A DNA stretch of 52,979 nucleotides, taken from Alphaproteobacteria bacterium (GTDB lineage Bacteria; Pseudomonadota; Alphaproteobacteria; CAAHEQ01; UBA3637). The notes under the pieces were generated by a model, which was given only the letters and a program-made list of their open reading frames with translations, searched no databases and was not told the DNA's origin. Position numbers and translations under genes: made by a program. The stretch is taken from assembly GCA_015062245.1 (NCBI GenBank), contig SUVA01000008.1, positions 1 to 52,979 of the forward strand. Reading direction: 5' to 3'. How positions within the stretch are numbered: position 1 is the stretch's first letter; the number at the start of each line of letters is the position of its first letter. Positions 1 to 52,979 of this stretch are shown here, in pieces.

Positions 1-166
1 ACATGCTGGCACGGTGTAATAACTCATTCGCTTTGTGTTTTTTCATGGCGACGCCATAGCCGTACACACCGCCCACGGACAAGACACCCATAATAGCCAA
101 CACCCCCAGCATTTCAACCATAGAGCGACCGGTTTCATTTGTTTTTCTTAAATTTTGCATTTTCAT
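1..166 (-). CDS. Type IV pilin-like / pseudopilin protein, N-terminal part (runs off the window)
   Basis: Too short for an ordinary ORF call and cut by the window edge; 55 codons are visible. Translation starts at 166 behind an AAAGGA ribosome-binding site. The N-terminus has a short basic leader, a Gly-Arg junction at residues 13-14 and then SMVEMLGVLAIMGVLSVGG. This has the layout of a class III (prepilin) signal: Gly at -1, Glu at +5, then about 20 hydrophobic residues. The +1 residue would be Arg rather than the usual Phe or Met. By family analogy the product would be an inner-membrane-anchored fibre subunit processed by a prepilin peptidase. The body of the protein is not visible, so major pilin, minor pilin and GspH-like protein cannot be told apart. 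Confidence 0.75.
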   Translation of the reverse strand, partial: MKMQNLRKTNETGRSMVEMLGVLAIMGVLSVGGVYGYGVAMKKHKANELLHRASM

Positions 167-210
167 TTTCCTTTCACTTTTTTTGCTGACAGTTAGTTAA
201 ACAAATAAAC

Positions 211-256
211 CCCACTGTATAGCACATACAGTGGGTCGGTTGTGCATGCGCACAAC
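211..256 (-). promoter_or_regulatory. Two tandem perfect hairpins upstream of the pilin-like gene
   Basis: Hairpin 1 pairs CCCACTGTA (211-219) with TACAGTGGG (227-235). Hairpin 2 pairs GTTGTGC (239-245) with GCACAAC (250-256). Read on the minus strand, the second stem met (211-235) is followed by GTTTATTTGTTT, so it could be an intrinsic terminator closing the popZ-tolC transcript. Alternatively it is an attenuator in the pilin leader, since only 44 nt separate it from the start codon and little room is left for a separate promoter. Confidence 0.55.
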
Positions 257-274
257 TTAATATTCAAAATTACA

Positions 275-291
275 TGTGTGTGTGTGTGTGT
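275..291. repeat. (TG)8 dinucleotide microsatellite
   Basis: An uninterrupted TG tract of 17 nt lies about 110 bp upstream of the pilin-like start. Dinucleotide tracts of this length can slip during replication. Its place before a surface-protein gene is compatible with promoter-spacing variation, but no promoter elements could be placed on either side of it. Confidence 0.7.
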
Positions 292-412
292 ACAAGGTCC
301 ATCTATTTACACCTTTACCGTGGTTTAAACACATTTTAAATAGCCTCCTATTTTCTTTACTTATCCCCACACTAGCACAAATTATCACCCTTGTCAAGCG
401 GGAAAACGTTTT

Positions 413-745
413 TTAAGGTAAAATTTTATGCAATTCCTTTTCCAATTGTTCTTTCGTTAAATCAGGACGCATTTGAATCAACCAATCTTTTAACAAAGGT
501 TGTAATTCTTGTGAAATAGTCTGAGACTTATGGCTTTGTTGTTGCGATGCCATTTTATTTATCACACGTTGCATCCGTTCTTTTAAATCATCAGGGGTAT
601 CACAACGCATTTGTGGCGTTAAAACAAAAATATCTTCCACTTCTTGCGTTTTATCTTGGGGTAAAATACTCTCACCCACCTCGCTGGACAACATTTGACG
701 TATTGAGGATAAAATCTCATCCATTGACATTTCAGGTTCGCTCAT
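413..745 (-). CDS. popZ: PopZ-like polar organizing protein (DUF2497 family)
   Basis: 110 aa. The N-terminus MSEPEMSMDEILSSIRQML matches the conserved N-terminal helix of the alphaproteobacterial DUF2497/PopZ family. The C-terminus, with LQPLLKDWLIQMRPDLT and a final amphipathic helix, matches the oligomerisation region. In Caulobacter PopZ forms a polar matrix that anchors the ParB-parS centromere and recruits cell-cycle kinases such as CckA. This copy is short because the middle Pro/acidic linker is small. Of two adjacent ATGs (748 and 745), the second is chosen because it lies 5 nt from the GGGGG ribosome-binding site and the first only 2 nt. It sits 12 nt behind tolC, a frequent alphaproteobacterial neighbour. 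Confidence 0.85.
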   Translation of the reverse strand: MSEPEMSMDEILSSIRQMLSSEVGESILPQDKTQEVEDIFVLTPQMRCDTPDDLKERMQRVINKMASQQQSHKSQTISQELQPLLKDWLIQMRPDLTKEQLEKELHKILP

Positions 746-757
746 CATTTCCCCCGA

Positions 758-2113
758 TTAATAATCAGTTCCATAGCCCAACCATTTATTTTTAACGGCT
801 TCGTAATATTCGGTCGGATCATATGGTTGAACAGCCAATCCCAAATGTGTCGGGGTCATTTGACCAACAGCCGACATCAAAGCAAAGGCAGCCACAATCT
901 CATCGTGATGAACACGTACCAAGGCGACCTGATTATCCAAATGTTCTTGTTCGGCATCCAACACGTCCAAAACAGTGCGAGAACCGACTTTGGCTTCACG
1001 AATCACACCCTCCAAAGCCATTTTTGATGCCTTTATCTGATCTTTAATAGACGCCACCTGAGCTTTACTGGCCGTATAATTTTCCCAAGCGCTGATGACT
1101 TCGGCATGAACGTCTTGAATGGTTTTATTCCATAAAATACGATAGCGGTTTTCATTTTGCTTGGCCTGACGGATGTTGGCATATTCCAAACCGGCCTGAT
1201 ACAAAGGAACGGAAACATTGGCTTTAACCTGCCAAAAATCATTTCTGTCAATGGTCATATTTTCCTCAGCACGTCCTGCCGCCGCACCCACATTGATTGA
1301 CGGTAACAAAGCGCCCTTTTGCGCACTGACGGCATAGCGGGCAGATTCTTGTGCATAGTTAGCGGCTAAAATCTGAGGATTTTGTTTCATTGCCAGTTCC
1401 ATAGCTTCAACCAAAGTTGTCGGCAAATTAAAGTTTAATGTTTCAACATCCTTTAAATCATTAGGCGCCTGACCAACCACGGAAAAGAACATAGCCTGAG
1501 ACATTTTTAATTGACCGTCCGCCGCAATTCGGGCCGCCGTAGCGCCTGAGGCACGTGCCTCGGATTGTGCCACGTCAGTTCGTGTCAATTCACCGGCCTT
1601 AAAGCGTTTGCGATAAGAATCCAAATGCTTTTTCAAAACTTTTTCTTGGTTTTCTTGTAAATCCAAAACTGCTTTATCACGAATCACATCCATATAAACC
1701 GCAACCGTTTGAAGTAATATATTTTGTTCGGCATTTAATAAATTACTGCGACCGGCCAAAACCTGCTTCTTAGCAGATTTTACCGAATTTAACGTGGAAA
1801 AACCAGAAAAAATCGGCTGATTTAAACTCAATTGAACGGAAGTCGGATTTTGATTGTATGTTTGTTTGCCGGCCGTATTCAAAAATTCCTGAGAATTATG
1901 AGCCCGACCGATTGAACCATCGGCCGAAATTAAAGGACGATAACCTGATTTTGCCTTAGCAACTTCTTCATCTGTCGCTTTTTGGGCCACCCGATTGGCC
2001 TGTAAGGTCAGGTTGTTTTCATAGGAATAAGACAATACCTGATTCAAATCATCGGCAAAAGCCATATTAGAAAAAAGAACACAACAAGTCGCCGTTAAAA
2101 AAATTTTTTTCAT
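758..2113 (-). CDS. tolC: TolC family outer-membrane efflux/secretion channel
   Basis: 451 aa. There is a clear signal peptide at residues 1-20 (MKKIFLTATCCVLFSNMAFA), followed by two outer-membrane-efflux-protein repeats at about 25-215 and 235-425, each rich in long helices (for example DVAQSEARASGATAARIAAD). TolC trimers form the outer-membrane duct for type I secretion and RND or ABC efflux pumps. Length and repeat layout are those of the TolC subfamily rather than of NodT-type lipoproteins: there is no lipobox Cys. GAGGAG precedes the ATG. It follows ddh by 56 nt and precedes popZ by 12 nt, so the three are probably co-transcribed. Confidence 0.92.
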   Translation of the reverse strand: MKKIFLTATCCVLFSNMAFADDLNQVLSYSYENNLTLQANRVAQKATDEEVAKAKSGYRPLISADGSIGRAHNSQEFLNTAGKQTYNQNPTSVQLSLNQPIFSGFSTLNSVKSAKKQVLAGRSNLLNAEQNILLQTVAVYMDVIRDKAVLDLQENQEKVLKKHLDSYRKRFKAGELTRTDVAQSEARASGATAARIAADGQLKMSQAMFFSVVGQAPNDLKDVETLNFNLPTTLVEAMELAMKQNPQILAANYAQESARYAVSAQKGALLPSINVGAAAGRAEENMTIDRNDFWQVKANVSVPLYQAGLEYANIRQAKQNENRYRILWNKTIQDVHAEVISAWENYTASKAQVASIKDQIKASKMALEGVIREAKVGSRTVLDVLDAEQEHLDNQVALVRVHHDEIVAAFALMSAVGQMTPTHLGLAVQPYDPTEYYEAVKNKWLGYGTDY

Positions 2114-2169
2114 TTTATCTCCTCTTTAAATTTAAATCCGCTTTTCAACCTAAAACATTTTTTTATAAT

Positions 2170-3081
2170 TTAATAACCTTCTAATTTTTCCTCCAACGAT
2201 GCACCGGGTAAAAAATCAACCAAGGGCAATTCCAAAAGCGTATAAGCCCCATAATCACCACGTGCTTTGACATTCATGACGGCACGGGCAGAAGCCACCA
2301 TCACGTTGGCTGTAAATTCGGGATTATTGCCCTCCACTGTGTACTTTTGATTGACTTCCTGAGCCGTTCTTTCCAACTCGGCCTCATGATGCAAGGTATT
2401 ATATTTATTGATATTCGGAACAAATAAAACCTCGGTCGGATCATTGACAAAATAAGAATCCTGCTTAATGGCCTTTTCAATCGCTTTTTCATCTGCGCCT
2501 TTTTCGCTTTGCACATAGACACGGCGTTTTTGACCACCACGACCGTTCGCCAATGTCAAGGCAACAGCATCCACAACACCTTCAATGGTTTTAACAACCG
2601 CTGTATGCCCCATACTTCTGCCACCTTTTTCACCACCAAATGTGGTGGTTGTACGCCCTGTAATAGAAACCATTTTCATCAACGCACGCACAACGGAATC
2701 GGTTCCTGGATCCCAACCGGACGACACCACCGAAACAGTCTTAGTGGCTTTGGCCGAAATATCGTCTTCACGTTTAAGGGATAAAATCTTTTCGTGTTCA
2801 TCATAACTGTCCACAGTACAATATCCCATTTTTTGATACATTCTTGTTTTTTCGGGAATTTCACGTGAAGGAATACACAATAATAAAACATCCGGTTTAT
2901 TCACCAGTTCAGATACATCTGATACGACAATCGTATCTTGTAATTCTTCACGGTTTTTATACAATGATGCCGGCCGACGAACCACGCCAACCAAACGCAT
3001 ATCATCACTTTCGGCGATGGCACGTTTACAACCACGTCCGACATTACCCCATCCGATAATTGCTACATTTATTTTACGCAT
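2170..3081 (-). CDS. ddh: meso-Diaminopimelate D-dehydrogenase
   Basis: 303 aa. The N-terminal Rossmann motif IGWGNVGRG (residues 9-17) binds NADP(H). SGWDPG (121-126) and the nearby GGRSMGHT (153-160) match the substrate-binding region of DAP dehydrogenases. The enzyme interconverts meso-2,6-diaminopimelate and tetrahydrodipicolinate, giving a one-step route to DAP for peptidoglycan and lysine instead of the succinylase branch. The length fits the ~300-aa type II enzymes. Its start overlaps the glgA stop by 8 bp, so the two are translationally linked although their pathways are unrelated. Confidence 0.9.
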   Translation of the reverse strand: MRKINVAIIGWGNVGRGCKRAIAESDDMRLVGVVRRPASLYKNREELQDTIVVSDVSELVNKPDVLLLCIPSREIPEKTRMYQKMGYCTVDSYDEHEKILSLKREDDISAKATKTVSVVSSGWDPGTDSVVRALMKMVSITGRTTTTFGGEKGGRSMGHTAVVKTIEGVVDAVALTLANGRGGQKRRVYVQSEKGADEKAIEKAIKQDSYFVNDPTEVLFVPNINKYNTLHHEAELERTAQEVNQKYTVEGNNPEFTANVMVASARAVMNVKARGDYGAYTLLELPLVDFLPGASLEEKLEGY

Positions 3082-4546
3082 TATTTTCTCCTGTTATTTT
3101 TTTGTAAAGTTCTTTATAATCTTCGCTGGACTTTTGCCATGAATAATCTTTTTGCATTGACATTTCACGCATCCGATCAATATGATGCGGTCTGTCATAA
3201 TACGTGGCATTGGCCCAACCGATAGTGTTATACAAAGCCTGAGCCGAAACATCATTAAATTTAAAGCCTGTTCCCACACCATAGTATTCATTATAGTTTA
3301 AAACAGTATCTTCCAACCCACCCGTTGAACGAGCAATCGGCAAAGCACCATAGGTTTGGCTGACCATCTGGGTTAAACCGCAGGGTTCATAAATAGACGG
3401 CATCAATGAAAAATCAGCACCGGCACACATCATATGTTCTTTTTCGGGATTAAATCCGATATCAACGGCTATTTGGCCGGGATATTTATGTGGCAAAGTG
3501 GCAAAATATTCATTGGCCCATTTTTCACCCTGCCCCATAATCACAAATTGGGTTTGCATTGTTTTTAACACAGGCTCAATACATTCGGCCAACATTTTGA
3601 TACCCTTTTGTTCGGATAAACGCACGCACATAGCGATAACCGGCTTATCGGTACTTTCCAATCCGACAGATTGAACCAAATGACGCTTATTTTCATTTTT
3701 ACCTGAGTCAAAGTTTTTAACAGAGTATTTTTCGGGAATAATCAAATCCTTTTTGGGATTCCATAAATCCGTATCAATACCGTTTAAAATACCACTTAAA
3801 TCAGCTTTTCTCTCTTTTAAAAGCCAATCCAACCCACCCCCAAACTCAGGCGTTAAAATTTCACGGGCATAATTAGGACTGACTGTATTGATTTTATCGG
3901 CAAAACGAATACCGCCTTTTAAAAAGTTAATACAACCATAATCTTCAAAGGCCCAAGGTGCAAAAACATCCCAACCGATTTTAGCATAAGGCAAAACATC
4001 GGCCGAAAAACGCCCCTGATAAGGCAAATTATGAATTGTCATCAATGTTTTCGTATCTTTAAAAAACGGATCATTTTCATATTTAATGTAATACGGAATC
4101 AAACCCGTTTGCCAATCGTGCAAATGAATAACGCCGGGTTTTATCCCCAAATCTTTTATGGTTTGAAGGGCAGCTCTATCAAAAAAGGCATAACGATAAG
4201 CATTATCCATATATCCTTGACGGGTATAAACATCATCGTAGACACCATTTCTATCAAAATATTTTTGAAACTCAATAAAATAAGCTTCCACACCTGTTAC
4301 ATACTTTGAATGATGAACAGAGAAAAATTCTTGGCAATTTCCCATATTGACACAGTTACCCTGCATCACTTTTTTTAAACCAAAACGCCGATAATCAATT
4401 TTTGAATAAAGAGGAATGATAACTTTGACATTTACCCCCAAGCGCGCCAAGGCCTTTGGTAAAGCCCCAACAACATCCCCCAAACCACCAGTTTTGATAA
4501 AGGGCGTCATCTCACTTGCGATAAAAAAAACGGTCTTTGAAGTCAT
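3074..4546 (-). CDS. glgA: Glycogen synthase (ADP-glucose, GT5)
   Basis: 490 aa. KTGGLGDVVG (residues 18-27) is the ADP-glucose-binding KxGGL motif. SIYEPCGLTQM near the C-terminus is the second GT-B signature with its catalytic Glu. The enzyme extends alpha-1,4-glucan from ADP-glucose in the cytoplasm. The reading frame continues 47 codons upstream, but the extension is low-complexity Lys/Phe/Ile. The start at 4546 has an AGGAGG site 5 nt away and a promoter ending just upstream. No glgB, glgC or glgP is nearby. It overlaps ddh by 8 bp. Confidence 0.92.
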   Translation of the reverse strand: MTSKTVFFIASEMTPFIKTGGLGDVVGALPKALARLGVNVKVIIPLYSKIDYRRFGLKKVMQGNCVNMGNCQEFFSVHHSKYVTGVEAYFIEFQKYFDRNGVYDDVYTRQGYMDNAYRYAFFDRAALQTIKDLGIKPGVIHLHDWQTGLIPYYIKYENDPFFKDTKTLMTIHNLPYQGRFSADVLPYAKIGWDVFAPWAFEDYGCINFLKGGIRFADKINTVSPNYAREILTPEFGGGLDWLLKERKADLSGILNGIDTDLWNPKKDLIIPEKYSVKNFDSGKNENKRHLVQSVGLESTDKPVIAMCVRLSEQKGIKMLAECIEPVLKTMQTQFVIMGQGEKWANEYFATLPHKYPGQIAVDIGFNPEKEHMMCAGADFSLMPSIYEPCGLTQMVSQTYGALPIARSTGGLEDTVLNYNEYYGVGTGFKFNDVSAQALYNTIGWANATYYDRPHHIDRMREMSMQKDYSWQKSSEDYKELYKKITGENNA

Positions 4547-4568
4547 TTTTCCTCCTGCCTTTTTTGCT

Positions 4569-4597
4569 AGTATAAACAAGCGCAAAAGCTTTTGCAA
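4569..4597 (-). promoter_or_regulatory. Promoter of the glgA-ddh-tolC-popZ unit, containing a 14-bp palindrome
   Basis: On the minus strand TTGCAA (4597-4592), a 17-bp spacer and TATACT (4574-4569) form a good sigma70-type promoter about 15 bp upstream of the glgA ribosome-binding site. The perfect palindrome GCAAAAGCTTTTGC (4582-4595) covers the -35 box and the adjoining spacer. It is a natural candidate for a repressor operator; no regulator is identifiable. Confidence 0.65.
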
Positions 4598-4635
4598 GTA
4601 TTTTTTTATTTTTTTATAGCTTTTTTTAAAAAAAA

Positions 4636-4644
4636 TGTTATAAT
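4636..4644 (+). promoter_or_regulatory. Extended -10 promoter of the cckA-like gene
   Basis: TGTTATAAT fits the extended -10 consensus (TGn-TATAAT). No convincing -35 is present. The hexamer ends only 7 nt before the ATG at 4652, so transcription should begin at or within a base of the start codon. No ribosome-binding site precedes that ATG, which is what a leaderless mRNA would look like. Confidence 0.6.
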
Positions 4645-4651
4645 CCAAAAT

Positions 4652-6727
4652 ATGTTCAAAAAACGCAAAAAATATCTTTATCAACAAATTTTACAGGCTG
4701 ATTCAAGGGCCTGTCAGGTTCGGACTTTGGATGGACGTATTTTATACACCAATCCCAAAGGAACCTTTGTTTTTGGATTAAAAGAGGATCCTTTTATCGC
4801 CTTTAACGATAAAGAACAAAGCAATCTTTATGAATTAAATCGTGCTTATCAACAATCTCTACCCTTTGAAACGATTTTAAAAAATCAAGAACGAATTTTT
4901 GAAGTAAAACTAACCCCGTTGGATAATGCCCTATTGATTACGGCAACAGATAAGACAGCCCCCCAAAAAACATATCAGGCCTTAGAACATCAATTGGATG
5001 TTTTGGGGGAAACAATCAAAAACATCACAACCCCTATTTTTTTAAGCGATATACACCAAACAATACTCTATACAAATCCCGCCTTTACCCAAGAACTACA
5101 TCTGGATTTAACGGAACTTATCGGGCACAACTATTTGGATTTTTTCCATACAAGCAAACCCAAAGGATGGGACATTATCAAACTCAATGCCGGCAATGAG
5201 GATTTAGTTTTGGGCATAAAAAAAATAAAGTGGGCCACTCAAGTTTCATCAGATACAGAAGATTCCCCGGTTCCCACTGTTGTGATTGAACCAAAGTCAG
5301 GAAAAATTATCGGCATAAACAATGCTTTTTCCTATACTTTTGATAAAAATTTAAACGAAGTAATTGATACTGATTTTTCAATATTATGGGATCAAACTTC
5401 TCAATCATCACTCAATGAAATTTATACAAAATTAGACTCGGGCAAAACCACTGACATAGTTTATGACCTGACAACCCATTCTTCTGAACAACATTTTCGC
5501 AGTATGTGGGGAAGGCAAAAAAACAAGTGGACATGTTATTTATTTGATATTACACCTCGCAAAAAATTGGAACTGCAAGTGGCACAGGATCAAAAAATGC
5601 AGGCTCTGGGCCAACTGACCGGCGGGATAGCCCATGACTTTAATAATATCTTGACCGCCATTATCGGATTTACAGATTTGCTTTTGCAAAAGCATTCATC
5701 TAACGATCCGCTATTTTCCGACATTATGCAAATCAAAGGAAATGCACAAAAGGCCGCATCTTTGGTGGGACAATTACTAACCTTTTCCCGCAAAACTCCC
5801 ATTCAGACAAAATTGATTTCTGTCCACGATGCCCTTGTTGATTTAACACCCTTATTACAAAGGGCTTTGGCCCCTCTTTCAACTTTAAAATTAGAAATTA
5901 AAAGAAATCTTGGCTGTATCCGTTTGGACCCAAACCAACTGACTCAGATTTTATTAAATCTGGCTGTCAACGCCAAAGACGCCATGAAAAAAGGCGGTGT
6001 TCTGAAAATAAACGTTTCGCATGAACAGATAAAAAAAACACGTCCCTTTGGTAATAACAATTTGCCCGTCGGCGATTATATAAAAATAACCGCCTCTGAT
6101 ACAGGAAATGGAATTGATGGCAAAATCCTGCCTCATATATTTGACCCATTTTTCACAACAAAAGAAAAAACACAACAATCCGGAACAGGTCTTGGTCTGT
6201 CTACAGTCTATGGTATTATCAACAGTGCCGGCGGTTTTATTAAAGTTGACAGTGAAAAAAATATCGGCACAACTTTTACAATCTTATTACCCAGATTTGA
6301 AGAAGAAAGAACAGCTGAAACCACCGTTCAACGTTCCGTACCTCAAATCTTTTTACCCCAACAAAGTGGGAAAATTGTTTTGGCAGATGATGAAGACGGT
6401 ATTCGTTTGGTTATCAAACGTGCCTTAACGGTTAAAGGATTTCAGGTTATTGAATGCCAAAATGCCACTCAGGCCATCAATGCCGTTAAATCAAACCCAG
6501 ACGTTCAACTTTTGATTACAGATATGATGATGCCCGGTATGGATGGCGAAAATTTAATCCAAAACGTCAAACTTTTAAATCCTGATATAAAGGCCATCTT
6601 GATGTCAGGATATTCCAATCAATTTGAAAAACATACCGCCAATACCCAATTGCCATTCACATTTTTGACAAAGCCATTTGTTTTGGATGAATTGTTAAAA
6701 ATAGTTCAAAAAGTATTACAAGATTAA
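4652..6727 (+). CDS. cckA: CckA-like hybrid sensor histidine kinase without membrane anchor
   Basis: 691 aa. Two PAS-like regions (about 90-180 and 200-300) precede a DHp domain with GGIAHDFNNILTAI, phospho-acceptor His328. The HATPase domain has NAKDAM, DTGNGI and GTGLGLSTVYGI, and the C-terminal receiver has the acidic pair DDED, phospho-acceptor Asp624 (ITDMMMPGMDG) and Lys of TKPF. The GGIAHDFNN box and fused receiver are typical of CckA, which phosphorylates CtrA and CpdR through ChpT to control the alphaproteobacterial cell cycle. Unlike Caulobacter CckA there are no transmembrane helices at the N-terminus, which begins MFKKRKKYL. The longer in-frame start at 4592 is rejected because it lies inside the promoter region. 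It ends in a 4-bp convergent overlap with tolA. Confidence 0.8.
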   Translation: MFKKRKKYLYQQILQADSRACQVRTLDGRILYTNPKGTFVFGLKEDPFIAFNDKEQSNLYELNRAYQQSLPFETILKNQERIFEVKLTPLDNALLITATDKTAPQKTYQALEHQLDVLGETIKNITTPIFLSDIHQTILYTNPAFTQELHLDLTELIGHNYLDFFHTSKPKGWDIIKLNAGNEDLVLGIKKIKWATQVSSDTEDSPVPTVVIEPKSGKIIGINNAFSYTFDKNLNEVIDTDFSILWDQTSQSSLNEIYTKLDSGKTTDIVYDLTTHSSEQHFRSMWGRQKNKWTCYLFDITPRKKLELQVAQDQKMQALGQLTGGIAHDFNNILTAIIGFTDLLLQKHSSNDPLFSDIMQIKGNAQKAASLVGQLLTFSRKTPIQTKLISVHDALVDLTPLLQRALAPLSTLKLEIKRNLGCIRLDPNQLTQILLNLAVNAKDAMKKGGVLKINVSHEQIKKTRPFGNNNLPVGDYIKITASDTGNGIDGKILPHIFDPFFTTKEKTQQSGTGLGLSTVYGIINSAGGFIKVDSEKNIGTTFTILLPRFEEERTAETTVQRSVPQIFLPQQSGKIVLADDEDGIRLVIKRALTVKGFQVIECQNATQAINAVKSNPDVQLLITDMMMPGMDGENLIQNVKLLNPDIKAILMSGYSNQFEKHTANTQLPFTFLTKPFVLDELLKIVQKVLQD

Positions 6728-7626
6728 AAAACACCTTCTAACGGACTAAACCTTAAATAAATTTCTTTCCAATCGCCATAATGATCGGCATATTTTTGCG
6801 ACAAAATATAAAACGGCGATTCCGTCCCTTTACCTGCACAAATATAAACAGCCCGTTTGGCGCTTTCCGAAACAGATGAAAAGGCCGGATAATTTTGCTT
6901 GTTCAAAATTTTAACATCACGAATTGAACCGTCTTTATTGATAAAGGCCTTTATTTCAACAACAATTTCATCCAGATTTTGGGCGCCACCATCTATATTC
7001 CAACACTCACGCAATTTAGAACTGATAAAATCTTTTTCGGATATTGAAAGAACCTGATCCAAACGCCCCTCTAATCCCGTATTACCTGTATCAGCCGATA
7101 AATCATTTTGAACGGATTTAACTTCTTGTTTGACGGGTTGCTTTCTGACTTTTTCAACACTGGATAACAAAGATTTCAAATCGTATTCTTTTGTTTCTTT
7201 TTCAGGGGTTGGCACTGTTTTTTCGGCCTTTTCTTTAACTGTTTCCTTTTTCGCCTCTGGCGCTTTTTGAACTGGCACAGCATCTTTCACTGGTGTTGCC
7301 GGTTTAGGCTGAGGTTTCGGTTGTGGTTTAGGCGTTTCTGCTTTTGGCTTGGGTTTTGTTTTAGGCTTAGGTTGAACGGCCACCTCTTTTTTCTTAGGCG
7401 TTTCCTTTTTAGGTTCTTCTTTCTTTTTTTGAATGGGAGCTTTTTTCTTTTTAACAGCCTTTTGCGGTAAATTTGTTTTATTTGAAATTTGCACTTTATT
7501 TAAATCCACATGCAAAATAACCGAAGGCGATTTTGAATATTCACGATTAAAATTAAAATTCACCAACATCAGGGTCAAGATAACCCCGTGCAAAGCCAAT
7601 GACATCAAAAAGGCCCTGCGTTGCAT
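6724..7626 (-). CDS. tolA: TolA-like periplasm-spanning protein
   Basis: 300 aa. One N-terminal membrane helix (about 7-24) is followed by a long Lys/Pro/Glu-rich stretch with many KPKP and PKPQPKP units (about 50-150). A folded C-terminal domain (about 190-300) carries LRECWNIDGGAQN and VYICAGKG, the pattern of TolA domain III and TonB C-terminal folds. TolA couples the TolQR proton motor to Pal and TolB during outer-membrane constriction. It lies 1 bp downstream of tolR. tolB and pal do not follow, because the convergent cckA-like gene lies next, overlapping by 4 bp. Confidence 0.88.
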   Translation of the reverse strand: MQRRAFLMSLALHGVILTLMLVNFNFNREYSKSPSVILHVDLNKVQISNKTNLPQKAVKKKKAPIQKKKEEPKKETPKKKEVAVQPKPKTKPKPKAETPKPQPKPQPKPATPVKDAVPVQKAPEAKKETVKEKAEKTVPTPEKETKEYDLKSLLSSVEKVRKQPVKQEVKSVQNDLSADTGNTGLEGRLDQVLSISEKDFISSKLRECWNIDGGAQNLDEIVVEIKAFINKDGSIRDVKILNKQNYPAFSSVSESAKRAVYICAGKGTESPFYILSQKYADHYGDWKEIYLRFSPLEGVF

Positions 7627-7627
7627 T

Positions 7628-8053
7628 TTATTTTCCCTTTACTTTCATCACTTTGGCATCTGTTTTCAACCCCACCTGAGTAAATCCGGATGCCCGCAAC
7701 AATGCCATTACCTCTATCACACGACCGTAATCAGCTTTAGAATCACCGGATATCATCATTTGGATTTTGGGATTTTCCGCCACCAAAGCTGTTATTTTAT
7801 CTGTCAATTTTTCCAACTTGATTTCCTGATTAGCCACATAAATCTTGCCATTTTTATCAACAGAAATATCTAACGTTTTTTCGGGCGAATCCACCGATTT
7901 ACCATCCCCTTTTGGCAAATCCAAAGGAATCCCTGTTGTCAATAAAGGGGCTGTAATCATAAAGATAGCCAATAACGACATCATCACGTCAATCAAAGGG
8001 GTTAAATTGACATCAGATTTTATGGATGTGTGTCGACGGCGAACACGAATCAT
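7628..8053 (-). CDS. tolR: TolR / ExbD family proton-channel subunit
   Basis: 141 aa. The start overlaps the tolQ stop (ATGA). A single transmembrane helix at about 19-38 begins with NLTPLIDVMM; Asp22 is the conserved proton-path aspartate of TolR/ExbD. A periplasmic domain follows and ends in an alternating helix/strand region (YGRVIEVMALLRASGFTQVG). It works with TolQ to turn proton flow into TolA movement. ExbD is excluded only by context, between tolQ and tolA. Confidence 0.92.
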   Translation of the reverse strand: MIRVRRRHTSIKSDVNLTPLIDVMMSLLAIFMITAPLLTTGIPLDLPKGDGKSVDSPEKTLDISVDKNGKIYVANQEIKLEKLTDKITALVAENPKIQMMISGDSKADYGRVIEVMALLRASGFTQVGLKTDAKVMKVKGK

Positions 8054-8745
8054 TTATCCTCCTTTTGTGATTGAGCCGACAAAATGGTCGTCAATTCATT
8101 ACCGAATGTTTCCATACGACCAGCCAAACGGTCAATATCATGGGTAATTTTATTATAGGCAATCACCGCCGGAATGGCCGCAATTAAACCAACCGCCGTT
8201 GTGAACAAAGCTTCCGCAACACCGGGGGCAACAGCTGCAATATTTGTGCTTTGGGTGGCACCAATGGCGTTAAAAGAATCCATAATTCCCCAAACCGTAC
8301 CAAACAAACCCAACAATGGTGCCACTGAACCAGTGGATGCCAAAAATATCATCCTGTTTTCCATTTTTTCAATTTGACGTTCAATGGTAATCTGAACCAC
8401 TTTTTCCAAACGTTCTTCCATTTTAATGGCACTATTTTTGGCCTTTTCGCTTACCAAATGTTTCCATTCATGATAGGCATTTATAAAGATTTGAGCCAAA
8501 GGTTCTTTTGTTTTTTTAGGTAAACTATCCGCAAAACCGGACAAAGACGAAGCATGCCAAAAGCGTTCTTCAAAATTTTTCATCCGTTCACGCATACGGC
8601 GTATCATCATCAATTTGTCAAAAATAATTGCCCAACACCAAATTGAGGCAAACAACAATCCTAAAATCAGGATTTTCATAAATAAATCAGAATCTTGAAA
8701 CATTCCCATCATAGAAATGGAATGATGTACAACTTCATTTTGCAT
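8050..8745 (-). CDS. tolQ: TolQ / ExbB family proton-channel subunit
   Basis: 231 aa. Transmembrane helices lie at about 21-43, 133-155 and 172-197. The large cytoplasmic loop lies between the first two, and GLFGTVWGIM (146-155) and the TxxGL region of helix 3 are family signatures. TolQ forms the pentameric stator around the TolR dimer in the inner membrane. Its start overlaps the upstream S8-peptidase gene by 11 bp, so it depends on translation of that unusual neighbour. The ribosome-binding site AAAGGAAAG lies inside the peptidase C-terminal codons. Confidence 0.93.
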   Translation of the reverse strand: MQNEVVHHSISMMGMFQDSDLFMKILILGLLFASIWCWAIIFDKLMMIRRMRERMKNFEERFWHASSLSGFADSLPKKTKEPLAQIFINAYHEWKHLVSEKAKNSAIKMEERLEKVVQITIERQIEKMENRMIFLASTGSVAPLLGLFGTVWGIMDSFNAIGATQSTNIAAVAPGVAEALFTTAVGLIAAIPAVIAYNKITHDIDRLAGRMETFGNELTTILSAQSQKEDK

Positions 8746-9988
8746 TTTGCTTTCCTTTCGTTAATTTTAAAATATTTTTTTGTTTCTCTTCTTTTTCAAT
8801 TGCCCTTTGTTGCCCTTGAATCATTATACTTTTCATACTATGACAAACTCTTTCCTTTTGCAATGTATCAATCAGTTTTAATGGCTGAATAACTGTCCCT
8901 TGTACCTTTTCACTAAATACCCCTGTCTTCAAAGCAACATCCCAAAAATGCTCTGGTGTTATTTTTGAATTTACCTGCCGAGCCAAGAGAAAATTAGCAG
9001 CCAACCATGGCGTTGCCCAGCTAAAACCACCATCTGCAAGATGAAAATAATCATTATTCCCTGTTGGTGAAGCTGTTGTTCTGTGATCCATTGGAACAAA
9101 TATATTTTTTTGCGAAATAAAAGATTCAGGCAAATTATATGGGCATGCGGAGTAAGAATTAATATCATTTGGATCACTGTTTACTTTTTTGCCCATTCCT
9201 AAAAATCCTAATCCATATTCATATTCTTTTCTGGAAGCAGTAGTCAAAACAAACAGGCCAGCCTCTTTAGCCTTTTGCAAAACTTGTCGCCATTCTTCTG
9301 ACTTTTCCGTATTTTCTTGTCCCATCCATCCAGCAGAAACAGAAACGACTTGTATTTTTTCTTTATCGGATAAAGTTTCATTGATTTTTAAAATGCGCTC
9401 CAATGCCTGAACCCTGTAATCTGCCGTTCTGATTTCTTTACCATCCTTATTTTTTCGTGTATTTGTAGCAAAATAATATAATTTTGCCTTTGGTGCGACA
9501 CCACAATTTTTTCCAACAGCAATGCTGGATACCGCTGAAGCATGCATCTGACCACGTTCGGGGGCTTTTTCAAAGCCAATTTCTTCATAATGAACCAAGT
9601 TATCATGATATTCTTGATGATCTGAAAGGGGTTGATCAATAATTGCCATTGACATACCTGTCCCATCAATCCCTTTTTCATGTAAGCGACGAATCCCAAG
9701 CCCGGGATCTTTTCCCATTTCTAAAATCTCATCTTTTTCATTCCATCCGTTCGGGTAAAACTTTTCATCCGAAAATTGCGTTAGTGTATCAAAATCTATA
9801 TCCTGCATATCATAATTTGATAAATCATGCGAAACTTTCCATGACGATAAATTAACCGTTGGCGTTCGACTCCAATTTTCAGTGTCTTTTTTTCCCATTT
9901 TCTCAAACTCAGGAACATCTAATTTCCCTGGCGTTTCAAATAAAGCATCCTTACCATTAGCATAATTTCTGAGTTTTATATTCGCCAT
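8735..9988 (-). CDS. Subtilisin-like (S8) serine peptidase, possibly divergent in activity
   Basis: 417 aa, no signal peptide or membrane helix. A peptidase S8 fold is recognisable: catalytic Asp118 in MAIIDQPL, His149 in GQMHASAV and Ser323 in GGFSWATPWLAA, in the right order and spacing. The oxyanion-hole Asn normally found in an AAGN segment is not seen: the equivalent stretch (244-255) reads GLFVLTTASRKE, placing Arg where Asn is expected. The N-terminal 95 residues are unlike a normal prodomain. It sits between ybgC (3 bp upstream) and tolQ (11-bp overlap), so it is embedded in the cell-envelope operon. It may be a slow, specialised or inactive cytoplasmic protease; the target is unknown. 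Confidence 0.78.
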   Translation of the reverse strand: MANIKLRNYANGKDALFETPGKLDVPEFEKMGKKDTENWSRTPTVNLSSWKVSHDLSNYDMQDIDFDTLTQFSDEKFYPNGWNEKDEILEMGKDPGLGIRRLHEKGIDGTGMSMAIIDQPLSDHQEYHDNLVHYEEIGFEKAPERGQMHASAVSSIAVGKNCGVAPKAKLYYFATNTRKNKDGKEIRTADYRVQALERILKINETLSDKEKIQVVSVSAGWMGQENTEKSEEWRQVLQKAKEAGLFVLTTASRKEYEYGLGFLGMGKKVNSDPNDINSYSACPYNLPESFISQKNIFVPMDHRTTASPTGNNDYFHLADGGFSWATPWLAANFLLARQVNSKITPEHFWDVALKTGVFSEKVQGTVIQPLKLIDTLQKERVCHSMKSIMIQGQQRAIEKEEKQKNILKLTKGKQNAK

Positions 9989-9991
9989 TTT

Positions 9992-10399
9992 TTATTCCTG
10001 TTTTAAATACTTTTCATATAAAGAGCGAATATCAGAGGCAATCCGTTTGGGGCGCAAAGTATGTGTATCCACCGAAACGGCCTCAATCAAAATCCGACAA
10101 ATTTCCTGATCTTCAATATAAAATTTTTGTTCCAAAGTACAACTGGCTGCTTTGATTTTTAAAATTTGACTTTTAATCGTAACCAAAGAATTTAACGGAG
10201 CCGGCCTTTTATAATCAATTTCGGCATGGTTTACCACAAACGAATCCCCACGGGCCAACAAATCCGGCATCAATAAACCGACTTCGTTAAACATTTCCGT
10301 TCTGGCCCGTTCGGCATAAGCCAAATAGTTGGCATGATAAGCAATACCGCTGGCATCCGTATCTTTATAATAAATTCTGAAAGTATATTCATGTATCAT
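9992..10399 (-). CDS. ybgC: YbgC family acyl-CoA thioesterase (hotdog fold)
   Basis: 135 aa. The N-terminal signature YYKDTDASGIAYHANYL contains the catalytic Asp and the YHANY segment of 4-hydroxybenzoyl-CoA-thioesterase-type hotdog enzymes. YbgC hydrolyses acyl-CoA or acyl-ACP and is the usual first gene of tol-pal operons. Here it is followed by the S8 peptidase instead of tolQ directly. AAAGGAAAAG precedes the start, 12 bp after ruvB. Confidence 0.93.
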   Translation of the reverse strand: MIHEYTFRIYYKDTDASGIAYHANYLAYAERARTEMFNEVGLLMPDLLARGDSFVVNHAEIDYKRPAPLNSLVTIKSQILKIKAASCTLEQKFYIEDQEICRILIEAVSVDTHTLRPKRIASDIRSLYEKYLKQE

Positions 10400-10411
10400 T
10401 TTTCTTTTCCT

Positions 10412-11440
10412 TTATTCCATCTCATCCAATAAATCGGGTTGTATCATATTTAATGGTGTTTTTAATCCCAGGTGTTTATAACCGGCGGGTGATAAAACAC
10501 GCCCACGGGGGGTACGCATTACTAACCCTAACTGCATTAAATAAGGTTCAATCACTTCTTCCAAAGTATCCCTTTCTTCCGATAAGGCAGCCGATAAAGT
10601 ATCCGCCCCAACCGGACCACCGGCATATTTTTCGGCCATACAGCGCAAATAACGCCTATCCATTAAATCTAATCCTGATTTATCCACTTCTAAACGAGTC
10701 AAGGCCAAATCCGCCAAATCGGCATCCACGGTCTTTTTGCCGGCAAAATCACGCACACGACGCAACAATCGGCCCGTAATTCGGGGCGTTCCACGGGACC
10801 TTTTGGCAATTTCATGGGCCCCTTCTTGTGTTATATTTAAATTTAACAGACGGGCATTTCTTTGAACAATTTTTTCCAATTCGTCCGTATCATAAAAATT
10901 CAAATGCATCGGAATACCGAAACGATCCCTGAGCGGTGTTGATAACAATCCCGAACGTGTGGTCGCCCCAATCAATGTAAAGGGAGGTAAATCAATTCGG
11001 ACAGAACGGGCCGCTGGCCCTTCCCCAATCACAATATCCAACTGAAAATCTTCCATCGCCGAATATAAAACTTCTTCCACAGCCGGATTTAAACGATGAA
11101 TTTCATCAATAAACAAAACATCCCTTGGCTCTAAATTAGTCAAAATGGCCGCCAAGTCGCCCGATTTTGAAATCATAGGACCTGAAGTCGGGCGAAAATT
11201 CACCCCCAATTCTTTGGCCACAATTTGTGCCAATGTCGTTTTACCCAACCCCGGCGGACCAAACAATAAAACGTGGTCCATGGCCTCTTTTCTATCCCTG
11301 GCCGCATTAACAAAAACACGCAAATTTTGACAAAGTTGTCTTTGCCCGACAAAATCATCCAAACTTTGTGGACGCATGCTTTTAAATGTTTCTTCGTCAC
11401 CTTGTTGTTTTTGCGGTGCAATAATGCGATTTTCTGACAT
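10412..11440 (-). CDS. ruvB: Holliday junction branch-migration helicase RuvB
   Basis: 342 aa, usual length. Walker A GPPGLGKT (61-68), Walker B with IDEIHRL (111-117), sensor segment [18 protein letters not shown] and a C-terminal winged-helix domain are all present. RuvB hexamers drive branch migration of RuvA-bound Holliday junctions. It lies 9 bp downstream of an unknown secreted-protein gene that separates it from ruvA; ruvC is not in the window. Confidence 0.97.
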
Positions 11441-11449
11441 TTTTCTTCC

Positions 11450-12025
11450 TTATAATTCATTTAAAGGTTGTGCTATCGGGTTTCCAACAGCTAACCCGTT
11501 TTCATATTTTTGCGAAACAATAAAACGTGATTCATGCCCCATAATCGGTGAAAGCCCAACCACAGATCCCAAGGTCATATCCCCTGTATAAGGTTCTTCA
11601 TCCGTTAAATCAAATAAAACATATTTTCCGGCAGTATTTTTTTCAAAATAGTATTGACGGCGCAAAACATTGATTTGCTTTCCACGAACACCGTCTTCCA
11701 CATAGTAATAGGTATCCTCGCCTTTTCTGGGATGAATTTTTATTTTTCCGGTAAAAAGGGTATCGTCTTGTTGATTTTCCGCCTTTGCACGCAACTCATC
11801 CAAAGCCAACTTACGCGCCTCCATACACTTCTTTTTGGCTTCTTTTTGATAAATATCCATACATTCCCACTTATAAATATCTTCACCCTTTTTATAACGA
11901 TAGAGTCCGTGTTCATCAACATAAAGTTCATTTTTCTTGGAATTCTTCTCATCCAACACAACAACACGTGCAAAAGACGAAACAGAACATAACAAACATA
12001 AAACCATTAAAATTATTTTTTTCAT
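11450..12025 (-). CDS. Secreted protein of unknown function between ruvA and ruvB
   Basis: 191 aa. A signal peptide is clear (MKKIILMVLCLLCSVSSFA, residues 1-19), so the mature protein is periplasmic or exported. The mature part is polar, with Tyr/Lys-rich segments such as GLYRYKKGEDIYKWE and two Cys (WECMD and KKCME) that could form a disulphide. No known family is recognised. It begins inside the ruvA stop (ATGA overlap) with GGGGAG as ribosome-binding site and ends 9 bp before ruvB, so it is an integral member of the operon. A DNA-repair role is unlikely because of the export signal. Confidence 0.75.
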   Translation of the reverse strand: MKKIILMVLCLLCSVSSFARVVVLDEKNSKKNELYVDEHGLYRYKKGEDIYKWECMDIYQKEAKKKCMEARKLALDELRAKAENQQDDTLFTGKIKIHPRKGEDTYYYVEDGVRGKQINVLRRQYYFEKNTAGKYVLFDLTDEEPYTGDMTLGSVVGLSPIMGHESRFIVSQKYENGLAVGNPIAQPLNEL

Positions 12026-12642
12026 AAACTCCCCTTTCCTATTTCTTTCAATGACAAACGAATCAATTCCGAAGTATTGGCATCCGGATTTTGACGCAAC
12101 ACATTGGCAACCACCATACCGGCTTCAATTCTGGCATAGCCCAAATTAGATAAAGCCGATATCGCATCATCCATAGCCGAATTATATTGAACACTCGCCC
12201 CAGCACCTGATGAAATAATGGTTATTTCATCAGAACCCAGCGCACCCATTTTCCCTTTTAACTCGCTGACAATACGCGTCCCAAGTTTTGGCCCCACACC
12301 ATTGGCACGGGTAAAAGCTTTCCCATCACCCGTCATAACCGCCATTTGAATTTCATTTGCTGAAAGCGCCGATAAAATCGCCAATGCTACTTTACTGCCC
12401 ACGCCCTGAACAGTACTCAATAAAGTATAGGCCTGTTTTTCGGTTGCATCAGAAAATCCCATCAAATGGATGTGATCTTCACGTACTTGTGTTTCAATTA
12501 AAAGACTGGCCACTTCGCCTTTTGCCGGAATTTTGGCCAACGTCTTACCCGAACAAAAAACACGATAGCCCACCCCCGCTACATCCAAAATCAAGTATCC
12601 GTCATAAACAGAATCCACAATACCGGTCAATTTTCCTATCAT
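12022..12642 (-). CDS. ruvA: Holliday junction DNA-binding protein RuvA
   Basis: 206 aa. An N-terminal OB fold (MIGKLTGIVDSVYDGYLILD) and tandem helix-hairpin-helix motifs around LLSTVQGVGSKVALAIL and FTRANGVGPKLGTRIV are followed by a small C-terminal domain that contacts RuvB. RuvA tetramers clamp four-way junctions. It is the first gene of the long minus-strand operon that runs on through ruvB, ybgC and tolQRA. An AAGGAG site lies at good distance from the ATG. Confidence 0.96.
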   Translation of the reverse strand: MIGKLTGIVDSVYDGYLILDVAGVGYRVFCSGKTLAKIPAKGEVASLLIETQVREDHIHLMGFSDATEKQAYTLLSTVQGVGSKVALAILSALSANEIQMAVMTGDGKAFTRANGVGPKLGTRIVSELKGKMGALGSDEITIISSGAGASVQYNSAMDDAISALSNLGYARIEAGMVVANVLRQNPDANTSELIRLSLKEIGKGSL

Positions 12643-12662
12643 TTAAGTTCTCCTTTTGTTCT

Positions 12663-12691
12663 ATCCTACACAAAAAAGAATCAAAATGCAA
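12663..12691 (-). promoter_or_regulatory. ruvA operon promoter
   Basis: TTGCAT (12691-12686), a 17-bp spacer and TAGGAT (12668-12663) on the minus strand lie just upstream of the ruvA ribosome-binding site. This is the only promoter-like site seen for the whole ruvA-to-tolA operon, and it is back to back with the dnaB promoter. Confidence 0.6.
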
Positions 12692-12702
12692 ACAAAAAAA
12701 GA

Positions 12703-12731
12703 TTGATTTTTTCATAAAATAAGTGTATAAA
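12703..12731 (+). promoter_or_regulatory. dnaB promoter
   Basis: TTGATT (12703-12708), a 17-bp spacer and TATAAA (12726-12731) are followed by a leader of about 26 nt to the ATG. The upstream region between this and the ruvA promoter is only about 11 bp, so the two promoters probably share upstream DNA contacts. Confidence 0.65.
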
Positions 12732-12763
12732 AAAGCCAATAACAATTTTATAAAGGTTTTCAA

Positions 12764-14221
12764 ATGGATATTCAACAAAACACAACACGAATCCCCCCGC
12801 AAAACATTGAAGCTGAACAAGCTGTTTTGGGGGCTATATTAGTCAATAATAAGGCTTTGGAAAAGGTATCCGAGTTTTTAAAGCCTGAACACTTTGTGCA
12901 CCCTGTTCATTCTAAAATATATGACGCCTGTCGCAATATGATTGATCAAGGACGTATTGCTGATACCGTTACATTAAAACCTTTATTCATTCACGATGAC
13001 GCCATTAAAGAAATCGGTGGCATTGAATATTTGGCCAAATTGGCCGGTGCCAGCACACGAATCGTTAACGTAGCCGATTACGGTCGAACCATTTTTGATG
13101 CTTACCTCAGACGTCAATTGATTGATGTTGGGACCAGCGTTGTCAATAACGCCTTTGATACGACCCAAGATGAAGATGCCATCAAACAGGTTGAATTGGC
13201 CGAAAAGCAACTTTATGATTTGGCTAATGAAGGTGAAAAATCTGGTGGACCTGAAATATTATCCTTGGCTTTAAGAAAAACATTGGAATCCACTCAAAAC
13301 GCCATGAACAATCCAACCGGCGTGGCGGGTGTTCCGACAGGTTTGGTTGATTTGGATAAATTGTTGGGCGGATTATACGATTCGGATTTAATCATCTTGG
13401 CCGGACGTCCCGCCATGGGTAAATCTGCTTTAGCCACCACCATTGCTTTTAATGCGGCACAACGCTTTGAAGAAGAAAACAAAAAACCAGATGCCGTTAA
13501 AAAATCCGTTGCATTTTTCAGCTTGGAAATGTCGGCTGAACAATTGGCCGGGCGTATTTTGGCGTCTAAGGCAGGTGTTTCTGCCCACTTAATGCGTACA
13601 GGTAAATTGACTAACGATCAATTTGATGAATTGGCCGCCGGTGTTGATTTGCTGTCGCGTGTGCCTTTATATGTGGATGAAACTCCCGGCATGACCATTA
13701 CCGCCATCAAAAATCGTGCCCGCCGTTTAAAACGGGATTCATCCAAAGGATTGGGATTAATCGTTATTGACTATTTACAATTAATCAATTCCAATAAAAG
13801 AAGTGAAAACCGTGTTCAGGAATTGTCCGAAATGACCCGTGCATTAAAGATTATGGCCAAAGATTTGAACGTTCCGGTTATTGTTTTGTCCCAATTATCC
13901 CGTTTGGTGGAACAACGTGATAATAAACGTCCCTTACTTTCTGACCTGCGTGAATCGGGATCAATTGAACAAGATGCCGATATCGTGATGTTTGTGTATC
14001 GTGAAATCTACTATCTGCAAAACGAACAGCCACAAAGACGTATCAACGAAACACCCGAAAAATTTGCTTTACGTTGTGCCGAATTGGAACAAAAGAAAGT
14101 GGAATTAGCCAATCAGGCCGAGGCCATTATCGCCAAACAACGCCATGGACCGGTTGGTACCGTCAAGTTATACTTTAACGGCGAATTCGGTCGCTTTACA
14201 GATTTGGAAAAGGAGGCCTAA
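12764..14221 (+). CDS. dnaB: Replicative DNA helicase DnaB
   Basis: 485 aa. The N-terminal helical domain begins PPQNIEAEQAVLGAIL. The RecA-like domain has Walker A GRPAMGKSA (214-222), the SLEMS segment, Walker B-type IVIDYLQL and SDLRESGSIEQDAD. It unwinds DNA ahead of the replication fork. A helical insert near the C-terminus (about 435-465, rich in Glu/Gln/Lys) precedes the final KQRHGPVGTVKLYF signature. No intein is present. It is followed by sspB with the next start 1 bp beyond the stop. Confidence 0.97.
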   Translation: MDIQQNTTRIPPQNIEAEQAVLGAILVNNKALEKVSEFLKPEHFVHPVHSKIYDACRNMIDQGRIADTVTLKPLFIHDDAIKEIGGIEYLAKLAGASTRIVNVADYGRTIFDAYLRRQLIDVGTSVVNNAFDTTQDEDAIKQVELAEKQLYDLANEGEKSGGPEILSLALRKTLESTQNAMNNPTGVAGVPTGLVDLDKLLGGLYDSDLIILAGRPAMGKSALATTIAFNAAQRFEEENKKPDAVKKSVAFFSLEMSAEQLAGRILASKAGVSAHLMRTGKLTNDQFDELAAGVDLLSRVPLYVDETPGMTITAIKNRARRLKRDSSKGLGLIVIDYLQLINSNKRSENRVQELSEMTRALKIMAKDLNVPVIVLSQLSRLVEQRDNKRPLLSDLRESGSIEQDADIVMFVYREIYYLQNEQPQRRINETPEKFALRCAELEQKKVELANQAEAIIAKQRHGPVGTVKLYFNGEFGRFTDLEKEA

Positions 14222-14222
14222 G

Positions 14223-14636
14223 GTGAAAGATTATAATCCATATCTGCAACGGGCTTTAAAATCTATCGTTCGTGAAGTCTTAACAGATGTAGCCAAAAAC
14301 GGTTTAACGGACGAATCATACTATGTTTTAAGTTTTCAAACACCCAAAAGTAAAATTCCCGATTTTGTACGGGCCAAATACCCCGAACAAATGACCATCA
14401 TTTTGCAAAATCAATTTCAGGATTTACAAGTCAATGAAAGTGATTTTACGGTTGTTTTGGGTTTTGGTGGCGTCCCGTGTGAAATTCGTGTTCCTTTTGA
14501 TGCTTTATTGGATTTTGCCGATCCCAGCCAAAAATTCGGATTGACTTTTACGCCAACACCGATATCTGCCCCAAAAGCAGAAGAACCTCAGAAATCAGCC
14601 GAAGTCATTGACTTGGCAAGCCTTAGGAAAAAATAA
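14223..14636 (+). CDS. sspB: SspB family ClpXP adaptor (alphaproteobacterial type)
   Basis: 137 aa from a GTG start at 14223, chosen because AAGGAGG (14208-14214) lies 8 nt upstream and an earlier in-frame ATG is buried in dnaB. The core (SYYVLSFQTP, VVLGFGGVPCEIRVPFDALL, DPSQKFGLTF) matches the SspB substrate-binding domain. The C-terminal tail after a Pro/Glu linker ends VIDLASLRKK, resembling the hydrophobic-basic ClpX-binding tail. SspB delivers ssrA-tagged and selected native proteins, in alphas including cell-cycle factors, to ClpXP. It lies between dnaB and an RHH gene. Confidence 0.88.
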   Translation: MKDYNPYLQRALKSIVREVLTDVAKNGLTDESYYVLSFQTPKSKIPDFVRAKYPEQMTIILQNQFQDLQVNESDFTVVLGFGGVPCEIRVPFDALLDFADPSQKFGLTFTPTPISAPKAEEPQKSAEVIDLASLRKK

Positions 14637-14863
14637 TGAAAAAACATTCCGTTGAATTATCCGGCCATAGAACCAGCATTGCCATTGAAGATGAATTTTG
14701 GATTGAATTGAAAAAAATTGCCGAACAAAAAAAGATGTCCTTACGTCAATTGCTTATACAAATAGATAATGCGCATACCACCAATTTGGCCAGCAGTATC
14801 CGTTTATTTGTTTTAAAACATTATATAGATCAAAATACCCAATCCCAACAAAACTCGGTATAA
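14636..14863 (+). CDS. Small ribbon-helix-helix protein (RHH_4 family)
   Basis: 75 aa. The start ATG shares a base with the sspB stop (TAATG). HSVELSGHRTSIAIEDEFWIELKKIA and NLASSIRLFVLKHY match the alphaproteobacterial RHH_4 family, in which a beta strand and two helices form a DNA-binding dimer. The target is unknown. The last 51 bp overlap the 3' end of uppP on the opposite strand, so mRNAs of the two genes are complementary at their ends. Confidence 0.82.
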   Translation: MKKHSVELSGHRTSIAIEDEFWIELKKIAEQKKMSLRQLLIQIDNAHTTNLASSIRLFVLKHYIDQNTQSQQNSV

Positions 14864-15583
14864 TGCAAAGATACCAAAACTGCTCTTTTTAACCCAATGC
14901 ATTAAAAAGTATATTGCCATCAATCCCATTATCATTGTCATAATAACAGCCGTTAAAGCTATATTCCATGTCGGCATTTGAACCTGACCGGATAAACCTT
15001 TATAGACCACATAAAGAACGGCGGCCGATATTGTTGGAATAGACAACAACATAGAAAAGCGGGTACTTTCCGTACGACTGATACCCAACATACGGGCACA
15101 GGTAATGGTGATACCAGAACGGCTGGTCCCAGGAATTAAAGACAAAACCTGAGCGCAACCGATACAAAACGCCCCTTTTATATTCAGATTTTTTAAACCT
15201 TTTTCCCGTGGGGCATATTTATCAACCAACCATAAAACACAACCCCAAAAAATACTATTCACCGCCACAAAAATCGGATTTCTCATTTGATTTAAAATTT
15301 CAAAAAATAACATTCCGATTAAAATAACCGGTATTGTTGCCACAATCAAATTCATCAATAACTGTTTATTTTTTTTGGGCAGTAAAGAAATTAAAAGCGC
15401 CCAAATATCCGACCAAAAATACCAAATAACAGCCAACAATGTTCCAAAGTGCAACAAAACATCCATTCCCATTCCTTGTTCCGAAATACCAAAGAACTGA
15501 GCCAAATACAGATGCCCCGATGAACTGACGGGTAAAAATTCCGTCATACTTTGAATAAAAGATAAGATAAATAATGTGAACAT
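14813..15583 (-). CDS. uppP: Undecaprenyl-diphosphatase (BacA type)
   Basis: 256 aa, multi-pass membrane protein with about eight helices. Catalytic motifs TEFLPVSSSGH (14-24) and PGTSRSG (151-157) are intact. It dephosphorylates undecaprenyl pyrophosphate to recycle the lipid carrier for peptidoglycan and other envelope polymers, and often confers bacitracin tolerance. The uppS gene for the synthesis step lies near 48 kb. Its 3' end overlaps the RHH gene by 51 bp. CAGGAG precedes the start. Confidence 0.95.
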   Translation of the reverse strand: MFTLFILSFIQSMTEFLPVSSSGHLYLAQFFGISEQGMGMDVLLHFGTLLAVIWYFWSDIWALLISLLPKKNKQLLMNLIVATIPVILIGMLFFEILNQMRNPIFVAVNSIFWGCVLWLVDKYAPREKGLKNLNIKGAFCIGCAQVLSLIPGTSRSGITITCARMLGISRTESTRFSMLLSIPTISAAVLYVVYKGLSGQVQMPTWNIALTAVIMTMIMGLMAIYFLMHWVKKSSFGIFALYRVLLGLGILIYIMF

Positions 15584-15643
15584 ATAAACTCCTGTTGGTA
15601 TAAAAAATTAATCATTTTTTTTTAAATGTCAATAAAAACATGA

Positions 15644-15672
15644 TTGCATTTTATAAAAAAAAATTTTATATT
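15644..15672 (+). promoter_or_regulatory. moxR operon promoter
   Basis: TTGCAT (15644-15649), a 17-bp spacer and TATATT (15667-15672) lie 30 bp upstream of the moxR start and its AAGGAG ribosome-binding site. The surrounding DNA is extremely AT-rich. Confidence 0.5.
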
Positions 15673-15701
15673 TTTTATAAGTAAAAATTAAGGAGATAAA
15701 A

Positions 15702-16664
15702 ATGACACCCAACCAAGAAGTTTTTCAAAATTTAAAAGAATATATGAACAATCAGATTATCGGCCAACCAAAACTGATTGACAGATTGTTGATTGCCCTG
15801 TTATCTGACGGACACCTGTTGGTGGAAGGTGCACCAGGCTTGGCCAAAACAAAAGTTGTTAAAACGCTTTCAAATGCCGTGGATGCCATGGCACACCGCA
15901 TTCAATTCACGCCCGATTTATTACCGGCCGATATTACGGGAAGCGATGTTTTTAAGCCAGAAACAGCATCTTTTTATTTTCAAAAGGGTCCCATCTTTCA
16001 TAATTTAATTTTGGCTGATGAAATCAATCGGGCACCGGCCAAAGTTCAATCAGCATTACTGGAAGCCATGGGCGAACGTCAGGTAACGGTTGGAAATTCA
16101 ACCTATCAACTGCCCACTTTGTTTACGGTAATGGCCACCCAAAATCCCATTGAAAACGAAGGCACTTATCGTTTGCCGGAAGCTCAACTGGATCGTTTTT
16201 TAATGTATGTAACCATCACATACCCCAGTATTGAGGCTGAACGGCAAATTTTAAGAATTGTTCAAAAGGAAGAAAAAAAAGAACCTCTACCGACATTTGC
16301 AAAAATTTCCGAAAAAACAATTATGGCCGCACGTCAAGAGGTTTTAAATATACCAATGGCCTCTGAATTGGAAGAATATATCATTCAATTTATTATGGCC
16401 ACCCGTGATGCCAGTGTCTATGATCCGGCTCTTGCTCGGTTGATTCGCTATGGGGCCAGCCCACGTGGCACCATCGCTTTGGATGTTTGCGCACGGGCAA
16501 ACGCATGGTTAAATGGTCATGAATATGTAACCGCATCGGATATTACCTCTTTAATTCACGATGTTTTGCGCCACCGTATTACTTTGTCATTTGAGGCCAA
16601 ATCAGAACACATTACCTCTGAAATGATTTTGGACAAATTAATGGGTTACGTTCCTTTGCCGTAA
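15702..16664 (+). CDS. MoxR family AAA+ ATPase
   Basis: 320 aa. Walker A EGAPGLAKTK (42-51), Walker B LILADEINR (102-110) and the MoxR-specific EAMGERQVT segment (121-129) are present, followed by the arginine-finger region LDRFLMYV and a C-terminal lid. MoxR ATPases act as chaperones that mature or activate metal- or vWA-containing partner complexes. Here the partners encoded downstream are a DUF58 and a DUF4381 protein. Confidence 0.93.
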   Translation: MTPNQEVFQNLKEYMNNQIIGQPKLIDRLLIALLSDGHLLVEGAPGLAKTKVVKTLSNAVDAMAHRIQFTPDLLPADITGSDVFKPETASFYFQKGPIFHNLILADEINRAPAKVQSALLEAMGERQVTVGNSTYQLPTLFTVMATQNPIENEGTYRLPEAQLDRFLMYVTITYPSIEAERQILRIVQKEEKKEPLPTFAKISEKTIMAARQEVLNIPMASELEEYIIQFIMATRDASVYDPALARLIRYGASPRGTIALDVCARANAWLNGHEYVTASDITSLIHDVLRHRITLSFEAKSEHITSEMILDKLMGYVPLP

Positions 16665-16673
16665 GGATGAAAA

Positions 16674-17564
16674 ATGACGAATCCTATTCAACCCGAATTG
16701 GCCGATTTAATATCATTAAAATCAAAGACGGATTTTTTGGGCTTCCCATTTCATAAAAACACCATTATCGGTTTTGGGGAAAATAAGTCTTTATTCAAAA
16801 CAAGAGGATTAAATTTTGAAGAAGTCCGTCAATACCAACCCGGTGATGACATTCGCCAAATTGATTGGCGAGTAACAGCTAAATACGGCAAACCTTTTAC
16901 AAAACTTTATACCGAAGAAAAGGAAAAGCAAGTCTATATTTTATGTGATTTACGACCAAATATGCAATTTGCCACTCATGGACATTTTAAAGCCGTCGTG
17001 GCGGCCCGTCTTGCCTCTTTAATCGGCTTTTTGGCCGAACAAAAAAACGATAGTCTTTCTTATCAGATTTTATCACATAAAATAATTCAGTCGTTGGCAA
17101 ATCTGCCCGCCCGTGATACCTTGCCGTACTTTTTGAATCAGCTGGCACAAGAATTGCCCAAAGAATCCGAAATATCCTTTTGTCAAATTATTCCGTTTAT
17201 GGAACAAAACATTCGCCCTGGTTCTATCATCTTTTTAATCAGCGATTTTTATGATACCACAATTGATGATTTAAAATTTTTGGGCGAGCTATCCCATAAA
17301 AACATCATCAATTTAATTCATTTATATGATAATATGGAAATTCAACTGCCCAAAGGAATTTTGCCTTTTTCAAACGGAAAAAAAGAAATTTTGCTAGATA
17401 CCCAATCTAACTCTTTTCAAAAAAACTTTAAAAATTCATGGACACACAAAACGGATTTATTGCGTCAAAATGTCAAAAAATATCACTGGGGCTATCTTTC
17501 TTTGGCAACGGATTCAGACTATCTGAATCAATTTCAACGCTTTTGTTTGGGGGATTTGTCATGA
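16674..17564 (+). CDS. DUF58 family protein (MoxR-associated)
   Basis: 296 aa. The signature RGLNFEEVRQYQPGDDIRQIDW (hallmark PGDDxRxIDW at about 60-69) defines DUF58. The rest resembles a vWA-like fold (YILCDLRPNM, IIFLISDFYD). It is encoded 9 bp after moxR and overlaps the DUF4381 gene by 4 bp, so the three should be made together. Such proteins are linked to cell-envelope stress or aerotolerance-type functions, but the precise role is not established. Confidence 0.88.
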   Translation: MTNPIQPELADLISLKSKTDFLGFPFHKNTIIGFGENKSLFKTRGLNFEEVRQYQPGDDIRQIDWRVTAKYGKPFTKLYTEEKEKQVYILCDLRPNMQFATHGHFKAVVAARLASLIGFLAEQKNDSLSYQILSHKIIQSLANLPARDTLPYFLNQLAQELPKESEISFCQIIPFMEQNIRPGSIIFLISDFYDTTIDDLKFLGELSHKNIINLIHLYDNMEIQLPKGILPFSNGKKEILLDTQSNSFQKNFKNSWTHKTDLLRQNVKKYHWGYLSLATDSDYLNQFQRFCLGDLS

Positions 17565-18013
17565 ATCAAATTGATTTATCCGGTTTAAGGGATATTCGTT
17601 TGCCCGTTCAACCCGACTTTTGGCCTTTGGCAAGCGGGTGGTATATTCTGATTGGCTGTATTTTAATAACAGCTGTTTTGGGGTTCGTGATATGGCGTCT
17701 TTGGCGAAATAAACCCCTGCCCTATGCCTTGCGAGAATTAAAAAAAATCAAACAGGAAAATGAAAAAGACAGCTTAAAACAGCTTTCCCAGTTATTAAAA
17801 CGTGTGGCTATGGCTAAACACGGGCGTGATGCCATTGCCCCCTTACACGAAGACGAATGGCAGGAATTCCTGTTGGCCTCTGCACCACAGACGTTGAACA
17901 AAGAGCAAGCAAAACAATTGGCCTATGCAATTTATAATCCAAATCCCAAAACACCGGATAAAAGGCTCTTTTTATCCTGCCAAAAATGGATTGAAAAAGT
18001 ATTAAAAAAATAA
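17561..18013 (+). CDS. DUF4381 family membrane protein
   Basis: 150 aa from the ATG at 17561, which overlaps the preceding stop (ATGA). Longer in-frame starts inside the DUF58 gene are ignored. The sequence has DIRLPVQPDFWPLASGWYIL, one membrane helix (about 28-48) and a basic cytoplasmic domain, the DUF4381 layout. In most related operons vWA-domain proteins (BatA/BatB-like) come next; here the operon ends and an unrelated minus-strand gene follows. Confidence 0.82.
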   Translation: MNQIDLSGLRDIRLPVQPDFWPLASGWYILIGCILITAVLGFVIWRLWRNKPLPYALRELKKIKQENEKDSLKQLSQLLKRVAMAKHGRDAIAPLHEDEWQEFLLASAPQTLNKEQAKQLAYAIYNPNPKTPDKRLFLSCQKWIEKVLKK

Positions 18014-18042
18014 AGGGCACCGATTGATGTCCCTTATTTAAT

Positions 18043-18879
18043 TTAAAAATTTCCCCGACCATCTCTTTTATTTATTGGCCTAAAAAACCTTTCAGAACCT
18101 TTCTTTAAAATTTCAGATAATTTCGATTGAGATTTTCTTTTTTTTCTTTCTTTTTGTAATACAAAATCTACCGTTTCATCATAGCCTTCCAATCCTGATT
18201 TATTGTCAAGATGTATTATTTTATTATTTCTCATAATATCCAACCACTTATGAGCTTCATCCAATTTTTCTGATTCAAGAACCATACAATTTTGGGCCTT
18301 ATAATACCCCTTTGACGCTATATCCATCATATGCTCTTTCCATAAATCTCTTGCAAACGGCAATTTTCTTGTCTTATCATATATTAAAACAGAATTGAAG
18401 CTATCTATTTCATGGACTTTTTCTTCCTCAAAAGAAACTTTTGGTTTTGTTATCAAAGGGAACGCCCTTTTCATCATTTTATTTAAGAGATTAAAACGGT
18501 CCATTCTATCTTTTTTTGTTTCACCAGAAGAATAAAAAGCAGCAAGCCGCGCGTATAATAACGCTTTTACTTTAGATCTGTCAGAATATGCAACACTCAT
18601 CTCTTCTATATTCGAACAAGTACGAGATAACATATTATAAACATCCCCCGCCAACTCTGGTCGTTCACCCGCCAGTCGAAGTAATTTCTCTTCAAGTCCC
18701 CCTTCACTAAAAAAGTCATTCTGAATATTATCATTTTCAATAACAAATCTCCCAATATCATTCAAAAATAATCTCTCTTCCTGTCGATTTTTTGTGTTAT
18801 CCATCAAAAAATCATTTATACTATCAAGATGACCATGTTCCAGAGTTTTAAAAAAGCCCTCCATCTTTGATTTTTCCAT
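18043..18879 (-). CDS. Unknown helical protein downstream of a palindromic element
   Basis: 278 aa, soluble, mostly helical and charged, with no signal peptide or membrane helix. No family is recognised. A Sel1/TPR-like helical arrangement is possible: KALLYARLAAFYSSGET and a later segment ASKGYYKAQNCMVLE with HKWLDIM resemble single short repeats. The C-terminus is very basic (QKERKKRKSQSK). AAAGGA precedes the start. The gene stands alone, behind a ~190-bp nested inverted repeat and convergent with the moxR operon. Codon use looks more AT-biased than in the housekeeping genes around it. Confidence 0.65.
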   Translation of the reverse strand: MEKSKMEGFFKTLEHGHLDSINDFLMDNTKNRQEERLFLNDIGRFVIENDNIQNDFFSEGGLEEKLLRLAGERPELAGDVYNMLSRTCSNIEEMSVAYSDRSKVKALLYARLAAFYSSGETKKDRMDRFNLLNKMMKRAFPLITKPKVSFEEEKVHEIDSFNSVLIYDKTRKLPFARDLWKEHMMDIASKGYYKAQNCMVLESEKLDEAHKWLDIMRNNKIIHLDNKSGLEGYDETVDFVLQKERKKRKSQSKLSEILKKGSERFFRPINKRDGRGNF

Positions 18880-18891
18880 TTTTCGTCCTTT

Positions 18892-19080
18892 GTTTAAAAT
18901 CGCTGTGATGCGAAAGCGACTGGACGTTAGAACCTATAATTAGACAAAATAGTACGGCATATTCAGCCGACGGCTTTATTCTGCCGTCATCCAGCCAAGG
19001 GGCTGGCTCATCAAAACCGAAACAATTCGGCTGTCTAATTTTGGGAGTTCTAAGTCCCACAAGATGGCATCACTTTAAAC
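18892..19080. repeat. Large nested palindromic element (~190 bp)
   Basis: Inverted pairs nest from outside in. GTTTAAA (18892-18898) pairs with TTTAAAC (19074-19080), GTGATGC (18905-18911) with GCATCAC (19067-19073), the TTAGAAC...ATTAGACA region (18926-18946) with TGTCTAAT...GTTCTAAG (19032-19054), and CAGCCGA (18964-18970) with TCGGCTG (19027-19033). Two inner hairpins are GACGGC/GCCGTC (18969-18974 and 18983-18988) and CCAGCC/GGCTGG (18991-18996 and 19001-19006). The layout is cloverleaf-like and much more GC-rich than its flanks. It has no gene, transposase or clear target duplication, and resembles the palindromic elements scattered in some alphaproteobacteria. Confidence 0.7.
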
Positions 19081-19120
19081 ACCTTGCGAACTAAGTTTAC
19101 TGCATTTTATATCAAACTGC

Positions 19121-19155
19121 AAGCTCTTTTTATAAAAAAATCCCCAAAAGAGCTT
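19121..19155. other. 10-bp inverted repeat in the comF downstream region
   Basis: AAGCTCTTTT (19121-19130) pairs perfectly with AAAAGAGCTT (19146-19155) over a 15-nt loop. It lies downstream of comF on the minus strand but lacks a T-run on that side, so a terminator role is uncertain. Nothing else is recognised between 19081 and 19263. Confidence 0.45.
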
Positions 19156-19263
19156 TTATATTTATTGCTGAGTGCAAATAGCACAAGAATTACTATATCC
19201 TATCGGATTATCTTTATTCTTTTAAATCACCACCAAGAAATCGGTAATAAATTTTTGAACTCA

Positions 19264-19971
19264 TTATTCTCTTATAACTCGGGCCAAAGTTAAAACATAT
19301 ACAGATTTTGCACCGTTTTTCTTTAATATTTTAGCACATTCATTGATGGTCGCACCCGTTGTCATCACATCATCAATCAATAAAACAACTTTGTCTTTCA
19401 GATGATATTTTGGACAAACCTTAAAGGCGTTTCTAACATTTTTCTTTCTTTGTTTCGGATTCATATGCCCCTGTGATTTTGTATAACGACAACGCTTTAA
19501 ACATTTGGGCAGATATTCTTTATGATTTATTTTCGCCAATTCCTTTGCCAACAAGGCGGATTGATTGTATTTTCTTTTCAAAAGCCGATAAAGGTGCAAA
19601 GGAACAGGCACAATACAATCACAATTTGAAATCAAATCTTTTCCCCGTTGATTCATCCATTTAGCCAAAAGTGGGGCTATTTCAATATAATCCGTATGTT
19701 TAAATGGCAAAATCAAAGCCTTGCTGGTTTCATCATATTTTAAAACCGAAAGGGCTTTATCAAAAATAGGCATCTTTTTTAAACAATGAACGCATAACCT
19801 TGCCTGTTCATAAGGCAGAGGCGCACCACATTTTTGACAGACTGTATTTGATATAAAAGAAAGTTCAGCAAAACATCTTGCACAAAGGGTATTGTTGTGC
19901 GTAATCCTTTGGCGACAGATAGGACAAAGGGGCGGTAACAAAAAATCAATAAAACTTTTTATCCATGACAT
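19264..19971 (-). CDS. comF: ComF family phosphoribosyltransferase-like protein
   Basis: 235 aa from the ATG at 19971. A longer frame reaching 20088 is rejected because it would run through the divergent tspO start region. Two Cys4 zinc clusters are visible (Cys16/19/30/33 and Cys45/48/60/63). A type I PRTase fold follows, with the PRPP-loop motif LLIDDVMTTGAT (197-208). ComF/GntX proteins are linked to DNA uptake and recombination in competent bacteria, but are also widespread without competence. AAAGG precedes the start. Confidence 0.9.
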   Translation of the reverse strand: MSWIKSFIDFLLPPLCPICRQRITHNNTLCARCFAELSFISNTVCQKCGAPLPYEQARLCVHCLKKMPIFDKALSVLKYDETSKALILPFKHTDYIEIAPLLAKWMNQRGKDLISNCDCIVPVPLHLYRLLKRKYNQSALLAKELAKINHKEYLPKCLKRCRYTKSQGHMNPKQRKKNVRNAFKVCPKYHLKDKVVLLIDDVMTTGATINECAKILKKNGAKSVYVLTLARVIRE

Positions 19972-20026
19972 TGACTTGCCTTTATAAAAATTCTTACCAT
20001 ATATAATACCATAAAAGGAGGGAAAA

Positions 20027-20485
20027 ATGCAAAAAAAATCTGTTTGGACCCAAGTCGGAAGATTTCTGTTTTTATTGATTTTGGTCAATTTTGTGGGCTA
20101 TATCGCATCATGTTATATGACAGCTGATACTTTAAATTGGTATCACGGGTTGCCAAATTCCCCATTGACTCCACCGGATTGGATGTTTGGAATTGTATGG
20201 TCAGTTTTGTTTTTCATGATGGCTCTTTCATATTTTTTGGTTTGGGGTAAAGCAAGCCCACGTTGGTTTGTTATACAATTACTTGCCAATATGCTGTGGA
20301 GCTTTTGCTTTTTTTATTTGCGTTCCCCATTATTGGGCTTTATATGTGTCTTGTTTTTGATTTACACATTGATAATGTGTATTAAATCATTTTGGCATTA
20401 TTCAAAAGTATCCTCATACTTGATGGTTCCAACCTTACTTTGGAGTATCTTTGCGCTTTATTTGAACGGACATTTGATTTTTTAA
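20027..20485 (+). CDS. tspO: TspO/MBR family tryptophan-rich sensory protein
   Basis: 152 aa with five predicted membrane helices. WYHGLPNSPLTPPDWMFGIVW and NMLWSFCFFYLRSPLLG are the family signatures. TspO proteins bind tetrapyrroles and modulate porphyrin, oxygen or stress responses in the bacterial envelope. AAGGAGGG lies 6 nt before the ATG. A TATAAT at 20002-20007 is a probable -10. It diverges from comF across about 55 bp. Confidence 0.92.
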   Translation: MQKKSVWTQVGRFLFLLILVNFVGYIASCYMTADTLNWYHGLPNSPLTPPDWMFGIVWSVLFFMMALSYFLVWGKASPRWFVIQLLANMLWSFCFFYLRSPLLGFICVLFLIYTLIMCIKSFWHYSKVSSYLMVPTLLWSIFALYLNGHLIF

Positions 20486-20489
20486 AAGA

Positions 20490-20518
20490 TTGACAAAAAT
20501 TATCTTTTGTGATATAAT
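20490..20518 (+). promoter_or_regulatory. Perfect consensus sigma70 promoter
   Basis: TTGACA (20490-20495), exactly 17 bp, then TATAAT (20513-20518): a full consensus match starting 5 bp after the tspO stop. It drives the 61-aa membrane protein gene at 20549, and read-through would also reach tRNA-Glu. Confidence 0.85.
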
Positions 20519-20548
20519 TACCCAGATTAAATTTAAAAGGAATGAAAA

Positions 20549-20734
20549 ATGAATTGTGCCATTGTCAATAAAACAACTGGTGATAAAGTAAATGTTGCGG
20601 CCGGCGTGATGGCCATTGTTGGTACCTTGGCTGTTTTGGGCCTGTTTGTTGCACGTGTATCTCAGGAATTCAGTAAGAAAAAGGCTCCTGTTTCTCAAGC
20701 TCAGGTTTTAAAATTTAAGTCAAATAGTCGCTAA
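20549..20734 (+). CDS. 61-aa single-span membrane protein, unknown function
   Basis: 61 aa. There is one hydrophobic helix at about 15-36 (VNVAAGVMAIVGTLAVLGLFVA), with a polar N-terminus containing Cys3 and a basic C-terminus (EFSKKKAPVSQAQVLKFKSNSR). AAAGGA precedes the ATG and a perfect consensus promoter lies 30 bp upstream, so it should be abundantly expressed. No known family is recognised; small-toxin or stress-membrane-peptide roles are only possibilities. No terminator follows before the tRNA-Glu promoter. Confidence 0.75.
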   Translation: MNCAIVNKTTGDKVNVAAGVMAIVGTLAVLGLFVARVSQEFSKKKAPVSQAQVLKFKSNSR

Positions 20735-20739
20735 AAAGC

Positions 20740-20768
20740 TTGTTTTTTGATTAAAATTGTGCTAGGAT
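20740..20768 (+). promoter_or_regulatory. Putative tRNA-Glu promoter
   Basis: TTGTTT (20740-20745), 17 bp, then an extended -10 TGC-TAGGAT ending at 20768, 18 bp before the mature tRNA 5' end. The tRNA may additionally be transcribed from the strong promoter at 20490. Confidence 0.45.
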
Positions 20769-20786
20769 AATGGGGTCTGATTTCAA

Positions 20787-20861
20787 GACCCTATCATCTA
20801 ATGGTTAGGATACAGCCCTCTCAAGGCTGGTATACGGGTTCAAATCCCGTTAGGGTCACCA
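20787..20861 (+). tRNA. tRNA-Glu (anticodon CTC)
   Basis: 75 nt including an encoded CCA. The acceptor stem pairs GACCCTA with TAGGGTC, the T-arm is ACGGG-TTCAAAT-CCCGT, and the anticodon arm is CAGCC-CTCTCAA-GGCTG, giving anticodon CTC for GAG codons. The D-arm segment ATCTAATGGTTAGGA is typical of bacterial tRNA-Glu. A U-rich terminator follows immediately. The last ~17 nt of the gene recur at about 20997-21015 and, diverged, at 22543-22562. Confidence 0.95.
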
Positions 20862-20865
20862 ATTT

Positions 20866-20894
20866 AAAAGTCCCCGATTTTTCGGGGCTTTTTT
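20866..20894 (+). terminator. tRNA-Glu terminator
   Basis: CCCCGA/TCGGGG stem with a TTTT loop, extended by AAAAG/CTTTT, ends in a run of T. The flanks AATTTAAA and TTTAAATT lengthen it further, so it may work in both directions. Confidence 0.9.
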
Positions 20895-20930
20895 AAATTG
20901 GTTTATTCCAAAGGAATTTTGAAGACGTAG

Positions 20931-21015
20931 GGTTCGGCCGAAACAAAGTGTAGGCAACACCGAAGGTGGCCCGAAGGGTGAGGCCTCAGCCGAATAAATC
21001 CCGTTAGGGTCGCCA
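20931..21015 (+). repeat. Repeat copy A ending in a tRNA-Glu 3'-end duplicate
   Basis: This ~85-bp block shares GGTTC, AAAG, TAGGCAACACCGAA, GAGGC, AATAAA and CCCGTTAG in the same order and spacing with copy B (22483-22562). It ends AAATCCCGTTAGGGTC-g-CCA, almost identical to the end of tRNA-Glu 154 bp upstream. It contains small palindromes (TTCGGCCGAA, TGAGGCCTCA) but no ORF that can be supported. It looks like an attachment-site or tRNA-derived remnant. Confidence 0.7.
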
Positions 21016-21023
21016 TTAAGTGC

Positions 21024-21046
21024 AAAACGCCTTTTGTGGGCGTTTT
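21024..21046 (+). terminator. Intrinsic terminator after repeat A
   Basis: AAAACGCC (21024-21031), loop TTTTGTG, GGCGTTTT and further T residues. Together with the preceding tRNA-like 3' end it mimics the tRNA-plus-terminator arrangement seen at 20787-20894. Confidence 0.8.
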
Positions 21047-21071
21047 TTCTTTACTTTCCAAGCGCTTATGC

Positions 21072-21124
21072 GAGTTCGTAAATTCAAAATCAAAAACAAG
21101 CCATTTTTCCAAATTTACGAACTC
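21072..21124. repeat. 13-bp perfect inverted repeat upstream of the binding-protein gene
   Basis: GAGTTCGTAAATT (21072-21084) and AATTTACGAACTC (21112-21124) enclose 27 nt. A related sequence, AGTTCGTGAATT, occurs at about 22387-22398 just after the binding-protein gene, so that gene is bracketed by similar motifs. Between 21125 and 21275 there is only AT-rich leader; a weak -35-like TTGATA lies at 21211-21216. Confidence 0.7.
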
Positions 21125-21275
21125 ATTTTATAAAAAATCCTTTAAAATCAATATAGGTACTTTGGGACGCTAAAATTCCTATCCCAGAAATTAGAGCAGG
21201 AAATTTATTTTTGATATTGTATTTTTAAAAGAATATCTGTAAAATAAATTTAGTTCAAAATAGAAAGGAAATCTC

Positions 21276-22382
21276 ATGAAAATTAATTGGAAAAAGGTAA
21301 TTGGTTGGTGTGTGACCACACTGGTAGTCATTGGTGTAGTTGGAACAAATATGTATCAACACCGCGAACAAAAAGGCGATAAACCTGTTATAAAGATCGG
21401 TGCTATTTTACCCTTAACAGGTGCGATGGGATTTGTTGGGCAAACTTATAAAGATCTATATGAAATGCGTTTAAGTGAAATTCCTGAAAACTCCAAATTT
21501 AAATATCAATTGATTTTTGAAGACGATCAATTGGATGCTCAGAAATCCTTAACAGCTGGTCAAAAACTGATTTCTTTAGATAATGTAGATGTTTTATTGG
21601 CTTCTGGCTCAGGACCAGAACCAGCCATCGCGGATATTGCAGCACAAAATAAAAAAATTATGTTTTCTTTGCTTTTGAATGAAGAAGCACCATTAAAAAC
21701 GAAGTACGCCTTTAATATGCTTTTATTACCAAGCGAATATGTAGATTTTCTAACACAAGAATTGAAGAAACGTAATGTAAAAAATGTTGGTGTATTTATT
21801 GAGAATAGTAAAGGTCAATTAACAACATTTAAAAATTTTCGTGATAGTTTGAAAGGAACAGACATTCAAATTATTGGAGAAGAATATGTCGCTACAAATG
21901 AAAAGGATTTTAGAATTCCTATTTATAAAATGTCTCAAAAACAACCAGATATTTATGTATGCTTTTTATTACCATCCACAATGCAAGGATGGATACGAGA
22001 ATACAAACGTCAAGAATTAACTCAACCTGTTACATCTGTCAATGGATTTGATTTTGTGGAAGATAAAACGCCTTATGAAGGTGTATGGTATGTTTCCGAT
22101 AGTATCATCAACAACGAAATGGAACAAAAATATAAAGAAACGTATGGAAAAGATTTATTGATGTCACAGGCGCTGTGGGGATATGAAGCACTGAATGCTG
22201 TTATTAATGCGTATGAGTCATTTGATACAAAACCAACCGCAGATCAATTGGTTGAGAAATTGTATGAAAAAAGAACAAATACTGTTGTGGGTGATGTTCA
22301 GTATCAAGGGAATGGAATCCTGCATGGAAACGGCATTATGAAAATTATCAAAAATGGCAAAGCCGTAAAATTGGAAGAATAA
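21276..22382 (+). CDS. Orphan periplasmic binding protein (branched-chain amino acid type, Peripla_BP_6)
   Basis: 368 aa. An N-terminal membrane segment (about 8-27, IGWCVTTLVVIGVVGTNMY) acts as an uncleaved anchor or signal; there is no convincing lipobox. The mature part opens with IKIGAILPLTGAMGFVGQ and continues with LIFEDDQLDAQKSL, the standard start of LivJ-like type I binding proteins, and ends with the hinge region GDVQYQGNGILHGNG. It should bind a small solute outside the inner membrane, but no permease or ATPase genes are adjacent. It stands alone between repeat copies A and B and is more AT-rich than flanking core genes, suggesting acquisition. Confidence 0.85.
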   Translation: MKINWKKVIGWCVTTLVVIGVVGTNMYQHREQKGDKPVIKIGAILPLTGAMGFVGQTYKDLYEMRLSEIPENSKFKYQLIFEDDQLDAQKSLTAGQKLISLDNVDVLLASGSGPEPAIADIAAQNKKIMFSLLLNEEAPLKTKYAFNMLLLPSEYVDFLTQELKKRNVKNVGVFIENSKGQLTTFKNFRDSLKGTDIQIIGEEYVATNEKDFRIPIYKMSQKQPDIYVCFLLPSTMQGWIREYKRQELTQPVTSVNGFDFVEDKTPYEGVWYVSDSIINNEMEQKYKETYGKDLLMSQALWGYEALNAVINAYESFDTKPTADQLVEKLYEKRTNTVVGDVQYQGNGILHGNGIMKIIKNGKAVKLEE

Positions 22383-22411
22383 AATTAGTTCGTGAATTGC
22401 ACACAAAGCCT

Positions 22412-22456
22412 CGCCAAAAATAAAATCCCCACATTTGTTGGGGATTTATTTTTGCG
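22412..22456. terminator. Bidirectional terminator after the binding-protein gene
   Basis: CGCCAAAAATAAAATCCCC pairs with GGGGATTTATTTTTGCG around the loop ACATTTGTT, a stem of about 16 bp. It has T-rich flanks on both strands. Confidence 0.85.
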
Positions 22457-22482
22457 ATTTCTGACAGGAAATGAACCCGTCG

Positions 22483-22562
22483 GGTTCAGACGGAGCAAAG
22501 CCTAGGCAACACCGAAAGTCCAGCAGGTCGAGGCATTATCCAAATAAACCCCGTTAGACGCA
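22483..22562 (+). repeat. Repeat copy B (diverged relative of copy A)
   Basis: GGGTTC, AAAG, TAGGCAACACCGAA, GAGGC, AATAAA and CCCGTTAG occur in the same order as in copy A. It ends AAACCCCGTTAGACGCACC, again tRNA-3'-like but not matching tRNA-Glu exactly. With copy A it frames the binding-protein gene. The ~80 bp from here to the pgk terminator show nothing recognisable. Confidence 0.65.
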
Positions 22563-22644
22563 CCTTCTTGACATTCAAATTACATTTACAATATGTTTCT
22601 TGATTGTACTCGCACCAACATACTTTTTTATTTTAGTCAAGCAA

Positions 22645-22673
22645 AAAACCACCGCCTTTTTAACGGTGGTTTT
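22645..22673 (-). terminator. pgk terminator
   Basis: On the minus strand AAAACCACCG pairs with CGGTGGTTTT around an ~9-nt loop and is followed by a T-run, 17 bp beyond the pgk stop. Confidence 0.9.
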
Positions 22674-22689
22674 ATTTAAATTTTGGCGT

Positions 22690-23874
22690 TTATTTTTCCA
22701 AAATAGCAACGCCCGGCAATGTTTTGCCTTCCATCCATTCCAAGAAAGCACCTCCGGCCGCTGACACATAGGTCATATCAGCCTTAACACCGGCTTTCTT
22801 TAATGCCGAAACGGTATCACCACCACCGGCAACAGATGTCAACAAACCAGCCTTTGTTTGTTCGGCAACCACTTTGGCGATTTCGTTTGTTCCTTTATCA
22901 AAAGGTTTGATTTCAAAACACCCAACAGGACCATTCCAAATCAAAGTTTTGGCGTTTTTAATCACATCACAAAAAGCCTGAACGGATTTTTCACCGATAT
23001 CCATCAACACTTTACCAGCCGGTACTTTATCGGCATCAGATGTGTGAGCTTCCTGACCTTCGCCAAAGGCGTCAGCCCAAACCAAATCGGTCGGCACAAC
23101 AATTTTACAATTACCGGCATTGGCCAAAATATTTTTGGCAGTATCAATCATATCGGGTTCCACCAAAGAACCTTCACCCATCGGGATACCTTGGGCTGCC
23201 AAGAATGTATGAGCCATACCGCCACCAATCAACAAGTAGTCAACTTTTTTCACCAAGTTTCCCAACAAATCCAACTTTGTGGAAACTTTACTGCCACCCA
23301 CCAAGGCAACAGCCGGATGCACGGGATTGCCCAAAGCTTTATCCAAAGCTTCCAATTCTTCCTGCATCAAGCGCCCTGCCCCACGTGGCAACAAATGGGC
23401 CATACCTTCTGTGGAAGCATGGGCACGATGCGCCGTTGAAAAAGCATCGTTGATATAGATATCAATACCATGGGCCAAATTTTCGGCAAATTCACGATCA
23501 TTTTTTTCTTCACCCGCATAAAAACGCAGGTTTTCCAACAATAAAACATCACCGTTTTGCATGGCACGAACGGCTTCATCACGCCCTGCCCCAATGCAAT
23601 CATCCACAAATTTAACGGTCAAACCTGAGGCTTTTTCCAAAGCGGGTGCCAAAAAGGCCATTGAAAATTCAGGATTCTTTTGTCCTTTAGGACGGCCGAA
23701 GTGGCTGGCCACCACAGCTTTGCCACCATGTTCCACAACATATTTTAATGTCGGAACGAAACGGTCAATACGGGTTGTATCGGAAATTTGTCCGTCTTTG
23801 GCAGGCACATTCAAATCCGCACGAATAAAGACTGTTTTTCCGGCAAAATCAAAATTATCAAGTGTTTTAAACAT
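22690..23874 (-). CDS. pgk: Phosphoglycerate kinase
   Basis: 394 aa from the ATG at 23874, preceded by AAGGAG. A 25-codon upstream extension crosses the promoter and is rejected. RADLNVP (18-24), SHFGRPKG (57-64), the LLENLRF region, LIGGGMAHTF and C-terminal GGGDTVSAL cover the substrate- and ATP-binding parts of the two-domain kinase. It makes ATP and 3-phosphoglycerate from 1,3-bisphosphoglycerate in glycolysis. No gap gene is adjacent; it is a single-gene unit with its own promoter and terminator. Confidence 0.97.
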   Translation of the reverse strand: MFKTLDNFDFAGKTVFIRADLNVPAKDGQISDTTRIDRFVPTLKYVVEHGGKAVVASHFGRPKGQKNPEFSMAFLAPALEKASGLTVKFVDDCIGAGRDEAVRAMQNGDVLLLENLRFYAGEEKNDREFAENLAHGIDIYINDAFSTAHRAHASTEGMAHLLPRGAGRLMQEELEALDKALGNPVHPAVALVGGSKVSTKLDLLGNLVKKVDYLLIGGGMAHTFLAAQGIPMGEGSLVEPDMIDTAKNILANAGNCKIVVPTDLVWADAFGEGQEAHTSDADKVPAGKVLMDIGEKSVQAFCDVIKNAKTLIWNGPVGCFEIKPFDKGTNEIAKVVAEQTKAGLLTSVAGGGDTVSALKKAGVKADMTYVSAAGGAFLEWMEGKTLPGVAILEK

Positions 23875-23901
23875 TTTCTCTCCTTTTGTAAAAACGGTAT
23901 T

Positions 23902-23930
23902 TTGATACTCTTTTTTAAAGATTTTGTCAA
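23902..23930 (-). promoter_or_regulatory. pgk promoter
   Basis: Minus strand TTGACA (23930-23925), 17 bp, TATCAA (23907-23902), then a leader of about 27 nt to the start codon. Confidence 0.7.
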
Positions 23931-23943
23931 GTAAAAATTTTGC

Positions 23944-23972
23944 TTGCAAAAGCCGAGTCTTTTTGCTAAATT
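23944..23972 (+). promoter_or_regulatory. dut promoter
   Basis: TTGCAA (23944-23949), 17 bp, then TAAATT (23967-23972) with an extended TGC in front. It is divergent from the pgk promoter by about 13 bp. Confidence 0.6.
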
Positions 23973-24001
23973 AAACCCATAATAAAACAAAAGGATATAA
24001 A

Positions 24002-24463
24002 ATGAAACTGATTGTAGAATATTTGGAAAATTATGATAAAGCTTGGGGGACTTTGGGATTTAAGCACACGGATGATTCGGGCTTTGACCTGCGCGCTGCC
24101 ATTAAAGAACCTATGGTGGTAAAAGCGGGTACACATGCCCTTATTCCCAATGGCGTTAAGTTAAAATTGGAATCTGATAATAACGCTTATGAAATTCAAA
24201 CGCGCCCCCGTTCAGGACTGGCGGCCAGAAATGGCATTGGTTTAGTCAATTCCATTGGCACTTATGATTATGGTTTTAGGGGGGAATTTATCACCATTTT
24301 GAGTAACTGGGGAAAAACAGATTTCATTGTCAATCCTGGTGACAGAATTTGTCAAGCCATTGTTTGTCCAATTGTACGCCCAGAAATTGTGGAAGTCGAT
24401 AAAATTGAAACAAACGACACAACAAGAGGCGTTGGCGGACTAGGATCAACTGGAAGGAAGTAA
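24002..24463 (+). CDS. dut: Deoxyuridine 5'-triphosphate nucleotidohydrolase (dUTPase)
   Basis: 153 aa. The five trimeric-dUTPase motifs are present: DSGFDLRA (25-32), RPRSGLA (68-74), GLVNSIGTYDYGFRGE (80-95) with catalytic Asp89, GDRICQAI (113-120) and RGVGGLGSTG (142-151). Motif III reads GTYDYGFRG rather than the common GTIDSDYRG, but the catalytic Asp is kept. The enzyme converts dUTP to dUMP, keeping uracil out of DNA. The next ORF begins directly after its stop. Confidence 0.95.
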   Translation: MKLIVEYLENYDKAWGTLGFKHTDDSGFDLRAAIKEPMVVKAGTHALIPNGVKLKLESDNNAYEIQTRPRSGLAARNGIGLVNSIGTYDYGFRGEFITILSNWGKTDFIVNPGDRICQAIVCPIVRPEIVEVDKIETNDTTRGVGGLGSTGRK

Positions 24464-25369
24464 ATGCCTTACGTTTTTCAAAAAGAAATTGAAAAAACTT
24501 ATCCACATTACACAGGATGTGAAAAGTTTGATTCTTTATATCATTTAAATGACATTTTTAAAGATTCCTCTTATTTTTTAATCAATATTTTTTTTGAAGC
24601 ATACGAAGATATTTTAGTAACTGAGATTGTTGATTTTTTGGAATCAACCGCTACTGAGTACAAAATTTCACACTATGTTGTTCGTTGCGAAAAAAGCTCT
24701 GAAACTAACCCTATGCCTGCTGTTGCTTTCGCAAATATCGATAATAATGTTAACTTAAAAAAATGTGCTAATTACATCCAAAAGCAATTAAAACTAGGGT
24801 ATAATTGTATTATTCATGAAGTTATATCAGGATTATACCCTTCAAACCGGTTGGATTGGTTATACAGTTTTGGGATTTGGTATAAAGATTCCATGCCCCA
24901 AATAGAAATTTATCCTGCGACTGATGCCAGTAGTATCAAATGGGGTAAATTATCACCGTTAGATCTTATTTCTTTGGATAACAATCTAAATATCAAACAT
25001 ACAAAAATTCGTGATGCAGAAAGTATTGAAAAGTACCAAGAAATAAAAATAAATGAATGGATCGAACAATTTAAAAGAGAAATTGATGATAACTTTCCTC
25101 AAAAAAATCTTTTTATAAACTTTCAAACTTTATCCAATAAATTAAAAAGTTCAAACCATCTACTTTATGATATAAACAAAATTGATTCATATATTCGTCA
25201 AACAAAAGATAAACTTGTTGATATTTCATTAAAATATTCATCTTATGCTCAAATGAATAATATAAATCCAGATAATAGTGTCATACATGGATCCCTACTT
25301 TACAATTTGAGAATGATTATTTGGGATATTTCCACAAACAAGCGTTGGCAATATTTAACAAAAGGGTAA
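24464..25369 (+). CDS. Unknown protein translationally coupled to dut
   Basis: 301 aa, soluble, Ile/Asn/Lys/Tyr-rich. The ATG abuts the dut stop with no gap. No known domain is recognised. The N-terminal half alternates strands and helices (FLINIFFEAYEDILVTEIVDFL); the C-terminal third is helical with a possible coiled-coil segment around 190-255. Base composition is clearly more AT-rich than dut, so it may have been acquired together with the following GT10 gene. A polysaccharide-modification role is only suggested by that neighbour. Confidence 0.65.
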   Translation: MPYVFQKEIEKTYPHYTGCEKFDSLYHLNDIFKDSSYFLINIFFEAYEDILVTEIVDFLESTATEYKISHYVVRCEKSSETNPMPAVAFANIDNNVNLKKCANYIQKQLKLGYNCIIHEVISGLYPSNRLDWLYSFGIWYKDSMPQIEIYPATDASSIKWGKLSPLDLISLDNNLNIKHTKIRDAESIEKYQEIKINEWIEQFKREIDDNFPQKNLFINFQTLSNKLKSSNHLLYDINKIDSYIRQTKDKLVDISLKYSSYAQMNNINPDNSVIHGSLLYNLRMIIWDISTNKRWQYLTKG

Positions 25370-25373
25370 AATA

Positions 25374-26339
25374 ATGACAAAAACTGTTAAAATCGGCTTT
25401 CGTGCCTTTGGTGATAACTTTAATCCAAACAACTTTTTACCGATAAAACTCTTATCAGATAAATATGATTTTCAGGTTTCGGATAATCCTGACTATTTAT
25501 TTTACACACCGGCCGACAATACCCATCATGATTTGGATTGCATTCGTATTTTTTGGACAGGTGAAAACATCATTCCTAACTTTAACTATTGCGATTATGC
25601 CATTGGTTTTTCTCATCTTTCTTTTAACGACAGATATATGCGATTACCGCTGTGGGCCACCTATAAAAAAGCATTGGATTTAGCCATCAATCGCCAAGAC
25701 TCAATCACGAAAGAATCAGCCCTTAATCGTGATTTTTGTTCAACCGTTATTTCAAATGCAAAACAAACAGACGGTGTGCGTGAAAAAATGTTTGAAATTT
25801 TATCATCTTATAAAACGGTCGCCTCAGGCGGTAAATGGAAAAATTCTGTCGGTGGTCCTGTTGCAGATAAAATTGATTTTCAAAAAAACTATAAATTTTG
25901 CCTTTGTGCCGAAAACACTTATGCACCAGGATACACCACCGAAAAGATACTGGAAGCTTTTGCCAGCAACTGTATCCCCATTTATTACGGTGATCCTTTG
26001 GCTGTCTTGGATTTCAACCCGAAGGCTTTCATAAACGCACATGATTTTGATAATATGGATGCTTTGTTGCAACGGGTCAAAGAGATTGATACGAATGATG
26101 AATTATATTGGCAGATTTTACAAGAACCACTCTTTTTGCCAAACACATTGGAAAAGTATTCAGATCAAAAAATTTATGAATTTTTTGATAATATCTTTTC
26201 ACAACCTTTAAACAAAGCCAAAAGGCGCTTTTATTTCAAACCCTATCAGGATTTTGATTATCGGAATTTAAAGGTTCGGGATATAAAACTGATTTTAAAA
26301 TACTTCTTTCTGAGCAGATTTAAACGCAAAAAGCATTAA
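25374..26339 (+). CDS. GT10 family fucosyltransferase-like glycosyltransferase
   Basis: 321 aa. RIFWTGENI (58-66), RYMRLPLW (87-94), FCSTVISNAK (121-130) and CAENTYAPGYTTEKILEAF (178-196) followed by SNCIPIYYGDP (198-208) are the donor-binding and core motifs of alpha-1,3/4-fucosyltransferases (GT10). It would transfer fucose or a related deoxy-sugar from a GDP donor to a surface glycan on the cytoplasmic face. The C-terminal basic, aromatic tail (RRFYFKPYQDFDYRN, FFLSRFKRKKH) resembles the membrane-association tail of Helicobacter enzymes. No other glycan genes are adjacent. Confidence 0.88.
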   Translation: MTKTVKIGFRAFGDNFNPNNFLPIKLLSDKYDFQVSDNPDYLFYTPADNTHHDLDCIRIFWTGENIIPNFNYCDYAIGFSHLSFNDRYMRLPLWATYKKALDLAINRQDSITKESALNRDFCSTVISNAKQTDGVREKMFEILSSYKTVASGGKWKNSVGGPVADKIDFQKNYKFCLCAENTYAPGYTTEKILEAFASNCIPIYYGDPLAVLDFNPKAFINAHDFDNMDALLQRVKEIDTNDELYWQILQEPLFLPNTLEKYSDQKIYEFFDNIFSQPLNKAKRRFYFKPYQDFDYRNLKVRDIKLILKYFFLSRFKRKKH

Positions 26340-26343
26340 AACC

Positions 26344-26372
26344 TTGACTTTTAAGGGGCGTTCGGTTAGAAT
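26344..26372 (+). promoter_or_regulatory. Orphan duplicate of the ettA promoter
   Basis: TTGACT (26344-26349), 17 bp, TAGAAT (26367-26372), with GGGGC and GCCCC placed symmetrically around the -10. The whole block through the AAAGAAAGGA leader is nearly identical to the ettA promoter at 27860-27888, but no coding region follows. Confidence 0.75.
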
Positions 26373-26378
26373 AGCCCC

Positions 26379-26458
26379 AATTTTAATTTAAAGAAAGGAC
26401 AGGAATATCCATCCATTTAAATTATAAATAAAGCCCCAACCTGGGGCTTTATTTTATC
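26379..26458 (+). ncRNA. Candidate ~80-nt small RNA
   Basis: The orphan promoter predicts a start near 26379 and an intrinsic terminator ends near 26455. No start codon with an acceptable frame lies between. Inside, AATTTAAA (26385-26392) pairs with TTTAAATT (26416-26423) and leaves the ribosome-binding-site-like AAAGAAAGGA in the loop. It may be a regulatory RNA or simply the remnant of a deleted gene. Confidence 0.45.
26427..26453 (+). terminator. Terminator of the candidate small RNA / GT10 unit
   Basis: AATAAAGCCCC (26427-26437), loop AACCT, GGGGCTTTATT (26443-26453), then TTATCTT. This is an 11-bp perfect stem. Confidence 0.9.
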
Positions 26459-26577
26459 TTCCTGTATGTTTCAATTTAGCGACGTTTGATGTTTGGGCAA
26501 AATACGAAGTTGTTTCTCCGACACCAATAATTTTCTCAAAAGTCAATAAATATTCTTACATAACTTTCCTTTTTTGT

Positions 26578-27531
26578 TTATCTTGATTTTCCTGCTTTTG
26601 GATTTAAATAACTCGGCTTTCTATTAGCCAACGCCGAAAGACGAGCAATCAGTCCCGTACGAACTGTTGTTGTTCCATTCTTTCTAACAGTCACTTTTTG
26701 AAGTTTTCCATCTTTATCATATTCAACTTCCATTCCTTTACGATCTTTTTTTGTTGTTAGCGCCAATTGCCCCTTATCATCGTAATATTTAACTTCTTCA
26801 TCACCATTGTTGCTTATTTTTGTTTCTACTTCTAGTTTTCCATTACGATCCATTCTTTTTGTGGTTTTAGTTCCATCTTTAGAGGTGTGTACTTCACTTA
26901 ATACATTACCCTCTAAGCTAAAAGTTTTTTCGGTCTTAGAACCATCTGCAGAAGTCTGTATTTCCTCCAACACAGAAATCTTACCATCTAATGCATTTTT
27001 AATAGATTTTTTTTCAATTTTATTGCCTTTAGCATCAGAAAACTCTTCTTGTACTTCACCATTTTCTTCTTGTATCAAATTCCGACTTCCATCTGCATAA
27101 CGAAACAAAATTTGTTTTTTTCCAGGACGTCTTATATTATTTTTTAAAACACCATTTTTATCACGCCCTATACCAATCCTTTCTGGAATATTTTGCTCAA
27201 TCTCGACATTACCTTTTCTATCCTCACGTTCAGAGTGGATAAGCGTTTCTGAACCTTGTTTAAGATCAAAGTATTTTTCTGTTTTTATACCATCGGCACT
27301 TTCATTTCTCTCTCTTAATAAATCCCTTCTCAGCACACCTTCCATATCACGCACAAATCCAATTGAGATATCCGTTGTTGTTCCATCTTTTTCTTTTCTA
27401 ATAGCTTGACCATTTCCGTATATCTCGATTGACAAACCATCAATCTCCATTGTTTCAACAACTTCACTTCTATTATATCCTTCTTTTTCCCGTAAAGTTT
27501 TCATTTTTAAATATAAATCTTGTTTATTCAT
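26578..27531 (-). CDS. Unknown hydrophilic repeat protein controlled by leader cassette 1
   Basis: 317 aa, no signal peptide. Much of it consists of irregular ~20-aa beta-type repeats with DGxxxxKxxxxxG patterns (SADGSKTEKTFS, SKDGTKTTKRMDRNGKLE, YYDDKGQLALTTKKDRKGME, YDKDGKLQKVTV), reminiscent of YD/MORN-like repeats. No catalytic domain is visible. AAAAAGGAG precedes the start at 27531. Directly upstream lie a U7 hairpin, a conserved small ORF and a promoter box, all homologous to the region before 29629-30453. Function unknown. Confidence 0.7.
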   Translation of the reverse strand: MNKQDLYLKMKTLREKEGYNRSEVVETMEIDGLSIEIYGNGQAIRKEKDGTTTDISIGFVRDMEGVLRRDLLRERNESADGIKTEKYFDLKQGSETLIHSEREDRKGNVEIEQNIPERIGIGRDKNGVLKNNIRRPGKKQILFRYADGSRNLIQEENGEVQEEFSDAKGNKIEKKSIKNALDGKISVLEEIQTSADGSKTEKTFSLEGNVLSEVHTSKDGTKTTKRMDRNGKLEVETKISNNGDEEVKYYDDKGQLALTTKKDRKGMEVEYDKDGKLQKVTVRKNGTTTVRTGLIARLSALANRKPSYLNPKAGKSR

Positions 27532-27543
27532 TTTTTCTCCTTT

Positions 27544-27705
27544 TTAAATATAAAAAAACACCGATGGGGTTATCCCATTGGTGGTGGTTATCAAAAATTT
27601 TGTAAAATTACAGATTAACTTTCTTGGCAATACCCCCCCCACGCACAAAAAAACCTTATTTTTCAAAGACTTATTTTGTGAGGTTGAAGCAATACAGTAT
27701 ACCAT
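27544..27705 (-). CDS. Conserved leader peptide of cassette 1
   Basis: 53 codons from an ATG at 27705 with AAAGGATAA just upstream. Residues 7-20 read STSQNKSLKNKVFL, and GGVLP follows a G8 tract; the same core occurs in cassette 2 (STYRNKSLKNKDFL ... GGVLP). The frame stays open through the terminator hairpin and stops 12 bp before the downstream gene, so here the hairpin lies inside the ORF. Translation is inferred from the ribosome-binding site and the matching frame; it could instead be an RNA element. Confidence 0.5.
   Translation of the reverse strand: MVYCIASTSQNKSLKNKVFLCVGGVLPRKLICNFTKFLITTTNGITPSVFFYI
27552..27583 (-). terminator. Attenuator-like hairpin with U7 before gene 26578-27531
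   Basis: On the minus strand CACCAATGGG pairs with CCCATCGGTG (one mismatch) around a 5-nt loop and is followed by seven T residues. The T-run ends 20 bp before the start codon, leaving the ribosome-binding site free. The position is that of an attenuator rather than of a terminator for an upstream gene. Confidence 0.65.
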
Positions 27706-27749
27706 GTTTATCCTTTCTACATCTTCATTTTTGCATATTTTTGAGGGTA

Positions 27750-27755
27750 TGTCAA
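27750..27755 (-). promoter_or_regulatory. Promoter box of leader cassette 1
   Basis: TTGACA on the minus strand within CTTGACATnCCC, a block conserved in cassette 2, as is the downstream AAAATATGCAAAA. The -10 at 17-bp spacing is poor (AAAAAT), so either an activator or an unusual sigma specificity would be needed. The 27756-27859 stretch between this box and the ettA promoter holds nothing recognisable. Confidence 0.5.
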
Positions 27756-27859
27756 GTGATTTTTTTATTTTTAATTTTTTTATCATTATAACTGGTTTTA
27801 GACCCGAAGCATCCCATGGATTCTTCCCCCATAAAGGGTTTCAAATGAGATAAAAGCTC

Positions 27860-27888
27860 TTGACTTTTTGGGGGTGTTCGGTTAGAAT
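27860..27888 (+). promoter_or_regulatory. ettA promoter
   Basis: TTGACT (27860-27865), 17 bp, TAGAAT (27883-27888). GGGGT (27871-27875) and ACCCC (27890-27894) flank the -10 as an inverted repeat. The leader of about 28 nt carries AAAGAAAGGA. Confidence 0.8.
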
Positions 27889-27922
27889 AACCCCAATTTT
27901 AATTTAAAGAAAGGATTTCAAA

Positions 27923-29599
27923 ATGGCATCGTATCAATATATTTATGTAATGAAGGATTTATGCAAAACTTTCCCCGGTGGAAAAGAGGTTTTAAAGCAT
28001 ATTTGGCTGAGCTTTTTCCCTGGCGCTAAAATCGGCGTTATCGGTCCCAACGGTGCCGGTAAATCAACTTTAATGAAGATTATGGCGGGCTTAGATGACA
28101 ACTTCACGGGTGAAGCTTGGCCGGCCGAAGGCGTCAAAGTCGGATACCTACCCCAAGAACCGCAACTGGACCCCACAAAAAACGTCATAGAAAACATCAT
28201 GGATGGCGTGGGCGAAGTCAGGGATTTGATGAAACGTTGGGAAGAAGTCAACAATGCCTTTGCCGATCCCGATGCCGATATGGATAAACTGTTGGCCGAA
28301 CAGGCTGAATTACAGGAAAAAATTGATGCTGTGGGCGGTTGGGATTTTGAACGAAACGTAGAAATCGCCATGGATGCTTTGCGTTGTCCGCCGGCCGACG
28401 CCGATGTAACAAAGCTGTCCGGTGGTGAAAAACGCCGTGTGGCCTTATGTCGTTTGTTGTTATCCAAACCGGATATGTTATTATTGGATGAACCGACCAA
28501 CCACTTGGATGCCGAATCTGTTGCCTGGTTACAGGTCTTTTTAAAGAACTTCCCAAATACCGTTGTGATGATTACACACGACCGTTACTTCTTGGATAAT
28601 GTGACGGGGTGGATTTTGGAAATGGATCGTGGCGAAGGTATCCCCTACGAAGGCAACTATACCAAGTGGTTAGAAGCCAAAGAAAAACGTTTGCAAATTG
28701 AAAAGAATGCCGAAGATAAACGCCAAAAAACATTAAAGGAAGAATTGGAATGGGTGCGTTCCAGTCCAAAAGCACGCCAAGCAAAATCAAAGGCTCGTAT
28801 CACGGCATATGAAGAATTATTGAAAAAATCAAACGAAAAAGTCCCCGATATTGCCCAGATTGTCATTCCGGCCGGTCCCCGCTTGGGTGATTTGGTTTTA
28901 AAGGCCGAAGGACTGAGCAAAGCCTTTGGCGACAAGTTGTTGTTTGATGATTTAAGTTTCAACCTGCCCGCCGGGGGTATCGTGGGCGTTATTGGTCCCA
29001 ACGGTGCCGGCAAAACAACTTTAATGCGTATTATCACAGGTCAAGAAACACCCGATTCAGGTACTTTCCGTGTTGGGGAAACGGTGAAACTCGGCTATGT
29101 AGATCAAAGCCGTGATTCTTTGAACGACAACAACACCGTGTGGCAGGAAATTTCCGATGGCAACGATATGCTGACTTTGGGCAAACGTGAGGTATCCAGC
29201 CGTGCCTATGTGGCGCAATTTAATTTTAAAGGTGGGGATCAACAAAAGAAAATCGGCATGCTGTCCGGTGGTGAACGCAACCGTGTGCATATGGCTAAAA
29301 TGTTAAAATCAGGCGCCAACGTCTTATTATTGGACGAACCGACAAACGATTTGGATGTGGATACCTTGCGTGCGTTGGAAGAAGCCCTGATGGACTTCCC
29401 TGGATGCGCCGTTATTACATCACATGACCGTTGGTTTTTGGACAGATTGGCAACACATATTTTGGCCTTTGAAGGCGACAGCCGTGTTGTTTGGTTTGAA
29501 GGCAACTATGCCGAATACGAAGCCGACCGCAAACGCCGTTTGGGTATTGATGCCGATACACCACATCGCATTAAATACAAACCCATTGAAAGAAAATAA
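27923..29599 (+). CDS. ettA: Energy-dependent translational throttle protein EttA (ABC-F)
   Basis: 558 aa. Two ABC domains are visible, with Walker [10 protein letters not shown] (41-49) and GPNGAGKTT (358-366), signatures [15 protein letters not shown] and [15 protein letters not shown], and Walker [15 protein letters not shown] and [14 protein letters not shown]. An arm insert lies after the first ABC core, and a linker ([19 protein letters not shown], then ARQAKSKAR) connects the two domains; there are no membrane helices. EttA binds the ribosomal E site and gates the first elongation step according to ATP/ADP level. It has its own promoter and a terminator 2 bp after the stop. Confidence 0.95.
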
Positions 29600-29601
29600 A
29601 A

Positions 29602-29623
29602 AAAGCCCCAATGAAGGGGCTTT
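29602..29623. terminator. Bidirectional terminator between ettA and the convergent unknown gene
   Basis: AAAGCCCC, loop AATGA(A), GGGGCTTT; T-rich tracts follow on both strands. It lies 2 bp after the ettA stop and 5 bp from the stop of the opposite gene. Confidence 0.88.
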
Positions 29624-29628
29624 CATTA

Positions 29629-30453
29629 TTAACGACCACCTCTGGCTTGAGTTTGAGCCACAAAAGCTTGTGTATCCTTAACATCATCGCGTGCATTTTT
29701 CTTTTGCTCTTCTGTTGAAAATGGATTTTTTTCCACCTGTTTTGCCCAATGATTGAGTGCTTTTTTATCATCACTATTATAAGCGATCAGTCCCATCATT
29801 TCTTGGGCGCTTGGATATCCAGCTTTTGCAAATGCTTCCAAAAACTCTAATGATTTTTTTGCTAAAGGTGTGGGAAGTCCAGAACTTTTATCGTCTACTC
29901 TGTATTGTAACCTGCCGAAAAAAGGAGCTATTTCTTTATTAAAATGTTGCCCTTCTTCTGGAGATAGATATTTAGGATCTAATTCTGGTATACCGATTGA
30001 ATTCATTTCTTCTAACTCTCCCAATAATGAATCATTAGATGTTGCTTTTGAATTCACTTTTTTAACATCACGGATAAAATCCGAAAAACCAAGCCTCATT
30101 ATTAGGCCATTATTTGTTTTTTGTTCTTCTGTTGCAAAAGGATTATCTAACACTTGTTGAGCCGTAACTATTTTTCCAAATGCACTATCCTGAGTAGCTA
30201 CATTTAATTCTTGCGCAAGAGGATAACCTTTTTCAATAAATTCAGTAAAAAGTCTAAGACCTTCACCCGCTATGCGTCCTGTGTTTTTTGCAAATAACTT
30301 ATATAAAAACATTTCCATTTCTTTATTATGGGCGTTGGATGATGTCGCATCAGGTACATTCCCAAGCATCGTTGGAAGTGCCCTTTCAAATTCATCCCCT
30401 TCTATAAAAAGCATATGAGTATAGTATCCTTTTAATCTATCAAATAATCCCAT
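29629..30453 (-). CDS. Unknown protein with two internal Sel1-like repeats, controlled by leader cassette 2
   Basis: 274 aa, soluble, helical. An internal duplication is visible: FIEKGYPLAQELNV...VLDNPFATEEQK (about 70-109) and AFAKAGYPSAQEMMG...VEKNPFSTEEQK (about 210-253). The xAxxGYPxAQEMxG core is that of Sel1-type helical repeats, which usually mediate protein contacts. No signal peptide or catalytic motif is seen. Leader cassette 2 precedes it, although the protein is unrelated to the one behind cassette 1. Confidence 0.7.
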   Translation of the reverse strand: MGLFDRLKGYYTHMLFIEGDEFERALPTMLGNVPDATSSNAHNKEMEMFLYKLFAKNTGRIAGEGLRLFTEFIEKGYPLAQELNVATQDSAFGKIVTAQQVLDNPFATEEQKTNNGLIMRLGFSDFIRDVKKVNSKATSNDSLLGELEEMNSIGIPELDPKYLSPEEGQHFNKEIAPFFGRLQYRVDDKSSGLPTPLAKKSLEFLEAFAKAGYPSAQEMMGLIAYNSDDKKALNHWAKQVEKNPFSTEEQKKNARDDVKDTQAFVAQTQARGGR

Positions 30454-30478
30454 TTTTTGTTCCTTTCATTTGAGTTAT

Positions 30479-30510
30479 AAAAAAACACCGATGGTACAAA
30501 ACCATCCGTG
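30479..30510 (-). terminator. Attenuator-like hairpin with U7 before gene 29629-30453
   Basis: On the minus strand CACGGATGG pairs with CCATCGGTG (one mismatch) around loop TTTTGTA, followed by seven T residues. The gene start is 25 bp further. It corresponds in place and partly in sequence to the hairpin at 27552-27583. Confidence 0.65.
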
Positions 30511-30534
30511 CAGATTGTTAAAAATTTTGTTAAA

Positions 30535-30633
30535 TTATGGAATAAGGCTAGGCAATACCCCCCCCCACATTCGTAAAAAGTCCTTGTTTTTCAAAGACTT
30601 ATTTCTATAAGTTGAAGTGGTATAATGTTGCAT
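30535..30633 (-). CDS. Conserved leader peptide of cassette 2
   Basis: 32 codons plus stop, ATG at 30633 behind AAAGGATAA. Residues 7-20 read STYRNKSLKNKDFL and residues 24-28 GGVLP, encoded across a G9 tract. Compared with cassette 1, the net length difference in the variable segment is exactly one codon, so the downstream frame is preserved. Unlike cassette 1 it stops before the hairpin. Confidence 0.5.
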   Translation of the reverse strand: MQHYTTSTYRNKSLKNKDFLRMWGGVLPSLIP

Positions 30634-30676
30634 TTTTATCCTTTCACACCACAACTTTTGCATATTTTACGGGGAA

Positions 30677-30682
30677 TGTCAA
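30677..30682 (-). promoter_or_regulatory. Promoter box of leader cassette 2
   Basis: TTGACA on the minus strand in CTTGACATTCCCC. At 17-bp spacing the -10 would be AAAAGT, as weak as in cassette 1. The conserved AAAATATGCAAAA lies between. Confidence 0.5.
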
Positions 30683-30701
30683 GAACTTTTTTAAGTAAAC
30701 T

Positions 30702-30726
30702 AAAAGCCCCAAAATTCGGGGCTTTT
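30702..30726 (-). terminator. Terminator at the end of the alpha operon (after rplQ)
   Basis: AAAAGCCCC, 7-nt loop, GGGGCTTTT; on the minus strand it is followed by AGTTTACTT. It lies 23 bp after the rplQ stop. Confidence 0.85.
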
Positions 30727-30749
30727 AATTTCAACCAAAATAATTCGGA

Positions 30750-31295
30750 TTACACACCTGTGTTTGTTTTACGAATAACGGTTGTCTTTTTGGCGACACC
30801 TGCACCGGTAATTTTACCGGCATTTTCAGTATGTGTTTTCTTGGTTTTCAATTCAGGCTTAGCGGATTTCTTTTCTTCCACTTTTTCTTCTGTTTCAACC
30901 TCAATAATTTTACCGGAATCTTGACCTTTGGCTTTCACATCACGGTCAACCAATTCAACGATAGCCATAGGAGCGCTGTCACCATAGCGGAAACCGGCTT
31001 TTAAAACACGCACATAACCACCGTTGCGTTTTTCGTAACGTTTCACCAAAACGGTCATCAATTTTTCAACCATTTTTTCTTCACGCAGGAAAGCCAACAA
31101 TTGGCGTCTTGCATGTAATGTACCGTCTTCGGCTTTTGTCACCAATTTTTCAAAAATTGGGCTCAATTCTTTTGCCTTGGGTAAAGTTGTTTTAATTTGC
31201 TCGTGTTTAATCAAAGCGTTTGCCAAGTTTGCAAACATTGCCCGACGATGAGCGATTTTCTTGTTCAAAGTTCTTTTTTTAAATCCGTGACGCAT
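30750..31295 (-). CDS. rplQ: 50S ribosomal protein L17
   Basis: 181 aa. The L17 core ([21 protein letters not shown] ... [17 protein letters not shown]) takes about 120 residues. A low-complexity Lys/Glu/Thr-rich tail of about 55 residues follows ([22 protein letters not shown]). Tails like this are common in alphaproteobacterial L17, though this one is long. It is the last gene of the ribosomal block and is separated from rpoA by 114 bp that contain a strong hairpin. Confidence 0.96.
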
Positions 31296-31383
31296 TTTTC
31301 TTTCCTTTCGTTAAAGTGCTTTGATGGACAAAGCGGATTGTTTGCTGTTCCTTCCACCCGCCGTCACGCGTGCAAAGGACAGA

Positions 31384-31410
31384 CGCCCGAGACCTCTCGG
31401 GCGGTTTTTT
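31384..31410 (+). terminator. Terminator-like hairpin facing the plus strand, between rpoA and rplQ
   Basis: CGCCCGAGA (31384-31392), CC, TCTCGGGCG (31395-31403), then GTTTTTTT on the plus strand, 6-7 bp from the rpoA stop. The T-run is on the wrong side for the minus-strand ribosomal transcript, so it would terminate antisense transcription, or act as a 3' stabiliser or processing stem for rpoA mRNA. Confidence 0.7.
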
Positions 31411-32426
31411 TAGTCCTCAAAATTGACAGAAGCTGCCAATTCTTCCAAATTTTCCGGTGGCCAGTTTTCAATTTGCATACCCAAATGCAAATCATAAACA
31501 GCCAACAATTCTTTGATTTCATTCAAAGATTTACGACCAAAGTTTGGTGTACGCAACATTTCGGATTCTGTTTTTTGCACCAAATCACCAATGTAACGCA
31601 AATTGTCGTTTTTCAAACAGTTGGCAGAACGGACAGACAATTCCATATCGTCCACTTTGCGCAACAAGTTTTGATTGAACGGCAAATCAGCAATCTTTTC
31701 TTCAATTGTTTCTTCGGCCGGTTCTTCAAATGTTACAAACGGTTTGAGTTGTTCTTGCAAGATACGGGCGGATAAAGCCACGGCATCTTCCGGAGAAATC
31801 ACACCATTCGTTTCAACTGTCATTGTCAGTTTATCATAGTCTGTTTGTTGACCCACACGGGCATTTTCAACATTATAGACAACAGATTTAACCGGTGAAT
31901 AAATAGAATCAATCGGTAACAAACCAATCGGACATTCTTCCGGACGGTTTTGGGCGGCGGTATAATAACCTTTACCTGTACCGACCAACATTTCCATATC
32001 CAAAGAAGCATCTTTATCCAAGGTACAAATGACCAATTCAGGATTCATTACTTCAACCGCATGATTTACTGTAATATCTTTGGCTTTAACAACACAAGGA
32101 CCTTGTGCTTTTAATGTCAAACGTTGATCTTCCAAAGAATCAACACGCAAAGCCAAAGACTTAATGTTCAAAATAATTTCGGTCACATCTTCACGAACAC
32201 CCGCAATGGATGAAAATTCATGTTGAACGCCTGCAATTTTAATTGCCTTAACCGCACCGCCTTGCAACGAGGACAATAACACACGACGTAAAGCATTACC
32301 CAATGTCAAACCAAAACCTCTTTCCAAAGGCTCAATAGTTAAGGTTGCTTTATAGCCGGGAATAATTTGTTCTACATTCTGTTTGGCAGGCTTGATTAAT
32401 TCTTGCCAATTTTTTTGAATCATCAT
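31410..32426 (-). CDS. rpoA: RNA polymerase alpha subunit
   Basis: 338 aa. The N-terminal domain ([30 protein letters not shown]) mediates dimerisation and assembly. The C-terminal domain (about 255-325, [20 protein letters not shown] and [14 protein letters not shown]) contacts UP elements and regulators. Normal length. It follows rpsK by 22 bp. Confidence 0.98.
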
Positions 32427-32448
32427 TGTCTTTTCCTTTTGTTAAAGA

Positions 32449-32838
32449 TTACACACGACGACGTTTACGAGCACGACATCCGTTATGGGGTACGCCTGTG
32501 ATATCCTTAATAGACGTTACAACTAAACCGGCAGCATTGAATGCACGCAAAGCGGATTCACGACCTGAACCCGGGCCCATTACCAAAACATCCACGGATT
32601 TCATTCCACGTTCAACAGCCTTACGGGCAGCATCATCAGCGGCCATTTGGGCAGCGTATGGTGTGGATTTACGGGAACCTTTAAACCCCTTCAAACCACA
32701 TGTGGACCATGAAACAGTATTTCCATGAGTATCCGTAATTGTTACCAAAGTATTATTAAATGTTGAATTGACATGTGCAACGCCATTGACGGCAGATACT
32801 TTTTTCACACGCACTTTTGTTTTCTTTGTTTCAGCCAT
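32449..32838 (-). CDS. rpsK: 30S ribosomal protein S11
   Basis: 129 aa. The core starts [19 protein letters not shown] and ends [15 protein letters not shown], the invariant S11 C-terminus at the 30S platform. It lies 13 bp after rpsM in the alpha operon. Confidence 0.98.
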
Positions 32839-32851
32839 AACTAACTCCTAC

Positions 32852-33229
32852 TTACTTCGTCACTTTTTTCTTACCGGCAATAGCAATCGCTTTACCCTTA
32901 CGAGTACGGGCATTGGTATGAGTACGTTGTCCACGCACCGGCAATTTCTTACGGTGACGCAAACCACGATAGCATCCCAAATCCACCAAGCGTTTGATAT
33001 TCATGGAAACTTCACGACGTAAGTCCCCTTCCACTTGATATTCAGCATCAATGATTTCACGCAACTTTAAAGTTTCCGCATCTGTTAAATCATTCACACG
33101 ACGAGTTGCAGGAATTCCTGCTTTTTTGCAGATTTCATCTGCAGTTTTCCGGCCAATACCGTAAATATAGGTCAAACCAATATTTACCAATTTGTTTGTC
33201 GGAATATTTACACCAGCAATACGAGCCAA
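32852..33229 (-). CDS. rpsM: 30S ribosomal protein S13
   Basis: 125 aa. [26 protein letters not shown] and the C-terminal [20 protein letters not shown] are diagnostic. First gene of the alpha operon here, with its own consensus promoter about 80 bp upstream. rpmJ, often just before rpsM, is not found in the gap. Confidence 0.98.
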
Positions 33230-33308
33230 GGTTCATTCTCCATTATATTATAAAAAATAACAAGCCATTTTATGCCTTTCGGCCAATGCTTGCAACCAAC
33301 GATTGGGA

Positions 33309-33337
33309 ATTATACTCTAATTTTCGTTGTTTGTCAA
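33309..33337 (-). promoter_or_regulatory. Consensus promoter of the rpsM-rpsK-rpoA-rplQ operon
   Basis: Minus strand TTGACA (33337-33332), 17 bp, TATAAT (33314-33309): perfect in both boxes. It lies between adk and rpsM, so alpha-operon transcription can be uncoupled from the upstream ribosomal genes. The leader of about 70 nt is AT-rich. Confidence 0.88.
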
Positions 33338-33344
33338 GATAAAA

Positions 33345-34025
33345 TTAATAGCCTACTACCTTTCTGATTTTTTCACTCACAACACTGATGGGTCCCGTCC
33401 CATCAATGCACTTCAATAGCCCCTTTTCTTCGTAGTATGGTATAATGGGAGCTGTTACAGAACGGTATGTGCAGAGTCTAGATACCACCGTTTCATAGGT
33501 GTCGTCTGCCCGTTTTGTAAATTCTTTTGCGCCACAGCGATCGCATACACCGAACACTTTTGGCGTTTTAAACTTTTCATGATACATTTCACCGCAATTT
33601 TTACATTGACTGCGCCCCAAAATGCGATCATAGATATATTCATCCGGCACTTGTAAAAGCAAAACCAAATCCGGTTGCAAATTTTGATGATTATATGGTT
33701 CAGATGAAATTGCTTCGTCAAACAAACCGACCTGCTCCATAGAACGAGGGAAACCGTCCATAATATAACCGGCACTATTTTCCGGCTTGGCAATTTCCTG
33801 TAACATGGCACGAACGATAATTTCCGGCGGAACCATCTTTCCAAAATCAATTCTGGCTGCAATTTGCTTACCCAATTCCGAACCTGTCCGAGCCTCGGCA
33901 CGCAACAACTCACCAGCCGATATGGTTGTAATTTGCAATTTTTCAGCCAAGATTGCCGCCTGAGTCCCCTTCCCTGAACCGGGAGGTCCAACCATCACAA
34001 TATGTTTATAATTTTTTGCTGTCAT
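33345..34025 (-). CDS. adk: Adenylate kinase (zinc-type LID)
   Basis: 226 aa. P-loop GPPGSGKGT (13-21). The LID domain carries four Cys as CKNCGEM and CDRCGAKE, a zinc-binding form of the long adenylate kinases. It balances ATP, ADP and AMP. Its ATG shares a base with the secY stop, typical of the secY-adk pair. It is the last gene before the internal rpsM promoter. Confidence 0.97.
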   Translation of the reverse strand: MTAKNYKHIVMVGPPGSGKGTQAAILAEKLQITTISAGELLRAEARTGSELGKQIAARIDFGKMVPPEIIVRAMLQEIAKPENSAGYIMDGFPRSMEQVGLFDEAISSEPYNHQNLQPDLVLLLQVPDEYIYDRILGRSQCKNCGEMYHEKFKTPKVFGVCDRCGAKEFTKRADDTYETVVSRLCTYRSVTAPIIPYYEEKGLLKCIDGTGPISVVSEKIRKVVGY

Positions 34026-35356
34026 TAAAAGCGCCCCCTTAATTTCGCTTTTTTAATTAAACCTTCGTATTGATAAGCCAACAAGTGTGATTGAGTTTGG
34101 TTAAATGTTTCCAAAATAACCGACACAACAATCAACAACGTTGTTCCGCCCAAAAAGAAGGGAATCTTAAATGTGGCAATCAAAAATTCAGGCAAAATAC
34201 ACAAGAATGTCAAATAAATAGCCGCCAAAACAGTCAAACGTGTAATCACATAATCCAAATATTTGGCTGTATTTTCACCCGGACGAATCCCCGCCACAAA
34301 ACCACCTTGACGTTTCAAGTTTTCAGCTGTTTCTTTCGGGTTTGATTGAACACCTGTATAAAAGAATGTAAAAAACACAATCAAAACAGCAAATGTCACA
34401 ACATAAACCCATTGTCCTGGTGTCAACAATAAAGCTGTTTTATTCCAAAAATCAGACTCACCTGTTTTGGAAAAATATTGCGCAATACCCACAGGAATGG
34501 CCAACAAAGCACTGGCAAAAATCGGCGGCATCACACCGGTCGGATTGATTTTCAATGGCAAATGAGAACTCACTCCCTGCACCACACGGCCACCCATTTG
34601 ATGTTTGGGATATTGAATCACAATACGGCGTTGAGCCGTTTCAAACAAAACAACCAAATAAACAACCGCAAAAATCATTGCTAAAATCCCCATTACGGCC
34701 AAACCCGAAAGAGAACCGGCTTTATTGTCTTCCAAAATACGCATCAAAGCCATCGGAATGTTTGCAACGATACCAACCATAATCAAAATAGATGTACCAT
34801 TTCCGACACCACGGGCTGTCATTTGTTCACCCAACCACACAACAAACATCGTGCCACCCAACAAAGAAACAACCGTGGATAATTCAAACAATCCATAATT
34901 AGACATAATAACTGCATTTCCACGTTCCAAAGCTAAAGCCATAAAATAGGCCTGAACAACTGTAATCAAAATGGTCAAAGAGCGTGTATATTGTTGCATT
35001 TTACGCATTCCCGCCTCGCCTTCTTTTTTCAAGGCAATCAAACTTGGGAACACACTGGCAGCCAATTGAATAATAATACTGGCCGAAATATAAGGCATAA
35101 TATTCAGGGCAAAAATAGACATACGGGATAAAGCGCCACCCGTAAAGGCGTTAAACATCCCGATTAAACCGCCCTGATTTTCATTAAAAAACTCGTTCAA
35201 AACGCTTGGATTAATTCCCGGAAAAGGAATATATGTTCCCAAACGAAAAACAATAATTGCAAGGAGAGTGAACCATAACCTCTTGTGCAAATCCGTTGCC
35301 TTTGAAAAAGCTGAAAAATTCACACCTTTTGCCATTTTTTCTGACATTGAAACCAT
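34025..35356 (-). CDS. secY: Protein translocase subunit SecY
   Basis: 443 aa, ten membrane helices. The plug region and conserved segments LGTYIPFPGINP, FALNIMPYISASIIIQL, FTFFYTGVQSNPKE and GGFVAGIRPGENT are present. It forms the SecYEG channel for export and membrane insertion. The first ATG (35356) has GGGGAG about 10 nt upstream; an ATG three codons later is also possible. rplO precedes it by 20 bp. Confidence 0.97.
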   Translation of the reverse strand: MVSMSEKMAKGVNFSAFSKATDLHKRLWFTLLAIIVFRLGTYIPFPGINPSVLNEFFNENQGGLIGMFNAFTGGALSRMSIFALNIMPYISASIIIQLAASVFPSLIALKKEGEAGMRKMQQYTRSLTILITVVQAYFMALALERGNAVIMSNYGLFELSTVVSLLGGTMFVVWLGEQMTARGVGNGTSILIMVGIVANIPMALMRILEDNKAGSLSGLAVMGILAMIFAVVYLVVLFETAQRRIVIQYPKHQMGGRVVQGVSSHLPLKINPTGVMPPIFASALLAIPVGIAQYFSKTGESDFWNKTALLLTPGQWVYVVTFAVLIVFFTFFYTGVQSNPKETAENLKRQGGFVAGIRPGENTAKYLDYVITRLTVLAAIYLTFLCILPEFLIATFKIPFFLGGTTLLIVVSVILETFNQTQSHLLAYQYEGLIKKAKLRGRF

Positions 35357-35376
35357 AACTCACTCTCCCCTTTCAA

Positions 35377-35913
35377 TTATTTTGTTTTTTTTGTTGTTTT
35401 TTTAGCCGGTTCTTTTTTGGAAGTTTTCTTTCCTTTTTCCAAAACCGTCTTTTTGATTGGATTCACAATCACACTACCACCCAACTTTTCAACAGCTTCA
35501 ATGGCAGATTTTGTAGCACCAACGACTTTGATTGTCAATTTGGTTTTCAATTCACCTTTACCCAACAAACGAACACCATCTTTGACTTTCTTAATCATTC
35601 CCGCTTCCATCAAAACAACTTCGTTGATTTCGGTATCAGCCTTTAACACTTTATTGTCAATGGCTTTTTGCAAATCACCCAAATTGATTTCGGAAAAAGA
35701 TTTACGGAAAATATTCACAAAACCGCGTTTCGGCAAACGGCGATAGACGGGCATTTGACCGCCTTCAAAGGCATTGATAGAAACACCTGTACGGGATTTC
35801 TGACCTTTGATACCGCGACCACCTGTACGTCCCTTACCGGAACCATAACCACGGGCAACACGCATTAAAGATTTGCGGGCACCCTTATTATCACGAATTT
35901 CATTTAATTTCAT
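35377..35913 (-). CDS. rplO: 50S ribosomal protein L15
   Basis: 178 aa. [14 protein letters not shown], the Gly-rich [20 protein letters not shown] and [17 protein letters not shown] are typical. A Lys-rich C-terminal extension ([18 protein letters not shown]) lengthens it by about 20 residues. It lies only 11 bp after rpsE, where rpmD would be expected. Confidence 0.97.
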
Positions 35914-35924
35914 TTTGATTCTCC

Positions 35925-36551
35925 TTATTCAGCCACTGTTTCTTCACGATGGCCAACAATTTCACTGACCTTTTTGCCACGACGAGCAGCCACATGACGT
36001 GGAGCAGCTTCGTCCAACAAAGCCTTAAAAGTCGCACGAATCATGTTATGAGGATTGGATGAACCTGTGCACTTGGCAACCACGTCCTGAATACCCAACA
36101 CTTCAAAAACAGCACGCATCGGACCACCGGCAATGATACCCGTACCAGCCGGAGCTGTACGCAAAATCACTTTACCGGAACCAAAATGTCCATACATATC
36201 GTGATGCAATGTACGACCTTCTTTCAAAGGTACACGAACCAATTTACGACGTGCCAATTCTGTGGCTTTTTTAATAGCATCAGGCACTTCCTTGGCTTTT
36301 GCATGAGCAAAACCAATACGGCCTTTTTTATCACCAACCACAGCCAAAGCGGCAAAAGACATATTACGTCCGCCCTTCACTGTTTTTGAAACACGATTGA
36401 TGTGAACAACACGATCAATGAATTCATCCATTGGTTTGTCTTCACGATTTTCACGTTTACGTGGTGCACGTTTTTTCTCGGATTTTTCAGCCTTTGCAAC
36501 AACTTCTTTTTCAGCTGTTTGAGCGGCTTGTTCAATTTTTTCTTCTGTCAT
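35925..36551 (-). CDS. rpsE: 30S ribosomal protein S5
   Basis: 208 aa. The core ([21 protein letters not shown], then [16 protein letters not shown]) is preceded by a charged N-terminal extension of about 40 residues rich in Glu, Lys and Arg. S5 sits near the mRNA entry and contributes to accuracy. It follows rplR by 9 bp. Confidence 0.97.
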
Positions 36552-36560
36552 ATCAACTCC

Positions 36561-36911
36561 TTAAAAAGATAAACCAGCTTCACGTGCAGCCTCGGCCAAA
36601 GCCTTAATACGGCCATGGAATTTATAGGCACCACGATCAAAGACAACTTCTTTTACCTTGGCTTTTAAAGCACGTTCAGCAATCATTTGACCAACCAATT
36701 TGGCACCGTCAACTGTTGAACCTTTGGCTTTAAAATCTTTTTCCTTGGAGGAAGCAGCAACCAATGTAATTGCTTTTTTATCATCAATCAATTGCGCCTC
36801 AATATGGCGTTCGGAACGATTGACACACAAACGTATACGACCGCTTCCTTTTTGCTTGATAGCAAAGCGGACACGATTTTTACGACGTTCAAATGCAGTA
36901 ATTTTTTCCAT
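36561..36911 (-). CDS. rplR: 50S ribosomal protein L18
   Basis: 116 aa. [25 protein letters not shown] and the C-terminal [24 protein letters not shown] are the L18 signatures for 5S rRNA binding. It lies 12 bp after rplF. Confidence 0.97.
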
Positions 36912-36923
36912 TGTCTTACTTCC

Positions 36924-37457
36924 TTATTTCTTTTTACCTTCTTTGCGCAAGATTGTTTCTTCCGCATATTTTATACCTTTACCCTTGTAAGGTTCGGGCT
37001 TACGATAGGAACGAATCTCAGCGGCAACTTGACCCACCAATTGTTTATCAGCACTGGTCAATTCCAATTTTGTTTGATCCGTCACAACGGCCTTCACCCC
37101 TGCGGGCAACTCATAATTTATATCATGAGAAAAGCCTAATGTCAACTTTAATTTTTGACCTGACACCTGAGCACGATAACCAACACCGATTAATTCCATT
37201 TTACGAGAAAAACCCTCTGTAACGCCTTTAATCATATTGGCAATGTTTGCACGCATTGTACCCCAAGCAGCATGAGATTGTTTTGTATCATGCAAGGGTT
37301 TAACGGTCAACAAACCTTCGCTGGATTCCACTGAAACACCTGATAAAATATGTGTTTTCAATGTTCCCAATTTTCCGTTGATGGTGATTTCATCATCTGA
37401 TAAAGTGGCAGTCACACCAGCCGGTACAACAACAGGATGTTTTCCAATTTTAGACAT
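36924..37457 (-). CDS. rplF: 50S ribosomal protein L6
   Basis: 177 aa. MSKIGKHPVVVPAGV at the N-terminus and SYRKPEPYKGKGIKYAEE near the C-terminus identify L6, which binds the sarcin-ricin loop region. It lies 12 bp after rpsH. Confidence 0.98.
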   Translation of the reverse strand: MSKIGKHPVVVPAGVTATLSDDEITINGKLGTLKTHILSGVSVESSEGLLTVKPLHDTKQSHAAWGTMRANIANMIKGVTEGFSRKMELIGVGYRAQVSGQKLKLTLGFSHDINYELPAGVKAVVTDQTKLELTSADKQLVGQVAAEIRSYRKPEPYKGKGIKYAEETILRKEGKKK

Positions 37458-37469
37458 CTTAAAACCTCC

Positions 37470-37868
37470 TTAGAACACTTTACACAAAACTTCGCCACCC
37501 AAATTGGCTTGACGAGCTTCATGGTCAGACATAACACCTGACGGGGTTGACAAAACATAGATTCCCAATCCGTTATAAAATTTGGGCAAATCTTTCACTT
37601 TGGAATACACACGACGCCCCGGTGTGGAAACACGTTGGATTTCCTTGATAACCGGTTGATTGTCATAGTATTTCAATTCGACTTTGAATTCATCAATGTT
37701 TTTGCGAACATTCACACGTTCATAGCCACGAATATAACCTTCACGTTTCAAAACATCCAAAACGCTGGCACGCAAATTGGAAGCCGGAACCGTAACGGTT
37801 TCTTTGTTAGCCATCCCACCATTACGCAGGCGGGTCAGCATATCACCTAAAGGATCTGTCATAGACAT
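37470..37868 (-). CDS. rpsH: 30S ribosomal protein S8
   Basis: 132 aa. DPLGDMLTRLRNGGMANK and the C-terminal GIYVLSTPSGVMSDHEARQANLGGEVLCKVF are diagnostic. In many bacteria S8 also represses the spc operon; no such site was confirmed here. Confidence 0.98.
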   Translation of the reverse strand: MSMTDPLGDMLTRLRNGGMANKETVTVPASNLRASVLDVLKREGYIRGYERVNVRKNIDEFKVELKYYDNQPVIKEIQRVSTPGRRVYSKVKDLPKFYNGLGIYVLSTPSGVMSDHEARQANLGGEVLCKVF

Positions 37869-37880
37869 AATTTCTTCTCC

Positions 37881-38186
37881 TTACCAGCTCGATTTTTTCA
37901 TACCGGGCACCTGAGCCTCATTGGACAGTTTGCGCAGTTGAATACGGCTGAGTTTTAATTTTCTGTAAAAACCATGGGAACGACCTGTCAATTCACAACG
38001 GTTGTGAACACGAACTTTGGAAGAGTTCCGAGGTAACTTTGCGAGTTTCAATGTTGCTTCAAACTTTTCTTCATCAGAAGAATTTTTATCGGCAATAACA
38101 GCCTTTAAAGCAGCACGTTTAGTTGCATATTTGGCAACCATTTCTTCGCGTTTTTTATTACGATTAATTTGACATAATTTTGCCAT
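37881..38186 (-). CDS. rpsN: 30S ribosomal protein S14 (zinc-free, long form)
   Basis: 101 aa. The long form without the CxxC zinc motif; [24 protein letters not shown] and the final PGMKKSSW are typical of alphaproteobacterial S14. It begins 2 bp after rplE. Confidence 0.97.
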
Positions 38187-38188
38187 GA

Positions 38189-38740
38189 TTATTTTCCTTC
38201 CTTCATAAAGGGCATACCGAAACCAGCCAATAAAGCTTTTGCTTCTTTGTCTGTTTTGGCGGTTGTACCAATCACGATATCCATACCACGGATTGCATCC
38301 ACGGCATCATAATTGATTTCCAAAAAGATAATCTGTTCTTTGATACCCATGGCATAGTTACCATGACCGTCAAAGCTTTTATCGGAAATACCACGGAAGT
38401 CACGAATACGGGGCATAGCCATCGTAATCAAACGATCCAAAAATTCATACATCTTTTCACGACGCAAGGTCACTTTACAGCCAACAGGCATACCTTCACG
38501 CAATTTAAAAGAAGCGATGGATTTACGGGAATGAGTGATAACGGGTTTTTGACCGGCAATCGCCTGCATATCCTTCACAGCACCCTCAATGGCTTTTTTG
38601 TCTTCGGTTGCTTCACCAACACCCATATTCAAGACAATCTTTGTCAATTTGGGAACTTCCATTTTGTTTTTATAGCCAAATTCCTTGATCAAAGCAGGAA
38701 CAATGACTTCTTCATACTGTTTATGTAATCTTGTTTCCAT
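38189..38740 (-). CDS. rplE: 50S ribosomal protein L5
   Basis: 183 aa. [44 protein letters not shown] and the C-terminal [19 protein letters not shown] identify L5, a 5S rRNA-binding protein. It follows rplX by 10 bp. Confidence 0.98.
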
Positions 38741-38750
38741 TTATTCCTCC

Positions 38751-39071
38751 TTATTTATCCACAACTTCACCGGATTTTTTGGCCACACGAACTTTGTGTC
38801 CGTCTTTGTCCATTTTGATACCCAAACGAGTTGCTTTGGATGTTTTCGGATCAATGAAAGCCACGTTGGAAATGTGGATGGGCATTTCTTTTGAAATGAT
38901 ACCACCGGCATTTTCTTGTGTCGGCTTTGTATGACGTTTCACCATGTTGATACCGGAAACCAAAACTTTGCTTTCTTTTACCAAAACTTTGGTAATTTCG
39001 CCTGTTTTGCCTTTATCTTTTCCAGCAATAACAATGACTTTATCGCCTTTTTTCAATCTACACTTTAACAT
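38751..39071 (-). CDS. rplX: 50S ribosomal protein L24
   Basis: 106 aa. [20 protein letters not shown] is the KOW motif; [20 protein letters not shown] completes the L24 pattern. Its start shares a base with the rplN stop. Confidence 0.97.
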
Positions 39072-39439
39072 TATAAGACCTCCGGAGCCAAAGACATAAC
39101 TTTAACAAAACCAGCAGCACGCAATTCACGTGTCACCGGACCAAAGATACGTGTTCCAATTGGCTCGCCATCTTTACTGACTAACACAGCGGCATTAGAA
39201 TCGAAACGAATAGCAGAACCATCTTTACGATGAATTTCTTTTTTCGTACGCACGATCAATGCACGTTGTACTTCACCTTCCTTGACCTTACCACGGGGCA
39301 CAGCTTCTTTGACGGAAACGATAACCACATCTCCGACGGAAGCATAGCGACGACCGGCAGCGCCAAGAATCTTAATACACTGAACTTTCCGGGCACCGGA
39401 GTTATCAGCTACATCAAGATTTGTTTCAACCTGAATCAT
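39071..39439 (-). CDS. rplN: 50S ribosomal protein L14
   Basis: 122 aa. [26 protein letters not shown] and [24 protein letters not shown] at the C-terminus are invariant L14 features. It begins 22 bp after rpsQ. Confidence 0.98.
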
Positions 39440-39461
39440 AGTTCACCTTTCATTTAGGTTG

Positions 39462-39692
39462 TTAATCTTCAACCACCGTCCAGCGTTTTGTTCTGGACAA
39501 GGGTCGACTCTCTTGAATCCGCACATTGTCACCGACTTTATGCAGATTTTTTTCATCATGCGCCGTATATTTTTGCGAACGCTTGATGTACTTTTTATAC
39601 ACGGGATGCATCACTCGGCGTTCCACCTGAACAACAACAGACTTGTCCATTTTGTCGCTGACAACGACCCCTTGTAAAATACGCTTAGGCAT
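39462..39692 (-). CDS. rpsQ: 30S ribosomal protein S17
   Basis: 76 aa. [31 protein letters not shown] and [15 protein letters not shown] are characteristic. The start shares a base with the rpmC stop (TAATG). Confidence 0.97.
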
Positions 39693-39901
39693 TATTTATT
39701 CTCCTTTTTTGAGGCTGTGGCCTGAGCCATAGCGGTTTTAATACGAGCCACTTCGCGACGAATTTGACGACGACGGGCCGTATTTTTCAAAGCCCCTTGC
39801 GCTTGTTGAAAACGCAAGTTCATGGCTTCTTTGTGTAAAGCCTGTTCTTGAGCTTTTAATTCCTCAACAGACTTGGCTTTAATTGTTTTAAATTTTTCCA
39901 T
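39692..39901 (-). CDS. rpmC: 50S ribosomal protein L29
   Basis: 69 aa from the ATG at 39901. An ATG five codons upstream would overlap rplP and is rejected, since GAGGTG at the rplP end serves 39901. The helix pair [21 protein letters not shown] and [14 protein letters not shown] identifies L29. Confidence 0.95.
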
Positions 39902-39902
39902 T

Positions 39903-40325
39903 TTACACCTCTTCATCAGCCGTTCTGGCTACAAATCTTGTTTTAATCGGCAATTTAGCACTGGCCAATGTCATAGCTTCACGGGCCACGGCTTCGCTGA
40001 CACCATCACATTCAAACAAAATGCGACCGGGTTTCACACGGCAAATCCAGTATTCCACAGAACCTTTACCTTTACCTTGACGGACTTCAGGCGGTTTTTT
40101 GGAAACAGGAACATCCGGGAAAACACGAATCCACATACGACCTTGACGTTTCATGGCGTGAGAAATGGCACGACGGGCCGCTTCAATTTGACGTGATGTC
40201 ATACGGCAGGGTTCTTCGGCCTTCAAACCGAAAGTACCCTTGTCCAAAGTCGCACCACTTTTGGCTTTACCATGAATACGGCCTTTAAAAGCTTTACGAT
40301 ATTTAGTTTTTGCAGGTTGTAACAT
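39903..40325 (-). CDS. rplP: 50S ribosomal protein L16
   Basis: 140 aa. [41 protein letters not shown] and [21 protein letters not shown] are diagnostic of L16, near the A-site tRNA elbow. It lies 12 bp after rpsC. Confidence 0.98.
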
Positions 40326-40337
40326 TGTACATTCTCC

Positions 40338-41009
40338 TTAACGTTGTTCGTTCAAGCGTTTGTCTTGAGCCATCGGATCGTGGGCCATAATTTCACCCTT
40401 GTAAATCCAGACTTTGACACCGCAAGTACCATAAGTTGTAAACGCAGTAGCTTGACCATAGTCAATATCCGCACGTAATGTATGCAAAGGCACACGACCT
40501 TCATGATACCATTCTGTACGGGCAATTTCAGCACCACCCAAACGACCGGCACAGCTGATTTTAATACCTTCTGCACCTTGACGCAAAGCGGATTGAACGG
40601 CACGTTTCATAGCACGACGGAAGGAAATACGTTTTTCCAACTGTTGAGCCACGTTTTCGGCCACCAATTTTGCATCTGTTTCGGGTTTGCGAATTTCCAC
40701 GATATTGACACTGACTTCGTTATTACCGGCCATTTTGGTCAATTCCTTTTTCAAGGTTTCAATGTCTTGACCTTTTTTACCGATAATCACACCGGGACGT
40801 GCACAATAAATTGTTACACGGGCTTTTTTGGCCGGACGTTCAATCACGATGTGACTGATACCGGCAGCAGCCAATTTCTTTTCCAAGAATTTACGCATTT
40901 CCAGATCTGCCAACAACAATTCGGCATAATCCCCATCGGCAAACCAACGAGAATCCCAAGTACGGTTCACCCCTAAACGCAAACCAATCGGATTAACTTT
41001 TTGTCCCAT
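40338..41009 (-). CDS. rpsC: 30S ribosomal protein S3
   Basis: 223 aa. [23 protein letters not shown], the KH-type [17 protein letters not shown], and C-terminal [10 protein letters not shown] are present. S3 lines the mRNA entry tunnel. Its start shares a base with the rplV stop. Confidence 0.98.
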
Positions 41010-41392
41010 TATTTTGCCTCCTTCTTAGTTGTTTCTTTTTTAGCTTCAGCTTCTTTAACCACAATGGTCAAATTTGAAAATGGTTTCAAAATACGATGAC
41101 CTGAACCTTTGGCAGCAGCGTGCCAACGTTTCATCACCATAGCTTTACCGACATAAGCTTCAGCCACGACCAAGTTGTCAATATCCATACCAAAATTATT
41201 TTCGGCATTGGCAATGGCAGCGGTCAATAATTTTTTAACATCAACAGCTGCACGTTTGCGTGAAAATGTCAATTGAGCCAAAGCTTTGTCAACTTTCAAA
41301 CCACGAATGGTTTCGGCCACTAAATTCAGCTTTTGCGGAGAAATACGAATTGTCCGAGCAACAGCTTTTACTTGTTTTTTACTTGCTACCAT
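41009..41392 (-). CDS. rplV: 50S ribosomal protein L22
   Basis: 127 aa. [26 protein letters not shown] and [23 protein letters not shown] mark L22; the beta hairpin with [14 protein letters not shown] reaches the exit tunnel. A charged tail rich in Lys and Glu ends the protein. Confidence 0.98.
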
Positions 41393-41395
41393 TTT

Positions 41396-41677
41396 TTACT
41401 CCTTTTTGGCTTTCGCATCTGCCGCAGTATGAGCCGCGAAGGTTCTTGTCGGCGCAAATTCACCAAATTTATGTCCAATCATATTCTCACTGACCAAAAC
41501 AGGGATAAACTTATGACCATTATAGACGGTAAAAGTCAAACCCACGAAATCGGGCAAAATTGTGGAACGTCTGGACCACGTTTTGATTTGTTCATGACGA
41601 CCGGATGCTTTGACTTTTTCTGCTTTTTTCAACAAAGCAGCATCAACAAACGGTCCTTTCCATATAGATCTTGTCAT
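41396..41677 (-). CDS. rpsS: 30S ribosomal protein S19
   Basis: 93 aa. [19 protein letters not shown] and [21 protein letters not shown] identify S19 in the 30S head. It lies 3 bp before rplV. Confidence 0.98.
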
Positions 41678-41689
41678 TTAAGCCTCCTT

Positions 41690-42517
41690 TTAAGCTTTCT
41701 TGACTGCGTGACGAGAACGCACAATCAGGTTATTCGTCCGCTTGTTATTACGAGTCTTCTTACCTTTGGTCTTCCATCCCCACGGTGAAACAGGATTACG
41801 TCCACCATTTGTACGACCACCGTGCGGGTGATCAACAGGGTTCATGGCAATACCACGGACGGACGGACGAATACCCAACCAACGGGCACGACCGGCTTTC
41901 GCCAATGTGGTATTTTGATGATCCGCATTGGAAACGGCACCAACGGTTGCAAAACATTCTGCACGAACTAAACGTAATTCGCCAGAGCTTAAACGGATTT
42001 GCGCATAACCGGCATCTTTACCGATTAATTGAGCATAACAACCGGCAGAACGGGCCAATTGACCACCACGACCAGGTTGCATTTCAATGTTGTGCACAAT
42101 TGTACCAACAGGCATATTCTTTAATTGCATTGCATTACCGGGTTTAATATCGGCTGTTGCAGCGGCAATCACTTTATCGCCTGCGGCCAAACGTTGTGGC
42201 GCCAAAATATAGGATTGAGTACCGTCTTCATACTTAATCAAAGCAATGAAAGCTGTACGGTTTGGATCGTATTCCAAACGTTCAACAACGGCTGTCATAT
42301 CCAATTTTTGACGTTTAAAGTCCACCAAACGATAGGCTTTTTTCACACCACCGCCACGACGACGTGAAGTAATATGACCATGATTATTACGACCACCAGT
42401 GGATGTTTTACCTTCCACTAATGTTTTAACAGGTGAACCTTTGTACAATTCACTGCGATCAATACCAATCAAATGGCGTGTCGTTTTTGTTGTCGGTTTA
42501 TAAGTTTTTAATGTCAT
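41690..42517 (-). CDS. rplB: 50S ribosomal protein L2
   Basis: 275 aa. [23 protein letters not shown] and the C-terminal [23 protein letters not shown], containing the conserved His near the peptidyl-transferase centre, are intact. It follows rplW by 1 bp. Confidence 0.98.
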
Positions 42518-42518
42518 C

Positions 42519-42833
42519 TTACACCCCCGCTGTCACATCGATTGTTTGACCTTTGGCCAAAGTAACGATGGCTTTCTTCACATCAGAGCGAACACCTTTT
42601 TGACCACGGAACAATTTAACTTTTCCTTTTTGGTTCAATGTATTCACTGCTTTTACTTCTACACCAAAAACACCTTCAACGGCTTTTTTGATTTGTGTTT
42701 TTGTGGCTTCACCACGCACAACAAAAGTCACTTGGTTGTTTTCGGCAGATTTCATTGCTTTTTCCGTAATAACGGGACGAACAATGATATCGCACAATTC
42801 AGCATTAAATGCTTTTTGTTCGGACTTTTTCAT
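42519..42833 (-). CDS. rplW: 50S ribosomal protein L23
   Basis: 104 aa. [23 protein letters not shown] and [25 protein letters not shown] identify L23, the docking site for trigger factor and SRP at the tunnel exit. The start overlaps the rplD stop by one base. Confidence 0.97.
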
Positions 42834-43453
42834 TAGGCTAACCGTCCTTCCAGTTTTTCAACCGCTTCTTTGGATAACACCAACACATCACGGCGCATAA
42901 TATCATACACATTCGCTCCTTGAACCGGCAACACGTCAACATTGACAATGTTACGGGCTGATAAAGCAAAATTTTCATCCAATTTTTCGCCACCAACAAA
43001 CAAGATAGAATCCCATTTATTAGCATCAAAAGCTTTTTGGAAGTCTTTGGTGGAAGGTTTTTTGGCAGACATATCATCCAAAATGAACAATTTGTTTTCC
43101 AAAACCTTTTCCGACAAAGCCATTCTCATAGCCAAAGCGCGAACTTTTTTGGTCAAACCATAAGCGTGTGAACGCACAACCGGACCAAAAGCAACACCAC
43201 CATGATACATACCTGGGGCTGTTTTCACACCTTGACGGTGACGACCTGTTCCCTTTTGTTTAAAGGGTTTTTTACCTGTTCCATGGACATCACCCACGTC
43301 TTTTGTAGCGTGAGAACCTTGACGACGACCATCCAATTGCCATTGGATTGTACGGGCCAAAACGGACTTATCCACTTCTTGTTTGAAGACTTTGTCGTTC
43401 AATTCAATACTGCCGACAGTCTTTTTTGTCAAATCAATAACATCGTACTTCAT
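42833..43453 (-). CDS. rplD: 50S ribosomal protein L4
   Basis: 206 aa. The loop region [34 protein letters not shown] and C-terminal [17 protein letters not shown] are typical. In E. coli L4 also represses the S10 operon. It lies 4 bp after rplC. Confidence 0.97.
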
Positions 43454-43457
43454 GATA

Positions 43458-44192
43458 TTATTCCTTTACCTCTGTTGTCGCAGACGCTTCCTGAACGGGG
43501 GCTTCAGCCTTAGGGGCTTCCACAACCTTCAAACCGGCGGGAACAGGTCCCACTTGTTGTTTGGAACGTTTTTTGGCGTCTTGAATAATGACCATACCAT
43601 CGTCATAACCGGGTACACCGCCCTGCACCATCACCAAGTTGCGTTCTTCATCAATAGCCACAACTTTCAAGTTTTGGACAGTCACTTGTTTATTACCCAT
43701 TTGACCAGGCATTTTACGGTTTTTAAATACACGACCGGGCCATTCACGGTTACCGGTTGAACCACCTGAACGGTGAGTACGGGACACACCGTGAGTTGCA
43801 TTATCACCATGGAAGTTATAACGCTTCATCACACCGGCAAAACCTTTACCTAACGAAACACCGGTAACATCAACCAATTGTCCAACGACAAAGTGATTGG
43901 CACCGATAACGGATCCAGCGGGTACCAAACAATCTTCGCTAACGCGAAATTCTTTTAATACACGCTTGGGTTCTTGCTTTAATTTAGCAAAATGTCCTTT
44001 TTGGGGCTTAGCCAAATGTTTTTCTTTGGCTGTTTTGTACCCAATCTGAACAGCGGTATATCCGTCTTTTTCCTGAGTACGGGTATCAACAACTGTACTG
44101 TCAATTTTCAAAACAGTAACAGGGACTTGATCTCCGTTTTCTTGGAAAAGACCCATCATACCGACTTTTTCTGCGATAACAGCTGTACGCAT
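43458..44192 (-). CDS. rplC: 50S ribosomal protein L3
   Basis: 244 aa from the ATG at 44192, with GGAAGAAAG upstream. A 13-codon longer frame overlaps the rpsJ end and is rejected. RTAVIAEKVGMMGLF starts the protein; GFAGVMKRYNFHGDNATHG and RVFKNRKMPGQMGNKQVT are core motifs. An Ala/Glu-rich tail of about 25 residues follows the core. Confidence 0.97.
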   Translation of the reverse strand: MRTAVIAEKVGMMGLFQENGDQVPVTVLKIDSTVVDTRTQEKDGYTAVQIGYKTAKEKHLAKPQKGHFAKLKQEPKRVLKEFRVSEDCLVPAGSVIGANHFVVGQLVDVTGVSLGKGFAGVMKRYNFHGDNATHGVSRTHRSGGSTGNREWPGRVFKNRKMPGQMGNKQVTVQNLKVVAIDEERNLVMVQGGVPGYDDGMVIIQDAKKRSKQQVGPVPAGLKVVEAPKAEAPVQEASATTEVKE

Positions 44193-44205
44193 AGTCTTTC
44201 TTCCT

Positions 44206-44508
44206 TTACACTTTAATCTCAACATCAACACCGGCGGCCAAATCCAGCTTCATCAGCGCATCAACCGTTTGTGGTGTCGGATCAATAATGTCGAGCACCC
44301 GCTTGTGGGTTCTGATTTCAAATTGTTCCCGTGACTTTTTGTCGATATGGACACTACGGTTCACGGTAAATTTTTCAATACGCGTTGGCAAGGGGATAGG
44401 TCCAACGACCTGAGCCCCTGTGCGTTTGGCTGTATTGACAATCTCAAGGGTTGATTGATCCAACAACCCATGATCAAAAGCTCTTAAACGAATTCTAATT
44501 TTTTCCAT
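44206..44508 (-). CDS. rpsJ: 30S ribosomal protein S10
   Basis: 100 aa. [21 protein letters not shown] and [24 protein letters not shown] are diagnostic; S10 also acts in NusB antitermination. It follows fusA by only 15 bp, with no tuf gene between. Confidence 0.98.
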
Positions 44509-44523
44509 TTTTAACTACCTTTC

Positions 44524-46602
44524 TTAACCTGCCATCTTGGCTTTAATTTCATCAGCAATCATTTGTGGCACATCCGCATAATGATCGAACTGCATGGTGT
44601 ATTGGGCACGACCTTGGCTCATAGAACGCAAAGTACCCACATAACCAAACATGTTGGCCAACGGCACCATGGCATCAATCACACGGGCATTCGCACGTGA
44701 ATCCATACCACCGACTTGACCACGACGTGAGTTCAAATCACCGATGATATCACCCATGTATTCTTCCGGTGTCACAATTTCCACCTTCATAATGGGTTCC
44801 AACAATTTCGGACCGGCTTTTGCCATACCTTCACGGAAGGCAGCACGGGCGGCAATTTCAAAGCACATCACGTTAGAGTCAACTTCGTGATAAGCACCAT
44901 CATACAACGTGGCCTTAAAGTCTGTGCATGGGAAACCAGCCAAGACACCTGTTTCCAAAGCCTGACGCAAACCTTTTTCAACACCAGGAATGTATTCTTT
45001 GGGAACAGCACCACCAACCACTTCGTTTTCAAATTGGAATCCGGAACCAGCGGGCAACGGTTCAAATTTGATTTTAACACGGGCAAACTGACCGGCACCA
45101 CCGGATTGTTTTTTGTGTGTATAATCTTCATCATACAATTTAGAAATGGTTTCACGATAGGCCACCTGAGGCGCACCAACGTTAGCATCCACTTTGAATT
45201 CACGTTTCATACGATCCACAATGATTTCCAAGTGCAATTCACCCATACCACTGATGATTGTTTGACCTGTTTCTGTATTTGAAGCCACACGGAAAGACGG
45301 GTCTTCCATAGCCAAACGATTCAAGGCCAAGCCCATTTTTTCAATATCGGCTTTTGTTTTGGGTTCAACAGCAATTGAAATAACGGGATCAGGGAAGTCC
45401 ATCTTTTCCAAAATGGCCTTAGCACCATCACCACACAAGCTGTCACCTGTTGTTGTATTTTTCATACCCACCAAAGCAACGATATCACCAGCATGAGCTT
45501 CTTTGATATCTTCACGGTGGTTAGCATGCATCAACAACATACGACCGATACGTTCTTTTTCATCTTTCACAGTATTTGTCACATAAGTACCACTTTGCAT
45601 AGAACCTTGATAAATACGAGCAAATGTCAAAGAACCGACAAATGGGTCATTCATAATCTTAAATGCCAAAGCAACCAATGGTTTATTATCGGCAACTTCA
45701 CACACATATGGTGTTTCTGTACCAGCAACAACACCTTTGGCAGCCGGAATATCAATTGGCGATGGTAAATAATCCACCACCGCGTCTAATAAAACCTGAA
45801 TACCTTTGTTTTTGAAAGCTGAACCACAGAATACCGGAACAAATGATCTGGAAATTGTACCTTTACGAATACATTTTTTCAATGTTTCCAAATCAGGTTC
45901 ATTACCTTCCAAATAAGCTTCCATAGCCGCATCATCCATTTCAACAGCCATTTCAACCATTTCGTTATAGTATTTATCGGCCAATTCCTTTAATTCTTCG
46001 GGAATTTCTTGTTCTTCAAAGGTGGCCCCCAAGTCTTCGGAATGCCAAATAATTGCTTTTTTATTGATGATATCCACAATACCTTTGAATTCAGATTCGG
46101 CACCAATCGGCAAAGCCATGACCATCGGACGGGCACCCAAGCGTGTTTTAATCATATCAACACAACGCAAGAAGTTGGCACCGATACGGTCCATTTTATT
46201 GGCAAAGCAAATACGGGGAACGCCGTATTTATCAGCCTGACGCCAAACAGTTTCAGATTGCGGTTCCACACCGGCCACACCGTCAAAAACGGTGATAGCA
46301 CCATCCAAAACACGCAAGCAACGTTCCACTTCAACAGTAAAGTCCACGTGGCCCGGCGTATCAATAACGTTAATGCGGTGATTTTTCCACATAGCTGTGG
46401 TGGCAGCAGAAGTAATCGTGATACCACGTTCTTGTTCCTGTTCCATCCAGTCCATTGTTGCACCACCATCATGCACTTCACCAATTTTATGTGTTTTACC
46501 GGTATAGTACAAGATACGTTCTGTTGTTGTGGTTTTACCGGCGTCAATGTGCGCCATAATACCAATGTTACGATATTTTTCAATCTCAGTTGTTCTGGCC
46601 AT
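44524..46602 (-). CDS. fusA: Elongation factor G
   Basis: 692 aa. G1 [13 protein letters not shown] (17-29), G2 and G3 ([19 protein letters not shown]), G4 NKMDR, and domains II to V ([38 protein letters not shown]) are all present. EF-G catalyses ribosomal translocation with GTP. It lies 9 bp after rpsG. Confidence 0.98.
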
Positions 46603-46611
46603 GTGTCCCCC

Positions 46612-47082
46612 TTACCACTTAAAGTGCGCAAAAGCCTTATTGGCTTCGGCCATACGATGCGTATCTTCACGTTTACGAATTGCGGTACCACGATTGTTAT
46701 AGGCATCTTGCAATTCATTAAACAAGCGTTCTTCCATTGTGCGTTCACTGCGACCACGGGCTGCACCGATAATCCAACGAATCGCCAAAGCTTGTTGACG
46801 ATCAGCACGCACTTCTGTCGGCACTTGGTATGTAGCACCACCTACACGACGAGAACGAACTTCTAATTGAGGTTTCACATTATCCAAAGCTGTTTTAAAA
46901 ATTTCCAAAGCAGGTTTTTGGATTTTTGATTCTAATTGAGCCATAGCACCGTACAAAATAGCTTCTGCAACGGATTTTTTACCGGCCAACATCAAAGAAT
47001 TCATAAATTTGGCGACAACGATATCATTATACTTGGCATCGGCCACCACTTCGCGTTTAATAGCTGCATGTCTGCGTGACAT
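46612..47082 (-). CDS. rpsG: 30S ribosomal protein S7
   Basis: 156 aa. [28 protein letters not shown] and [25 protein letters not shown] are typical. In E. coli S7 is the autogenous regulator of the str operon. It starts 12 bp after rpsL. Confidence 0.98.
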
Positions 47083-47094
47083 AGTATCTTCTCC

Positions 47095-47466
47095 TTATTT
47101 AGGGCGTTTAGCACCGTACAAAGAACGGGCTTGTTTACGATTGGCAACGCCTTGAGTATCCAGCGTACCGCGAATAATATGGTAACGAACACCAGGCAAG
47201 TCCTTCACACGGCCGCCACGAATCATCACGACGGAGTGTTCTTGCAAGTTATGTCCTTCACCGGGAATATAGGAAGTCACTTCAAAACCGTTTGTCAAAC
47301 GCACACGGGCGACTTTACGTAAAGCCGAGTTTGGCTTTTTCGGGGTTGTTGTATAAACACGCGTACAAACCCCACGTTTTTGGGGGCACGCCTTCAAAGC
47401 AGGAACTTTATTCCGCTTTTCCACTGCTTTCCGTGATTTACGGATAAGTTGGTTAATTGTAGGCAT
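47095..47466 (-). CDS. rpsL: 30S ribosomal protein S12
   Basis: 123 aa. [21 protein letters not shown] contains the Lys pair where streptomycin-resistance changes occur, here wild-type. [29 protein letters not shown] is intact. First gene of the str-S10-spc block, behind a perfect consensus promoter and an ~180-nt leader. Confidence 0.98.
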
Positions 47467-47643
47467 CTTTCTTTTTTCCTTTTTCTACCTATTCACAAAA
47501 AAATCTCTCATCAACCTATTTCAGGCGGACAAAAGCGCTAATTTTCATCTGATAAATTCATAAGTGTTTGAATTTAAAAGATATAACTTCCTGATTTTCC
47601 TGGCAAACCTTTTCCAAAAAGCCCCCGAAAGTATCAAACAAGT
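47467..47643 (-). promoter_or_regulatory. Long 5' leader of the rpsL operon
   Basis: About 177 nt separate the predicted transcription start (near 47643) from the rpsL ATG. No ORF with a ribosome-binding site is present. GC-rich patches (TTTCGGGGGCTTTTTGG and AGCGCTTTTGTCCGCC) alternate with A/T-rich DNA. A role in growth-rate or antitermination control is possible but no known motif was identified. Confidence 0.45.
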
Positions 47644-47649
47644 AGAGAT

Positions 47650-47678
47650 ATTATACCCTAGTTTTCCCCACTTGTCAA
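47650..47678 (-). promoter_or_regulatory. Perfect consensus promoter of the ribosomal block
   Basis: Minus strand TTGACA (47678-47673), 17 bp, TATAAT (47655-47650), identical in both boxes to the promoter before rpsM. Confidence 0.9.
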
Positions 47679-47702
47679 GCACTTTTTATAAGATTTTTCA
47701 CA

Positions 47703-47731
47703 AAAAAGAGGTGGCTTTTACACCACCCCCT
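47703..47731 (-). terminator. Terminator of the 20-codon mini gene
   Basis: On the minus strand GGTGG, an 8-nt loop and CCACC form the core stem, extended by the flanking GGG and CTC residues, and six T follow. It begins 5 bp after the mini-gene stop codon. Confidence 0.75.
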
Positions 47732-47735
47732 TAAA

Positions 47736-47798
47736 TCAATCAGCAAAAGGCGATTTTGTTTCCAACATTGTGCGACCAAATTGCGATATCTTTTTCAT
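47736..47798 (-). CDS. Self-contained 20-aa mini gene
   Basis: MKKISQFGRTMLETKSPFAD, 20 codons plus stop. AAGGAG lies 7-8 nt before the ATG, a promoter (TTGCAA-17-TAGATT) ends about 20 bp upstream and an intrinsic terminator starts 5 bp after the stop. Every part of a transcription unit is therefore present in about 145 bp. No family is recognised. The peptide is amphipathic and basic at the N-terminus. It may be a small regulatory peptide or a dual-function small RNA; it was too short for normal gene calling. Confidence 0.6.
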   Translation of the reverse strand: MKKISQFGRTMLETKSPFAD

Positions 47799-47819
47799 AT
47801 TAATCTCCTTACTTTTCAT

Positions 47820-47848
47820 AATCTAACTTATTAAAATTATTTTTGCAA
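47820..47848 (-). promoter_or_regulatory. Promoter of the 20-codon mini gene
   Basis: Minus strand TTGCAA (47848-47843), 17 bp, TAGATT (47825-47820). The predicted start near 47813 gives a 5' leader of about 15 nt containing the AAGGAG site. Confidence 0.55.
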
Positions 47849-47852
47849 GAAA

Positions 47853-47884
47853 AAAATGCGCCCACCTTTTGGCAAGCGCATTTT
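47853..47884 (-). terminator. Terminator of the rpsB-to-uppS operon
   Basis: AAAATGCGC and GCGCATTTT around a 14-nt loop, followed by more T residues on the minus strand, 28 bp after the uppS stop. Confidence 0.85.
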
Positions 47885-47912
47885 AATTTTAGTATTTAGT
47901 AATCCGATTTTG

Positions 47913-48635
47913 CTATTTTAATCCGCCAAAACGACGATTTCTTCGGCCAAAAGCCTCAATGGCGATATCCAAATCCTGCTCATTGAAATCAGGCCAATAA
48001 ATCGGCGTAAAATAAAGTTCAGCATAGGCCATTTCCCACAAAAGGAAATTACTGATGCGCTGTTCACCGCTGGTGCGAATCACCAAATCAGGGTAAGGAA
48101 TACCATGCGTTGACAAAGAATCATTGATTTTTTCTTCATCAATGGCTGAAATTAAATACTTATGTTCACGAATATCCAAAGCAATCCGTTTGACAGCTTC
48201 AATCAAATCTTGACGCCCGCCATAAGATAACGCCAAAACAACATGAAAATCATCATATTGTTCCGTTTCACGTTCTATTTCACGCATTCTTTCCACCAAA
48301 TCCGATGAAAATTTTTCACGCGATCCAATAAACGAAACACGAACTTTTTCTTTTTGTAATTCTTTAATATCGCCAAATAAGTATTTGCGAAATAAATCTA
48401 AAAGATATTTCACTTCCGGTTTGGGACGATTCCAGTTTTCAGCAGAAAAAGCAAACAATGTAACATATTTAACACCTCTGGCCTTAGCATGTTCCAAAAC
48501 AGGACGGATATTTTCCCCACCGGCTTTATGACCCGCCGTACGGGGCAATCCTTTTTCTTGCGCCCAACGCCCATTACCATCCATAATAATAGCAATATGT
48601 TTGGGAACAGTTTGCTCTTGAGCTGTTTCAACCAT
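47913..48635 (-). CDS. uppS: Undecaprenyl diphosphate synthase (cis-prenyltransferase)
   Basis: 240 aa. IIMDGNGRWA (16-25) with catalytic Asp19, the FAFSAENWNRP segment and the C-terminal DLVIRTSGEQRISNFLLWEMAYAELYF are the family motifs. It makes the C55 lipid carrier for cell-wall synthesis; uppP near 15 kb recycles it. It starts 1 bp after the frr stop and ends the operon. Confidence 0.97.
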   Translation of the reverse strand: MVETAQEQTVPKHIAIIMDGNGRWAQEKGLPRTAGHKAGGENIRPVLEHAKARGVKYVTLFAFSAENWNRPKPEVKYLLDLFRKYLFGDIKELQKEKVRVSFIGSREKFSSDLVERMREIERETEQYDDFHVVLALSYGGRQDLIEAVKRIALDIREHKYLISAIDEEKINDSLSTHGIPYPDLVIRTSGEQRISNFLLWEMAYAELYFTPIYWPDFNEQDLDIAIEAFGRRNRRFGGLK

Positions 48636-48636
48636 C

Positions 48637-49191
48637 TTAAACCTCTCTTAATTCTGATTCTTTTTCTTTTAATTTTGCATCCATTGCCTCAATGGCTTTA
48701 TCGGTCAATTCTTGGATTTCTTTTTCATAACGTTTAAAATCATCTTCTGGCATAGAAGATTTTAAAGCCTTTAAAGAATCCAAAGCTTCACGACGGGCAT
48801 TACGGGCCGACACACGAGCATCTTCGGTAAAACGATTGGCAATACGGATAATTTCATTACGGCGTTCTTCGGACAACGGCGGAATAGGAATACGAATCAT
48901 TTGACCATCATTCATCGGGTTCAAACCCAAATTAGCCTCAACAATCGCCTTTTCCACAGCCTTTAACTGACTTTTATCCCACACGGTTACGGATAACATT
49001 CTGGCCTCAGGCACGCTGACCGCACCAACCTGATTCAAAGGCACCTTTGAACCATAAGCATCCACAAAAATACCGTCCAACAATGCCGTTGTGGCACGAC
49101 CTGTTTGAAGACCAGCAAAATCATGACGCAAAGATTCCTGAGCTTTGGCCACAGCCAATTGCATTGTTGTTTTAATCGTATTAAAATCCAT
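48637..49191 (-). CDS. frr: Ribosome recycling factor
   Basis: 184 aa. RTGRATTALLDGIFVDAYGSKVPLNQVGAVSVPEARML and IPIPPLSEERRNEI are typical of RRF, with the long-helix C-terminus. With EF-G it splits post-termination ribosomes. It begins 10 bp after the unknown paralogue B gene. Confidence 0.97.
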   Translation of the reverse strand: MDFNTIKTTMQLAVAKAQESLRHDFAGLQTGRATTALLDGIFVDAYGSKVPLNQVGAVSVPEARMLSVTVWDKSQLKAVEKAIVEANLGLNPMNDGQMIRIPIPPLSEERRNEIIRIANRFTEDARVSARNARREALDSLKALKSSMPEDDFKRYEKEIQELTDKAIEAMDAKLKEKESELREV

Positions 49192-49201
49192 TTTTTCCTC
49201 C

Positions 49202-49708
49202 TTATCTTGTTTTTTGTTTTCTTTGAATTTCTGGTATCAAAACCTTCGAAAGCCTCTTTTGTGCTTTTAAAGTAAGAAAATAGGCTGATGAAACAGACAA
49301 AGCCTTTATCATAAATAAGTTGGGATTAGCCTGCTTAAAACCAAGCTCCCCACGCTGTGATATAAGGGCCCCCATACAAAAAGCTTGTTCTTCATCTGGG
49401 GTCCCATTTTCAAACCTACAATTGAGATCTACACAGTTTAAAGAAGGGAAATGTGGGAATTGCCAAGAAAATTGCTTCAACCCTTTCACCATTTTATTTA
49501 AAGGACGAAAAGTCATAATTCTATTCTTACGGCCTATTCCTTCTTCGGAAAAATTGGCCACAAACTTTTGACCCGATTCCAGTGCAAAAGTAAAGAATCC
49601 CCCTTCCTTCTTGTCTGGAAAGAGTTCTTTTTCTTTATCTGTGGATTCTCGCACAAAAAAAACTTTTCTGTCCAAAATCCCATAAATTTCTTTCTCTGTT
49701 TGTGACAT
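49202..49708 (-). CDS. Unknown protein B, paralogue of the gene at 50640-51308, in the tsf-frr gap
   Basis: 168 aa, soluble. It shares with paralogue A an N-terminal ~75-residue region: VFFVRESTDKEKELFPDKK (16-34), FFTFALESGQKFV (38-50) and TFRPL (66-70). The rest diverges, and the C-terminus is basic (RLSKVLIPEIQRKQKTR). No known domain is recognised. It occupies the slot where pyrH normally lies between tsf and frr but has no uridylate-kinase motifs. CAAGGAGG gives a strong ribosome-binding site, just after a terminator-like hairpin. Confidence 0.7.
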   Translation of the reverse strand: MSQTEKEIYGILDRKVFFVRESTDKEKELFPDKKEGGFFTFALESGQKFVANFSEEGIGRKNRIMTFRPLNKMVKGLKQFSWQFPHFPSLNCVDLNCRFENGTPDEEQAFCMGALISQRGELGFKQANPNLFMIKALSVSSAYFLTLKAQKRLSKVLIPEIQRKQKTR

Positions 49709-49733
49709 TTTTTCCTCCTTGCTTTAAAAAAAA

Positions 49734-49757
49734 GGGGGGGCAGGCTTTCCCAGCCCC
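49734..49757 (-). terminator. Terminator/attenuator-like hairpin between tsf and paralogue B
   Basis: On the minus strand GGGGC (49757-49753) pairs with GCCCC (49741-49737), with GG/CC pairs inside, followed by CCC and eight T (49733-49726). It would reduce transcription into paralogue B, frr and uppS. A C7 homopolymer directly precedes the T8 run. Confidence 0.7.
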
Positions 49758-49765
49758 TACCCTAA

Positions 49766-50647
49766 TTAGCCCATTTGTTTTGCCACTTCTTCGGCAAAGT
49801 TTTCTTGTTTCTTTTCAATACCTTCGCCCAAATTGTAACGAACGAAAGAAGTGATTGAACAACCGGCCTCGGCCACAACATCTTTGACCTTTTTATCCGG
49901 ATCCATAACAAAAGCCTGTTCCAACAAAACGGCTTCTTCATAGAATTTACGCATACGACCTTCAACCATTTTTTCAATAATGGCTTCGGGCTTGCCACTG
50001 GCACGGGCCTGTTCAGCAAAAATTTCACGTTCGTGATTGGCTGTATCAGCATCCACATCAGCAATTGCCAAGAATTTAGGTGCAGAAGCCGCAATATGCA
50101 TGGCCACTTTTTTACCAACTTCGGCCGCATTAGCACCGGACAAGGCCACCAACACACCGATTTTACCCAAACCTTCGCTGGTCATTGTGTGGATATAAGG
50201 AACGACTGTTTCACCTTCCACAACGGCCACACGGCGCAAAGACATATTTTCACCGATTTTGGCAATCAAATCAACCAAAGTATCTTGGACAGATTTACCA
50301 TTTAAATCAGCCGTTTTCAATGTTTCAATGTCTTTACCGTTATCCAAAGCCAAATCAACAACCTGTTTCAAAAAAGCTTGGAAGTCTGTGTTTTTGGCCA
50401 CAAAGTCTGTTTCTGAGTTTAATTCAACAACAGCCCCTTTATTACCACGAACAGCCAAACCGACCAAACCTTGATTGGCCACACGACCAGCTTTCTTTTC
50501 GGCCACAGCCACACCTTTTTTACGCAAAAAGTCAATGGCTTTTTCCAAATCACCTTCACAGGCAACCAAAGCCTTTTTGCATTCCATCATACCAACGCCG
50601 GTTTTTTCACGTAATTCACCGACTAATTTTGCATTAATTTCAACCAT
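49766..50647 (-). CDS. tsf: Elongation factor Ts
   Basis: 293 aa. LVGELREKTGVGMMECKKALVACEGDLEKAIDFLRKKG (UBA-like N-terminal module), NSETDFVAKNTDFQAF and the coiled-coil core are standard. EF-Ts recycles EF-Tu-GDP. Its start overlaps the end of unknown paralogue A by 8 bp, so it is translationally tied to that gene rather than directly to rpsB. Confidence 0.97.
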   Translation of the reverse strand: MVEINAKLVGELREKTGVGMMECKKALVACEGDLEKAIDFLRKKGVAVAEKKAGRVANQGLVGLAVRGNKGAVVELNSETDFVAKNTDFQAFLKQVVDLALDNGKDIETLKTADLNGKSVQDTLVDLIAKIGENMSLRRVAVVEGETVVPYIHTMTSEGLGKIGVLVALSGANAAEVGKKVAMHIAASAPKFLAIADVDADTANHEREIFAEQARASGKPEAIIEKMVEGRMRKFYEEAVLLEQAFVMDPDKKVKDVVAEAGCSITSFVRYNLGEGIEKKQENFAEEVAKQMG

Positions 50648-51308
50648 TTTGTCTCCTTTCTTTAAGTTTTTGTTGAATTAATTTTCCCTCTTTTTTAGAG
50701 GTTAAAATTTGCCTTAATTTTTCCTGAGCAGTTGCCAATTTATCTTTATGATAAGCCAAGGTCTTTTCAGCAACAGAAATAGCCTTTGAAGCTTCTGCTT
50801 GTCTAATTAGATTTTTTTTCAATTCAAGTGCTGTATCCCGCAATGAATGAGATTTTAATAGAGAACGAGATTCATCAAATTGGTTTCTTGCAATTCCAAT
50901 ATAGCTTTCTATTCCTTTATCTGTATATTTGATAAGTCTTTCCCTGCCTTTAGCCCCTAGACATTCTTCATAAAATTCACGTTCTGAATCGGACACACCT
51001 TTTACGACAAGCACTTTCATCAAGCGTCTGTCACTGGGGCCAGGACCACCAAAATAGATCTGACAATCATATCCCCACAAAATTTCCTTTAAGTTAGGAA
51101 GAAGGTTATGTTCCGGAACCGGCCGAAAATTGACATGAGGCTCCTTTATATCAAATAAAGCCCCAACAAATTCTTGCCCTGAGGCCAATCCAAATGTATA
51201 AAACCACGCATTTTTTTTATCCTGAAAAATCTCTGACTCCTTTTGTGTAGATTCACGCACAAAAGAAATAGGAGCTGATAAAATACGTTTTATTTCACTT
51301 TTTTCCAT
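50640..51308 (-). CDS. Unknown protein A, paralogue of 49202-49708, between rpsB and tsf
   Basis: 222 aa, soluble. The N-terminal ~75 residues match paralogue B: ISFVRESTQKESEIFQDKK (14-32), FYTFGLASGQEFVG (36-49) and NFRPV (60-64). The C-terminal ~85 residues form a long charged, probably coiled-coil region (KAISVAEKTLAYHKDKLATAQEKLRQIL) with a Lys/Arg/Gln tail. It starts 21 bp after rpsB and overlaps tsf by 8 bp. Function unknown; the context and the basic tail allow ribosome or RNA binding as speculation only. Confidence 0.72.
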   Translation of the reverse strand: MEKSEIKRILSAPISFVRESTQKESEIFQDKKNAWFYTFGLASGQEFVGALFDIKEPHVNFRPVPEHNLLPNLKEILWGYDCQIYFGGPGPSDRRLMKVLVVKGVSDSEREFYEECLGAKGRERLIKYTDKGIESYIGIARNQFDESRSLLKSHSLRDTALELKKNLIRQAEASKAISVAEKTLAYHKDKLATAQEKLRQILTSKKEGKLIQQKLKERRQNG

Positions 51309-51329
51309 TCGGACTGACCTTGTTTATTT

Positions 51330-52079
51330 TTAAGCCTTCACTTCTGGGGCTTCCACAGCTGCACCGACGTCTACACCGGCAGCCTGTAATTCAGCCTGAA
51401 TACCATCCAAAACAGCACCACTGATTAAATCACAGTATAATTGAATGGCCTTAGAGGCGTCATCATTACCGGGAATCGGATACATAATACCGTCAGGATT
51501 GGCGTTAGAATCGCAAATCGCAATCACGGGAATACCCAATTTTTTCGCTTCGGCAGCGGCCAAATCTTCCTTCACCAAGTCAATGATAAAGACCAAATCA
51601 GGGCGACCGTTCATATCACGGATACCACCCAAAGAAGCATTCAACTTTTCACGTTCACGTTCAATGTTCAATTTTTCTTTTTTGGTCATACCGGCAAAAC
51701 CGTCTTTTTCCATACGGGCGTCAATATCTTTCAAACGTTTGATGCTGGCAGAAATGGTTTTCCAGTTTGTCAACATACCACCCAACCAACGTTTATTGAC
51801 ATAGTATTGACCACAACGGTTAGCAGCATCAGCCACCACCTGTTGAGCCTGAGCCTTTGTGGCAACAAACAAAATTTTACCACCTTTGGCGGCCACATCA
51901 CGCACGGCTTCCATAGCACGGTATAAATTCGGCACAGTTTGACCCAAATCCATGATATGCACATTATCACGCACACCATAAATAAAGGGCGCCATCTTGG
52001 GATTCCAACGACGGGCATTATGACCAAAGTGAACACCGGCTTCAATCAGCTGGCGCATAGTAATATTTGGAAGAGACAT
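51330..52079 (-). CDS. rpsB: 30S ribosomal protein S2
   Basis: 249 aa from the ATG at 52079, preceded by AAAGGA. A longer frame to 52166 runs through the structured leader and is rejected. [37 protein letters not shown] and [26 protein letters not shown] are diagnostic. First gene of the rpsB-A-tsf-B-frr-uppS operon. Confidence 0.98.
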
Positions 52080-52218
52080 TTTTAATCCTTTCTTTTTTCC
52101 AGTTAAACCTCTGCGGGAAGAGCATAACCTTTTGATTACACTGGAAATCCTGAACTGATTCAACACAAACCATCGGACTTTCCCGCATGTGAATTATCCA
52201 CCCCACCATGGGATGAAC
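52080..52218 (-). promoter_or_regulatory. Structured 5' leader of rpsB
   Basis: About 140 nt. TTTCCAGT (minus, 52147-52140) pairs perfectly with ACTGGAAA (52103-52096) and encloses two small stems: TAATC/GGTTA, and CTCT/AGAG around TCCCGC. CATGCGGGAAAG further upstream repeats the GCGGGAA element. The three-way layout directly before the ribosome-binding site is a candidate for S2 feedback control. Confidence 0.5.
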
Positions 52219-52224
52219 AAAGGC

Positions 52225-52253
52225 ATTATACCAAAAAGCAAATTGAAATGCAA
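52225..52253 (-). promoter_or_regulatory. rpsB operon promoter
   Basis: Minus strand TTGCAT (52253-52248), 17 bp, TATAAT (52230-52225). Between this promoter and the plus-strand gene at 52382 a TTGACT at 52297-52302 is a possible -35 for that gene; its -10 is unclear. Confidence 0.8.
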
Positions 52254-52381
52254 GAAAAATTTTTATTAAAAAAATGAAAAAAAGTGATTTTTTTGCTTGA
52301 CTTTTGTTTTAGGACAATTAAACTGAACACATAGGGATAGATGTATCACATCCAAAAACGTTTTTTTAGAAAGGGGAAAAT

Positions 52382-52979
52382 ATGTTAAAATTATCCAAAA
52401 CCGCCATTCGGGAATTATCCAAAATGTATCGTGCCGTATTGATGGGTGCCATGGTCACCTTGATTGCCACAGGTGCCAATGCAGCAACCGTCAATTTGAC
52501 AGACATTGAAGGAACATTAAGTGATGGCTCAACAAATTATACCATCACCGACGGAACCGCCACAGCCGAAGTTGATTTAACCGGATATGCCACGACAGCA
52601 ACAACTACAGGTTTAGACACTCGTTTGAATACCGCTGAGACAAATATCACAAATTTGCAAGGCGATATGACAACAGCACAAGGAAATATTTCAACCAATA
52701 CAACAAATATTGCCACCAACACGACCGCTATCGGTGATTTGGACACACGCTTAGATACAGCCGAAACAAATATCACAAATTTGCAAGGCGATATGACAAC
52801 AGCACAAGGAAATATTTCAACCAATACAACAAATATTGCCACCAACACGACTGCTATCGGTGATTTGGACACACGCTTAGATACAGCCGAAACAAATATC
52901 ACAAATTTGCAAGGCGATATGACAACAGCACAAGGAAATATTTCAACCAATACAACAAATATTGCCACCAACACGACTG
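52382..52979 (+). CDS. Repetitive surface/adhesin-like protein, N-terminal part (runs off the window)
   Basis: 199 codons visible. AAAGGGG lies upstream of the ATG. A long signal peptide (residues 1 to about 34, with MYRAVLMGAMVTLIATGANA as core) is followed by a short unique region, then tandem 42-residue repeats starting at residue 78. Each repeat reads LDTRLDTAETNITNLQGDM... and ...NISTNTTNIATNTTAIGD, Thr/Asn-rich and with hydrophobic spacing expected of a trimeric coiled-coil stalk such as YadA-type adhesins or fibre shafts. The anchor domain is beyond the window, so trimeric autotransporter status is inferred. Confidence 0.75.
   Translation, partial: MLKLSKTAIRELSKMYRAVLMGAMVTLIATGANAATVNLTDIEGTLSDGSTNYTITDGTATAEVDLTGYATTATTTGLDTRLNTAETNITNLQGDMTTAQGNISTNTTNIATNTTAIGDLDTRLDTAETNITNLQGDMTTAQGNISTNTTNIATNTTAIGDLDTRLDTAETNITNLQGDMTTAQGNISTNTTNIATNTT
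52613..52979 (+). repeat. 126-bp in-frame tandem repeats
   Basis: Units begin at 52613, 52739 and 52865 (the last cut by the window end). Units 2 and 3 are nearly identical at DNA level (the visible difference is acgaccgct versus acgactgct near the unit end). Unit 1 is more diverged. The length is a multiple of three, so copy-number change would alter stalk length without a frameshift. Confidence 0.92.

Follow-up and report, generated by a model that had tools for sequence, protein, structure and literature searches.

A portable G-tract leader in a genus of Alphaproteobacteria that may join phase variation to transcription attenuation

The window, by which we mean the whole 52,979-nucleotide stretch of DNA that was analysed, contains two leader cassettes, both on the minus strand (27544–27755 and 30479–30682). 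Their best reading, which we regard as reasonably probable, is a portable contingency locus wired to translation-coupled attenuation of the pyrBI type. Under this reading, RNA polymerase would start at the TTGACA promoter and a mini-ORF would be translated at once; a run of 8–11 G inside the mini-ORF would gain or lose a base during replication and so set the reading frame. In the OFF register the ribosome would stop 19–29 nt (115 nt in one copy) ahead of the terminator, whereupon the hairpin would fold and transcription would end in the U6–U7 run; in the ON register it would translate into or through the hairpin, which would then not fold, and polymerase would read through into the gene. Slippage in the population, termination at the U-run, ribosome-driven antitermination and the ON or OFF state of each gene are what we infer from this arrangement. 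More tentatively, with a likelihood that falls just short of even, we propose a genus-wide stochastic network built on a reusable slippage core of ~55 bp, in which G-tract leaders on a dozen unrelated genes and a reversed C-tract in type IV prepilins would yield random combinations of surface proteins.

Copy 1 opens with a CTTGACATACCC promoter, followed in order on the minus strand by AAAATATGCAAAA, AAAGGATAA and an ATG (27705–27703). Its −35 element, TTGACA (27750–27755), is separated by a 17-nt spacer from AAAAAT (27727–27732), which was assigned as the −10 element by consensus match only and is of the extended type (TGn, here TGC, precedes it). After the ATG come NKSLKNKVFL, GGVLP, a G8 tract (27633–27640; the candidate slippage site), a predicted hairpin (27559–27583; −12.6 kcal/mol), U7 (27552–27558) and gene 26578–27531, whose 317-residue product shows a weak YD-repeat/MORN-like resemblance in sequence comparison. 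The conserved core spans 27621–27679 (CM R1, E=5e-16, copy 1 itself being part of the model). In the G8 reading the leader ORF, MVYCIASTSQNKSLKNKVFLCVGGVLPRKL...PSVFFYI and stop, occupies 27544–27705, passes through the hairpin and is predicted to be ON. Copy 2 presents the same series from 30682 down to 30479: −35 TTGACA (30677–30682), a spacer of 17 nt, −10 AAAAGT (30654–30659), a core identified by sequence-model search (30545–30607), a G9 tract (30558–30566), a predicted hairpin (30486–30511; −14.1 kcal/mol) and U7 (30479–30485), ahead of gene 29629–30453 (274 residues, without a Pfam or NCBIfam match), all on the minus strand. Its leader ORF in the G9 reading, MQHYTTSTYRNKSLKNKDFLRMWGGVLPSLIP and stop (30535–30633), ends 23 nt ahead of the hairpin and is predicted to be OFF. 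The sequence-only reading had taken the ~200 nt before the two genes to be homologous and the downstream proteins to be unrelated; both statements are borne out, with E=2.6e-29 over 217 nt, every listed element present, and no BLASTP match between the two products. A shared RNA fold upstream of the terminator was considered and rejected: the z-score is −0.6 for copy 1, which does not surpass shuffles, and −2.5 for copy 2, and the structures differ, so that no common upstream structure is claimed.

Searches with the core sequence model and at the DNA level located the leader 15 times, across 5 of the 11 species of the genus, a count of search-found copies from which weaker ones may be missing. 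Six are in the window's own genome (G000, 1.12 Mb), namely the two of the window and four more on contigs C18, C26, C16 and C3; nine are in four other species (G006, two; G003, two; G005, one; G010, four). With these further copies, the repetition seen in the window far exceeds chance. The earlier idea of an attenuator-like leader reused before unrelated genes is supported: copies do exist in related genomes, and the idea also stood when the possibility that the two window regions are remnants of the 3' end of a single duplicated gene was tested. About 12 unrelated gene families lie behind the leaders, comprising type IV pilins, Cys-rich secreted, YD-repeat-like and unknown proteins; in the window's genome the C18, C26 and C16 leaders precede Cys-rich secreted proteins and the C3 leader a type IV pilin. 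When 14 of the 15 downstream proteins were compared with one another by BLASTP (the C18 gene, cut off at a contig end, was left out), only the two pilins and the two members of the Cys-rich pair proved related. An exact-pattern scan of 84,980 species genomes returned only two other assemblies, both of the same genus (the Alphaproteobacteria MAGs UBA3637 and RGIG9732, the latter from yak omasum), so the exact form is not widespread.

The mini-ORF runs from its ATG into the core in all 15 copies, partly hidden by an assembly gap in G006:C1. In six copies from G003, G005 and G010 the ATG lies exactly 6 nt past TATACT, and in C18, C26 and C16 it lies 7 nt past TAGGTT; because the start codon is only 6–7 nt past the −10 box, the leader mRNAs of these nine copies are probably leaderless. 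Eleven copies have a tract of 8–11 G. Lengths of 8, 9 and 11 coexist within one genome and near-identical paralogues differ (C16 and C26, G9; C18, G11), a variation that is between paralogues and species with one assembly each, in which assembled homopolymers can be wrong. The G-tract had previously been listed merely as an element of the cassette; it is indeed present in both window copies, and its length is likely to be the switch. Loss of mismatch repair as the cause of the long tracts was ruled out, as MutS is encoded in all 11 genomes, and slippage rates therefore need not be high.

One of the frames after the tract extends at least to the hairpin apex in every one of the 15 copies. The remaining frames mostly end 10–35 nt past the tract, short of the hairpin; in C3 a second frame ends at +53, within the hairpin. 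Only one of the 11 slippable copies, copy 1 (G8, predicted ON), is in the long frame; the other ten, copy 2 (G9) among them, read in a short frame and are predicted OFF, with the stop 19–29 nt ahead of the hairpin except in G010:C42 (115 nt). This OFF share exceeds the expected two-thirds. Judged from where their frames end, C16, C18, C26 and C3, in which a second frame terminates near or inside the hairpin, might have two of three registers ON. In a single copy the chance that a frame is open to the apex ranges from 0.19 to 0.96 in shuffles, so an open frame is often fortuitous and the argument rests on covariation and on the copies whose frame is locked.

Four copies have no slippable tract (G006:C1, GGGG; G010:C49, G6; G010:C25, GGGTGGG; G010:C37, none), and each of them reads in the long frame; shuffles kept the frame open with p = 0.049, 0.022, 0.006 and 0.009, respectively. 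The long frame in 4/4 locked against 1/11 slippable copies gives a Fisher p = 0.004 (hand calculation), a comparison limited by partial dependence among the locked copies, three of which come from one genome, G010. The clearest of them, at G010:C37:9347, reads MRGYMNTFSKTLIYQDKSLIIKDNFIFFEWDDLAFHRRTQSARLYNNSQTLTDRYEACNGIFL and is open from the ATG through the hairpin, with its stop right past the U-run. In the actual frame, the leader ORF enters or crosses the terminator in copy 1 and in the four locked ones; the other copies require a frame change. A hairpin with U6–U7 stands between promoter and gene in 14 copies as well as in this G010:C37 locus. Within the G003/G005/G010 family (seven copies), 8 of the 16 pairs show compensatory change and 90% of cells pair, values that 0/500 shuffles reach; to judge from this covariation, the predicted hairpin is under selection. 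At two G010 loci (C42 and C25) a dispersed repeat (GTCATCCTGAACGAACGTGAAG...CCTCAGAATGACG) has been inserted between tract and hairpin, and the long frame is still open to the hairpin despite the insertion.

Pilin genes of G007 (six genes), G010, G003, G006, G008 and G001 contain a related core in reverse orientation, which matches the leader core with BLAST E values down to 1e-9. The reversed core places a run of 5–12 C downstream of the start codon and ahead of the prepilin cleavage motif. Among intact pilin genes, 9 of 10 with at least seven C are out of frame, and two of three five-C copies are in frame. This arrangement is the one typical of contingency loci and supports the proposed role of the G-tract in the leaders. 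One pilin gene in another genus of the family (G042:C49) has C11 between start and cleavage site, and phase-variable pilins may extend past the genus. In G006:C24 a pilin-type gene has its C-tract in frame and is broken after FESG by a dispersed repeat. Further tracts of at least nine G, without the core, occur within or just before other genes, such as that of a Cys-rich protein (G001:C20, G006:C44, G004:C29 and others), and the phasome of the genus may be wider. Autotransporter-like genes (MKYSKTTLMELSHKY...) on G001:C15, G005:C14 and G003:C15 have a 5' UTR with a G-tract and a TTATTGAAAAATAA-like sequence, from which mini-ORF and terminator are apparently absent.

Runs of G8–G11 are slippery for polymerase and ribosome as well as during replication. 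Translation of the mini-ORF could therefore control the terminator while slippage by either machine on the G-run produces a fixed mixture of frames, and hence constant partial read-through. Such a mixture would explain why the genes persist when most assembled copies are in the short frame. We nevertheless consider it unlikely, since the paralogous tracts of C16, C26 and C18 and the pilin C-tracts, most of them out of frame, look like slipped-strand variation. It is less probable still that an RPE-like dispersed palindromic repeat simply landed in leaders and pilin N-termini, with hairpin and frames as by-products. In its favour, the core is partly palindromic and found in both orientations, and tRNA genes of a sister genus are followed by related palindromes; however, leader homology spans the whole unit from the mini-ORF or its promoter to the hairpin in a fixed order, the frame is kept in the tract-less copies, and the hairpin covaries. 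The palindrome in question, AAGTCCTTGTTTTTCAAGGACTTATTTTTT, is terminator-like, resembles the core stem and occurs 3' of tRNA genes at two loci of the sister genus. A second repeat, TTGAAAAATAAGGATTTTTTG, has 21 nt in common with the core and recurs in the window's own genome (three loci), once beside a tRNA gene.

The leader peptide itself is poorly conserved compared with the openness of its frame. Its dN/dS is ~0.56 in frame, hardly unlike that of the other frames. Where tract length or flanking sequence shifts the ORF into another frame, the peptide reads GGGIAK and stop (C3 of the window's genome) or has VLL or GIA (copies from three further species). The sequence-only reading had proposed a conserved mini-ORF in which translation of the leader peptide, or a ligand, decides whether the hairpin terminates. 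The NKSLKNK-type core does recur; GGVLP, by contrast, is unstable, being one of three readings of the G-tract, and neither a ligand nor a conserved arrest-type GGVLP peptide finds support. The weak conservation is consistent with translation as such, and not its product, being what matters. An attenuator that senses a metabolite or amino acid, or an arrest peptide of the trp, erm or tna type acting through NKSLKNK/GGVLP, would also comprise a mini-ORF and a terminator and could account for the recurring NK-L-NK core. Given a weakly constrained peptide whose GGVLP varies with frame, GGG as the sole codon run, and unrelated downstream genes, we think it highly improbable and reject the arrest-peptide and codon-sensing reading, the peptide not being conserved. 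An Rfam search of the leader region likewise gave nothing at the gathering score, only sub-threshold matches. No biosynthetic genes of the kind that follow trp/his-type attenuators were recognised downstream. The leader is neither a riboswitch of a known Rfam family nor an amino-acid attenuator. We give least credence to the terminated leader RNA being an antisense sRNA that base-pairs, through its G-tract and core, with the corresponding C-tract and core of pilin mRNA, mirroring RepG/tlpB, for although the cores are oppositely oriented, they do not reliably co-occur (R1 at E≤0.001 detects no pilin-type core in the window's genome, which has leaders, and G007 has six such cores and no leader) and in G010 they have little in common beyond the tract, so the reading was rejected.

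The preferred reading, a contingency locus that acts through attenuation, has partial precedents. In the pyrBI operon of E. coli, the leader ORF overlaps an intrinsic terminator and translation through the terminator blocks termination, attenuation being set by UTP-dependent polymerase pausing. The leaders described here, as read from their sequence, similarly have an ORF that enters or crosses the terminator, in some copies in the actual frame and in the others after a frame change. Unlike in pyrBI, a G-tract is the proposed determinant of the frame, and the leader stands before many unrelated genes, which encode pilins, Cys-rich and unknown proteins and not enzymes of pyrimidine biosynthesis. 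The leader may work like pyrBI but, because of this difference in downstream genes, does not belong to that class. At the contingency loci of Campylobacter, Neisseria, Helicobacter and Bordetella, a variable poly-G or poly-C sets the frame, often of a surface protein. The leaders (G8–G11) and pilins (C5–C12) share with them a frame-setting homopolymer and frames that differ between copies. In the leaders, however, the tract occupies a mini-ORF of its own upstream of the gene, and the switch would act by terminating transcription instead of truncating the gene product or changing promoter spacing. In H. pylori the sRNA RepG targets a variable G-repeat in the tlpB mRNA leader (PMC8295292); here, too, a variable G-repeat in an mRNA leader is proposed to control the gene, the difference being that it lies within a mini-ORF that precedes a terminator.

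A direct precedent for the proposed physical step is the W28/W28p construct, engineered in E. coli and not a natural switch, in which one added G shortened the distance between the stop and the terminator tR2 from 28 to 5 bp and nearly abolished termination (from ~90% to <10%; PMC4824070). In the same study, termination stayed maximal at stop–terminator distances >27 nt. Terminators less than 100 bp into a coding region can act despite translation because ribosomes lag (PMC4824070); by analogy, such lag can count against the mechanism proposed here, in which the hairpins lie ~110–220 nt past the mini-ORF ATG.

No description of a G-tract mini-ORF combined with a terminator was found in the open-licence full-text literature searched. 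In phase variation the tract usually lies within the gene or its promoter, and attenuators usually sense metabolism. A leader combining both could switch any gene behind it at random with the protein untouched, and would, if the reading is true, explain surface diversification in these small-genome uncultured alphaproteobacteria of gut and rumen. It would also be a compact natural part whose logic is open to a single-base test.

The leader is, as far as gene comparisons indicate, a removable module. A paralogue of the C16/C18/C26 gene in the same genome (C3:30163) is identical over 44 nt that comprise the ribosome-binding site and gene start, but these follow a plain promoter with no leader and no hairpin. 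In none of the nine relatives in which ettA was located was the copy-1 unit detected upstream of it; there, the preceding gene is followed by the ettA promoter or by ettA directly. In the window, the ettA promoter and 5' UTR (27858–27914, plus strand) has a second copy of 57 nt, 93% identical, at 26342–26398 (plus strand). These direct repeats bracket the copy-1 unit, the relatives have one copy, and the duplication hints at the route by which the unit entered.
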